This document shows, piece after piece, positions 1 through 64,000 of a stretch of 64,000 nucleotides of DNA. A model generated the notes under the pieces. It saw only the letters and a list, made by a program, of their open reading frames with translations, ran no database searches and was not told the origin of the DNA. The stretch lies in contig FTLJ01000545.1 of the NCBI GenBank assembly GCA_900155495.1, forward strand, positions 21,528-85,527, given 5' to 3'. This DNA is from Porogramme epimiltina. Taxonomy: Eukaryota; Basidiomycota; Agaricomycetes; Polyporales; Polyporaceae. The translations under genes and the position numbers were made by a program. The number at the start of each line of letters is the position of its first letter. The first letter of the stretch is position 1.

Positions 1-31
1 AACTACAAATAATGTCTGACGTGCTATTTAG

Positions 32-3000
32 AGACGACACTCGGACATATGCTCGGCGACATCCTGTCAATTGCTACATCGCCCGACCTTCCATGCTTCG
101 ACGGACATAAGGTTATCGAACTGGCTAGATGGACGCTGACCACGGTCGAGCTTTCACCTACGGTTTTGTTCACAAAGCGGGTTCAGATCGTTGGGTTGAT
201 ACTCGACCTGGTAGAATCGGTGTCCGCTCAATCCGGCGGCTGTAAGGTATGCAATATTTTTGGCATTCATACGACAACTCTGATGTGTCCTTTAGATTGT
301 GCACCATCTACTGAGCATATACCCTTCCCTATTCCTAACGGACTCCCTGCCTGTGCTTCCTACTGTGCTCGAACGTCTCGTCGGTTTTGATGAAGCAACC
401 CGTGCAGATGCCGCCGTAGTTCTAGGAGGATATGCACTGGGTCTTCCCAGCACAGACGCCTCGGCTGGAAGCACTTCCCGTGAGGCGGTACTGCAATTCA
501 TCCTCAAGTATCTCCCCACATCTAGCCACTCCAAACGCGACGCAAATTGCCGGTTCAAGCAGCTTATAGAACGCGCCATGGCCGGACCCGAGGAAGGATC
601 CAGCAGAACAGGACCTCGCTGGGCCATTTTTGTGATTTGTAGCCTGATACTCCTCTCTGGCGCAGACGTATTTCTCAAGGGCAGACGTTTCTGCAAGTTG
701 ATCCTCGACACATCAGAGTCGCTCTCTCGTCCCAAGGCCAGGCTTCACCATGACCTGAAGGCGTGCTTGTGGCGATGCCTTCTTTGGGCATATGCACAGA
801 TGCCACCCCACGACTACTCGCAAGGACCCGCTAATCCTAGTGTTACTACAAGGGAAGCTGTACTCAAAACTGTTAGGCAAGAGCTCAATCACGGCGTTGG
901 CGCAAGATTGGTCGGCATTCTCCTATATGCGCCACCGGGTCCTCACCCGTCGTCTAGTTCGGAATCGGTGAAGAAAGACATAACCTCGGCTGTTTCAGTG
1001 CTCAAGGACATGGCCGAAAGTCAGAACGAAGATGTGCACGCTGATAGCGTCTCAATCCTCTCGCGGATGGTCAACGTCGTTGAGAATGCCGCCGATACTA
1101 TCTCCCCGTCATGGAACCCCAGCGAAATCCCTGTCAAGCATTTCCTTAGGCCCGACACGTTCACGCTGGACTCCGCCAAGTTATCCACTACCTTGCGTCA
1201 GGCCAATCGTTTCAGTCCTTCTATGATTCGGCCCCTCCTAGAGGAAGACATCCAACAACAATGGGCTGCACTCCTTGACGTATGGCGACTGTGTGTGATC
1301 AGGGTGTTAGGGAAGCCGAAATATGTCTGCCTCCCGGTACGCCGTGTAGCTTTACGTCTTCGGTCTTCGTTTCTGACGTGTTATTTTAGGATGCTCTGGT
1401 ACAAGTATGGCAGTCGCTACTTCTTTCCCAGACACATCTTACCCAAGAGCATCGGCACTTAACGACAACGTCGCATTTCACCGAGACGATTGTGTCAGTC
1501 CTGGCCTCGTTTCTCGGTTGTGCGCCACCATCGACAACCAATCCCACCACCCCGGCTACCGGTGTTCAAGCTCGCACCCTTTCCCTAGCCTCCCAGCTCT
1601 GGCGTGTCATTCAGCACGTATTCTGTGAGGCATGGTTATCTTCTGCAGCCGACTCGCTCCTCGTGCAGATACAACGTTACACGGTCGACTCGTCGAATCA
1701 AGCTGTCAATATCGTATGGGGCGAGTTTTGTGCTCTCTTGATCACCGACAGTGGACCTTCATTCTTGGAATATCCGGCCGCCGACGGCGAAGTGAAAGAC
1801 AACAATGAAGTGAGACGGATGCTGTGGTTCCTGAAAGCGCAGACGTGGGATATACAGTACTCCTGGATGGAATGTGTGGCGTTTCTCAGTGTGCCTATCA
1901 GGTAGGAGATTTATAACGCCGGCATTTACGTATCTAACGAAATAATCTAGCAAGCGTTGGTCGCTGAACATTGAAGAGACAGAGGCCTGGGATGCTGTCC
2001 TCGAATGTGCTCTCTCCAAAGCCGCCTCTACCTCCGTGCCTTCCCTATCTGTGTTCGACGCTATCGTGGAGCGCGGCTGCGGAGATATAGGAACCGTTAG
2101 GTGGGTACTTCGTCTCGTTCAGAGAGGCCTTATCTAACATGCCCCGTTCACACAGGGCTTTCGGGGGCAGTACCACACTTCGCCTCGTATCCCGAGCGGT
2201 CTTAGAAGGAGTGCTGGACGGGCAATCGCGACTCCTAGAGGCCGTCGCAATCGCAATCCGTGAACTCTACTCCGGCCTCCGAGAAAATGTCGCCGCCGTG
2301 CCTCCTCTGATAAAGGAGGTCGGACGCCTCATCGAACATTCAAGTCCGGCTGCTGTTGAAGGCATTCTCACATCCCTCGCTGAAGGTCTGTCAAAGTGGA
2401 TCGGCGACGAGGATGAGTTGCTCCCAGTTGATGAGTATAACGATATCGTGCGTGTGTTAGCGCTCTCGTCCCTCTGGTGAATACTGATTATGTGTTCAGA
2501 TTATTCCACTATATATTGCCACCCTCGAGGCACTAGAGAAGATACCTATCACTACCAACGTTCTTCATACCCTAGGATCCTTACTCTATGCCGCCTTTAT
2601 CCGCATGCCTGAACCCTGTCATGGACCAGACGCGTTCTACAAGTTCTGGGCTCGTAACCAATCCGCCCTCTCTCACCTCAACGGACCAATCCCAGACAAC
2701 CTCAAAGCTGCCCTCAGCGTGTGTCCCGAAAGCTATGGCATCACCCTTCCTTCGGACATCACCGCTTCCACGGAGTCCCAAACCGCATCCCAAGCACACG
2801 CACGCCATGCACAGGTAACTACCCAAGCCTCTGCATACATCCACCGCACGGGCACTGACCCTCCCACCACAAGCAGGCATCCCCCGGTATCTCCGCGCCT
2901 CTCACGAAAGCGTCCGCGACGGCGACCCCGCGCAAACACCCCCACGCTCGCCCCCGCGCGCCCCCGTCGTCCCCCGGGCCTCTGCTGCTTTCCTCTCCCT

Positions 3001-4256
3001 CTCCCGCGACCCCTCCCACCGCCACGCCCAACTCTAAACGCCGCGCCTCACACGATACCGGGAGCAGCTCGCCAGCACCGCACACTGCCGCCGCCCTCGC
3101 CGCGGCCGCGGCCGCGGACTCGTCCGACTTTGCGCCGAGCTCGCCCACGGACGCGGTGCTGCGCGCGCGGCAGCGGTTCGCGCCCGCGCCCGCGCGCACG
3201 GGGCCCGCGAGCCGCGTCGCCCACGAGCGCCCCGCGACGACGCCGGACCGCCCGCTGAAGCGCAGCAGGCTGCTCGCGTCCCCGGTCACCGGGGGCGCGA
3301 GCGGTGGGAGGGACAAAAGGAAGAGAAGCACGGACGCGGACTCGAACACAAACCTGGGAGCGAGAGCCGGGACGAGCGAGGACGGCGCGCGCCGCGGCAC
3401 TCGCGCGTCCTCTTCGCGCTCGACGGGCGGGCAGAGTGGACGGTGGCTCTTGGACTGCGTGGAGATTCCTGTGCGACGAGGAGCGTCGTCGGCCTCGAGG
3501 TCTACGCGGCCGTCGACGTCCAGCCGGCGCGAGAGCGCGAGTGGCAGGAAGGATAAGTCGTTGCCTAGCCCGGAGGTGTCCTTCCCCTCGGGCACGGCCC
3601 CGGGGCACGCTGCCGAGCCCGACTCGGAGGACTACGACGCGTGGGAGGTGCCCATGTACGTCGAGGAAGATGAAGCTGAAGAAGATGAAGATGAAGATGA
3701 AGACGAAGACGAGGACGAAAACACGGGCGACGACGAGGTGGACTACGTTCCGGACAGCCAGCCAGACCTCCCATCGCACCGCGACGGCGGGGACGAAAAC
3801 GAGCTGAATGTGGTGCCAGACAGCCAGCCCGGCGAGCACAGCGCACATTGCCCTGCCTCCCACGACGAGGAAGAGGACGACCCGCTCGTCCCGAGCTTCA
3901 TGAAAGAACCCACAGCGCGCCGCACGTCCCCGCCGCACGAGCCCGCCCCGCCGCACGTCCCGCGCCGCATGCACACCGCGCCCACTGAGGCACACGTCCC
4001 GCACAGGAGCCCGAGCCCGAGAGCAGGGCCGAGCACAGCGCCCCCCGCGCACACACACGCGCGCGCGCGCACGGCGTCCGCGCGGCTCGAGGAGCACCTG
4101 CACGGCGCGTGCGCGGCGTTCGACGCGGACGTGTCGCAGCTCGGGCCCGCGGCCATCGCGACGCTCGAGGAGCAGGCCGCGCGGCTGCACGCGAAGCTGC
4201 GGGCGCGCCGGCGCGAGGTCATGGGGCCGGATGGGCCTGGTGAGGGTGGTGCGTGA
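32..4256 (+). CDS. Rif1-like HEAT-repeat protein, 5' end missing
   Basis: Seven exons are visible: 32-246, 296-1336, 1390-1901, 1951-2100, 2156-2447, 2500-2814 and 2877-4256. They give about 1300 residues in one open frame. The window opens inside an intron (branch CTGAC at 16-20, acceptor TAG at 29-31), so the start lies upstream. The first ~800 residues are helical and leucine-rich with HEAT-like character, resembling the N-terminal domain of fungal Rif1. Rif1 binds telomeric and late-replicating chromatin and recruits protein phosphatase 1. The last exon codes for a disordered, GC-rich tail with an Ala run, a Glu/Asp run (about 3660-3730), two copies of VPDSQP and a short C-terminal helix (about 4080-4220). 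I saw no convincing RVxF or SILK phosphatase-docking motif. The Rif1 name rests on pattern resemblance; another HEAT/ARM scaffold is possible. The gene converges on the methyltransferase gene, 202 bp away. Confidence 0.6.
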
Positions 4257-4458
4257 GTGGCCGCTTGGAGGGCGAGTTGACGCAGGGGCGAGGGTGGTAC
4301 AGAGGTCTCTATGTAAAGTAGGATTGCAGCATCGGGAGTACGAGTACATGCTGGTGTGTTTAAGTTATGTCGCTGTAATTTGTCATCCAAGTAGTCCGCG
4401 GTAGATAGTCAAAAGAAACGCGAGCACAGCGTCCATCCGTCCATCACATCGGCGTCCA

Positions 4459-6864
4459 CTACTCGAACACCTGGCACCCGTACTCGACGTTCCCCTCCCG
4501 TGTGAACGCGATGATATGGTCTGGAGAATCGCAGCAAATGTCAGCTCAGGGCGCGCGGTGAGACAGAAGCTGATGATGATCGCTCACCTCCCAGTCGTCG
4601 TGTCGTGAACCCAATCTCGCAGTAACAGCTGGAAATAGACAACACGTTAGCCGAGGCGCACGACAGACCGTAGTCGCGCTCTCGACGCACTAGTAGTATA
4701 TCCACTTGCGGCGGAATACCTCGATCTCCGCCTGCGCAGTCGCGTCGTCGGTGCCCATCACGCCCGGGTACTCCGCCTTGAGCGCTGTCAAACGCGCGAA
4801 AGCGTGGACAAGGCACCAACCAGTCAGCACTGCGGCATAGAACAGCAGAACGCGTGAGGTGAGAGGCGGGCGCACCTGGGACGACGACCTCGTCGAAACG
4901 CGCCTCGAACCGCCTGCGCCACTCGCGGAGCGTGCGCGCGTAGTGCGGGCCGATGTTCGACACCGAGTCGACGACGAGCCGGCCCCCAGAGCCCTTGTTG
5001 AGGGTCTCGACGAGGAAGGTGAGCGTCGGGAGGAATCCGCCCGGGAAGACTGCAGAGCGGTACGGGGGCGGGCGTCAGCGTGAGATGCGGCGGAACGGAG
5101 CGCAGGAGAAACGTACTCTGTTTCCATGTTCGACATTGATGGGGTAGAATAGACCGGATGCGGAGTGATCAGTGGGGTAAGTCGCGGGAAGCTCTTAATG
5201 GGCGGCAACGCACCCATTTCCTTATGAAGTCGAGATCACGCATGTATTTCTCGAATCCTGGATTGGCGCGGGTCGGTCAGGGTTGCGCACATTGCAATAA
5301 CGGCACGCGGAATATGACGTACTGGCTTCGGGGATAGTGATGCCCTGGATAACACCGACTCCGGTCTCCTTGTTCAGTGCCCAGTCGATTTTTGACCAAT
5401 ACGCCTGTAGGATTCCGCGGCAATTTAGCCTCTAGTGTCACACGCGGTTGGTTGCGGGCACACACCTCCATGTACTCCTGCCCAACTGCCTCCACCATCT
5501 CGACACTGACGAGGCGGTCGAACGCGCCTTCCCATTCGGGTGGCATATTCCTGTAGTCCATCAGGTGTACGCGGATACGGTCTGACAGGCCTGCCGCTGC
5601 TGCACGTTTGCGCGCGAGTTCCGCTTGCTGCGTCGAGAGCGTGAGCGTGTCTACAGTCGTGCCTGGAATTGTGGACGTGATGAGGAGAGACATGGAACCC
5701 CAACCGGAGCCGATTTCGAGGACCTGAAGAAGGGGAGGAATGATAGGACGCGTTAAATTGGGTTCCCACACAAAAGTTGTATGCGTACCTTGTGCCCTGG
5801 ACGGATATCCGCCTTGCGAATTATGTGCCTTAGCTTGCGCATCTGAGAGTCCTCTAGCTGGTCCTCCCCTTCTACCGGACACAAGTGGTGGTGGTGACCT
5901 TCGTGTGAGAATAGACCAAGTATGTTCTGTTGGATTCCCTTCAGCGCGTCGCCCAATTCAGACGCTGCGAGTGTCGAAGGAGTGGAAGCGCCGTTGGGGG
6001 ACGAAACTTGACTTCTCCGTGGGGAGCCAGAAGACGACGCGGAACCTGAGGATATCTGATGAAGGTCGCCATCCAGTTCGGGGAAGATTCCGCAGGAGTA
6101 TGTCATGTCCTTGGAGAGGAAGCCTGTAAGTTGGGGAATGTATCAGTAGGGTGTAACGCTCGCGCTCGCGCGCCGCGCACACAGCGATAGCCCGGCCGGT
6201 GCGGCGTGCTTCGGAGCCCCTGAAACAGCGCGAAGAACTGACCCATGAACATAGCGTTGCTGATGTCATAGTGCGCGCTGATGTTCTTGCGCGCGTTCGT
6301 GACCGTGTTGACTATATGCGCGGTGAGACCGAGTTGGGGCATGTAGCCCCCTATGCGCGTGAGGAGGGAATTCTCGATCGCGGAGAGCTGGGATTGGTTG
6401 GCCAGAAAGACCTGGGCGGCGTCGGCATGAGAACCATGGTGGCGGGAATTGAAGAGCGAGGGTAAGGCAACTAGGTGCTCACCATGAAGACCGTCACCAA
6501 GTCGTCGACGTCGACCTCTCCATACATGTACGCCTCCGAGAAACCGAGGTCGCCCATGGCGCACAGGCGCAGCCAGAAGTTGGGGTTGCGGACATGAAGC
6601 TCTGCGACTGGCGTGTGCAGGCTCCTCGAAGGCTCGCGTTGGGGGTCTTGCTGTTCGCCGAAGCGGTAGGTGTGCTCGGGCGTGTGGATGATGAGCGTGC
6701 CGTTCGAAATCCTTTGGAGGAGGCTGGAGAGTCGCGTGAGCTCGCGAAAACACGGTAGGGGGACGGGTCGCGCACGTGGTGGCGGCCTTTTCGGCGAGAG
6801 AGCAGAGCGGGTGCTTGACGAAGGCGGCCGAGGAGGAGAGGGCGGAGCCGACGAGGGATGCCAT
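4459..6864 (-). CDS. Cyclopropane-fatty-acyl-phospholipid synthase family methyltransferase
   Basis: Twelve exons (minus strand): 6864-6776, 6723-6483, 6411-6243, 6123-5789, 5723-5466, 5404-5323, 5257-5214, 5117 (1 nt), 5049-4876, 4784-4691, 4628-4588 and 4520-4459. They total 1590 nt, or 529 aa, with no frame break. The family moves a methyl group from S-adenosylmethionine to the double bond of phospholipid acyl chains. Landmarks are ARKNISAHYDISN (about 150-162), DMTYSCGIF (about 172-180), the SAM-binding VLEIGSGWG (279-287), VEMVEAVG, a conserved FPGGFLP and the C-terminal WIYYCYCEIGF. The start has a strong context (CCACCATGG). The first intron (6724-6775, 52 nt) restores a frame that otherwise looks shifted. 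The 1-nt exon is required to read RKW-I-FPGG; see findings. Related fungal enzymes include sphingolipid C9-methyltransferases, but those usually carry two N-terminal membrane spans, which I do not see here. Confidence 0.93.
5117..5117 (-). other. Predicted 1-nt micro-exon of the methyltransferase gene
   Basis: A single A lies between two standard-looking introns. The upstream intron is 5213-5118 (96 nt, donor GTGCGT, acceptor AACAG). The downstream intron is 5116-5050 (67 nt, donor GTACGT, branch CGCTGACG, acceptor CTCTGCAG). The codon W406 ends at 5214; A plus TC from 5049 makes Ile407, followed by FPGG. Without the A the frame is lost downstream. Confidence 0.6.
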
Positions 6865-8246
6865 GGTGGGCGAGTGCGGGGGAGGGAGGGTTCGGCTACC
6901 TCGGGGAGGTGGAGAGGCCGATTAAGTACGAGTGGGGGAGAGCCGAGCTGGTGCGGCGACGTGCTCGGCCAGATTGGACGGGCGCGATGATCAGCTTTCC
7001 AACGCCTTCCACGACGACGGCCTTGACGTCAACGACGGACGCGATCGTCCCCGGCGTCTCCTACTCCGGCCCCATCGCGCTCTCCACAACGTTTGTGGCG
7101 TGCTCGCCGACCGCCGCGCACAGGAGGAGTAAACACGCGACCGCCGCGCGCCTCGACGTCGTCGCTGGTGCCTGCTGCAGAACCCAAGGGGTTGTGAGAA
7201 AGGGCGGCCGAAGACTGGGGAAGCCGCCGTTGCCATCGAGCGGATTGATGCCCGACGGTGCATACTCGCCCGACAAGCCCTTTCCACTTCCAAGGGCTCG
7301 GTTCGAGCACCCCATCTACCAATCAGGGCCGTCGAGAGGAACGTCGTGTGCACCCTGCCAGTGCCACAACGCCAACGGTCTATTATACAAGCGCCGGCAT
7401 CGTTAGCATCGCTCGAGATCTTTCGTAAGACCGTACTGCATCCATGACACTCACACGCGCAGAATGTCCCTGGCGAGTGCCCTGCCTTCAAATTCCGACC
7501 CTGCCCAAACCTGTGCATGGTCCGCGAATAGAGTCCGAGAGTAAAAGCACGCTCATGGTGGCTGACACGAAGGCCAGATGAATGTGGAACCGTGGACAAG
7601 CCGTGCCAGACGCTCGGCGGTGGCGTCGGGGCGTTGTTCGGGAGTCCGGAGCTTTCTTTTCAGGGACGTCATCCGGTCCGCGAAGGCCCGATTCCTTCAT
7701 ACGGTCACGTGCCACCACACCGATAAAATTCCTCTAGCTCGCTCGCTCTTCTTCTTCACCCCGACAGCACCAAAGCCGCGAGGCTCACGCCGCACAGGAT
7801 GCCTGCTGCCCCCTCGGCAGGCATCCACACTCGTGAGCGGGCTAAGGTCTGAGCATTCCAATCCCCCTCGATCGACTCTAGCCGGGTCCGGTCTGAACAG
7901 ACCGCGCGCCGCACCAGAAATCCAGTCCCGCCCCCCACTACTGCCCGGAGACACGCCTCGGCGTCGAGGGCGGGGGGCGTTGGACTTTGGGATACGGCGC
8001 GGGGATCGGGCGCGCGCGCAATTGTTTTGTGCTGCCCCCGCCCGCCTGCGGCTCGCCTGCAGGCGCGGTGGGGAGCGGCGCCGCCGCGTCCTTTAGTGCA
8101 CTTCGCGGCTCGCGTATGTGGGGCCTCGCGCCCCCAGCGAAACTCGATTCAGACTACTCTGGTGCTGTCGGGCACTTTGCTCTTGCAATTTTTTCCTCTA
8201 CTCAGCTCTTCGTGAGCTATCGATCTCGTTGACATCGATCTACGAC
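6865..8246. other. Intergenic region upstream of the methyltransferase gene
   Basis: No convincing gene. The proximal part should hold the promoter of the minus-strand methyltransferase. On the minus strand, 7315-7061 is an 84-codon ORF ending in TAG, and the same frame continues open for about 54 more codons towards 6900. This may be a broken reading frame. The segment 7760-8100 is GC-rich and featureless; 8180-8246 is pyrimidine-rich and could be a 5' leader for the ORF at 8247. Confidence 0.4.
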
Positions 8247-8572
8247 ATGCTTCCATCGGCGATGGCCTGGTATGTACCCCGCTCTTACATGTGTTCTATC
8301 GTGGTTCTGATCTCTGCACAACCTTCAGGTTTATGAGCATCCGTAGGTTGGGCCTGCGTGTTCTTAGCTGCATGGGAGTGGGATGTTTGGACGAGAATAG
8401 GAGGCAGGCGCGGATAGCAGTTTGTTGTATGTGTACGATATGCGGTTGGCAATATAGATGCGTCCTTCTACTTCATCCTCCCCCGGAACAAGCATTCGAC
8501 TCAACCCTCGAATGGACGGGTTGTCGGTGTATACCCTGCTTATACCTGTATACCACACCCAAGCCACGATGA
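8247..8572 (+). CDS. Candidate small Cys-rich protein, two exons
   Basis: Exons 8247-8269 and 8329-8572 give 88 aa. The intron (8270-8328, 59 nt) has donor GTATGT, branch-like TTCTGATC and acceptor CCTTCAG, which is the best evidence for a transcript here. The protein begins MLPSAMAWFMSIRRLG and contains cysteines in a CCMCTICG context, but no family is recognised. It could also be a 5' leader with an intron belonging to the gene at 8667. No signal peptide is clear. Low confidence that the ORF itself is translated. Confidence 0.3.
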
Positions 8573-8666
8573 ATCGCCCAGTGCCTCGTGCGAACATTCC
8601 TTGCCCACCAACGTCCACCATTATCATCGAGGAAAGTGGGAACCTCAAGAGACGACCCCCCTCGCA

Positions 8667-9381
8667 ATGTCCGGCCCTCAAGCATCCCCTTCTAGAGAGC
8701 CCTCCCTGCCCTCCTCCGGCCTAACATACCAATCGCCAACACCACCCTCGCCCCAAGCCCTACCACCCGACACCCTAGCAACCCAGCCCTCCGCCGTCCA
8801 CGCCCCCGCTCCCGAACCCCCCACAGACCCACGTCCGCCCGCGGACCGCCCCCCATCGACCACCTCAACAGCGCCAAGCACGGCCGCGTCGTCCGTGACG
8901 GAGCAGCTCGAGCGCCTCACGGCCGCGATCCAGGAGGTCGGCGACGGCCTGCAGGCGTGCCGCGCGGCGGGCGACGCGCGGCACGCGGCGTGCGCCGCGC
9001 GGGACGACGCGGCGCGGGCGCGCGGCGTGGGCGTGCAGAGCCGCCTCGCGGAGGTGCTGGCGCGCGCGGAGGAGGTGCTGGGGAGGGAGCGGGCGCGGCC
9101 GGTCAAAGGTGTGTGTTTTGTGTTTGCGTCTCTCCCTTCGGTGGTGAGGTGGGATGGGCTGATTGGGAGGTTGTGATAGGCTCGGCGACGTTTGCGCGGG
9201 ACTTGCAGCGGGCTGCGTTTGGGTCGGGCGGGAGCTCTGAGACGGCGTCGCGGTCGTCGATGTTGGAGGCGAGGTCTGGTGAGTGGCTGGTTCCGATGCC
9301 CTTGGTCCATGGGTTTTGCTCAATGCGAGTTTGGTTGCAGATTCGTTGAGCACACGTTCGAGTACACGTTCAAAGTCGTAG
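8667..9381 (+). CDS. Small coiled-coil protein, function unknown
   Basis: Exons 8667-9108, 9180-9278 and 9341-9381 add to 582 nt, 193 aa. Both introns have usable signals: donors GTGTGT and GTGAGT, acceptors GATAG and TTGCAG. Residues 1-70 are disordered and rich in Pro, Ser and Thr. Residues about 75-145 form an Ala/Arg/Glu-rich helix beginning VTEQLERLTAAIQEVGDGL, which looks like a coiled coil. The tail is Ser/Arg-rich, ending STRSSTRSKS. ATG at 8667 was chosen because the open frame further upstream has no ATG. I do not recognise a domain. The helix suggests a scaffold or oligomerising role, but that is inference only. Confidence 0.65.
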
Positions 9382-9696
9382 TTGCTCGTGAATGGTGCTG
9401 AACTACATATACCCTGGGGACCAACGATGGACGATGGTGTAAGGACACAGCTCCCTCCTCTGGTCCGAGTGCGTAAACGCTGCGAAATCCAGGTTTGAGA
9501 GGTGCGTCTTGCAAAGTTCTCACTGATAATACCCTCCGGGAGGGCCATGGGCTCCATGACCTGGTCGGCCTCCGGACTGCCATTGGATTCATGTCGCTCC
9601 CTGACCCGAAGACGTTGCACCTTGAGGGAGAAGGTCAAGCAGCTTCGCCCAATCACATTACTTCAACGCTGTTCGCTTCCACGGAGGCCCATAGAG
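9382..9696. other. Intergenic, nothing recognised
   Basis: Short spacer between the coiled-coil gene and the first copy of the triplicated unit. It may carry the 3' UTR of the former. No repeat, RNA gene or convincing ORF was seen. Confidence 0.4.
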
Positions 9697-9763
9697 GTTG
9701 GCCGCGGCAGACATCCCTGCCGAGGAACGGCGAGGGTACGGTCAGCCTCACCCTCGAAGTGCA

Positions 9764-9769
9764 TATAAA
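9764..9769 (+). promoter_or_regulatory. TATA-like box of copy A
   Basis: TATAAA followed by a C run, 133 bp before the ATG at 9902. The same box and spacing recur in copy C (12597-12602). Confidence 0.5.
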
Positions 9770-9901
9770 CCCCCTCCTCGACCCCGCCCCTCTCTCCACT
9801 GAACCACCACCACTCCCAAGGCACAAGTCATCTCTCATCGACACCAGCCTCGGAACTTCACTCCGGTCAACAGTCTGAAGCGGAACACAAGGCTAGCCCA
9901 G

Positions 9902-10208
9902 ATGTCCCGCTTCTTCTTCCATCCTACTCGTCCGCCAGACGAAGCCTCGGTCTCGGAAAGGCCCCGTGCACCGACAACTCCCCACCCAACCCTCTCTCGC
10001 CGCAACCGGTCTCAAGTCTTGCGCCCTCTTGTCACCCCCAGCGCTCCGGACACCTCGACGGTCCCTCCGGAATACGCAACCGAGTTCGCCGTGTCGCTGC
10101 AGAGACACGGCGGAGGCCAACTTGGTGGACGGTCGCAGGTATGTCAGCCTCGCTCTTCCCGCCAAACACGATTCTCACCCATCTCGTTCTCAGAGCAACA
10201 CAAGATGA
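9902..10208 (+). CDS. Short ORF of repeat copy A (two exons), function unknown
   Basis: Exons 9902-10138 and 10194-10208 give 83 aa beginning MSRFFFHPTRPPDE and containing EFAVSLQRHGGGQLGG. The intron (10139-10193) has donor GTATGT and acceptor TTCTCAG. The protein is basic and Pro/Ser-rich, with no known domain. Using the acceptor 2 nt downstream (after CAGAG) instead continues into KMIGDRGM and ends at 10306. Against copy C I count 3 silent and 9 amino-acid-changing differences in exon 1, about what is expected without selection on the protein. It may therefore be a relic or non-coding. Confidence 0.35.
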
Positions 10209-10500
10209 TAGGGGATCGAGGCATGTTCCCATCGCGCCTGGTGCGCGGAGGGTCCCCCGGAGCCGACGTCTGTGGGCGAGTACGACGCCCTCAGACGGCT
10301 CGGTGACGGGACATGCTATGGAATTACGAGGGAGGTGTGCGTCGACTCTGCTCATGGGTCGATGCGGTTGGGTGGACAGTCAAGTGGGTTGTCGGGTGTG
10401 CGCGGCCTAGCGGGGTACGGTGACGGATGCGACTCGAACGCTTGTATCTTGTCCGGCGCGCCGTACCAACAGTCAATGCATGCCCGTGCGTTGACTCTAC

Positions 10501-10729
10501 ACCCCACGTTGCGAGAGACCAGCCACGACAAGTGTCAACCACTGCGTTCAAATGCTCCGGCGCGTCGATCGTGTTCTTTGGCGTCGCGGGCCAGCCTCCG
10601 AGAGGCGTGGATCGGCCATGCCGAGCGGCATGTCGTGGTGCGCATGTGTGTCAATCTCGAACCCTGCTCTTCGCTTCACCGAGAGGCTGACGTCGGCGAA
10701 CATCCTAGCCACACCGTGAAGAGAGCAGC
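10501..10729. other. Spacer between repeat copies A and B
   Basis: No gene seen. It separates the end of copy A from the start of copy B and is not obviously repeated elsewhere in the window. Confidence 0.4.
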
Positions 10730-11290
10730 GTCAGCCTCCCCCCAGGAATCCATATAACCCCCCGCCGAACCGCATTCTCTCCTTCAGCCAAACCACCAAC
10801 ACACTACCACTCCCCCAGTCGTATTCGTGTGGTCCCAATATGCTCGCCTATCTCTTCCACCCGACTCGGCCACCCGACCCCTCTCCGGAGGGGGCTGGGG
10901 GTGGCCCCCGCCTCGTTCCCGATCACCCTCCCATCCCCTCCCCCGCCACAACCGGCCTCAAGTCTTCCCCTGCTCTCCCGCCGTCAGCCCTCCCGACACC
11001 TCGATGGTCCCTCGGGAGATCGCACTCCGAACTCGCCGTGTCGCTGCAGAGACACGACGGAGGCCGACTCGGAGGATGGCTGCAGGTACGCTCGTCACCA
11101 CCCACCCTCCTTCCCGCTCGGCATCTCACTGTCAGCCACCTTCCACAGAGCCGCGGAAGATGATAGGAGGTCGAGGCATGTCCCCTCCGCGCCCGGTGCG
11201 CGCTGGTAGAGGGTACCCCGCCGCCGACACGTCCTTGGGTGAGTACGACGCCCAAGGACGGTTCGGCAGCGGGACATGCTCTGGCGACTA
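10730..11290 (+). repeat. Triplicated unit, copy B (divergent, shorter)
   Basis: Aligns to A and C through the TATA-like region (TATAAC at 10753-10758), the CATCCTACTC/CACCCGACTC block, the GCCGTGTCGCTGCAGAGACA block, the intron boundaries and the 3' block GAGTACGACGCC. It lacks the distal 200 bp shared by A and C. It is the oldest or fastest-diverging copy, with local frame shifts relative to A and C in the middle of the ORF. Confidence 0.8.
10840..11163 (+). CDS. Short ORF of repeat copy B (two exons), function unknown
   Basis: Exons 10840-11085 and 11149-11163 give 86 aa, starting MLAYLFHPTRPPD and sharing ELAVSLQRHDGGRLGG with copies A and C. The intron is 63 nt and lacks stops, so unspliced RNA would also be open (107 aa). 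The acceptor two bases downstream would instead lead to PRKMIGGRGM and on to EYDAQGRFGSGTCSGD, ending at 11291. The middle third is in a different frame from the other copies, which weakens the coding case. Confidence 0.3.
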   Translation: MLAYLFHPTRPPDPSPEGAGGGPRLVPDHPPIPSPATTGLKSSPALPPSALPTPRWSLGRSHSELAVSLQRHDGGRLGGWLQVRSSPPTLLPARHLTVSHLPQSRGR

Positions 11291-12532
11291 ACGAAGGAGA
11301 GGGCTCGCGTCAGCCTCCGTCCGCGCGTTCAAGCGGGGCCTATGCGTTCAGATGGATTGCCAACTGGGTCTTCTGTGGTACGGGGTTAAGGCTGGGACGG
11401 CAGTCACACTACATGACCCGCTATATGTAGACCGTTCAATCCGGTTTCGGTACACCATCGAGTTTGAAAGCTCTCGCGGCGGAAGAGGCTTACTCTGAAA
11501 CTCGTGAGCAGTAGAACACCGGTTGGTAGAGTGATTTACTTTGGAATTTCTATGGGCCACCGCTATGGAGCGTTTACTAGATGCCGCGTTTAGGGCAGGT
11601 GTTTTCGTGTCGCGCGAGTATCACATGACCCGTTCTCCTTATCCCGGCCCGCGAGCGCATTGCAAGCCCTTCCCATTGCGTAGAGATATTCATCTATATG
11701 TTAGCCTCCCCTTACTTGAAGAATCCTCCAATGCGATAATGATGTCAGTGCCCCCAGAAGGATCATGGTACTCATTTGTGAGTCCACTCAGAGTCATACC
11801 CATCATATTCAATCGTCTTCACGCTACACGCAGGGTCCCCGATCTTCGCGGCTCACCCCTCCCTAGCCATACAGCCTCACATAACCAACCGTCGTATGCT
11901 CTCCTCAAGCGCAGATTTTGTGGCTGATCAGCTTGAGTGCCCAATACTCTCATCGAGAAAGCCCCCCGGGGACACTTACGCCGCACATAGTGGCGTCGAG
12001 CTAAGTGTCGAGCACGGTGCAAAATGCCAACGCTAAGGTTCAGGGAGCGGAAGAGCACGAACTATAGCGGGCTTGAGACACGCTCGTGAAGTATCAAACC
12101 CCATTCCCGAGAGTAAATGAGAGCGGGAAGCGATCGGTGCGTGTCCCGCTGCTGTCGTCTGTGAGGGCACCGCGACAAGAGACCAACGGGGAGAGAAGTG
12201 CTCGTTGTGAGTGGGAACGTGAAGACGAAACCGCGGTTTTCGATTCTAGGGGCTCACCAAGTACGTCTCTAATGTGCGTATGACCTTGTCGATCGATCCA
12301 TTCATTCATTCTCGCCTCCCCTTTCGCAGGTTTGCGGGACACACAGTCGCCCACCTCTTCTATGCGTACTCAGGTCCTTACGAGTCTGTGTTATTTCCGG
12401 ATATCACATAGCCAGGACGTTATTCCTAAACACCTGAAATATACCCTCTCCCATTCAAGTATGTGAAGATACCCAAGTACCCCGATCCCGAGCAGGTATT
12501 ACTCGCTTCTTGTGTCAGTCACACTGGCGGCT
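11291..12532. other. Intergenic between repeat copies B and C
   Basis: About 1.2 kb of mixed composition. I see no ORF with protein character, no tRNA and no inverted repeat. Nothing to support a feature. Confidence 0.5.
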
Positions 12533-12596
12533 AGCCACGGCAGACATTCCGGCCGAGGGACGGCAAGGGTACGGTCAGCCTAACCTCTGAAGCACA

Positions 12597-12602
12597 TATA
12601 AA
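12597..12602 (+). promoter_or_regulatory. TATA-like box of copy C
   Basis: TATAAA followed by a C run, 134 bp before the ATG at 12736, matching copy A. Confidence 0.5.
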
Positions 12603-12735
12603 CCCCCCACTGGACCCCGCATCTCTCTCCACTGAACCACCACCACTCCCAAGGCACAAGTCGTCTCTCATCGACACCCGCCTCGGAACTTGCATCCCGG
12701 TCAACAGTCTGAAGCGGAACACAAGGCTAGCCCAG

Positions 12736-13042
12736 ATGTCCCGCTTCTTCTTCCATCCTACTCGTCCGCCAGACGAAGGCTCGGTCTCGGAAAGGCCCCG
12801 TGCACCGATAACTCCCCACCCTACCCTCCCTCGCCGCAACCGGTCTCAAGTCTTGCGCCCTCTCGCCACCTCCAGCGCTCCGGACACCTCGATGGTCCCT
12901 CCGGAATGTGCAACCGAGTTCGCCGTGTCACTGCAGAGACACGGCGGAGGCCAACTTGGTGGACGGCCGCAGGTACGTCAGCCTCACTCTTCCCGCCAAA
13001 TACGATTCTCAACCATCTTGTTCTCAGAGTAGCGCAAGATGA
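12736..13042 (+). CDS. Short ORF of repeat copy C (two exons), function unknown
   Basis: Exons 12736-12972 and 13028-13042 give 83 aa with the same intron position as A and B, ending SSAR. An alternative acceptor (TAG at 13031-13032 region, exon from 13034) keeps a longer frame through RKMIGDRGMFPSRLERGG and EYNALRRFGDGTCYG to a stop near 13210. That longer frame is shared with copy B. Most differences from copy A change amino acids, so coding status is uncertain. Confidence 0.35.
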
Positions 13043-13342
13043 TAGGGGATCGAGGCATGTTCCCTTCGCGCCTGGAGCGCGGAGGGTTCCCCTCAGTCGA
13101 CGTCTGTGAGTACAACGCCCTCAGACGGTTCGGTGACGGGACATGCTATGGAATCACGAGGGGGGGGGTGTGCGTCGACGCTGTTCGCGAGTCGATGCGT
13201 TTGGGTGGATAGCCAAGCGGGTTGTCGGATGTGCGCGGCCTAGCGGGGTACGGTGACGGACGTGGATCCATGCGACTCAAACGCTTGTATCTTGTCCGGC
13301 GCGGTGTACCAACCGTCAATGCATGCCCGTGCGTTGACACAT

Positions 13343-13889
13343 AACATTTTCGAGGGAAACTGTGCACGTCGGTGACCCGGCGCTACGATTCAATCTCTCA
13401 ACATGGCAGGCCAGCCGCAGTTCTCTGCTCCAATAAGAACTATCATGTACGGCTATCGGGTGATCAGCTTCAGATGCCTACTTGTTCAGCGATTTGTTGG
13501 GTATCACCTAGTCTATCTGTAGCACCAAACACAAACTTAATGCCATCACAAGTTCGTACCGTGATGAAGGAAGATGAACTCGGCGGGGTAGAGCACCGTA
13601 GAGCACCGTGGATCCCAAGCAGGCACTTGGTATAACGAGTAGCAATGATAGCATTGTCATATAGCATATGCAAACTTGTAGGATGATGTACAATTGCGTA
13701 GTCAACACCAGTCAGCGTCTTCAGAATACCGTCGTTCCACCGATTCGCGGAGATCCAAAACATCTACGTCACTGGCTGCGCGAAGCGTTCTACGCTCATA
13801 AATACTCTACTCCCATACTGAAGAGGAGGGGCAGGTTAGGGAGAGGCAAGGCGAGCAGCAAGCGGAGAGCGGAGAGCGGGGATGCAAAA
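13343..13889. other. Intergenic with a protein-like minus-strand ORF
   Basis: On the minus strand 13763-13470 encodes 97 codons beginning MFWISANRWNDGILKTL, with normal amino-acid composition and lower GC than the neighbourhood. I could not assign it to a family. It may be a relic of a mobile element or the terminal exon of a degraded gene. No terminal repeats were seen. Confidence 0.3.
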
Positions 13890-15987
13890 CTAATCGAGGT
13901 CGTCTATGGGGCTTGAGCCAGAAAAGAGAGAATCGTCGCCATCTGGGTGTGGAGTTGGCGGTCTCACATGGGATCGCGGGACAGGGGGCGGGGGCATAGA
14001 TCCGCGAGAAATAGCAGGAGGGCGCCCCAGTACCGAAGGCTGATCGGAGGTTGCGAGGGGTCTGACCTCAAGGTCGTTTAGGGGAGGGGATTGATGATGC
14101 GTAACGTCGTGTAACGCGAGACGCATCGCCTCGTCCGAAAGCCGTGTAGTGGGACCGGGGAGTTCGTATCTAGCAAGGTAGGCCGCCTCGCGGTTTGGTG
14201 CGAACCAACCGGGGTTTGCTGGTAGAGGGCGGGGTAAGTCGGCGTCCCCACGGTGATATGGTAGCATGGCCGGGGCTGGTGGAGGATCAGTAGGGAGAGA
14301 ATCTTGACTAGGCAGCCTTGAGGAGGCCGTCTCTCGTGAAAGGTGGCCGCGCAGCAAAGGGTGTGCCCCCAGTAATGCGTGGACCATCCTGAGGCGTTGT
14401 ATGTCGCTAGACGCCATGCGACTGAAATGTCCAGCATCATCGCCTCCGAAGGCGGATCCCGGAGCAGGTAAAGGTTCAGTGGGGCCAATTTGTGCATGCG
14501 CTGGAAGGGGCGGATCTAGAGGCTTCGTTAGAAACTGTGCAAAGGAAAACGTATTTACTCACATTCTGGCATCTGGACATTGGGCCGTTCTCGTGGTACG
14601 CCGGTTGCTTGAACCAGCTCTTCAGCGGCGAGCCAGTCGCTCATGCACTCTGTTCTAGGGGGTTGCCAAATACGCGTGGATGGGCGGCTTTCTGGTTGTT
14701 CGTCCCATATGAGTGCCCCGTCGGGAGTCATATGGGGTAGTCGTAGGGTGAGGGATAGTGGATCGATGTCAAACCGACATGTTGGACATGTGGTTTTCCA
14801 CGACAACCAGGGGAATAAGCAGTCACGGTGGAACAAGTGCTTGCCAGCACATGGGAAGGCCAGTACGCAGTCATTCTCGGGATGGAAGGGCAGCGCAGCG
14901 TAGTTCTCGCACGTGAGGTTAGACTCCAGCACGCTAGGAGATGAGTCGAGGAGGCCTTCGCGACAAATGGCGCACCCATCCACGTCGTCTTCGCCCTCAC
15001 CACTGCCAGTGCGCAATTTCTGGTAGCGTTGCACTAGATCGTCCGAGACGACTTCCATACTTGATGTCAGCGTCTCGGCACGTTTGGGATCGTTGAGGGC
15101 CCCGTTGGACTGTGAGGCGATTAGCCACTCGGGAGGGGGTTGAATGCGAGCATCAAAGTCTGGAACGATTCCCCGCTTCAGATGATCATGAGAACTTGAA
15201 TATATGGCATTAAGAAGCATACACTCACAGCTCTCTCTAACAGTGTTCGAGGGAGCATTGACCGCAGCGCCGCTAAAAGCAACGGGTCCCGAGGGAGGGA
15301 TGCACCAAGTTCCTCGTCGCTGTCGTCTTCGTCGTCTTCGTCCACCCAGTCTTCTTCGTCAGAAGAGTCGGAAACAGTGGCCATGGACGGCATGGATTCC
15401 GAATCGGACGAGTCTGACGATGAGTCGGAAACGCTCTGGAGGTCGGGGAGACTGTTGTCGCTTCTTGTATCATCATCTCTTGCATTCGCACCCCTAGAGC
15501 GGGAGGCCGCTAATGTCCCATCTTCAGAAGGCCGTTGCAAGTCCAGCATCGCAAGATCCGCTTGCAGTAAGGCGAGGTGTGAATGTGTTAGGGGTGTTGT
15601 TGAGGGTTCGGATGCAGACATGTCTTCATCTTCCGACTCTAGTGGGGGAGGCCCGTCGTTGTCTGACGAATGAAGAGTATCGTCTTCTAGTGGAGGAGTG
15701 TCGTCATCGTCATCAATTTCGGGAAGTGGTTCACAAGCTTGGGAAGATGGTGGTGAAGGGGTAGGGCTTGAGGATGCATCATCTTCAAGGGGAGGGAGGT
15801 CGTCATAGAGGTTTGGCGCGTTATTAGTTACTTCTCTACTAGAGGTGAGATCCGGGGGGATGAAGTCAGGGTTGAGAAGCATTTCGACTACACTGTTAGG
15901 TTCTGCGACGCTTGGTACCTCGCCGGTCATGCGCCTGATATTGGCTAGAGTAGACAGTAAAGAAAGGTTTTGTATAGTCTGATCCAT
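13890..15987 (-). CDS. RING-H2 finger protein (probable E3 ubiquitin ligase)
   Basis: Exons 15987-15229, 15175-14563 and 14500-13890 give 1983 nt, 660 aa. Introns of 53 and 62 nt have donors GTGAGT; the second has branch TTCTAACG. Residues about 60-245 are acidic and Ser-rich, with repeats of PPLEDD/PPLES and EEDWVDEDDEDDSDEE. The RING is C321-x2-C324-x37-C362-x3-H366-x2-H369-x2-C372-x10-C383-x2-C386, with the E2-contact style PWL..K..CP context. The C-terminal 200 residues are Pro-rich and probably disordered. RING-H2 domains recruit E2-ubiquitin; substrate unknown. No membrane segment is evident, so it is probably soluble or nuclear. It is divergent from the histone deacetylase gene. Confidence 0.9.
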
Positions 15988-16244
15988 GGCCAGAGAACAG
16001 CAGCAGCGAAAGTCGAGATCAAGGGGGAAGGAGGGACATACGACCCTAAGGGGGCACACCTGCTTAAGACTAAGCCGCGCCACATTCTAAAGGGCGTTTG
16101 TTTCGGTTGCTACCACATCCGATAGTTATAATTAGAACTCCGATATGAGGCGCCTAACGCACCGACGCGACTCGCGAAGCAAGCGCGACTTCAACCAGGC
16201 CCTGACCGCACACCTGAACCACTTCCCCTCCTCGCGCTTCGAAA
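15988..16244. promoter_or_regulatory. Shared divergent promoter, RING gene and HDAC gene
   Basis: 257 bp separate the two start codons, so both promoters must lie here or overlap. A TATA-like GTTATAATTAG is at about 16125-16136, oriented for the HDAC. An out-of-frame ATG at 16145 precedes the HDAC start at 16245. If it is in the mRNA it would open a uORF overlapping the HDAC start (stop at 16414). Confidence 0.55.
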
Positions 16245-18319
16245 ATGCCGCCAGTGGCGGTATTCTTGCAGAAGGCATGCTTGCAACATCGCTTTATCAG
16301 AACGCGAGACAACTCGCACATTTTCGAGCGTCCAGAACGACTGCGCGCAGTGAATGTCGGGATCGCGGCTGGGATCGCGCGCTTGGAAGAGAGCGCGCCT
16401 CCGGTCTCGCCTAACGCTACCTCAACACCGTCATCCAAACCGGAGGAGGAAGAAGACGAGCTGACGAAGGCCCTAGGGAAACTCCAACTCTCGGCTCCCT
16501 CGCGCTCCGAGCTGCCAGGTCGCGTCCCGGCCACGGTCATTCACAGTAGCAGTTCGTTAGACATACTGAATCACCCTGCCGTCAAGTATGTCCATGGTGA
16601 TATCGACGGCGACGTCTACCTCGAGACTCTCAAGCGCTGGATACTTGAAAGCCATGACAAGGTCAGCGCAGGAGAAAGCGAAATCCCTGAAGGCTTTAAC
16701 CAGGGAGACCTCTACTGTACGTTGAGATTTCGTGTCTATATATACCTCCCTTGACATTTGTCACCAGTGTGCCCCGGCTCTCTCGATGCTATCCAAGGGG
16801 CTCTCGGAACTGTTTGCGAGGCGGTTGACTACGTTCTAGACGCTCCCACATCCAATGAACCGAAACATGCGTCCCAGGCGTTTGTAGCTGTCAGGCCGCC
16901 TGGCCACCATTGTGGAGAAGTACGCACGTATTGACTTGACGCAACAATAAAACTAATTTGTTGCAGGATACACCCTCAGGATTTTGCTTCGTTAACAACG
17001 TAGCTGTGGGGTCTGCGCATGGTGAATATGTTTTCATTAAATAGGCACACAATATATTGATAGTAAAATAGCTCATTTGAAGCACAAGATCAATCGCGTC
17101 GTCATTCTAGACATTGATCTCCACCACGGTTGAGTCAATTCAAATCATTTTGCCAATCACTATTCATAAACGAACTTTGACAGGGAACGGAACGCAAGCG
17201 ATTGCTTGGCAAATCAACGAAGAGACGTACCGTAAGAAGCTCGAAGCCGATGCAGGAGCACCCCATGAGCCTGGGTTGCAAGTATACTATGGCAGTATCC
17301 ATGACATACTGTCATATCCTTGCGAAGACGGAAAGATAGAACTCGTCCAAGCAGCCTCGGTATCTATTCATGGTCCTCACGGCCAGCATATCGAAAATAT
17401 CCATCTACACCCCTATACTTCTGAAGAAGAGTTTTGGGAGAAGCTTTACGCTGTGCAGTACTCCCGCCTACTCAGGAAGGCGGAAGAATTTCTAGAGAAC
17501 ACTAGCGCCTCCCAAGATGACGTCCTCGTCTTCATCAGGTGTGTTCTTCCTGTATTGATAGACACGTCGAGGCTGATCCCCGCGCTACAGCTGCGGTTTT
17601 GACGCGAGTGAACACGAACACCCTGGCATGTCCAGGCATCAACGCAAGGTCCCTACTTCCTTCTACCACCGCTTTGCTCGAGATGCGCGTGCTTTTGCAC
17701 AGCGGTATGCAAAGGGTCGCCTTATTAGTGTCCTCGAGGGCGGGTATAGCGATCGCGCACTCACAAGCGGTGCCATGGCCCATATAACCGGTTTCGTAGA
17801 GGATGAGCAATACCTTGTGGATCCTACGTGGTGGAAACTCGAACATCTGACTACAGTATGTCCTTTCTTCCCATAACACCAGAGAGGAGCTCTCATAACG
17901 TACCTTCGTGTTAGCTTGAAGCAGCGACGAAAAAGCGACGGGGCGGGCGCCCGTCTCAGACAACGCCTCCAGCACCGTGGCTCGCACGCACGTTAGAAAT
18001 CTTTGCGTCCATCGACTCATCACACACGCTCGCACCCCTTCCCCGAGCTGCCGTCGCACCCTCGGATCGCACCCTACGCGAGAGGAAGCCTGCGAACGGC
18101 ACGTCGCGCGCGAGCCCAGCCACATCACCTGGAAAGCCTAGCGCGAAAGGGCGGGGGAGAGTTACTGTTGCTTCAGCGGAACCCGCTACTTCGTCAAGTG
18201 AAGAAAGCGACTCGGCGGACGCGCCTGCTGGGGATTCCGTCTCCAAGGAGGGCGAAGAGAGCGCCTCAAAGAAACTCCCGAGGGTTATCTTGAAACTGGG
18301 ACCTGCGCCAGGCGCGTGA
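16245..18319 (+). CDS. Histone deacetylase, Hos3-like (class II)
   Basis: Exons 16245-16716, 16768-16919, 16967-17021, 17072-17128, 17184-17538, 17591-17855 and 17915-18319 give 1761 nt, 586 aa. The zinc-dependent deacetylase fold spans residues about 1-450. The start matches the family (VFLQKACLQHRFIRTRDN then ERPERLRAV). Catalytic landmarks are RPPGHHCGE (H204-H205), DIDLHHGNGTQ (D242, H244), GFDASEHE (D368) and a LEGGYS loop carrying the transition-state Tyr. It removes acetyl groups from lysines of histones or other proteins. The last exon encodes a basic, Ser-rich disordered tail (KKRRGGRPSQ near its start), which may serve nuclear import. The SEHE and LHHGNG context and long C-tail favour the Hos3 branch over Rpd3/Hda1, but the assignment is by motif only. 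Confidence 0.93.
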
Positions 18320-18452
18320 CGGTTGGATGGCCTCTGTCGGTTTGTTATCTGCTTTTTCGGCGAAGGAGGATAGAGAAAGGCGAAGTCTGTAGCATACAAT
18401 GTATGTTGTAATACACTCTGACGAAGATACCACGAATGTCAAGCTTACTACC

Positions 18453-18785
18453 ATGTCTTACACAAACGAGAACGGGGTCAAATTGGGCGGCTCCAACCGT
18501 ACGTCATACTTTGCGCACATGCCCACGCAGTAGGTTTCTATATGTACTACCTACAAGGTCTTAGCGAAAGGGACAAACATCACCAGCGAACTCTCTGCCT
18601 GCCTAAGTTTCGGCACCCCGGACGTCATGGAGTGCCTTACTCCAAAGCAATTCTGTCAACATTGGATCATGACGTGCTCTATGGCTTACAAGAGGCCCTG
18701 CAGACGCGGTGGATGTCTTACAATAGCCCATCCCCACCAATCTCTGAACCCCTCCTTCTCCGCCCATCATGTCTCACCGCAGTGA
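18453..18785 (+). CDS. Candidate small Cys-containing protein, two exons
   Basis: Exons 18453-18498 and 18565-18785 give 88 aa. The intron (18499-18564, 66 nt) has a canonical GTACGT donor and CTTAG acceptor, and joining them gives a smooth reading: GGSN then PKGTNITSELSAC. The segment SFGTPDVMECLTPKQFC has normal protein composition with five cysteines across the ORF. After about residue 60 the sequence looks like intron read-through, so further exons (perhaps including 18936-19453) may exist. No family recognised. It lies 133 bp after the HDAC stop. Confidence 0.4.
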
Positions 18786-18935
18786 ACATAGGCTGACGAA
18801 ACGTCACTCCCCACGGAGCGAGCAAACGGGCTATGATGAAGCTAATGCTTTGAACGGAGATTGGATTGGCATGCCCCAGAGAGGCAAGTAGAACAATGCG
18901 GCCTCCTCCTTCACGGTCATGACGATGCCCCACAG

Positions 18936-19453
18936 CTACGGCGACCGACAGCGCATACAACGTCGCACCGCCCCAACCGCCGGACCCCAGGACGCACCGG
19001 TCCCCGCGCAAAGACAGCACAAGCGCGTGGATCGAAGAAGTCACAGATCGCCGCCGCCCTCGCCAAAGCGGGCGCATGCAGTTCGGCGCCGGGGTTGCCC
19101 CGTGGGAGCGCACCGACTTCGCCATGCAGGACACACAGTCCCAGGGGGCGAGCGCGAGCCTACGGCCGCACGACGTGGGCGGGACGAGGGAGCAAAGCCT
19201 TGACCATAGGAGGCCTGGTGATTACGACGCTGGAAAAGGGCAGGAGCACCACGACCCGGAGGACTTCACGCTTGGTCCCAGGGCTCCGGAAGGGGGCGTG
19301 CGGGAGGGGGACAATTGGCACAGCGACGAAGCAGTCTTGAATACCCGTCGGGAGAAGAAAGGGAGCGTCAGGCGCGTTGGCGATGGGCTGAGGGACCTTT
19401 GCAGAAGGAACGTGGGGAGTCGGCGATCACAACGCCGCCGATACGAGGATTGA
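18936..19453 (+). CDS. Possible coding exon, hydrophilic protein fragment
   Basis: An acceptor-like CCCCACAG (ends 18935) opens a frame to TGA-free 19453 of about 172 codons. It contains PRKDSTSAWIEEVTD, APWERTDFAMQDT and HDPEDFTLGPRAPEGG. It is rich in charged residues and plausible as a disordered C-terminal region. It could be the last exon of the gene starting at 18453, but I could not find a compelling donor in the right phase. Uncertain. Confidence 0.3.
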
Positions 19454-22400
19454 CTGCCACGGTGTTGCCGATTTTCACGTCTTCGTCGATGTATCGTCAC
19501 TTTGTAACGATCATTGGTCGCCTACAGAACATATACTGCCCAGAGAACATGTATATTCTGCCGATTCGATTTACCTTACAAATCACGATTTAACTAGGAG
19601 AGTGACCTAGGGTTTCAACTTTGAAGAAAGGCTCGTTTCAGGCTCTGCCAATGGCTGCATGAGAACGCCAGGAACAGTATGTTAATCGCCATGTCGTTCT
19701 GATTCCTATCCGTGGTCAAAAGGTCAGGAAACGGACGTCTGATCGGCGACGTGAAGCCTCTTACCGGTACCTGAGCTCCTTGGCGCGACCGAGTATCGTG
19801 TTCCCTGGACTCCAGGCTCTCTGTAGACTCCAATCCGCTTTCTATTATACGCCACCAGCGCGCACTGCCATGGACCTTACACATCGATGACGATACTAGC
19901 GCCACCGTAACACCACCCGGCGGTCAGCACGCCATTCCCGCGAGCCATGGTGTAAAGCAGTTCTCCAGAATCCAGACCCAGCGTTGCGGGGCTTGTGCTT
20001 TGATCGCCGGAGCCGACGCGGCTCATGAACTTGGGGTTCTTTGGCCTGTGGGGTCGTCCCGCGGCAGTGTTGCGCTTGCGACGCGGGGCCCCATAGGGAC
20101 CGGGGAATACCACACAAGAAGCCCCAAGGCTTCCTCGCGTCGTGTTCGCTAACTTTGGAGAAGGTCGATGCTGAATGGTGTGTGAGCGAAGCGGCAAGCC
20201 GTCGTATATCCACCGGCGCCAGCGGCGACAGAAGCGCGAGGCTGTGGTAGCCCACAAGGGCCACATACAATCCATTCGAGGTTGAGCCTTGGAGGGCTTC
20301 GTTGGGGTTCGTTGGGGTTCGCAGCCGGCCGCAAGGTGGTCATCTGCGTGCCCTTCGATGCCTTGTACCACTTCGGATGCGGTCTTAAGGCACTAGAGAA
20401 GGTTCAGCATTAGGGCGCATAGCTTGGCGCTAGGATAAGTCGTTGTCCTTACGCAAGGATAACCTATCCAGAGACAGGCGGAGAACAACAATTATTCCGA
20501 GTGGGCAAGGGACTGGACATGCTGCCAGTGGTGGCACGAAGGTTCCCCGGGAGCGTTGATGGTGGCGTCCGCCCGCCGCTGCATGACATTGGTTCGAACT
20601 CGCCGGAGGGCCCTATGCTAATTTGAAGGCCGACCTCTAGTCGAGATGGCCGGTAGGAAAGCGAGATTTGGGACTCCGGGGTGGACCGGGTGGCGTCACC
20701 GACGTACCGGATGGGTGTTGCTCTAGTCTTCATGACTCCAGCCTCTTTGTCACCAATCTGTCGCAGATGTCTGTTGTGGTTCCGGGGCGTCGCGGTCATT
20801 TAGAACCAGGCAGCTGCACCAGAACCGACCACCTTCCGTGTACGTTAACAGAACGCGATCTGGGCATACGGAGAATTTACTAAAGCTGCGCCCAAAATGA
20901 TAATCACGCACCTTACGGACGTGTGATGCCCCCAGTCCCGGGTACGAGCAGACTTCGCGCTAACTGGATGAAGGGACATCGAGCCACCTCATAGAACACC
21001 ACGCAAATCATCTTCGAGCACGATTGGCCGTATGAACACCGGGTTGGTACGTCGCCTTGACATAAAACGGCGTACTCTTCATGACAGCCCCCCTGCGAAG
21101 CCTCACGGCCATCATCGCGGTGACCACGGTGAACTCCTGAATTGAGACCTATGTAAGTACTAGTCGAAGAAGCGAGACAGGGAAGCAAACATTGGCCTCT
21201 AACGGGCAAGTACTGCTCCCGGCATCTCAACGCTGTTGTGAGAACACCGGGGTGTCGTGATTGGTCCCTTGACGCGGCCGCCGGCCTTCTAGCCAACCCG
21301 CCTGGCGGGCGGGCAGTCCATTGACATTTATTCGGTCAGAGCTTTCCCTCCCCTCGATCGACCCTATGGTCAGTTGTCAAGATCTCCTCCCTCGAGGCCT
21401 GTTTGGTAAGCGAAGTAAGCGGAAGTTGGCGTAATTTGGTCATGAAGTACGTACACTCAGGTCAGGCAAGTCACGGTGCAGCGCTCGATGCCATAATATT
21501 GTAAATGCTTCGCAGGCCACGAATATTTTAGCGTTCGAAAAGGCCCAGGAGCCTGATTATCGCGTCGTGGCCAAGTGGTGTGTATATGAACGAGGCCCTT
21601 TCCAACGGTCAGCTGCCTTCTACGCCTATGGGAAAGTATATCACTCACCGGGCGGGGCCGAGTGAGAGACCGGACAGGGTCCATGGTCAGGTCCTTGTAG
21701 AGCTCAGGCAGCGCGTGAGATCTTGAAGCCCCGGGCTGATGCGGCGACGTGCGCATGGCACACCGGTATCTATCAGTCCCCTAACGATGCCAACACGGAC
21801 ATGAGTTCGCTGCTAACCCGTAACAGGCGGAAATATACCCACAAAAAAGGGCCCCCCCTGACCACAGGGACGTTTGCTGGGGAACCGCAACATCGCCATC
21901 CTGCGTCGTCGAAGGCGGTGCACTGTGCCAGAGCTTGCGGGTGATAGACGAATGAGCGGACGAGCTCGAGCGAAGTGTGCTGCAGAAAAGGCGCCTCGCC
22001 ATGCGTGCACGCTCAACTGAGTTGATTGTAGCCGCGAACACCGAGCCGCAGCTCTGTCTCGCGGCCTGCGGGGTCGTTGCAATTGCGGCCCCACAGCGCC
22101 ACGATGTTTTTAGGTCCTGCAGCTGCGGCGCGGACATATACTACCACCACACCCTTGCACAGCGAATAAGGGCGTCTGTGTGCTGTGGCGGAAACGGTCG
22201 GCGGACACAGTCGCGATGGGAGGGGGAGCCGCACGCCCCGCGCTGGAAAAAAGGCACATACCCCGCAGATGCCCCACACCGAAGAACTCTCCCCACCGTC
22301 CACTTCCGCCCCCGTGATCGCCGAACCACGTCGGGGCCTCTTCGTGCGCCGTCTGCTAGCAAGGGACGGATCTCAGAACGGCACGCGAAGAAGGACGCAT

Positions 22401-25000
22401 TTGGCCCGCGCGGGGCACGCACCGTCAAATAGCCTCACGGGCTCCTGGGGCTCGCCCCCGCGAATGCCCGAGAATATGAGCCCACGGCGCACAAGATGCG
22501 CGGGGTGGCTTCCCACAGCACACCTTCGTGCGGCGGCGGCAGCACACAGGGGCTCATAACTTGGCGATCGGGAAGGGAAGGGTGTGCGATATGAAGAAGC
22601 CTTTCTATTAAGCGTACTGCGTCGATGTGGGCCCGGTAAGCTTACTCGGCAGCGTCTTCCTGCGCGCAGGTTTCTCGATAGCCCTTTCCACCGGCGCCGC
22701 AGCCTAGAGGACGATAACCCATGAGAAGCAAGAGGATAAGGGGACGGAAAATAACTAACCTCGTTCGTGCTAAGTCGCACCCAACCCGATGAACGTCTCC
22801 CACTTACTGCGCGTCCGAGCAGCCGACGACAGGGAAAGCATAGTTCGATTTTTCCTTCATTCTGCGCGCTTTTCGCGCAGCACTAGAGCAAGCCTATACA
22901 CATTTGTACAGTCGGGGTTTAAGATGTCCGAGACGTACTGGGCGTTCTCCATTCTCACTCCTCATCGTCCCATTCCGAGTCTGCTCGATTGCCGTGTCGT
23001 ACGTGCCAAAGACTTTTCTTTTCGGGGTGTACTATTGGTACCCTTCATTTTGAGTAGATACGGGCTCATGGTGTTGTGAAGACGTGGTATGTTGTTCATA
23101 CGATGGGGAGGAAGCACAAGAGAGCCACAACGCCAGCCGGGAGCCTCATGGGACGACAAATAGACGCCTTCAGCACCAGCTGACTACGTCATACTCTCTT
23201 CAGGAGAACGGTGCCGATGAAGACATGGAGGCTGACGATTCCACAAGCCCGCTTACATCCCTCAGATAGCCTTATAGGATGATAACTACATAGCTGCAAG
23301 ATATCGTGCCGGCGTATTAGTGCCCCAAATCATACAAGACCTTACTGCATTCAACGAACGGCCGAGCCTCGAAGCAATGCACGCTGCGCAAAGGCCTGCA
23401 CGATTCCGTGCGCATTTGGCGAGTTCTATTATCTCCACAAGTATTGTCAGCTAACCCCCCCCCCTCCCGTGCATGCCCTTGTGCCCCAATCCAGATCGTC
23501 CGAACGGTGAAGCCGCGCCTGTCTGCATCTGCACACAAAGCCGCACCCCGCGAGCACACACAAAAGCTCGCGTCCGCAACGGGCTAGACCGTCAGAGGCC
23601 GGCGACCTTGGGGCTTCCGCCGGTGCACGTTGTGACGATCGAGGATCAACGATCGAGTCCGCCGCCGACGCCATCCACGAGTCCAGCAGAGAGATCGAGG
23701 GGCCTGTCGCGGAAGCATCGAAACACTGGGTGTAGATCGCCGGGGACTAATGTCTTGATCATCCCTGAAGCTCAAGGTAAGTCGCTGATCGGGCCTAAGT
23801 AGCTATGTTTTATATTCAAAACGGAGGTCCCCTTAGAGTTAGCACGACGGCGCACCTCTGCAACGGGGCTAACTGTGCACAGTAAACCTCCTTTTCGCAT
23901 GTTGTCCCGTCACGCCGTCGGCCTCCTTGACGACGCCCCTAGGCCTCACGCCCCGGCCGACATGAGAGGACTCGTCGCGAAGTGCCTTGTACGCCTGTGG
24001 GGCCCTCATCCGTGCTGTTTCATTGCAGCGCGATCGCGGACGAGATCCGCCGATGCGTGACCGGGATACATGATGCATCATACCAGCCGCTGTGAAAACA
24101 CATGCTCCTGCCAATCAACGTCAGCCCGTCCCTTCAGCGAGAACGCTAACCTGTTAGCGCAAGCCGCCGCACCGTCCCTAGGAATAAATGCCTCACAGGC
24201 ATGATGGCGCGCGCGAGGGCCATCAGGAGATAAGACCTTGAGCTCTGCTTGAGATGCGTAAAACTGGGCGTGCATCGCGCGCTGCGACACCATGAGGCCA
24301 CATGCGCGCGCCGCCTCTCTGTGTTCGGAATGAAACGTTGATCGTCCATGAAACGACCCTCCCATAGCCACCCCATCCTGACGTACTCCCGCCGTTTGGA
24401 GCGCAGGAGCGCGGGCCCTTCTGTGCGTAATTCGCGCGGCCGCAGCGAATGGGGACGCACCCAGCAGCAGGAGCGGAATCGCAGAGGATCATGCCTGGTG
24501 CGAGCGGCATCCCGAAGAACGTCCCAGCCCCCGCAATTCCGTCCCGCGTCCCGATGTCGCTGCGGACATTTGCACCGCCGACTCCGCGACGGAGGTTCCG
24601 CGCATCTTCCTACGCCCCACTCGGTTAGCACGGGGAGGGAGCGCCCGGCCAGTAGTGCTAGTTGGTTGATGACTCGACAAGTTGCATGTATGTCCGCGCT
24701 CCTTGACATGTTTGCGTGCGGCGTGCCGTCCGAGCTCTCCACAAGCGGGACAATTTAACATTTGCCTCGAGCGAACGGCGCGCCTCTGGTGACGCATTAG
24801 ACAAAGGACTTGGTTGAGCTAATACCTCCGCCGTCCCCACAATGCATTTCCGCACCCAATCATAACCGCGACCGTGGGCGTTGCTATGTACTGACGACCC
24901 CGGTCGGTCTCAGAAGGTCTAGGAACGAACGTTCATGAGCGAGAAAGGTTGAGGAGGTCGTAAATGGTCGTCGTGTCTATTATGGTGGTAGTGAGCCTCG
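19454..25000. other. ORF-poor region, intermediate composition
   Basis: No gene can be supported. Many short ORFs occur on both strands but none shows a family motif or a clean intron chain. The minus strand 20371-19877 contains stretches with protein-like composition (for example SPATLGLDSGELLYTMARG), perhaps a relic. No terminal repeats, tRNA or transposase motif were recognised. Confidence 0.5.
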
Positions 25001-28000
25001 AGACCCAAGGCCGGACGGTCCGACCTTCATCCAGATGATTGTAGATGATTGTCGCACTTGTTGGGGCCCCGAGAAGCGCGGCGTCTCGTCAGCCTGCAGG
25101 GCCGCGCACCCGAATCAAACCCGCCATCTTGGACGAGTGCGGGGGAGGGAGGCGTGGACCGTCGACGCAGCAGCCAACGGGAGGACGCGGAAAGCAAACG
25201 TCGGGAGCACGTTCGCCTCCCGGATCTGCGCGACCGCAGATCGCGATTGCGGGGAAGGCCGGAATGCGGGGTAGCGCTTCGCGTCCTCGGGGCCTGGATG
25301 CTTCGCGGACTTCCCGGTCCGTGACGGACCGCTACGGGCGGACCAATGGGCATCCCGCCGCGCTGATTGGCCGTTATCCTTGCTGGCATGGGAGGTCGGC
25401 ATGCCCGTCTCGTCCTGACCGCATGCTCCTCCGTCAAGTCCAACACGAACCCAACCGACACGACGTCCAGCGGGGCCACTTGCAGGTGACAGGGCGCAGC
25501 AACGTCTATCGGCCGCCCACCTCTCAACATCGCTCTCTTGTTCACACCTTGCGCCGCCCGCGTTCTCATCCGGGCAGCAGACGATCCCGAATGCGGCAGC
25601 CGGCGTGCGCTCAGCTGATCCGGCACTCCAGCGACCTCCCTGCCCGAAATTGCAGCGCGCGCCGTTGTTTCCTCGGACGCTGTCCCGCAGTGGCGGGGCG
25701 CGGATTGGTCATGCTTGCTCGTCTCTATGCGTGGCTGAGCGAGCAGCCGTCCGGGGAAAGCAGTCACAGGCCGCGCGCAGAAGCCCCGTGGAGGCGCGAA
25801 CATAATGAAGAAGCACCGTAGATCGTGGCTGCTCGAGTCGACATTGGCAGCTTCAATGTGCAATGACTGTATCCCCGATCGACGGGGCGCACGTCCCCTC
25901 CTTTCGCTGACGTGAGCACGATGACCCCGAAGGTGTGTGTTGACTCGCGCCCTCCCGTGCTTGTACCGACTGACAAAATGTCTGCTTCCGAAGGTTTGCC
26001 GATCGGGTCCTCGGGCATTGCTATTGGAGCGCCGGGGGCCCTCGGTCGACTTGGTGGTGCGCACGCCGCGCTCTCGGACGTCCCAGAATGCACCTCAGCG
26101 CACCACTTGGCCCCGCCGGATATAGCACCAACCTGCCCTCAGCCCCAGCGGTGTTCCGACAGAAATCCTCGGGATGTCCCTGGAGCCGCCGCGCGACATG
26201 TTCGTCCTAGCACCCATCGATAGTATGCGATGCGCAACGCGCAACAAATGGGCCACAGCGCCTCCCCACCGGCAACTCCCAGGCGCGCGAAGATGGAGCC
26301 GGCGTGCGCATATGGCATATGTCAGGCGCCCTCCGTGGGCGGAGGGCTGATGGGAGGGGGGGCGCGTCTCGGGATAAGTTCGAGTTCGGAAGGCGGTCGA
26401 CGGCGCGACGGTACGCTCGCCCGGCGCGCACCCGCGCGCGCGCGAGCCCCACGCGTCCCGCGTGATGCGACAGCGACGGGAGCACTCCCTCCCCCCGTCG
26501 CCGCTGGATCTCTCATCTCCTGCAGATGTCCGACGCGGCGCCAGGCGATATTGCGCGCGTCCTCGCTGTCGGGGGCGCCCTGACCCCAGCCCGGACCCAA
26601 TACGTCGCGCCCTGCCCAATCCCTGCGGCCCCTCGGGCAGCGAAGACGGCATGCCCCCGCTGGGAACCCCCCACCCGCCGAGCACCCCGGCGGCCCGCGG
26701 CTCCCGCGCACCCGTCGCCGCCACCAGCTGGTGCGGCCGCAGCGCCGTCCCTGCCTGGCCTGCCCGCGGCCGCTGCGCCCACGTCCCCCCACCCGTGCAC
26801 CCGCGTACAATCCTCGGGACGCCATACGGCACCTCGCGGAGCTAGCTGGACAGGAAATCCCGATGGGAGGCGGGATCTGGATGGTGCCTTGGTGCATCGC
26901 GCGGGCGCGCGCGAGGGGAGGGGGAAGGGGATCGGATCCCCGACCCGCTCGCCCGTCCGGAGATCTCCTGCGCGGCCGTGTATAGGCAAGTGCTTAGTTG
27001 ATGCCCCGCGTCGAGCCGCCCTTGCTGACTTTCCCCGCACGCGCCGCCCCCAGGGCGGCGCTGTAAGCAGGAGTCGCATCGGGCGTGCAGTGGGGATGCT
27101 GCTTATGCGGACCAAGGTTCGATAGCGACCTGTCACGAAAGGCCGGCTCGGGCGCACAGGCAATGAGCATTTGCGCACATGCCCACATCGCACTCGGGAC
27201 TCAGGAGCTTGCGGGTGCAGAGCAGAGCGGGAGGCGCGCGCTGCGCTGCGCTCTCGCCCCTGTTTGAAGTCTGAACACGGCGCGCGCCCTCGACATACCG
27301 CGAGAATCGCGTTCTCAGACATACCAAGCCGCCCGCAAAAACAGCCACCAATCGCACACGAGGGGTCACTGGGCAGCCTATTCAGTCCCGCGCGCCAGCC
27401 GCTTCCCTCCCTCCAAGCCTGAAATTTTGAGCCCGAAGCTCGCCCGCAAGAGGGCATCTCCCGGGCGGGCGCAACACAGAACACGGCGGGACCCCGCCCG
27501 CCCGACATACACGCTTCGCGCATGCGTGGCCCGGAGATGCCCTCCATACCACACGGGGCGTCAGCGCCACGAAGCTCCTGCCAACCGCTACCACTGCTCG
27601 CACGCGCTAGAACGGGCCGCCCGAGGCGCCCATCCCCCGCGAAGTCGCCGGTGGGGGCGCCGCTGCCTCAGGCGGCTCGGTCCGGTCACCTGCTGAGGCC
27701 GGGCAGGGTGCCCTGCCGCTTCCATGCCGTGCACGCAACGGGATGCTTCGCGGCACTTGGCTCGACCCCAGGCGGGTGCAGCGCGCACCCTGCGCCGTGC
27801 ACACACTGAAGCCCGGTGTGCTCGACTAGCGGACGGACGGCCGCTACGCGGAGTCGGGCCCTGCGCACGAGTGCTGAGCTCCGCGGAGAAGAAGCTGGAG
27901 GCGCAGGACCGCGACGTCAGGGAGCACGTCACGAGCACCCCCCCAGCCAGTGCCTTATGCTCAAGCTTTCAACGTTCAACGCCCAACCCTCGCCTGCCGT

Positions 28001-30476
28001 TGCTGCCGCCGCCAATGGTGGTGTTGGTAGTGGTGGCACTACAGCATCCGGGGCGGACGACGCCCACCACCCACCGAAGTGAACTCTGTGCGGAAGATAG
28101 ACTCACGGGAGCGCGCGGGGCGGGCACGGCGCCGCGCGATTGGCCGGCTTCCTGCTGCGTGCACGTCCTTCTCGGGCTGGCGTTTGGGAGCGGCGCGGCG
28201 CAGGCGTGGAGGAGGCGCGTGCGGGTTCGTGAGCTCGTGGGGCCGTGGCGGTCGCGGTTGCGGGGGCAACGGTGCGGCAGGCGCGAGCGAAGCCAGAGCG
28301 TGAGGCGGCAGGCCTGCGCGGTCGTGCGTATTCTACCGGGGGCGGCGGATCGCTCGCGGGGTCCCGGGACGGGTTGGCTCGGGGCTGGGAGCGGCGGCGG
28401 TAGCTGTAGCGGCACCAGCGACACCAGCAGTTGCAGCGCAGTGATTGCTTGCTGGAGTGCGATGAGGATCGGGGCGCGGGGGAAGCAGAAGCCCCGCGGG
28501 GACGCGCATACCGGAGGAGGGAGGAGCTCGAATCAGCGGCGGTCGCTTCCATGTTCGTGTTTGCAGTCTGGCGCCGGAGACAAGTGTTGGATAGGCAAGT
28601 ACATAGATGGGTGGGTAAGTGTGTGTTATGTATGTAGCTTGTCGCGCCGCGCCGACGTTAATGTTATCCGCGGAGGGCCCGCGGGTTAAATCTGACATGT
28701 CAGAGCCCGCATGCGGGCATGGAGACAGGGCACACAGACGCGATGCACCGACCGACCAACCGTCCATCGACGGAGGGGAAGCTGCCACCCGTGCGGGGTA
28801 ACAGTGCAGCAGGTGATTGACTTCCGTCGCCCGCCCGCCCGTCCCTTGCAGTTGCACCTTGCACGCCCGCCCTGCAGCCACCCAACGATGAGCCCGACCG
28901 CGAACCTTGCCAGTCGACCCGGCCCTGGCAGCCCCGAGCCCGGGGCACCGCGCGGCGTGCCCAGCTCGCAAGAGAAGCGCATCCAGCACCGTCGCGTCCC
29001 GCACGAGGGACAAGGATCCAGGAAGCCCTCCGGCGCCTGCCCACCGCACGCACGCACTCCACCGTGCCCGGCTCGGAGGGAGCGCGAGCTCGGGGAAGCC
29101 CGCGGTGGCGCCGGCGCCCGGCGGACTGGTGCGAGCCCATTGAGCCCCCGTCCCCCTTCCCCCCCCCCTCTCTCTGTGTTCGCACTCCGCGGCCGGGTGC
29201 GCTGCGCAGGCCCGGCGCACGCCGCGAGGGTGGGCTTGGAGGCGCAAGCCCGGGCGCGCGTGCGGCGCGAAGCGGGCCTGGGGCGGCGCGGGCCCTGAGT
29301 TCTGTGAGTTCTGTGTTCTGTGTTTGCACTCTGGGTTTGGGCTCTGGATTCTGTGTGCGGAGCCCTGACATATGAGATCTGATCAGGCTCCACGCGGGGA
29401 GGCGGAAGAGGGGGAATGTGGGCGGAAGTGAGGAAGGGAGGAGGGGGGCAGGAATCAATCACCGGGCGAATCACCGCGACGCGTCGAGTCGCTGATGCCC
29501 CCCCTCCCCCAGCCCCTCGATGGAGGAGCTCTGGGGGCGCGCACGACGCGTCGCGGTCGGGGAGAGCGCGGCGCGCAGCGCGGGCGTGCGGGGCCATCTC
29601 AATGAACTGTCGCCCCGGGGGCGGTGCGCGCGCGACGTGAAACGCGGCCGCGGGGAGGGGGGGCGGCGGCGCGGGGGTCGTCGTCGTGCATGTACCATCG
29701 AGCATCCATCTGTCGGCCGCTCTGGCGTGGCGTCGGGGGCGTACAGCGGCCCCGCGAGACAAGGGCAGTTTGTGTGCGTCCGGGGCCGGACGCCTGGAAG
29801 CGGGGGGCGTTGAAGTCTGAGACCTGAAGAAGCGGCCCGGCGTGGTTGGGACGCAGGGCCCCGGGCGGGCGAGAAGAAGGAAGGCCACGGGCAGGCAGGG
29901 CGAGGCACCGCGCGATGCTACCGCGGGAGGTGCGGGACGTCTGTGGTCCCCGGAAGCGGATACGCGCGAGCACTTCGAGCTCAAGTCCGTCCGTTCCGGC
30001 CGTCAGTGGCAGAGCTGTGCAATAGCATTAGCAGTACAGGGAAACCCTCGTGAATGCGCGACGCGCCCGACATCGACATGGCTCTTGTTGTGCATCACTA
30101 CATCATCAGCCCATCGAAACAGGGCCCTCCGCGCGCGGGGGCGACGTGCACCATTGCGGGGTAGATGGGCACTGTGCGCGGTGCGGCCGAGATGAAGCCG
30201 CAGAGAGATGCGCTTAGTCATGCGCCGTGGACGCACGGCGGCGCCGTCGACGTCGCGATCGCGCATGCGCACGGGCGGACATGACGGGCGGAGAGGGCTT
30301 CGCCCGGGCGCAGACGAGGCTCGTTCGCACGGGGCGCCGTCCAACAGCAGCCCACGCAGCCCGCACGGCCGCGCGAGATGGAGATCTGCTCGCGACGACG
30401 CACGCGGCGCCCCGGTGGTAGCCTGTTAACCTCTGCTCCCAGAGGGCTCGAGATCTCGCGGGGGCGATGGACAAGG

Positions 30477-30488
30477 GGGATAAGTCCC
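30477..30488 (+). promoter_or_regulatory. 12-bp recurrent word GGGATAAGTCCC, copy 1
   Basis: Exact match. It contains a GATAAG core (the consensus bound by GATA-type zinc-finger factors) flanked by inverted GGGA/TCCC arms. No gene lies adjacent. Function is inferred only. Confidence 0.35.
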
Positions 30489-33400
30489 TTTGTGAGACTT
30501 ATGCTGGGAGCCACGCCCGGATCGGGCGCGGCGGCTCGCAGGGCGCGCGGGCGGTGCTCGCACCCCTGCGAACGCGACTGGCCCGCGACGGGAGTGCGTC
30601 CGCGGCGGGCCCATTGGCTCGCGGCCCGCTCCTGGGAACGCGGCCTCGCGAGCGCGCGAACGCCTGCGGAGCCGGTGGAGAGCCCGTTGGGGGGCTGCCA
30701 ATCGCGCGGGCGGTATGTCGCGCAATGCAGCGTGCGGAAGGTGGAGGCGCGTGCAGCGAGAGCGCGATAGGGGGCGTCGATGAGAGAAGATAGGCCGCGG
30801 GAGGGGATAGTGGCTGGGGGCACGCGGGGCTGGAGGCAGGTGAGTGCGCAAGACGCACGCGGGCCGCGTGGCGCCCGAAAGGAGCAGGAGGCATGCGTGA
30901 GTCGCTGCTGGCTGCTTGAGCTTGAGAAGCCGCACGCCCGGACGGAGTATGTCTGCCCCATTGGCCCCCACGCGGTGCACGTTGCCTGTTGCCTGGACGC
31001 GGCAAAGCGTGCTGTGAGTGGGTGGGCGTCGCGCGAAAAAGGCAGCAGAGAAAGGGGCCGAGAGAAGATCCCGCGCGGGGCGATCGACAGGCGGGGTGGG
31101 ATGCGGGGGATCGTCGATGGCTCGGGCGTGACTGGCCCGAGATCAGGCTCTGTGGGGAACACTCACATCTCTACCGGCTCGTCGCTCGCTCCCGAGGGCG
31201 GGCGACGGAACGTCCTTGGCGTGACCGATCGCAGGACGCTGAGTGCGCCCCCGCCGCGCCGCCTCCGAGAGAAAAGCCGGCGGCGGGACGCAGCCGCCGC
31301 TCGCGCAGAAGGCACAGCGGGAACAGAATGCTCGCGGTAGCACCATGGATTGTTCGTAGAATACGTGGGTACATGGAAAGCAGGACACCCGAGTAGAGCC
31401 CCACCCCGTACGACGAGACGAGGCCTCGCTCCACCGCCGTCCGCTCTCGGCGCGCACCCGTCCCGCGTGCCGGGAGGGCGAGCGTCGAAGGCACCCCTTC
31501 CGCGCCGAGCCAAACGGGCGTAGGACGCCGAGAGGGGGAGTTGAGTTGCCGGAAGCACGACGTCGGAGGCCGGAAGGGCTGGCGAAGGTGCCGTCCAAGG
31601 TTCGCGGAGCCGTCCTCGCGCCTTCGACGGAGAACGCCCCGAACCCGCCCCCGCATGACGTTCGGGCCCGCCCTGTCACCCCGTCCAGGTAGCTCGCCTT
31701 CGCCGTCGCGCGCGAAGCCGCCGCGCCCGCCTCCAATTGGGCGGGCGATTCGGGGGGTTCGGGGGGCCCGGCGCCAGGGCCCGACACGGGGGGCTCTCTT
31801 CCCGCCAAACTGCTGGAAGGTTGGAATCTCCTACGACGGGTGCACTCGCGGCGACGAGCACGTTGCAGAAGACGACCAGCACATAAATTTACGTTCGGAA
31901 AATATAGCTTACCTGCCTTGCCAATCCCGCCTCGGGCGCGCGGTTCCCGATCCCGGGAATCCACAGCGAGCCGGGAGTGTGTGCATCCCGCCAAGCATGG
32001 ACGACGTACCCACAACTGCGCCCGGAGCCCGCGTTTGCCCATACGAGGTTCTATGACGGCCTGCTCGGACGCCCTGTGTAAGCTGACCGTAAGCAAGCCC
32101 AGCAACTGCACCTTCTCCCGCCCTCACCGGGACAGCCAGCTCGGATACACGGATACGCGGCGTCCCTGCGAAGACGCACAGTAAGCGTTGCATTGGCAGC
32201 ACTTAGCAGCAGCTCCACGCCGGGACGCCCGCCGGTCACCGAACGACCCGCCGCCTTAGGTCGCCGGATGTTCACCGACAGCGGGACTGAATGGAGGAGG
32301 AGGAGCCACTTGTCAGCGGAAGCAGGGATGTCGAACCACACGCATACACGCATACATACCTAGTCGCAGCCCCCGTCGTGGCCAGGCGGGCCGCGGTGGC
32401 GGCTGCGTGCGGGGTCGGCCAATGGGCGCGCACGCCACAGCTCCCAGACGGGACGGGAAGGGCAGGGCGCACGGGGGAGCCGAGCATGGAGCGTCGGGGG
32501 ACGGTGGTGCCTGCTCTAAGCTCCTCTGAGCGCGCCGGCGGAACAGCGAGTGTCGCCCGCGCGCCCGCGCCCACGCCCACCTCCCAGCGCCTGCGCCCGT
32601 GTCCTACTGCATGCGGGGAGGAGGGCGGTGCGCACGGCCCATCCGTACATACAGCGCGTGAGGGGAGGGGCGGGTGCGCAGCGCCGGCGCTCTGCGCGCC
32701 CCTTCAAACAACTACAAATTCGTCGCGCGGCCCTTTAGTCGATTTGTCAAGAGTAGGCCCGCACGGTTTAGTCACTCACCGCTTTGCTTATCGCGGGGGT
32801 TGCACTGGCCCGACGACCAGGAGTGTTCTCAGCCCCCATATGTACGCACCACCGACGAGCGAGCGGGCGGGGGCGAAGACGAGGACGAGCGAGGACGAGC
32901 GCAGCCTCGAAGGCGCTGGAGCGGCGACCCAGCGCAAAATAATCACAAGCGCGGGGGGCGCGGGATCCCCCGAGCGCCCGGGCGCGGCGGGCGTGGATGA
33001 TGCCCGGTGCGCGTGCTAGCCCGCATCCGGGAACGCGCCAACGCGTGCGCGCGACCCTTGCGCCCGTTACTCAACGCAGTCGCCCCCACGGGCCAATCGT
33101 GCCCCAGGGCGACCCTGCGCGTGCCCGGACGGGCAGGCGGCTTGCCTTTCCGGGCGCGGCGCGCCCCTGCACGACCGTGTGGCCTGCCCGCTTGCGGGGC
33201 GGCGGGGCTGATACGCGCGCCACGCGAGATGGGCTACGTTTGGTGTCCCCAGTGTCCACTGCCGCTGGTCGCAGGCTGGCTGGCTGGTGGTGGCCCCTGG
33301 TGTGCGCTACTGCCCCCGGTGCCCGTGGCTAAAGGGCGTCCCGGACGGGGGTGGCGCGCGGGAGGACGTAGGCGGCGACAGGGACGCCCCCCATGGGTCG

Positions 33401-34157
33401 TGCGCGAGGACGTCACTGGCGGTGTCTTAGGGCTGCGTACCCACGGCGTTCCTGCTCCTATCTTGCGGCCCTGCTGGTGCGGTGGCCACGATGCGGGGGA
33501 GCAACTTGAGGGGGAGCACTCTCCAGTGCACCAGCTGTGCGCACTTGCTGTTTCACGCGGAGAAACGCACGCACCGAGGGAGCCACCTCTCGGTTTCCCT
33601 AGCCACAGCACTAGAGGCCTGTAGCGCAGGACCCAGGTGCCACCGCCCTTGGCGCGCGCGACGCGGCCAGGACCCGCCACCCGCACCTAGGCTCTCGCGC
33701 GCTGCGGCTGCGAGTCGCGACGGTGCGGGTGCAGCGGCGACCCGAGCAGGAGAATGCGAGCACCCGGGCGCGGGAGGACGCAAAGCCTAAGACCAGGGTC
33801 CCGTGGCAGGTGATACACACGCACGCACGCACGCACACCCCGGCCCCCAGCGCATGACGTCGTCTACGTCGCGCCCCGCGCCCCGACGGCGCGGTGGTTT
33901 CAGGGCAAGCCCGAGCAGCGACGCCATGCTCGGTGCTCTTCGGTTCAGCCACCGCTGGGGGCCGTGGCTGGCCTCGAAAGGGCGTGTGTTCGTAAGTTGG
34001 GCAGAGGACGCGGCGGTCCGTGCGCGCCCCCGCATTCTCCACACCTCGCCTCCCGCAACGGCGGCGGCGGCGGCAGCCGCATGTAACCGCTGAATGTATG
34101 TTGCATGTTACGCACAGACGCACGCATAATGCACGAAAAAATGCTTCCGCGCGCCCG

Positions 34158-34198
34158 TCTGCCCTTCTGCCCGTCTGCCCGCCTGCCCGCCTGCCACC
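34158..34198 (+). repeat. Short tandem repeat, CTGCCCG(C/T) units
   Basis: Five or six imperfect 8-bp units of type GTCTGCCC or GCCTGCCC. The 16-mer GCGCGCCCGTCTGCCC at its start recurs near 53118. Confidence 0.7.
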
Positions 34199-37100
34199 GC
34201 TTCCAGCGCAGGCCGCAGGTCCGTGCGCATGCCGAATGCATTGTGGGCGCCCTCCAGGCTCCAGCATCAATTTGCGCGGGCGCGGAGCCCGTTCTGGACG
34301 GCCCCGCCGCCTCCTCGCCTACGCCTCCTCGCGCCCTGGAGGCTGGCGCTGCTGCCAGAGCCGGCCCGCGCACGCGCCTGCGCGCACGTTGGCGTTACAG
34401 CAATTTGTAGGCGTCGCAGATCGCGCAGATTGTGCAGATTTCCAGGAGCCTGCCTGCCTGTGTGTTGTGCCCCGCTAGCGTGCACCGGGGCGCGGCAGCA
34501 GATGCGACACGACGCGACGCTTGCGACGCTACGGACGAGGACTGTATAGTTACCAGCGGGCCGTGCTCGCTAGCCGAGCGGCGGGCGGGTGAATTTCGAG
34601 GAAACTCTAAAGCGAGGTGAGGGGGGGGCAGGGTCCCTGCGCGGGTGCGCGTAAGGCTAAACGCGGGGGCGACGGCGGCGGCAGCGGCGGCGGACGTACG
34701 CGACTGGTCGACGGGCACCCGGGGCTGCGATTGGCCGCGCGGCGAGCTGTAGGCAGGCGATTGGGCGAGGAGGGTGGGCAGCGAGGGGGGGCAGGGGAGG
34801 GGGAGGGCGGAGGGTGCCGTCATTGGACGGTGGACGCCACGTCGCGCTACGCCGCCCGCTGTATTGAACCTGGAGAACACATACCAACTTGCTAGTTCGA
34901 GGGCTAGTCGTCCCCCAGTGGCGGCCGGACGTCATTTGCCTCCGCCGCCCCACCGCGCCTTGTCATTCGTCGCCGCGCGCAGGACCCTACCGCCATACTA
35001 TTCGCCATCGCGATAGAGTGCCCCTCCTGCGCCTTGTCGCAGCCGCGCAATTCAATGCTGCCATGCATGCATTTACTCCGCAACCCACGCCCGCCCGCCC
35101 GTCCGTCCACTTGTGCAGCGACAAGACTCTCAGCGAATGGGAGCGGCTTGTTGGGGGAAGGGGAGCGCAGGCGCCCGCCGCGGAGGCATTCTTGCCTGCG
35201 CCACGGCGCCCTGTGATGATGCGCGCGCGCCATGCAGCCGACCGATCCCTCGCCTGCGTGCGCCCCGCGCCCTCGCGTCCTCGCGCCGCGCGCCAGCAGC
35301 CGCCAGCAGGCCAGCGGCGCGGGGCCCGGCACACTGGAGGCTTTGCGGTCTGAGACACACGTGAGGGCGCGTGGCCCGTGCAGCGGCGCGCGAGGCTAGC
35401 GGGCTAGCGGGCCCTCCGAGCTAGTCCGACTGTCCGAGAGCCTCAAGCTTCGAGCTTGATGAATTTTGATGCGTCGGGGCCTGGGGCTTATCGTCGGGGG
35501 CTCTCGCGAGTTAGCGGGCACCCCAGATCCAGCGGAGACCCGGGTCCGAAAGGTACGGGGCGGAGGGGAGGGCCGTGCTGCTACTGCGAATCTGCGACCG
35601 CCTGGCGGTGGCAGGGAGCGGTGGGAGCGGGGGAGCTTGCGGGCCGCGGACATGACTGTGCCCCGCACGGCGGTTGGACGCGGCGGCGGGGGCCAATGGC
35701 GGGGGCCTCCAGCCCTGTCATACGGATCCTGTGGGCGACGTGCGCACGTCGGGCGTCGCAGCGTAGTGCTACCTTTCAAGCCATCCAGCACGGGCAGCGG
35801 CCGCGAGCGAGAGCAACACATCCACCCCTCTCAATAATTTTTTCGTGATCTCCTCCTGCTCGAGAGTGATGCACGCAGGAGGGGGCGGGCCGCACGCCGC
35901 AGATCGTCGGTGGGATCCCAGCGGGCGACCCTGCGCGATGACCCCAAACGCGCGTAATAAAGCTGTGCGCGGGGGACGGCGCACGCGGCGCGGTCGGGCT
36001 GCCCCCTCCTCCGCCTCGAGTGGCTTTTTCCCCCTGGCGATCGGCTAGCACGCGGGCTGCTGAGTGGCTACCGGGCAGCGGGCGGCGAGCGCGTCCACTC
36101 GGGGCGGCGCGGGCGACGGGCGTGCTGGCGAGCTCGGGGGCCCGCGGGGCACGGGCACGCGGCCGCGGAGACGGGGACGGGGACGGGGGCGGGCCTGGCG
36201 GTATGTTTTCGGTGGTGGCGTAGTGGTGTGTGCAAGCGGTGGGACGCTGCGGTGACGCAGACGCATACATATGGAACGCTGTTTGGAAGGAGGCGAGCCA
36301 AAACGAAGCGCTGGCAACATACTGCAACCGAGGGACGGGGGCGGGCCGTCGGCGTGCGACGATCACACCCAGGGCGGAGGTGCGGGACGGACGAGCGGGC
36401 GTGCTGCGTGGGCGGGCGAGGAAAAAAACACACACACTGGCTGGTTAGCAGGCAGGCAGATGGGCTGAGGGCTCTCGTGGTGCGCGTGTGGCCACCCACG
36501 GAGGTTCCTCGAATATTCCGTCCGCGCGCGATGGACGATGGGCCGTGCATAATCTGCAGATAATCGCGTGCGCCGCGCGTGCGTGGGCGAGGGACCGCGA
36601 GGGAGCCAGTCGCGCGCGGCCTTTCAGTGCCTGCCGCTGACTACCGTATTTTTTGCATCCGCGCACGCTCGTGCCACCGGGTGGGCCGAGTGAGTAAAAA
36701 GAGAGTTTTTGGGAGCGGTCGGATCTTGCGACGACGGTGTGCGCATGGTGCGAGTCGCGAGGCGAGCGGGCGGTCGATGGCGACGGATGCACCGCGGCGA
36801 CAACGAGCTCAGGCTCGGGCAGGCGCGGCGGGCGTGCCGCAGACTTGTCGGGCCTTGGTCACGGTCTGCGCGTCGTCGGTCGCTCGAGCCTCGGAAGCTC
36901 GGCGCCTCGCAGCGGGCGGCGTCGAGCGTCGTGGCGGCGGTGCGCGAGTGGAGATAAGCATAGACATAAGCCCGTACGGGCGGAGTACATAATGCTCGGA
37001 TACTCGTGCAGCCGGCGGCGCACGCCATGGGCGCGCGCGCAGGCGGATCGTCGGGGCACGAACGAGGAAAGGCAACCCGGAGCGAGGGGCCGGAGAACCG

Positions 37101-38591
37101 TGCGGCGGAACCAAGGGACGGAATATGTGCGCGCAGGGAGACCGAGGAAAAGAGACGGTAAAGCATGTGCGACGGGAAGGTGGGGAGGCGGGAGGGAGGA
37201 AATCATATGGGACGATGTAATGCAGTGTGTGGCCGCGGACGGACTCGGAGACGGGCATGGAGACGGGGACGGGGGCGGGGGTGCCGCGGTGGTGAACACG
37301 AGATCCGTGGCGATGAGAGCGATGGAATCAGCGTCGTCGGTCGAGTCAGATTGTCAAGAGACTGGTTGGGATGGGACGGTGGGCAGGGAGGAGGAATGCG
37401 GGGAGTGCAATCAGGCATCAGGGGCACAGGCGTTGAGCGTATTCCGAGCGGGCGACATCGATATCTAGGAAGCGCTGGGAGGAGTTCCACGAGGGCATCG
37501 GAGGAACGCAGTGGTAAAACGGACACCGGAGAGCGATGAGAAAACGATAGGCTTGGGCGGGGGAGTCATCGTGATGGAAAGACGGGATAGGACGATGGCG
37601 GGTGCTGGTGTGTGCGATAATACGCGGGCGAGCGGGCGAGACTCTGGTCGGCTGAGAACTTGAGGCGGGAGTGGACGGGATTGGCTGTGAGGACGGGAGA
37701 AGGCGCCTAGAGAAAGGAGGCGGAGTGGGCGTGCGGCGGGGCGTCGGGCGAGGCAGGACGCGGGGGCGAGTGCGGGGTAAGCAGGCGGGAGGAGAGAGGC
37801 GGACGAGGGGCGCGGTCGCGAGTGGCGAGTGGCGAGCGCGCGCTGGGCGAGGAGAGGAGGGCAGTCGCGCGCGCGAGCATGGAGTCCGTGCGAAGCGGAG
37901 GCGGGCACGGAGCGCATGCGGGGAGGCAGGGAACGGCTGCCGATTCGCTGGCGGCGCTGGCGGGGAGAGGCCCGCCGGGCAGCGATTGGGTCAGTGGGGA
38001 ACCGCCTGGATTAGGAAGGTGCCGTAAGGATGGAGATGCCCGGGGAGGGCGACAGAGGCGGGCGCCGGGAGAAAATCCGGGGGAGGAGGATTTCGCCGAC
38101 GTCTGACCGCACAGGGCATTCGTGGAGGCGCGCGGGCCGGGGCTGCGCGGGCGCAGTGCCTCCACCGGGGTGTGCGGCGATGTGGCACAGGGCGAGGGCG
38201 AGGGCGAACAGCTGGGCAGAAAGCAGCGCACTCGACGCTACACGGCCCAACGACGGTCTCCCCCGCGGGACGCCACGCAGACGCAGGGCGCATGGGGGGC
38301 ACGCACAGACCCAGGGAGGAGACGTAAAGGCCATAGCGGGGCGACGCGGACGCGAAGAGCGAGGGGATTGGGTGCGGCGGAGGCCTGGACTGATTGGGCG
38401 CGGTCCCTGGCGCTATTGGGTCGGTAAAGAGTGGGAATCGGATCGGTGTCTTATGCGGCCAATGAGACGCAGAAACCGAATCGGGGCACGCGAGATCTGA
38501 TCTCCAGCGTTCGGAAGACAGACGCCCAGAGAACAAAATAAATAATAAACTAATTCTCTCTGGGACGCGGGGTCCGGAAGGCTTGTTGAGT

Positions 38592-38596
38592 TATAA
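38592..38596 (+). promoter_or_regulatory. TATA-like box of the Ecl1-like gene
   Basis: TATAA, 52 bp before the ATG, next to an unusual AT-rich patch (about 38532-38560) that breaks the GC-rich block. Confidence 0.4.
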
Positions 38597-38647
38597 GCCC
38601 GGGAGGCGATCGCCCGTTCCCTTCCCCGACAGCCCTCCCCCGACACC

Positions 38648-40452
38648 ATGGCCACCGTCGATATCCCCTTCGACTCCATCTGGTGTCCCGTCTGCTCTCG
38701 CCAGATAGTACCAAAGCGCATACCCGCTCCCAACCAACCAGCCCCTGCTCCCCTCACCACCTCCTCCCCCGCTGCCGGTGAGCCCCCTCCCCCGCCACCA
38801 CCCTTTGTCCCTCCTGCTCACCCTCCTACCACAGCTACCAAAACCACCCAGCAGCAGGATGCTCAGCCTCGTCTCGCCCGCGGCAAGACTGGCACCATCC
38901 GCCCACGCCCACAGGGTCTTGTCCACGGTACCGGCCGTGTAAAGCCCAACGGCACTATCAAGCGCTCCCCCACCAAGGACGCGCCGGACGCAAGGTCCGA
39001 CCTCCCTCCCCCATCCAAGCCTGCAGCTCCCGTCCGCCAACGCACCATCATCGACCAAACTCCTGCTCCCCTCTACTGCTCCGACGAGTGCCGCCTCGCC
39101 GACCTTCAGTCGATCCACGGTGCCATCGACATCAAGTACAACCCTGAGCGGTGTACTTCCCCCCAGCTTCCTCCCGTCCCCCCAAACTCGTATACCGAGT
39201 TCCAGTCCTCGCACGAGGACAGCGACTCCTCGAGCGGTGCGTCTGTTGAGTCGCGTACATCCCTCTCCTCCCCCACATCCATCCCCGCCACTGCATCTGC
39301 CGCGGCCCCCAAGCGCGACGCCCACGTAGAATCGTACTCCCGTCTCTCCGCCATCTACGGCTTCGCCCCTCTTCCTCCCCCTCCCCCCGTCGCTCCCAAG
39401 GTCGACAACGACGCCGCGCGGGTCCCTCCTCCCCCCATGGAAGGCGGTATCATGATGGCCGCTCGCCGCATCCAAGCCGCTCTCTGTCCCGAGAAGCCCA
39501 AGCGCTCCTCATGGGGTATCCCCACCTTCACCGACCCTGCTGACGACTACAAGCCCATCCCCGGGTGGACGGACGGCTCGAACGCCTGGCGCGCAAGTGT
39601 GTACGGCTTTGCGCCTCCTCGGGACTTCACCAGCGCCGAGCCCGACGACGCTGCCATCCGTGCTTATGGGTCGTGCGTCGCGAGCCCCCATCGCTCGCGC
39701 GGTGTCTACTCGACCCTTGGCGAGGGTAAGGTCGCGGCGGAGGTCAAGACCAGTGCGTCGACGTCCGCGTTGCCATCCCGCGCGGTCGACACCACAACCC
39801 AGGAGCTTTACCGCCAGTACTCTGCGTCCTTCTCCCGCCGATCAGAGTCGCGTACATCCGTCCATCGCGGATCTGGTCTCTCCACCTCTCCCACTGGATC
39901 TGCACGCTCCGCTCTAGCTCGCGAGGTCTCCCTCGTGAAGCCTGGTGCGGAAGGCCTCCTCCTCGTCCCCAACGTGAAGATGCGCCGCGTCAACTCGGGT
40001 ATGTCCAGTGTGGACGGCAGCTCGAGTACATCTTGGGGTAGCCAGAGCGGCGTCCTCAGTGCTACTGGCTCAGTCCAGGGCAGGAAGCGGAGTCCTCTCA
40101 GCCGTCAGAACAGCGACGCGAGCGTCGACAGTGTCGAGACCGAGAGCGACGAAGATTCCGATGCAGTGCGCGAGGCAGCTTGTTCTCTCCCTTCGATTGG
40201 CAAGTCTCGGCCAGCACCCAGTGCGTATTCATTCAATTTCAACACTATTCTCTGCGCTGACATCCATCACTAGCTCGCACGTGGAGCTACTCGTCAGAGA
40301 CCTTCACTTACCCTATCATGCGCGTTGCTCCGAAGAAGGAGATGCGCATTGAGCGTCGGATCGTCGACGGCGTCGAGCAAGATGTCGAGGTCGAGGTCCT
40401 CGTGGAAGAGCCCATCAAGCGGCTCTTCCTCTTCGGCGGTGCGCGCGATTAG
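38648..40452 (+). CDS. Ecl1-like zinc-binding protein (lifespan/nutrient-response factor family)
   Basis: Exons 38648-40220 and 40274-40452 give 1752 nt, 583 aa. The intron has donor GTGCGT, branch GCGCTGAC and acceptor CACTAG. Two cysteine pairs are visible: WCPVCSRQI (C13, C16) and LYCSDECRLAD (C144, C148), separated by a long Pro-rich insert. This CxxC...CSxECR arrangement is that of the fungal Ecl1 family; yeast and fission-yeast members affect chronological lifespan and starvation responses. The rest is a long Ser/Pro-rich disordered region with many SP/TP and RS sites. It ends in a conserved-looking basic-acidic segment (EMRIERRIVDG ... LFLFGGARD). The short yeast proteins consist of little more than the zinc motif, so this is a much enlarged form. 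It is the only confident gene between the two GC-rich deserts. Confidence 0.8.
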
Positions 40453-41480
40453 GCGCGAAGCGTTCGCGGGCGGCTGGCGAAGTATCGTCACCGCTTTCCA
40501 TCCTGACCGACCATCACCCTGTGTTCATAACGCACATCCCGCATACCCCGCTGTCGATACCTGGATACCTCGCCGCCGCCCGCATACCCATCGCGCCCGA
40601 CACTCGTTGCACTCTCCCGCACAACTCGCATCAGCATTCGCATTGCCGTCGTCATCGCATCCTCAATGACTTATTCGCTGCTCATCGCTCGCTCTCGAAC
40701 ACTGGCATGCCCTCCCTTGGAACGCTCAATCATACCCTATGGCCCCTCTAACTATCATACGACCCACGTGCTCCTCTCCCCATCCGCCCTAATTCGAACG
40801 CCCGCGGCCACCAAAATTCCATCCATGTGTACACTATCTGTATCACCAATGCTTCCCTCCGTCTTGGCTTAGCACCAATAGGGTCCTAGGTCTCGGGCAT
40901 TCCACAGGGCAGGGGTGTGCGCGCGGCCGGCGCACTTATGCATCGTCCTCCGCATTGATACGCCGCTCTTCAGCGGCGTGGGCGGATGGACGTGTACATA
41001 CCGTGTATCGCTAACTCGCTCACTCAACCACTCGCGGTCGCTCTTTTGGTCTCCCGGATCTCTCCCTCGTCCTCGTCTCCGTTTTCGTTCGGGTTTGGAT
41101 TTCTCACTACGGTTGTACGAACAGTATGAGTACTTATATTATTGTGTCCCCTTCGTTGTCCATGTTATACGCGCTTCGCTTTGTCTTGGTTGTTTTCGTG
41201 TACAACAGTGCCTCATCCCTCCCCACATCACACCCTCGCGCACCTCGTCATCATCGCATATCCGCCTCGCATCACGCACAATTTCGCATTGGCCGTCTCG
41301 GGTACCCTACCATCCCAACACATACCGCACACAACGCACACACACCCAATACCTCACGCACACGATGATACCGCGCAGGACTGTCCCATCGTTACTACTC
41401 ACTTGTACGATCTGCCCATGTCAATTGTTATGATACAGTACGATAGTAATGCAAATATCACGCATTGACGAACACCATCT
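40453..41480. other. 3' flank of the Ecl1-like gene
   Basis: Lower GC and CpG than the adjoining blocks, pyrimidine-rich, probably 3' UTR and downstream spacer. No ORF with protein character. A long UTR is possible but cannot be shown. Confidence 0.45.
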
Positions 41481-42181
41481 TTTCCGTGCGTGCCGCCTGT
41501 CTCCGAGTTCCGACTGGTGTCTCGCCGAGAGTCCACATACCGCCTGGCACTTGGTATACTTATTCTTAGCCTCGGCCACACACACCTCGTGGGGCGGCCG
41601 CGTGCAACGCGTAGGAGCCCGCGCAAAGTTACGCAGACTCTCAAACAGTTGACAGTTTTTTGGCTCCTCGCTTCAGCAACAGCAACCAGCAACAGGCGCT
41701 CCCGGATCTCGTCGACGCACCTCGCGGTGCGCACGCCGCACGCACCGCCGCGCCCCGAGGCAGGCCCGTCGACTGCAACGCACCCGGCTTGTGGTTGTCC
41801 GTGCAGTGCCCCCCCTGGTCGGGTCTTGCGGCGCGAAAACCCCGTACGTCCGCAGCCACCGCCGCCGCCGCCGCCGCCCGCTCCCCGCTCCCCGCTCGCC
41901 ACCGCCGCCGGAGGTGCGCACAGCACGGAACGCGGCGGCGCGGGGTGCAGGCCTCCCTTCGCACTGGGTATAGTACTCGAGGGGCCGCGCACGGGGCGCT
42001 GCGCGGAGCGCGGAGGCGTGCAAAGCATCCATGGACGGCCGAAGGGGGAGGCGCTGACGTCATGCGTTCGTGGGGGGTAGCAAGTGCCGGGCATGCGGTT
42101 GTCCGGGGGCGGGCTGCGTCATCCGCCCTTGCTTGCACTGTCTCAGGCGGCCTGGGATTTGCCAGAGAGTTCGAGGCGGCG

Positions 42182-42207
42182 CCCCAGCCCCAGCCCCAGC
42201 CCCGGGC
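42182..42207 (+). repeat. CCCCAG tandem repeat
   Basis: About four CCCCAG units. The complementary strand is G-rich, with G4-type potential. Confidence 0.7.
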
Positions 42208-45200
42208 GCGGAGGGGGATACGAGGATATGCGGATACTACGAGCTTGAGCGAGATACGACGACGATGCAGATACGCGCGGGCGGGCCTGGTCTCAGCGCG
42301 GTGGCGCTGGGCGCAGCCGCCCTGGAGCTTAAGCCTCGGATCGGACTGGGGACTTGGACTGCATCGGGGGCGCTGAGAAGCTCAGAGAGACTCGGAGGGT
42401 CAGAAGCTCGTGTTTGCGTAGCTACGGTTTACAGGGCAGGGCGTAGCTAGCTGGAAGCAGCACTGGCGCACCAGCCTCCACACACGCACAGCACTGCGCT
42501 CAGCGTCGAGGCCTCGCCCCTCGCCCCCCACCGGGCGCTCGCGCTCCGCGGCGCTCCACCCCGGGCCCCAATGCCCCTCCTGGCGGGCACGCGCGCCCAG
42601 AGCGCTGGACGCCGCACGCCGCACGATAGGTAAGTACATATGCGGGGAGCACGGAGCCCCAGGGAGGGATAGGTGGGGCGTGCGTGCATGCGTGCGTGCG
42701 TAGAGGTGTGAGGAAGGCCTCGGCGCGGCGGCGAGCCTGGGTCGCGCCCCCGCCCCATCCTGCGGCGACCGCGGACGCGAGCAAGAAAGGCACTTAGGCA
42801 CTTGGGAGGAGCTCGAGGGGCGGTCCGTCTGCGCCTCGGTCGACGGCGCGCGGGGTCGAGGGTGCCCGTGCCCCTCCCTCCTCCGCTCCGTCGAGGGCCC
42901 CCTCCGAGTCTGATACGGAGCCGAGGCGCGCGGCCCGTTGTGGAGCTGGAGCTAGAGCTAGAGTGAGGGCTGGAGGCACGGGTTTTTCGAGGGCGAGCGC
43001 GCGCCGCCTGGGACCTGGGTGCGCGGTGCTGCTGCTGGCGGGCGGCGTCGCCCGGACTCAGGTTCGAGGCTCGCGCGGGCGGTGAGTGGGATGGGGACAC
43101 GCGCACGCGCACGCGCCGCCCAGGAACGGGGTGGAGCTCTGGGAGGCAAAGAAGCGTGCGCTGCGTCGCGCTCCAACATGGCACATCGTTCCGAGTGTCG
43201 AGGTACCAACATCGACACCTACAGGGTGTACGTACAGCTGTATCAACGCGAGCTGCGCCGCCGCCGCCGACCCGACCTGGGTCGCGCCCCAAGTTGGCCC
43301 AAGTGTTCGTTCGCCCGCACTGGGGCCGCCAGCGCGCATGCCTCGGTGCGGTCACTTGCTGCTTTGCTCGCTGGGATCGATGCGCCGACGATCGCCAGAG
43401 CTTGCTTAGCTCCAGCGACATGCCGCCCAGATGTTGTCCATGGGTGCGTCGCTCGATCGGGAAGGCGTGCGCACGTACCTACCGTGCGGGGTTAAGCCTC
43501 CGCAATTAATGCGTTACGTAGAGTGCCAGCCACTGCGGCACCTTGCACAAGTAGTCCCTAGCTGTCGAGCGAAAATTTTCAAGAGATCGTCGGGCGCACC
43601 GGTGAGCGCGCAGGCCCGACGAGGCCGTTCGTTTGTACGTCGTGCTAAAGTCGGTGGAAGCGTTCGGGCACGGGAGCGGTAGGTAAGTAGCCAGGCGGGT
43701 GCGGCGGGACCGAAAATCGGTCTTTACGGGCTCCCCCCAGGTGGCGCCGTTGGATGACCGGCCGACGCACGTCGCGCTCGTGGATCCCGCGGTGCCGCAC
43801 GGCGTGCCCGACGGGACCGACGCGCCCGCCATGACCAGGGCGGGGGCAGGGCGTGCGACTGCGAGGCGCAAAGTCGAGTGTGCGCCATGTCGACATCGCG
43901 AGCGGCGGCCCGAGCGCGTTTCTGTTGGGGAAGAAGCACCTGAAGAACGAAAGAAAGAAAGGGAGAGAGAGATGGTGGCACAATGACCGGGAGAACGGAG
44001 CGGACGAGCGGCGTGCTTCTCGTCCAGCTCTGCGGTCCTGATGAAGGTGTGTATATGTGGCGCAGGACGCTCTCGCGGCTCTCAATGTGCTCCCCAGCGT
44101 GAAGCTTAACCATAGCAGTGCACGCACGGAAGCGGCACAAAGGCGGAGCGAGGGCCACTCCAGCCTTCCGCGCCCCGCGCCGGTGCTCCGAATGAACACG
44201 AACGAACACAAACGGCACGAACAGAAGTCGCTCGGGCTCCTCGCGCTGAGCCCGAGTCGTTGGGGATCGACGAGCGTCGACGAGCGTTGAGCGGCGGTGG
44301 TGGCGGCGGCGGCCGACGTGACGGCGGTGGTGGTGCGTGGGGGGGATCGAGGCCTCGGCCTCAGTCGATCGCTGTTGACGGTCCGCCTTCCCGATCGGGG
44401 GGCGCGGTGGGAGGCGCAGGGCGGGCCTGCTCGATGGGGAAACTCGCACAGGCGCGCGGTGGGCGCGAATTTCGAGGTTATTATTTTGCGTATAGGGGGC
44501 GCGTCCAATGGCGGCTGCCCGCCGCGGATCCCTTCACGTGGAGGCGGGCAGAGGACTCCGGGAGGCGTCCGATGCTTTTATGCGTCTCCCGGGGCGTGGA
44601 GAATGTTCTTCTTACGCTGGCCTGTGGAACCTGCGACTAATATTAGTGCTCGAGGACCCTGCCCAATATTCGTCGCCACGCCGGCCAAACGTCTCCAAGC
44701 GCGACGAGGGGCGGGCGGGCCGCAGCCTGCTGCTTTGTCTCAGCGCGAGGGCGAGGGACGCGACGCAGCGCCATGGGGGCAAGGGGAGGGCTCAGGGAGA
44801 AACGGATTAGCGGACCGGCGGTAGGGGGCGCGTCGATCGCCGGAGCGCGCCTCCCCGCCAGGGCGCGCGGGCTATCTCTGCGCGCACCGCGCGCTCCCGT
44901 CGCCTGTGGCCCTCGCGGCGCCCCTCCTCGATTGGCTGGGCGCGTTTGGGGGTGCGGTCGGTGGCGGGCCGCGGCCCCTCGTCGACCGCCGCTGGGTTTC
45001 GTGTCTTGCGCGCGGGCACGCTCAGCTGTGCAGCAGCTGCTGTTGTTGGAGGGGCCCGGCCGGCCAATCATCAATGTGCGGTGATGCGGTGGGGGCGGAC
45101 GGCGGCGGCCCCCGCCCTGGCAGGAGGGTTCGAAACCGAGAACGGCGCGTCGGGTGTGTGTGGGCTGGAAGGTTAAGTTGAATTTAGGTTTTTGGCTGGT

Positions 45201-47011
45201 TGTTGGGATGGGGGCCTGGCGCGGAGGGGGGTGATGGAGGCTCGGACTCTGGAAAGGAAATCGCGGGTTCCGCATCGATTCCGCGTACGCGGGCCCGTCG
45301 GGCAGGGTTGGGAGCGCTGTTGTTGACAGGTGGTGATTTGCGAGGGGAGCACGCGGTCGCGTCGAGGGCGGGAACCCGACGATGTTGACGGTTTGGGATG
45401 TCTTATGTCCTAGAACATACACGGTAAAGTGCCTGTGGTCTGTTCGCATTCGCTGATGAGAGTTACACGTAAAAATCGTCGAACCTTCGACGAAAAGAGA
45501 AGCTCGGGTTTACGACGGAAGTGAAAGGATGCACGCCTATGCGAACGGACATCAGCACGCAGAAAAAACGAGAAAGCAGCGGACAGGGAAGCGCACCTGG
45601 GGAGAAGCCCCCCGCCGCGGCGTTGAGTCGCAGAGGCGCCCGCCGACCAATGGCGATCGCTGGCCGCGTCCGGGCGGTGGTGACGTCAACACGTGGTGCG
45701 CGCGACGCGGTTCTGCGAGGTCGCACGTCGACAGCTCGCCGCCTTCTTCTTGCGACCAGCTGCTTCCCGCCGCGCGCTTCCTCCCCGCCCTCGCCAGCTC
45801 GCCCCTTCGCGCGCCCGCGCCCGCGCCTCGAAGCCTCCCCAATCCCTCGCGAGCGCGGAACGCGCGCCCGCAGGCGCCGGCCTCGCCCCCGTCGAACCCC
45901 CCCCGGATGCCGTAGGCCGGCGTTCTCCCTCCTCGACACGAATTCGCCGGCGACCCATGCACGCACGGCGGGCGGCCCACCTGCCCTGCGCCGCCCAATC
46001 GCGCGGCCTTCCTGCAAACTTCGCTCGCCGTCCTGCGGCGGGGTGCCTGCGGCCGGTGCGTCACCGTTCCCCTCTGCTCGCGCGTCGGCGCTAGGCGCGA
46101 GCCCCGAGGCCCCCCCGCCTGGCTCGCGCCGCGCGCACGGTGGACGCCATGTGTCCTCCAGGCCACCTTATGTCGTCGGGGGCCCGCGGACGTTCGCATC
46201 TCGCGCGCCCCGCCCCATGCCCTGCGCCCTCGCGCCTGTGGCGGGCGCCTGCCCCCGTGCCCCCTCACGCGTGCCCTCCCTCCTCTCTTCTTCTCTCTCC
46301 CCTCCGCATGTGATTTCCAGCACACAGTATAGGCGCATACAGGCAGTTTCGCTGCCCGTTTCGCCGTTTCCACCTCCAATGCAACGCCAACGCCCCGGGG
46401 GACACGCGCACCCGCTCGGAGCCCGCGCCGCACCGGGTACGCCCCATTTCCCTCCGTTCCGTCGCGCCCGAGCGGATCAGAGCTCTCCGCGCACCCCCTT
46501 CCGCTCTCCGAGCCGTCGTAGTGAGCGGTAGTGCACTTCGCGTGCCCGCCCGATCCCGGGGCTTGGCCTGTGGGTCCACCCATGCGACACTGCCGGTGGG
46601 CCCACTGCGCCACGCCCGGGCGGGCACGCGGGGTGCCCCACCGCGCGCGCGCTCGAAGCTTTGTGCCGGTTGGTTAGTTGTGGGCAGGAGACCACTCGCG
46701 CGCGTCATACGCGCGTCGCTCGTCCTTTCGGGGGCCAATACATACTTCATTCGTGCACCGGGGTATGCGCCTGCGGACGACCCCACATCCTCACCCGTGT
46801 CCGAGCGGCGCGCATGCCGTTCCGACCCCGCACGGGAGTCCGGGGGTGGCGGTACCCGCACTAGCTGACGCGGGCTCGCTCGCTCGCGGGTCGGTCGTCG
46901 TGACTCAGCGCGACTCGGGAGCCTGCTCCGCAGGCGTGCAGACCGTACGGTTGGTGGTCGCGCAGACCTACTTATCCGCAACCGCAAGGTTGTCGCGCGG
47001 GCTTGGTCGCC

Positions 47012-47023
47012 GGGATAAGTCCC
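47012..47023 (+). promoter_or_regulatory. GGGATAAGTCCC, copy 2
   Basis: Exact copy, 32 bp from copy 3 (start to start, same strand), so the two form a direct pair. Confidence 0.35.
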
Positions 47024-47043
47024 CCCGCGGCGCGCAGTGCCCA

Positions 47044-47055
47044 GGGATAAGTCCC
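47044..47055 (+). promoter_or_regulatory. GGGATAAGTCCC, copy 3
   Basis: Exact copy in direct orientation with copy 2. Both are followed by additional C and G residues. Confidence 0.35.
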
Positions 47056-48478
47056 CCGTGGGGGCCGCAGGCGTCGGAAATGAAACGTCTGGGGCCCAAC
47101 GGCCGGTGGTGTGGGGGGTAGGCAGCCAGAGATCTGGAGTTTGGAGTCTGGAGTCTGAGCCTGTTAGTCAGGGCGGCGGCGGCGGCAGCAGCAGCACCGC
47201 GCTGCTGCTCGCCCTGCCGGGGCTGCTCCCTTTCTCTCATTTCGCATCAAGGTTTCCTTTGTCTGCGGGGGGCCTAGCTTGTGCGCTGCTGCAGCGTGGC
47301 GCACAGCCCCTGCGGACTCTCTGCGCGAGAAGGCCCAAAGGGAAGGGCCCACGGGCGGCCCGCCGTGCGCCGCGTGCGCGCGCGCGGGCCACTGTGGCTC
47401 CTCCTCGCGCGCCCACGAGGCGTTCTGGGGCGTGATCTGCGCACGCGCGGCGCCTCTCCTTTCTCCAGATATCGAGCGAGTGCGGTCAGACGCCTGTTCT
47501 ACGAGGTGGCAGCGCCGCGCGGATCCCTTGCGTGTCGGGCACCACGAGGACGAGGACGCGCGCAGAGACGCCAGGTCGGCCGCGGAGAGAGAGCAAGGGG
47601 GGGACCCTGCCTTCTCGACCGTAGCCCATGGCGAGAGCCGCGCGCGGCGCTGTATCGAGGGAAGCCGCATCTGCACACAGCACGCACACGCAATATGCGA
47701 AATGAGAGGGCGTATGGGCCTATCCCCGCACCTCCCCGCGTGCGTGCGTGCGCGCGCGCGCCGCGCAGCAGCACGCAAGATGAGATGAACGGCTTCTGCA
47801 GATCTGAAGCACCGCGCTGGGGGAAGGGGGGCGCCCGCAGCCGGTGCCTTCCCCGCGCCGCACATGGTTCGCTCTGCGCCCCCCCCGCGTCCCACTCCGC
47901 CCCAAAGAGGCGATACCGCCCGCCCCGTCTCGTGCTGCCTATTCGGGCGACGGAGGGCGCCGCGCGGCGCGCCCTCAGCTGTTCGTTCGGGACGTGGTCA
48001 CGGTCTCCCTCGCCGGCACACGAGAACGGCAGGCGGCGCGGCGGCGTCGCACAGAGCCGGCATCGCTGCCTGTTTTTTTTCTTTGCTCGACGCGCCTGGG
48101 CCGGGTCTGCGCGGGCCAGCTGATCGCACGGCCCTCCTTCGCCCGCGCGCGCCCCTGGCGGCCGCGCCCGCTCTGTCGAAAGCTCATGTTCGTGCGTTCT
48201 TGTTCGTGTTCTTAGGCGCACGCGCACACACACACGACGGACGTGCCCGCGTCCGCGAAGGGCAGTAGGAGTGCCGGATTGGGACGCGGGGCCCATAGGA
48301 GCCGCGCGCGTGCGCGGCTGCGATTGGCAGGAAGGACAGACCGGGGGGGCTCGACCAGGGCGCCGTCCGGCGCCCGCGCGCGATGACTGGCTGGCTGCTC
48401 CCCGTCGTCCGCGGAGGGAGGTAGGGAGGTAGGTAGGGCGCGGACGCGGACGCGCGTGTGTTGGCGATGGCATTGACA

Positions 48479-48503
48479 CCGACATCGACATCGACATCGA
48501 CAT
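48479..48503 (+). repeat. CGACAT microsatellite
   Basis: Four consecutive hexamer units of (CGACAT) type in the right GC-rich block. Confidence 0.8.
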
Positions 48504-49889
48504 TGGATCTCCGTAACGCCACGGCGGTCGGGCTCGACCTACGCGGTGGCCAGGCTTCGCCAGGCAGGGAAGTACACGGTGAGCATTCGAGTGCTGCACA
48601 CGGCGGTGGACGTGCACGGCATCAGGTGGGGGAGACCGCTGATACGCTGGGGGGCGGCGCGCGTCGACGCGTCGACACATCGATGCGTCGCCGCGCGGCG
48701 TCGTCAGCGCTGACGCGTTCGCGCCTGCGCGCCGTCGCCCATGATCCGTGCACCTGCACACGGCGGAGGGGCCCAGCCTGGTCCTAACGCGGGCGAGTGA
48801 CCTCGCGCGGGCGCGGGCGATGGCGAGAAGCCCTGCCCGCGACGTCGGGAGGCGATCGCGATCGCGCCCACGACGCGATTGGCACGGGGAGGGGGGGGGG
48901 CGAGATGGGGGGCAGCGCGCGCGTGCGCGAGCCTGACAGGCCACGAAGGGGCCATGGGGCGCGGCGGGGAGCCCCGCGAATCCCCGCGCGCGATGGCGAG
49001 GTGCTGGGGAAGCCACACGCCTGGCCATGGGGGAGGCGCGGGGGGCTCGCCGTGCGAGGCAGGTCGTCCACATGAGCACGGGCAGCACGTCCCGATTCGA
49101 ACCTTTCCTGCGCACCGGCCGCGCACGCGCGCGCGGGATAGGCTGGGGGCGCTCCCACCGTCTGCTGTCTTCGCGCTTCTTTCGTCGCTTTTGCTTTTCA
49201 CGCGCGTTGGGGGCCTGGGGGGGCTCCGCCCGAGATGCGCGCGCGCCGATGGGGGGCGATCGGTGCGCCAATGGGGGCGCGTCGAACCGCCGAACCGTCG
49301 AACCGTTTCCCCCCACGATCGCGTTCTCTGCGCGCGCGACGCGGCAGGGCTCGATGAGGGCGGATCGCGATGGGCGCCGGGAGGAGGGCGATATACGTAT
49401 ACGCTGCGTACGCGCTGACGCTTCTCGGACGGACGTCTCTGTGGCCAAGTGTCAGCAGGCCCCGCGCGCGCGCAGGTGGGCGTGTTCTCGTGCCCTCCAC
49501 ATATTTGTAGTACCCTTACGCCTCCCGTCAGGGAGTCTACACGCAATACGCAGGACACTCGTCACCCGAGTGTCGATGACCCGCCACCCGCCACCCGCCG
49601 ACGTCTAGGCCTCCCCCAGCGCGCGTCCCTGCGAAGCCGTCCGTGCTCCTTTGACTGTGCATCGGGCCCCATCGGCGGGCGAGGATCTAGGTGGCGTCGC
49701 CACCGTCTTGTCCTTACGGCATAGAGCTGGGGTTCGCGACGCAGGGAGAGCTCAGTGCGGGGTAAGTAGGGTGCTGGGCGTGCGCCCCCACTTCCCGAGA
49801 AGCCTGGGGCAAGAACGCCCCCCGGACGGCCGTGGAGCGGCGCCCCACGAGTTCTTTTGCCCGGCCGTTTCCCCCACAGCTCTCACTTT

Positions 49890-49912
49890 CATTCATTCAT
49901 TCATTTATTCAG
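49890..49912 (+). repeat. ATTC microsatellite
   Basis: Run of ATTC units followed within 20 bp by a run of CCGT units (about 49919-49934). Confidence 0.75.
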
Positions 49913-52847
49913 TCCGCCAGCCGTCCGTCCGTCCAATGCGGCAGCGTGGCGCGGCGACACATATTGAACATCGCCGCCCTGGCGCCCGTCGCCCGTCGCT
50001 CTCGCTCTCGCGGCGGAGTCCGGATGCGCGCGCCCCCTATGCCATCCCCCCCGACTTCCTTCTCCTCCACGAAGGGCTTCTCCTTCTCCCCCTTCTTCGC
50101 CCAGCAGCCAGTAGCCAGTCGCATCGCGCGCCACCGCAGGGCGGGTGATGGCACGCGTCGCATCGTCGCATCGACGCGCATTCACTCAAGCTCAGGCGCG
50201 GCGCCCCGCACACACGCACACGCTGCTGGACGAGCACCCCAGCAGCTCTCGTGGCGTCCCCGCGCACGCTTCCCGAGGCGAGAAGCGGGATACAGGGGCG
50301 CGCGTGGGGTCTGTGTTCCCCAGCCCCCGTACTCGTACCCCATACGAAGCACCTCGCGCCACCGCGGTCAAACAAACTGTGCGAACGCACCTCCAAGCAC
50401 CCCAACCCGAATCGGACATCGGACATCGGGCATCGGGGGGCGTCGACAGAGGCCCGTCGAGAACGCGCCCCTCCCGGCGAGGAGTACGTATAGCTGCATG
50501 ATATCTGTTTTCCCCGGACGCCCGCCGACGCCCGCCCCTACATTCAGTCTGCGCCCCCAACGGCCCTGGCGCCGGCGGGAGGCGGTCTGGGTGCAGCGTG
50601 CGCGCGAGCGAGGCCTGCCTGGAGCTCGCGCGCAAGGTTACGGTTGCATGGCGCGCGGATGGTGGGGGTGCGCCACCCCCGCACTGCTGCTGCTGCTACT
50701 ATTGCTGTGTTGGCACTAGCACGAACACTGGCGTGGCGTGGGCGAGTGCGGGGAAGTGCGGGGTGCGGGGTACGAGGGCTCTCGTTACTCGGAGTACACA
50801 CGCCTCATCTCGGGCACCGGGCGCCCGAGCGGGGGCGGGAGCGAGGGGCTGTAGCCTGGGAGGCGGGGCGAAGACGCACGCATGGCGCTGTCGCGTGCCA
50901 CCCCGTCGCAGATGCACGGATGGGTGGGTGAGAGGAAGGGCCCTGGCTGTGGCCATGCATCTCCGATGGCCCACCTCCTCGTCCTCTTCGTCCGCTCTGG
51001 CTCCGTGCGTCCCCGACGCCTGCCCGCGCACGCCTGTCTGCTAATCTCGAACGCTAACTGCCCGCCGCCCCTCTCTCTTTCTCTCACAGATCGTCTTTTA
51101 CGCCCCGCAGCGCGTTTCGGGCCCCGCGCGCTCCTGTCGCGACGACACATGACCGCGCGCATTGAATGTCGTGGAAGAAGGAGCCCGGGCGACCGCCCCC
51201 CACCCCTAGGCTCAGCCCCATCGCCTGCGCACGTCTCCCCCCCCTGCGCGTCCGTGCATCATCACCATTTAGCACGCCGGGCGATCGGTGGTGCTGTGCG
51301 CAATCTATCTTCTATCCTCCAAGATGCAATCTCATTAACGCGAGTCTATTCTCTCCCTACAGCAGCGGATGGTGACGGCGACCGGTACCTGCGCGCACCA
51401 TCCCGCGCAGCCCCCTCCACCCACGGCCGCCCGGCCGGTCGCCCACCCCCTCTCTCCAACTAAATCGCAGCGCGTTCTCCCGCGCGCCCGCCCTTCTCCC
51501 GTGGTCACTGGGCCCGCCGCTCGCGCGCTGGTGCAACACGATCCGGGGGATGCCAACACGTCCTGAAACCCCGGACGCTGCGCCCCCGCGCGTGGGGGGC
51601 GCCGTGGCGCGGCAGCGGGCGACATACAGAGCCCGCGCCGCGCAACCAGCGCACCGCGCGCAGGGGGCAGGGGCTTCCGAGAGCTAGTGCGGCGGGCCCA
51701 CATCCAGACATCGCAGGCTGAGAAGGCGGACAGACGTCCGTGGTGTCCGGCGTCCCGGGCGTCGAGCGGTGTACGTTGGATGTTGTGGTCTGACGGCCTG
51801 AGCGCGCCGAGCGGTGTGGGCCGGTGCATGCGTCGCGGGTGGGGACACCCGGGCGTGGGTGGGTGGGCCCATCCAGGAACGCCACCGCCTGAGTGGGGGG
51901 GCTGGTGTCATTCCATTCAATGCCATGTCGTCCGTCGACGCATTTGCGGACGCCTACGTCCGTCGGCACCCACTGCACCCGGCGCGGCCACATGCCAGCT
52001 ACCCCCTTTTCGCTTTCGCTTTCTTTGGACGTGCGCGCCGGCCGCCGCGCAGAGGGTCCCGGCCCCGGGCACGCCATGCCAGGACTCGACGTCGACATCA
52101 ACGCCGGCGCGCACAACGGCATGGGCGAGGTCTGGGCTGCGAGGTCGGGAGGCGCGACTTGGCGTGCTGCTAGCGGGGAGTCCGAGAGGGGCTGGCCCGG
52201 GCCGCGCGGGGGTAGGGCCACACACGGAACGGAAGAAGGAAGGTCTTCCCCCACTCCTTTCCTTTCCTTCCTTCCTTTACTTCCTTCCGAGCTAGGAGGG
52301 AAGGCGCGGGCGCGGGGACGCATTCTTCTTGGGATGCCCCCCACCGCCCGGCCACGATCGCGATTCCCCGGACTCGATGGGCGCGGGGGCGCGGGGGAGA
52401 GAGAGCGCCGGTCAGGGCTCGCTCTCGCTCGCGCCTTGCCTTTCTGGACGGCGGCGCGAAGCAAACCTTCGTGCGCGCGGCGGCCGACGTGACGCACTCC
52501 AGATGCGGGAGAAGCACGATACCGGCCCTCGAGGCAGCACCACCGCCCGCAACAGCAGCAGCAGCAGGGAGAAGCAGCGGCCGCGGCACCATTGGCAGGA
52601 GGCAGCAGCAATAGGAGCAATAGATTGAACAGCGGATCCGAACCGTCGCTCGCTCGCTCGCTCTCGCCCGGCGATATGCGCCCCCGCCATCCCCATCAGT
52701 GTCGTACGTACGTGCGACCTGATTCACCCCCTCGCCCTGCTCATTGGGTCTGGGTTACAACTCCAGCCAGACGCCGTCAATGTCGAGCAGCTGCTGCAGT
52801 CACCAGCACCAGCACCAGGAGCGTGGGGCTGATGCTGCTGGGATAGC

Positions 52848-52875
52848 TTATCCCTGCCTTCCCCAGACTTATCCC
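52848..52875 (-). promoter_or_regulatory. Near copies of the GGGATAA word
   Basis: On the minus strand 52875-52864 reads GGGATAAGTCTG (11 of 12 counted loosely; the last TCCC arm is degraded). A second GGGATAA at 52854-52848 lies beside it. Confidence 0.3.
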
Positions 52876-55800
52876 TGATCCGCGCACGCGCGGGGGTGGG
52901 GGTGGCTATAGGCGTCTTCGCCACCCCCCCCTCACGCGATCGCGATCCGTCGCCGCCCGCGTCCAGTGGAAACGAACCCGCAACTGCAGCAGCCAGTAGC
53001 CACGCCCGGGTGCGCGGTTTGCGGACCAATACGGTGCGCGCGTCCGCCGCCGCACGCCCGGCCGCTGGGCTCCGCCACCGCCCGCCGCCCGTCGTCCGTG
53101 CCCCGTCCGCACCCGCGCGCCCGTCTGCCCGTCTGCCCGCCCTACGCCCGTCCCACCCGTCTTCTCCAACAATGGCGGGGAACGCGGCAGCGCGAAGAGC
53201 GCGAAAAGAAGGCCGGCGGGGAGCTCGTGCGGCGCTGCCATCCGCGTCCCTGCCCCCCCTGCCCCCCTGCTCGCCCCTGCTGGAGAACCCGGCGGGCGCG
53301 CAGGGGAGAAGGTTTCGTGCGCCGCGCGCGGGCGCGGGGACGCGGAGATCGAATGGGCGTCGCCCGAAGGCTCAGCGGCCCCTCGGCCGCGCCCGGCACC
53401 CGGACGAGCGGAGGGGGGCACGTCCGTCTATGGTATGTTAGTTGCTTGCCGACCGCCCACGCGCGATCGCGGCGGCGGCGGTAGTGGTGGGGCATGGGGC
53501 ATGGGGGACGTGTGCGTGTGTGTCGTATCGCGCTCCTCCCCCCAGGCCACCGTGGCTATCGCCAGTGCCCTCACCCTCGCCGTCTCCCTCCCCCTTCTTT
53601 TCTTGGGACCCTTCTCTGACGTGTCGTGCGGGCCTGCGGTGGTTGGAGCGCGGCGAGGGCGGTCGTTCCAGAATAGCGAGCCGCCTGGCTTATCCGCCGC
53701 GCGGGCAGGCCCGTAGCCACCCTGCGCCGTCTGGCTGGTGGGGCGGGCGGACGCGGCTGCAGACCGCTGACGTCGTCGTTCTGCAGCGGCCCAGCTGCCC
53801 CATACGCATTCGGGTGCGCTCGCGAAGGAGCGAGTGGTGACGCAGGGCCCATCGCGCGCGCGCGCGTGCGTGGGGCCGTTCGTCGTCGTCGTTACGGCAC
53901 GCCCTTGACCGACGCCACCGGGGGCGCAGCGCGCATCTGGGCGATGGCCGAGCGGCGCGCTGCTCCCCGGCGCGATCGCGCTGCCTCCTGGTGCTCACCT
54001 GGTGGCCCGCGTTCTGATCCTGATCGCTTTGTGCACTGTAGACCGAAGGAAGGGGGGAGGGGGGGCGCACGTCCGCGCGTCGAGGCACGTCGTACCACTC
54101 TGCAGCAGATGAGCTGAGGGGGGACGATGCTGCTCGGGAGTCTATGCGCTGTATCAAAGCTTACGGTAGACACTCGAAGCCCGAACCTGCACGCACGTCC
54201 GTTCGACGCTCAGCGCTCAGCGGGCGCTCCCGACGTTCGACGTTCGAAGCTGCACGTCGGACGTACCACGTTCGCGTTCGACATCCCACGGCGGCGTCCG
54301 CCGCACAACGCTCGCCCCACCCAGCGTGCAGCGTGTACGCCCACCCGCCCTGGGGCCTGACGCCGGCCATCAAAGGCTCGCGCGCACGTCGGCGGGCGCT
54401 GTGCGGGGCGCGCCGCGGTGCTAGGGCTGGCGCATGGCGCAGGCGCAGACGCGGCCGGGCCCACCCTTGCCCATGTGCTCCTGCCACCGCGCGACGTCGA
54501 GCTCGGGCGGGCCCGCGACAAGGGCGTGGTCACCTGAGGCGCGCCGGACACCGAGGTGCGTTCTGTTTTTGTTCCTGTGCTGTTGCGAGGTCGGAGCGGC
54601 GGGGGGCGAGGTCGCGGTGGACGCTGTTGTCCGGAGCGGACCGTCTGGCGTGTGGGCGCAGCGGGTGCGTGCGTCGCGCCACAGCTACAGTATGTATTTC
54701 GCTGCGCCGGCATTGGGGGTGCCGAGGGTTAGAGTTGCGCGTGGGCTGGCTGGAGGCGTCTCGTTCGACTTGAGGCCTTTTCGCCGGCGCCGTATGATAG
54801 GTATCTGTGATTGCAACATATGTCAGGCTCGGAATACATGCCACAGATACCGGGGAGGGCGACCGCGAGGCGCGGTGCGGGCATCTGCCAGTTGCGCGCG
54901 CATTGCCCGGGGAAGGCACGAACGAACGGACGAACGACGTCCGCGGGCGGCTCTGAGATGTCTAGGTTCGCCGTCCCGGGTGTCGCTTCCCTCTGTGATA
55001 GTTGTTGTTGACACGTCCCCCCCCCTCCATCCCCGCCGCCACCCAGGCACATCGAGGGCCAGCCCCAGAGGCCTCCGGCGTCCTCGACGCAGGCTCGGTC
55101 AGCGGAAGGCGGGCCACGCGGCACGCGGCGCGCGTCCGACGCCCAACAGCAATAGCAACGGCAACATCCAAACATTCAACGTTCAACGTTAATGGCACTG
55201 CGCCGCGGCGCGTCCGAGCCGGCTTCGCCCCACCCCCACGCGTGCCCCCGCTCTCGCCCCTCCCCGCGCGAGAAGCCGGGACGGAGAAGGGGAGGGGGCG
55301 AAGGGGGCGAGGCGAAGGCTCCGCGGCGCGTCCGGTCCCTGGACGCGCACGCGCGCCTGGGGCGACAAGCTCGCGGTTCGCGCATCCAATCGCCGTGCCC
55401 GCACGCCCCCAGGCCGCGGGCCTCCGACCTCAAGCTTCAGGCTTCAGGCTCACGTTCCGTCCTGCTGCAATTCTCGACAGTTGGCGACCGCCAGCAGGTG
55501 ACGCAGCGTGATCGAGAGCAGCGCGGCGCGCCTCCTCCACAGCGAGGCACCAGGGCCGGGTGCCCAGCTCCGCCCCGCATGCGTGCGCGCGCGCGAACCC
55601 GGACGGACATTGCATCCTCGCCGTCGCCGTCGACGTCCGACGTCCACGAAGCCCCCCCGCGGCCACCCTCACCCCTCCCCCGCGCGTCAGCCCCCCAACC
55701 CCCCGTGCGCCGGGCCGCGCGCGCGACGCCTATCCGACAGCGCGCGACGCGTCCCCCATACAGACCGCGCAGCGCCCGCACCGTCTCGTGGCCCCGCGCA

Positions 55801-56166
55801 GCCAATCACCGGCCCTTCGCAAGCCCTCCCGTCCCGTCTTTCGTGCGCGCACGCCTGGCTATAGGAGCACACGCGCTGCACGCGACGCGCACACAGGGGG
55901 CGGCCGCCTGCAATGCGATTGGCCCCGCGGATATGTCGGGGGTGGATGGCGCACCAATGGGAAGGTGCGCACGGCCGCCCCCCACCCCCTCTCTCTTTCT
56001 CGCGCGCGCGAACGCTCGGGCGCGCGGGCGACAATGCCGGGCGGAGAGCGTGGGTCGGCGTGGGCGTGCGGCGGGAAGGGGGCGAGCGCGAGCCGGGTCG
56101 TCGTGTGCGTGGGCGTGGGCACGGAAGGGGGGCATCGACGAGGCTATCTGGATCCCTGTGGGCTTC

Positions 56167-56178
56167 GGGATAAGTCCC
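56167..56178 (+). promoter_or_regulatory. GGGATAAGTCCC, copy 4
   Basis: Exact copy near the right end of the GC-rich block. Confidence 0.35.
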
Positions 56179-57890
56179 GTTACGGACGCGTCGCGCGCGA
56201 CGGCTAGCTAACCCGACCTAACATCCCCTATCGGATATCCCGCAGCGCGAGCGCGGGGCGGCCTCGCACCCGGACGAGGAAGAACGAGCAGCGTCGGGAT
56301 TTCCGGAGGGCGCAGCCGTCGAGGCGAACGGCCGGCGCACGCGCATGCGGCCCCCAACAGACTTCGCCTTCGCGGGTAGGGGGCGGGCGGTGCGATGCCC
56401 CCTTCCCTGTGCGGGAAGTGCGCGCGGGCTCGGGCGGCGACGCGCTCTCGCCCCGCGCGCACGCGCTTGGCGGGCGGGCGAACGCAGCGTCGGGGCAAGC
56501 AGCCCTGCGAAGGCGCGACTGCTCCTCCGGGGCGCCAACCGTCGCCAACGCCAACAGGAAGGAAGGAAGAAGCCGCGATCGCCCCCTAGGCCTTACTCAA
56601 CGCATCGTCGGGCTTCCTCCCCCGCTTGGTAAGTGCGATCGCGGGGCGGCTCGGCCGGGGAGCGCTGACGCGAGCGAGCGGCGTGCCCACAGACACGCCA
56701 CACACGCACGCGTACGTATGTCGCCGGCGCCTCGTCCCGGGCTGAGCGCGCGCGGGGTGAGCAAACGCTGCCTTGTTCGCAGCAAGGTCCTACACCACCT
56801 CGACACACGAAAGCCCACGCGCGGCGAATCAGCGCACGGCCGATCGGAGGAAGCCTTCGTGGCGCGCCTCGCTGTTGTATATGCGCGTTACGCAAACGCA
56901 GGCCGCCGTGCAGATGCGCAGGCGTCGGCGTCGGCGGGGCGCAGGTCCCCTTCTTCTTCGGGTGCGTGTACCGTTTCGCTCGTCGCTGCGGCATGCAGGA
57001 GCCTGTAGGACGCGGGCGGCTGGGCGAGGGGGGAGGTGGCCAATCGCGGCCGCGCGGGGATCGGGCCTGAAGTCAGAAGGGCCCGCCTGGGACGCGACGT
57101 GCGCCTTCGCGCGTATCTTTTTTTCTCTGTTCTTCCTTTGCGCGCGCGAGATGCTCGTCGCTGGTGCATATTTGGACGGGGGTGCGACGTGCAATCTGCG
57201 GGCGCTGGCGCTCTCTGCGCACATACCCGCGCAGGTAGGGTCCATTATCGCGGTGTACGTGAAGGTCACGTACAGGGCACGACGAGGGACGCGGGAGGGG
57301 TCAGCGATTGGATTGGCTGGCTCGTAGAGAGACTGTAGAGTTAGCGTTCAATGTTCAGTTTTCAGCCTTCACGCTACTTACTCTGGAGGGCACAAGGGGA
57401 CGAACGGGGAGAACGCGGACGCTTCGGACGCCGGGACGCGGACCGCGGAGCGTATTGGGGCGCGAGCTCGGGCATTGGACGACGACCAAGGCCCGAGGGT
57501 GATGCATGATGGGCGAAGGTACGCGGGGCGTGCGCGCGAGGCTGAGCTCGCCCGCGACTGGCCACGTCGATTAGGCTCTGCCCGACGAGGTGAGCGGGTG
57601 GGTGCGGCCGGGCGCAATGCGGGTGGCCGCGCGCGACGCCGGACAGGTCGAGGGTGCTGATCGCGGGGGGTGCGGCGTCGGGAGCGAGGGCCGCGTGCCG
57701 GGAGGGGAGGCACGCGCTGCAAAGATAGGTCGCCGCCGCGGGGCTGTCGCGCGAGGGCGGGTTCTGGGGGCGAAGCGAGCGGTGGGACGGGGACACGGCG
57801 GGGGCGCCCGGGCCCGTGACAAAGGCGCGCGCGAAGGGCGGGGTTCGGGACTTCCGGCACGCCCTTCCTGTTCTCTCCCATCCTAAAGCT

Positions 57891-59816
57891 AAAGGTGAAA
57901 TAGTCTCCTGGGTGGTGGGTGGGATACCCTGAACGGGCGGGGCCATGACGTAGGTCCTCGATCGTCGCGCGCGGAGATGGCATGTCCTAGGCGACCGACG
58001 AGGTCGGCAGGATCGGGCCACGGCGTAAAGGGATGCGCCGGGGAGGTGAATGAGAATTGTGTCATCGTAACTCGCCATACAAGTACATCGGACGTCGGTT
58101 CTGGGACGCGAAGAAGTACTCTGAGCATCGATGCAACCCAAAACGGCACCGTCACTGCGTGCTTCTTCACATACAGCTTGTCGGACAGGTTCTGTGCGAA
58201 CCCACACATCTTCAAAGTAGCTGCACCTATGACGCAATGAGCGACTCGAATTCACGAACGGAGAAGCGAGGCACGGACGGTTCCACGAACCCGATGTCGA
58301 GGAGATCGCCCCGCCGGTGACGTAGGCGTCGTACGGGGTGTCCACGGACGTGTGCCCGTCGTTCTCGAGGTCTTCGTTCATTTAGAGCATTGACGCCTCA
58401 TACACGAGTCCCGACACGAGGAGCATGTGTCCTGGCGGCCGCGCCGTCTTCGAGCCGGTGCGGGAGACGACGAAGCTGCTCTCTACCACGTCCGCTATGG
58501 GACCCGCCGCGGCCTCGATGGCTATTGCACCTGCGCGAGTTGGACAGTCAGAGTGCACGGTCAGGTTCAGAGTGGACGCACATCACCTCTATGACTTCTG
58601 TGTGCGATTAAGTGGTTTCGTCAAAAATTTGCAGGCGGACCTTGGTCGTGTTATCCATGTTTGCACTTGACCCAAGAGTGATGGTTCTTTCCGTCCGGCT
58701 GCTCACCTTTCGCGCAAACTGTCACCAGACTGTCACCAAACCGTCGCATCTTGAGACATCAAATAATGCTACAAGCCATAGCGCGAAAGGAGAGCGCACC
58801 TAGGATCTCGTTAGCTACTCAGTTGTAGCCAAGACGCGTCTCGTCTTTCACGGGTCTACTTGGTGGATGGCGGCGGCGACCTGGAAGTGGTCCTGCAGCC
58901 CGCCCAGAGACGGGGTCGGTCGTGATGATAAGCGACTGGCCGCAACTGCCTTTGCGAAATGTTCAGAGAACTAGAAACTTGGACGCGCAAGTTAGTATGA
59001 GGTGTAACGGAGACAGGGGCGGGTCTTGACCTCCTCGTTGGAGGGTAAGGATTTTGCATCACAGGTCCTTACTGAGTGCGGCAGCGACGTACGCAGGGGC
59101 GCAGAAGCTGCTCCTGATGACAATATCGATGCTGAATCCTCCGTGATCGAGAATGCTCGCCCGCGTCGCGTCGTCGACAAAATAGTGCTTCGCAATGATG
59201 TCTGCCGGTATTGGGCAAGGCTTTAATATCTGCTGGGTTCTTAGCGATCCCCAAGCCCATCGGGTATCGGTCGAGCCTGAGAACACAGTAAAGAGCCTAG
59301 ATGCAAACGAAGTAGTGATCCAGGCTCACAAGATCAGGAACGGAGACTTCACATTGCTGATGACGGTCACAAACTTATTAGTATTGAGAGGGATGCGACA
59401 TTCAGGCAACTCACAGAACTAACGAAGGAGCCAGGTCCTAGCATTGTCACGGGAGTGATGGAAGGGTGTCTACGTCCTACAGGACAAAGTTCCGACAATC
59501 TCTAAAAGCGACGTCACGACTTCATAGCGCTGGGGTCTTCGCTGGAAGCCATTCTATGAACTTGCTGCAGCCTCCCGGATCTGCCAGTGTGGGGCCTATC
59601 AGAACTTGCAGTTCCGACCTGAGGAGTTCAACAGACATAGGCCTTCCGAACCCCCGCCCCCCCCCTGCATAATGCACAGCGCGAAGTGCACGGACAACGG
59701 GGTGCAATGAGATACCGATGGCGTCAGAGGGTCCGCACATTGATGTAGACCGTCGAAGAGCTTGAATGCCAGTCCTCCACCGATCCCGTATATATTCCTG
59801 ATGAGACAACATATTC
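57891..59816 (-). pseudogene. Fragments of broken protein-coding sequence, family unknown
   Basis: Base composition returns to gene-like here. On the minus strand several stretches read as normal protein in different frames without a connectable intron chain. Examples are 59280-59059 (with DDATRASILDHGGFSIDIV), about 58530-58383 (with IADVVESSFVVSRTGS, ending in TAA directly before ATG at 58381) and 59812-59522 (RPMSVELLRSELQVL near its end). Stops and frame changes separate them. I infer a decayed gene or genes. I could not name the family. Confidence 0.35.
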
Positions 59817-61353
59817 TTACACGCCCGTAAACTCTCTCAAGTATTCTGAAGCAAGATTTTCAGGAAACGGATGTGGAAAAGGTGCGCGTAGACGTACCTC
59901 GAGTCAACTCAAATGCTGCGAAAGTGGCTCCCGCTGCGGGGATGCTGGTTATGGTGATTAGCTTCCGACAACCGCCATTGCTTGTCGAACAACTCGGATC
60001 GTCTCTCACCTTCGCAATACTATACAGCCACAGTCAGCGAATCTAGAAAAATGCCAAGTTCAAGGAGGACTTACATGATGGTGTCAGTCCACGGAATAGC
60101 CCAGAACTAAGGGGTAGAAATTAGGAATAGCAATGTCAAATCGCTGCTCAAACTACTTACGCTCCAGACTCAGCGACAATGGCGCGAAGCTCGTGGGCGA
60201 TGTACTGGACAGGCGTGCCCTGAGGTGGTGTCGCTCGTAGCTGTATCCGCGACTTGACCACATCTACCAGCAGATGTAAAAGTCAACAAGGAGTAATGTT
60301 CTACCCACAGGGAACAACTCACCAAGGGGATAGCACGATAGCCAATACGCAATCTTGTGGAATGAACCTGTTTAGATGGAGGGGCCACAGGAAGCAGAGG
60401 TGTTACGTACGCCACCAGTCGATCCGCTCGCGAGAAGGGCCCACACCGGAATCTGAGAGCCGTATTTCTTGCTGAATTTCCGCTTTGAGAACTCAAAGGC
60501 TATACATAAACGTTCAGCGGTCTGCCCTCGAAACGAGTGCGGGAAGGCGCACCGGCGTAGAACCTGAGCGATCGAGAGGACGTGGGTTGGGGACGAATGA
60601 GGCCGAACAGAAGGAATCACTCACCCTGCATATGCCGGGATCTCTCGTGCAACCGTGACCCAGTAGCCCCGCATGATTCCCTTACGGAACCCCCAATCCT
60701 TCCACATCTCACTCACAACGGCACGCAGCCGCTTATCTCCCGGAGACCCGTACTGCCCTTGCATGCGCACCTTAAACATCTCAACTGGACGGCCGTCAGT
60801 ATTCTTTGTCGCCTTCCGACATCGGCTGCAAGCGTACCCGGGCTAGCTAGTATTGCGTTTGCGGCGCCTGCCATGGCACCAGCCGCAGCGATCTCTTTGA
60901 GGGACAGTTGCGGGAAGGGCGAGATGACGCGCTTGGAAACGGCATACGCGGCGAAGAGAAGGGAATTCACGCCCGCAATGCCCACAAGGGGGCTCGCCAT
61001 ACCTGCATTCCGGTATGAGCGTGAATACGGGGCGATAATCACGGAACACACCCTTGTACAGCGCAAAGAAACCCTCCTTCCTCAGTGTCTGCGTGAGGAT
61101 GTCCATGGGACCTTTCTATACTCCACAGTCTAAGTGAGTTGACCACATCAGCTCGGGGTGCATCCACTCACAAACATTTCCTCTACATCATCACCAAGTA
61201 GGTGAGCCACGCCGCGAATGATTAGTGTAAAGCGACTGAACTGGGTGCGGTCTGCGCGCGAGTCTTGATAGTGTCGAGCGGCTGGCCGACAATGACCTGG
61301 GCCGCGCCGCCAACGCTCCCTGCAATGAGCTCATTGATAGTAGAAGCGTCCAT
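59817..61353 (-). CDS. Mitochondrial solute carrier (SLC25 family, carnitine/ornithine-carrier-like)
   Basis: Thirteen exons: 61353-61242, 61182-61172, 61115-61052, 61002-60838, 60784-60625, 60563-60553, 60499-60411, 60353-60323, 60263-60161, 60106-60075, 60019-60010, 59944-59898 and 59845-59817. They add to 864 nt, 287 aa, the usual carrier size. The three repeat signatures are present: PLDTIKTRAQ (25-34), PVEMFKVRMQ (117-126) and PLDVVKSRIQ (213-222). Each follows a Gly-rich odd-numbered helix (AGSVGGAAQ, AGAMAGAAN, ASGSTGGIA), giving six membrane spans in the inner mitochondrial membrane. The substrate cannot be read from sequence alone; the signatures and GxxxG patterns resemble the carnitine/acylcarnitine, ornithine and basic amino acid branch. 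Three exons are only 10-11 nt. It is divergent from the F-box gene. Confidence 0.92.
60010..60019 (-). other. 10-nt micro-exon of the carrier gene
   Basis: TATTGCGAAG between introns 60074-60020 (branch GCTGAC) and 60009-59945 (branch GCTAATC). It gives LLR in GLTPSLLRSIPAAGATF. Confidence 0.75.
60553..60563 (-). other. 11-nt micro-exon of the carrier gene
   Basis: GTTCTACGCCG between introns 60624-60564 and 60552-60500. It encodes FYA in AYAGFYAAFEF. Confidence 0.75.
61172..61182 (-). other. 11-nt micro-exon of the carrier gene
   Basis: AGGAAATGTTT between a 59-nt and a 56-nt intron. It supplies the residues that join TAP to KEMFKGPMD. Confidence 0.75.
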
Positions 61354-61829
61354 GTGGATAGTGTGCGTCGAGGACTCAGAGGACTGGCAGAAACTGGTGG
61401 ATAAATAAGCAATTGGAGGGGGGCGGATGAGGGCGTCCAAGCCATCCTAAGGCTCGTGATCATTGCGCGATTGGTGTTTCGCACGACGCGTCGCGGTCAC
61501 GCCAGATGGCGCACCGGCGCGTTGACGACGCGTCTCTCTCCTCTTCGAAGTACCCCGACGGTCTGGCTGAAACACCATCCTAAGTGATCCTATTGTACCA
61601 TTGTAACTACTCGGTGAGATTGCATCTGCGCATTCAGGCGTCCCCAAAGAAGATGTCCATACCAACTGACCATAGCGCAATTACTGTATAGTGTGACTAG
61701 CCAGGCTTGATGCACTGCTGTCAAGCTTGACGCGGACTGGGCGACCAACTCATACACACGCCGAACTACTTGGTACGATTTTACTTCATGCGGATATACA
61801 AATACTTACCCGTCGCATCCAGCTTCACC
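61354..61829. promoter_or_regulatory. Divergent promoter region, carrier and F-box genes
   Basis: 476 bp between the two start codons. No specific element is assigned. A T-rich stretch lies just upstream of the F-box start. Confidence 0.4.
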
Positions 61830-63451
61830 ATGCATCGATCTCTTTATATCGTCGATATCATTAAGCTTATCTGCGATGTACTCGACAAACCAACTCTTGC
61901 CGCGCTAACATCCACCTGCGGGCAATTCAATGGTCCCGCTGTAGCAGCACTATGGGATAATATGGATACTTTTGAGCCCTTCATCAAGTGTTTCCCCTCG
62001 GATGTCTGGGCTGTGGATCGTAAAGGAAACCTTGTAAGTTTCAATGACGTTCTTCGTTGTTCGAGGACATCGGGTGTGTTTATAACCCCAACTCACAGAA
62101 ATTCACTCGGCCACCCGCACAAGAAGACTGGGCTCGCTTCCACTACTATGCAACGTTAGTGCACAAGTTTAACTTCGGACACCACTCCGGCCAGTATGAC
62201 CTCCGGGTTTTCAACGTGTTATGCACTCTTCGACCATCCCTTGTCCTCTTTCCCAACGTCACCCACTTCACATGGAGCGCAATCAGGGACGAAATGTCAA
62301 CCTTAGTGGTGTCTGTCCTGTCCATGTTAGGCGATAAACTCACGGCCCTCTCCATCCACGGCATTGATCGAAATGATATCGTACCCGCATGTCTTTCGGT
62401 CGCGGAACATCGTTTTTCTCGGCTGAAGCATCTCTCTCTCGTGGGCCCCACCGATGGCTTCGTACCAAACTACAGCCCTCAAACGAAACCCGCTCTTCAA
62501 CGTTTGGCGCGCGACATTCCTCTCCTCGAATCATTCGAGTGCAACGGCGTACCGCTCACCCAGGATACTATAATTCATTTGTTGAAAATGAAGCACTTGC
62601 AACGACTGTCCTTTAGATTACCCAAACTCGATGTCTGGACGGACTCCCGGTGTATTCCCTCGACTTCAGCCTTGACTCAATCCAAGATTAGTTGCGACGT
62701 GTCAGCTTATGTTGGGTTTAGTAGAGCTTTCCCCCTCCCCCATGTGACGACACTCGAACTGGACTTAAACGAAACCGTCTCTGGGCTGCCTTCCGTCCAC
62801 GAGCTGTTCACATGCATCCGGCAACAGTTTTCTCCCCGAAACTTTCGTCGACTATCCGTTTGCTCTTGGATAGAAGAAGCGCACGAGCAAGAAGCCGTGT
62901 TTGTACCGCAGGATATACGACCGCTGCTGCAATTTTCGGGGATGGAGTGCCTTTCGTTGTCCTTGGGGTGCCTTCATCGACTCGACGATTCAATATTCCT
63001 GGATATCGCCAAGGCGCTGCCTGAACTCCGAGTCCTGCGCATAGCCCCTTCGATCTCCAGCAGGCTCCCTTCTGTCACTGCCCTCTCTTATCTTGCCGCA
63101 TATGCACACAACCTCCACGATCTCGACATCTTCTTTCGCGCACAAGTCTCGGAGGACCCTGCCCAGGATTATGGCCCCCTAGCGAACAAGCTGAGCCGTT
63201 CCTCGCTGCGCTGTCTCCGCGTGAGCACATCACCCATAGAATCTCCGAAACCCGTAGCCCTCTTCCTCGCGCGTATCTTCCCCCGGCTCGAGCGTCTGGA
63301 ACCGGAGATGGATGTGGAAGATCATGAATCACAATATGAAATCCGCGACAACTGGGTTGAAGTGGAGAGCTATCTTCAAATGCTTCTGACTTTACGTAAA
63401 CCCCTCGACGTCCGGATCGAACAGCTGGAATCACAGCTATCCTCGTCGTAA
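61830..63451 (+). CDS. F-box protein with degenerate leucine-rich repeats
   Basis: Exons 61830-62033 and 62099-63451 give 518 aa. The intron has donor GTAAGT and acceptor CTCACAG. The N-terminus (MHRSLYIVDIIKLICDVLD, then PTLAALTSTC and a W at the expected spot) fits the short F-box typical of the expanded Agaricomycete family. It would bind Skp1 in an SCF ubiquitin ligase. Residues about 100-480 carry spaced leucine motifs (LKHLSLVG, LESFECNG, LQRLSFRL, LRVLRIAP, LRCLRVS) of LRR type that would contact the substrate. The C-terminus is a short helix. An in-frame ATG at about 61788 exists upstream, but 61830 has the better context (CACCATG) and begins right before the F-box. Substrate unknown. 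Confidence 0.88.
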
Positions 63452-64000
63452 TGCCAAGAGAGGTATCCAGGACGGTGGGATGAAGCATTTTTAGTGAGCT
63501 GCGTTCCCTGGATTTCAAACCGGTTCTTTCTCAACATACCACTAGCACGTCCGCGATCCGATATACCAGTCATTTTCAAGTAATAGGGCCCTATTGGACT
63601 CTCTTGCCTACTCCTAGAAGTATCTAAATAACTATGGCTCCACAAAGTACAACAGACGATCTATATGGGAAGCAAAGGATCTTTATGTTTTCGCGAAATG
63701 ACATCTCGTCCCGCGCTCATACCGTTTTGTCCCCAGGACTTCCCATTTCGTTTTCCCGTTTGGCGAGTTCACGCACCACGCCATCCCCCGCCTCAAAAAT
63801 TCTTCTGCACACTCCTGTATATATCCATAGCACATATCTCTCATAATATATGTCATTTTTGTGCTTCAGAGCGCACCATTCACTGTGAATGTTTCGCCCT
63901 TCATTCTCGTGCGCTTGTTTTCGCGACCCGGCGCCTCCTTCTCCTCCTGCTCTTTTCACGAGCGTCTCGCCATCATGTTCTCACGTATTGACCAGTGCCG
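63452..64000. other. 3' flank of the F-box gene, nothing else recognised
   Basis: AT content is higher than elsewhere. It probably includes the F-box 3' UTR and the edge of the next intergenic region. The last 100 bp are pyrimidine-rich, which could be the leader of a gene beyond the window. Confidence 0.4.

Follow-up and report, generated by a model that had tools for sequence, protein, structure and literature searches.

Exons of a single nucleotide have been reported only rarely, as an earlier note on the DNA analyzed here had claimed and as the literature bears out. In plants, such an exon was described in Arabidopsis APC11 (PMC4674806), and those of plant APC11 and VPS55 were found to be conserved (PMC8831610); another is present in a placozoan mitochondrial cox1 gene (PMC5436844). 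In Fusarium, a one-nucleotide exon was described in the P450 gene CYP621A (PMC12940212, February 2026), in a study that presents it as the first in a fungal gene, names APC11 alone as precedent in its introduction and relies on 18 SRA reads together with aligned genomic DNA of many Fusarium species. We found no report of a one-nucleotide exon in Basidiomycota in the open-licence PMC literature, judged mostly by listing entries.

Here we analyze a CFS1-like gene located in a 64,000-nucleotide stretch of the Porogramme epimiltina genome (hereafter, the window), in which one exon is predicted to consist of a single A. Like the CYP621A exon, it lies in a nuclear fungal gene as an AG-base-GT arrangement inside a conserved motif, the base is needed for the reading frame, an intronless homolog (here, the bacterial locus L009) serves as a length marker and automatic annotation misses the base (PMC12940212). 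The phylum and the gene are different, as is the base (G in Fusarium, A in the window), and whereas the Fusarium case is documented by reads, ours is known from sequence, with an inferred spread over a class. APC11 also has a single A between introns, wrongly represented in the reference annotation, and this exon is old and widely conserved (PMC4674806, PMC8831610), as the window exon probably is. In APC11, a distance of 44 nt separates the exon from a putative branch point on its upstream side (PMC4674806), compared with 51 nt in the window gene. In contrast, APC11 is a plant gene with a longer first intron that places the A 333 nt from the upstream exon (PMC4674806), and constructs, RT-PCR and RNA-seq stand behind APC11 and VPS55 (PMC4674806, PMC8831610), while the window exon is a sequence-based prediction.

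Two other fungal systems are comparable in part. Ascomycete stwintrons (PMC12403724) likewise involve two adjacent GT-AG introns expected to leave consecutively, but no exon base separates their parts, whereas one remains in the window gene. The P450 genes of Phanerochaete, a wood-decay basidiomycete, combine very small exons with short introns, yet their smallest exon has 6 bp (PMC1184071). As for the gene family, mutation of cfs1 in Coprinopsis stops fruiting at the initials stage (PMC4082614). The Coprinopsis cinerea gene (PMC4082614, PMC8805025) shares the family with the window gene by name, many homologs being labelled CFS1-like.

The CFS1-Like Gene of the Window

The 12 joined exons (Table 1) form a 1590-nt CDS that encodes 529 aa plus a stop codon and contains no internal stop. 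The intron between exons 1 and 2, for which there are five candidates, is the least certain of the gene model. The protein is assigned to the CMAS family by a Pfam CMAS score of 186.3 bits, against a curated cut-off of 27, and matches the CFA synthase structure 6bqc with an E-value of 4.6e-30. It is a predicted CMAS/CFA-synthase-like methyltransferase, for which a cyclopropane or methyl-branched fatty-acid product would be assigned by family only. Among the matches listed, the closest proteins, at 75–77% identity, comprise gene models of Ganoderma, Dichomitus, Earliella and Lentinus among others, as would suit a window that probably derives from a relative of these bracket fungi.

Table 1. Coordinates of the CFS1-like gene and of the exon 7–9 junction in the window
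Feature	Position	Strand	Basis or remark
CFS1-like (CMAS family) gene, 12 exons	4459–6864	−	joined CDS and Pfam CMAS
Exons 1–6	6864–6776, 6723–6483, 6411–6243, 6123–5789, 5723–5466, 5404–5323	−	
Exons 7–12	5257–5214, 5117, 5049–4876, 4784–4691, 4628–4588, 4520–4459	−	
Exon 7, last codon TGG (W406, 5216–5214)	5214–5257	−	joined CDS
Intron 7, phase 0, 96 nt, GTGCGT..AACAG	5118–5213	−	sequence, splice-site listing
Predicted one-nucleotide exon 8, an A that opens the Ile407 codon of RKW-I-FPGG	5117–5117	−	
Intron 8, phase 1, 67 nt, GTACGT..CTGCAG	5050–5116	−	sequence, splice-site listing
Exon 9, TC TTC CCG GGC GGA: bases 2–3 of I407, then FPGG	4876–5049	−	joined CDS
Alternative +5 GT donor GTTGCC, C at +5, weak	5208–5209	−	one 160-nt intron to 5050, giving W-V-L-FPGG

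In the surroundings of the gene, we identified a full-length match to the nuclear RNase P RNA (RF00009) at window positions 7764–8168 on the plus strand (54.3 bits, gathering score 28). A 465-codon stop-to-stop frame (2859–4256, plus strand), with a Glu/Asp run and two VPDSQP repeats, lies just past the 3′ end of the gene. The genome itself gave 12 CMAS matches, two of which are the window gene; eight loci were examined (L001–L008, the window gene being L002). When both strands of the seven other CMAS loci were scanned, the motif in its junction context was not found. At one of these loci (L001, contig C754), which we take to be perhaps a sphingolipid C9-methyltransferase, KYIFPGA lies within one uninterrupted ORF of 365 residues.

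The Exon 7–9 Junction

Between exon 7, which ends in RKW, and exon 9, which begins TCTTCCCGGG at 5049 (read as TC-TTC), the frame is short of one base, modulo three. We found a lone base between AG and GT in the intervening DNA, AACAG-A-GTACGT, and the earlier note had placed the A and the ends of both flanking introns correctly. With the A, the CDS of the length given above stays open in one frame, again as claimed; if it is skipped, a frameshift leads to a stop at codon 473. The A also restores the conserved protein sequence, W-I-FPGG, which aligns ungapped with L009 and with the structures 6bqc and 5z9o. The spliced junction would then read AAATGG-A-TCTTCCCG.

The listing of possible solutions covered GT-AG introns: any micro-exon lying between an AG and a GT, provided that each of its two introns had 40 nt or more, and any single intron of 40–250 nt giving an open frame with FPGG. 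Within it, four options keep the frame: the 1-nt A, a 19-nt exon, a donor at 5209 and a donor at 5239. The 1-nt A is the only one of these GT-AG solutions that yields RKW-I-FPGG. The 19-nt exon (GAG acceptor, GTTCCG donor, 47-nt second intron) gives no W-I-FPGG, and the donor at 5239 deletes RDLDFIRKW. If intron 7 or both introns were retained, a stop would arise at residue 421; retaining intron 8 alone would lose the frame, though without a stop inside the joined CDS.

The architecture of the site also recalls a [D1,2] stwintron as described for ascomycetes (PMC12403724), with TGG/GTGCGT..CAGAG/TACGT (slashes mark the borders). Its internal intron would span 5213–5116 and its external donor would be made of G5214 and T5115 onward, with no exon base between. 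We regard this as scarcely credible here, because splicing in this way would leave a product that is out of frame and lacks the normal stop. Any nested reading with the outer borders 5213 and 5050 would similarly join TGG to TC, out of frame.

Splice Signals and Chance Expectation

Splice sites were judged with the introns of the window gene as the only reference. In the gene model, G occupies +5 in each of the 11 donors and all 11 introns end in CAG, whereas the donor at 5209, GTTGCC, has C at +5. This is the weak alternative that the earlier note had pointed out; it is indeed present in the sequence. The nine other introns measure 52–119 nt, and a single intron at the junction would be 160 or 164 nt long. 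Intron 8 carries CTGAC 25 nt from its end. In intron 7, the branch-like motifs are CTGAT and CTTAC, 51 and 60 nt from the intron end, with none closer. Among the ten other introns, eight have a CTNAY motif 13–39 nt from the end, and introns 4 and 5 have none. The lack of a branch-like motif nearer than 51 nt in intron 7 counts against the one-nucleotide exon, and the description of both introns as having full fungal signals therefore holds for intron 8 and less so for intron 7.

Chance expectation was estimated in two ways, both requiring 45 nt or more to either side of the lone base: from 5000 dinucleotide shuffles of the 164-nt stretch, and from real DNA, using the 817 GTNNG..CAG stretches of 154–174 nt in the window. 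A bare AG-N-GT sandwich is weak evidence, since it occurred in 10% of shuffles and 18% of the real stretches. CAG-N-GTNNG was found in 0.76% and 2.3%, respectively, and YAG-A-GTRNGT in 0.02% of shuffles and in one of the 817 real stretches, presumably the site at 5117 itself. These numbers bear on the possibility that an assembly error or a frameshift mutation removed a base at the exon 7/9 edge, so that one long intron is present and AG-A-GT is coincidental. One base does decide the frame, and AG-N-GT as such is common. Yet, the precise YAG-A-GTRNGT class is rare among shuffles, and independent public models point to the same one-base deficit in many other species (see below); we consider such an error very improbable.

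Homologs at the W..FPGG Junction

Three protein searches, taking the best 120 matches of each, gave 167 distinct homologs. Eleven of them are unnamed and tagged lgn (10) or jgi (1) only (P0003, P0034, P0045, P0048, P0056, P0067, P0072, P0105, P0112, P0128, and P0144); the 156 others are published gene models. The 11 are uninterrupted ORFs of 488–610 aa on contigs of 1.8–6.1 kb, and the tags probably denote assembled contigs without gene models. Since their ORFs are uninterrupted, while the window member has 11 introns, they were taken as apparently spliced cDNA. Among the 167 homologs listed, all 11 of these read W-I-FPGG and none reads W-V-L-FPGG.

The published models among the matches listed are far more diverse at this position: I in 14, V in 33, a two-residue insert of the form [VA][LIFV] in 57 (VL 25, VI 18, AI 7, VF 5, VV 2) and other states in 52. 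The latter comprise three with another two-residue insert, 29 with three or more residues and 20 with no W..FPGG pair under the search expression. Close relatives differ as well: P0003, which has I, shares 87–89% identity with three Ganoderma models, of which one reads LI, one LNFAV and one lacks the W. P0144 has I as well, and the Heterobasidion model that matches 81% of the P0144 length at 85% identity reads V. In turn, the intronless bacterial homolog L009 (one ORF, 39% identical) aligns its DFIQRHIFPGG to DFIRKWIFPGG with no gap, and the solved structures 6bqc and 5z9o show no gap against the window protein at the junction. The spacing of W-I-FPGG, which the earlier note had matched to the usual YIFPGG of the family, is that of all 11 contig ORFs, of L009 and of both structures.

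A length control was made with 13-residue windows on the best 120 homologs of one protein search. At the junction, the length of the window gene is kept in 51 of these 120 listed matches; at introns 2, 3, 4, 5, 6, 9, and 11 it is kept in 113, 118, 111, 120, 117, 119, and 117, respectively. Length also varies at intron 1 (kept in 80/120), at intron 10 (92/120) and in a linker around residues 127–131, where the proportion kept falls to 20%, so variation alone is not specific to the junction. At the intron 10 junction (residue 495, window 4690–4629), 21 of the 120 homologs are one residue shorter.

These comparisons also weigh on the 5209 donor, by which one 160-nt intron from 5209 to 5050 would insert a single residue (W-V-L-FPGG) and dispense with a microexon. 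It preserves the frame, and its product is found in 25 published models among the matches listed, with a comparable two-residue insert in 57. However, W-V-L was absent from the 11 unannotated-contig homologs, C takes the place of the +5 G of all used donors, the intron would exceed the other nine in length, and the extra residue would fall in a motif that is ungapped against L009 and the solved structures. We judge this donor improbable. The preference of the earlier note for the one-nucleotide exon over it is supported by the contig ORFs, the ungapped alignments, the +5 G and the pattern in published models described below.

Regular Errors in Published Models

A program that misses the 1-nt exon and uses the +5 GT would add four intron bases, read as GTN and then N plus TC. 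The translation expected of GTNN + TC starts with V and continues with L, I, F or V; a GC donor would put A in first place. Among the published models listed, [VA][LIFV] accounts for 57 of the 60 two-residue inserts, against a class background of 3.7%. Models with W-V-L, W-V-I or W-A-I look like what software regularly produces when it takes the +5 GT as donor. The seven models with W-A-I, from Mycena and Agaricus (P0055, P0102, P0047 and similar), suggest that intron 7 starts with GC there.

For models that read through the acceptor, a codon ending in CA or TA followed by GTC is expected (NYAG/TC). The fitting residue was found in 17 of the 18 V-ending read-throughs (background 47%, p = 3e-5), which suggests that the acceptor immediately precedes TC. 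The one exception, P0164, passed the filter but is actually a lone-V model. Among I-ending read-throughs, Q precedes I in four of ten, as CAG-A would give. Two readings suit these: a false exon that is too long and stops at the A, or a genuine single intron preceding ATC. The two pattern tests were framed after the sequences had been viewed.

Taken together, the two-residue inserts and the read-throughs imply a one-base deficit in other Agaricomycetes. A single phase-0 intron (W/ATC) would not give the two-residue signature, as the four added bases would shift the frame. In Rhizoctonia solani (VI in P0135 and P0152, PV in P0145) and in Agaricus bisporus (VI in P0043, AI in P0047, TV in P0065), different models of the same species between them imply both outer borders. 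According to a taxonomy look-up of one species each, the two-residue signature occurs in Polyporales, Agaricales, Boletales, Hymenochaetales, Russulales, Cantharellales, and Corticiales. A lone V, present in 33 of the 156 published models (e.g., P0005, P0033, P0157), is explained neither by the A nor by the +5 GT and counts against this picture; DNA of the window type offers no canonical route to V at the junction. Our guess is that these models are cDNA-based and that an A for which no place could be found was aligned to a G adjoining TC in the genome, giving GTC (V). Some lineages may have a true V, although none of the 11 contig ORFs does.

We also searched for genomic DNA of relatives. P0003 had no match among the viral contigs, and in the genome contigs it gave eight pattern stretches with no relative among them. 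Alignment A1 gave 81 stretches in the genome contigs, including three relatives, all in bacteria-titled records, and no fungal one. At L010 and L011, no ORF passed the motif filter.

Discussion

We consider it highly likely that the A at 5117 forms an exon by itself, used constitutively and flanked by two ordinary GT-AG introns. Its constitutive use, the order of splicing and the identity of the base in the DNA of relatives are what we infer. Simultaneous assembly of the splicing machinery on the two splice sites of a microexon is not possible (PMC8831610). Since the factors for both sides presumably cannot share one base at once, introns 7 and 8 would be removed in two separate reactions, each recognized by its own ends. 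If intron 7 left first, TGGA/GTACGT would remain with the sites of intron 8 intact; if intron 8 left first, AACAG/ATC would remain with those of intron 7 intact. In either order, the A would supply the first base of the Ile codon in [YW]-I-F-P, a motif conserved among CFA-synthase-like methyltransferases.

This arrangement is likely to be old, as homologs across Agaricomycetes seem to lack the same single base between a donor that follows TGG and an acceptor that precedes TC. We find it reasonably likely that the one-nucleotide exon was present in the common ancestor of the sampled Agaricomycetes, from Cantharellales to Agaricales, and was kept in most mushroom-forming fungi. What is new here is the likely class-wide spread and the seemingly regular errors in public models: 142 of the 156 published models examined lack W-I-FPGG, in a family that includes a fruiting gene of Coprinopsis (PMC4082614).

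The gene belongs to another phylum than the Fusarium case and, if the exon is class-wide, would provide a natural species series for the origin of such exons and for the way in which introns one base apart persist. If the exon is ancestral, no one-nucleotide exon known in fungi would be more widespread, and introns 7 and 8 would form a lasting pair in phases 0 and 1 of one codon, showing the way in which an intron can move by a single base. Since skipping the A frameshifts a gene of a fruiting-linked family, the exon might, if the ancestral reading is true, possibly act as a switch.
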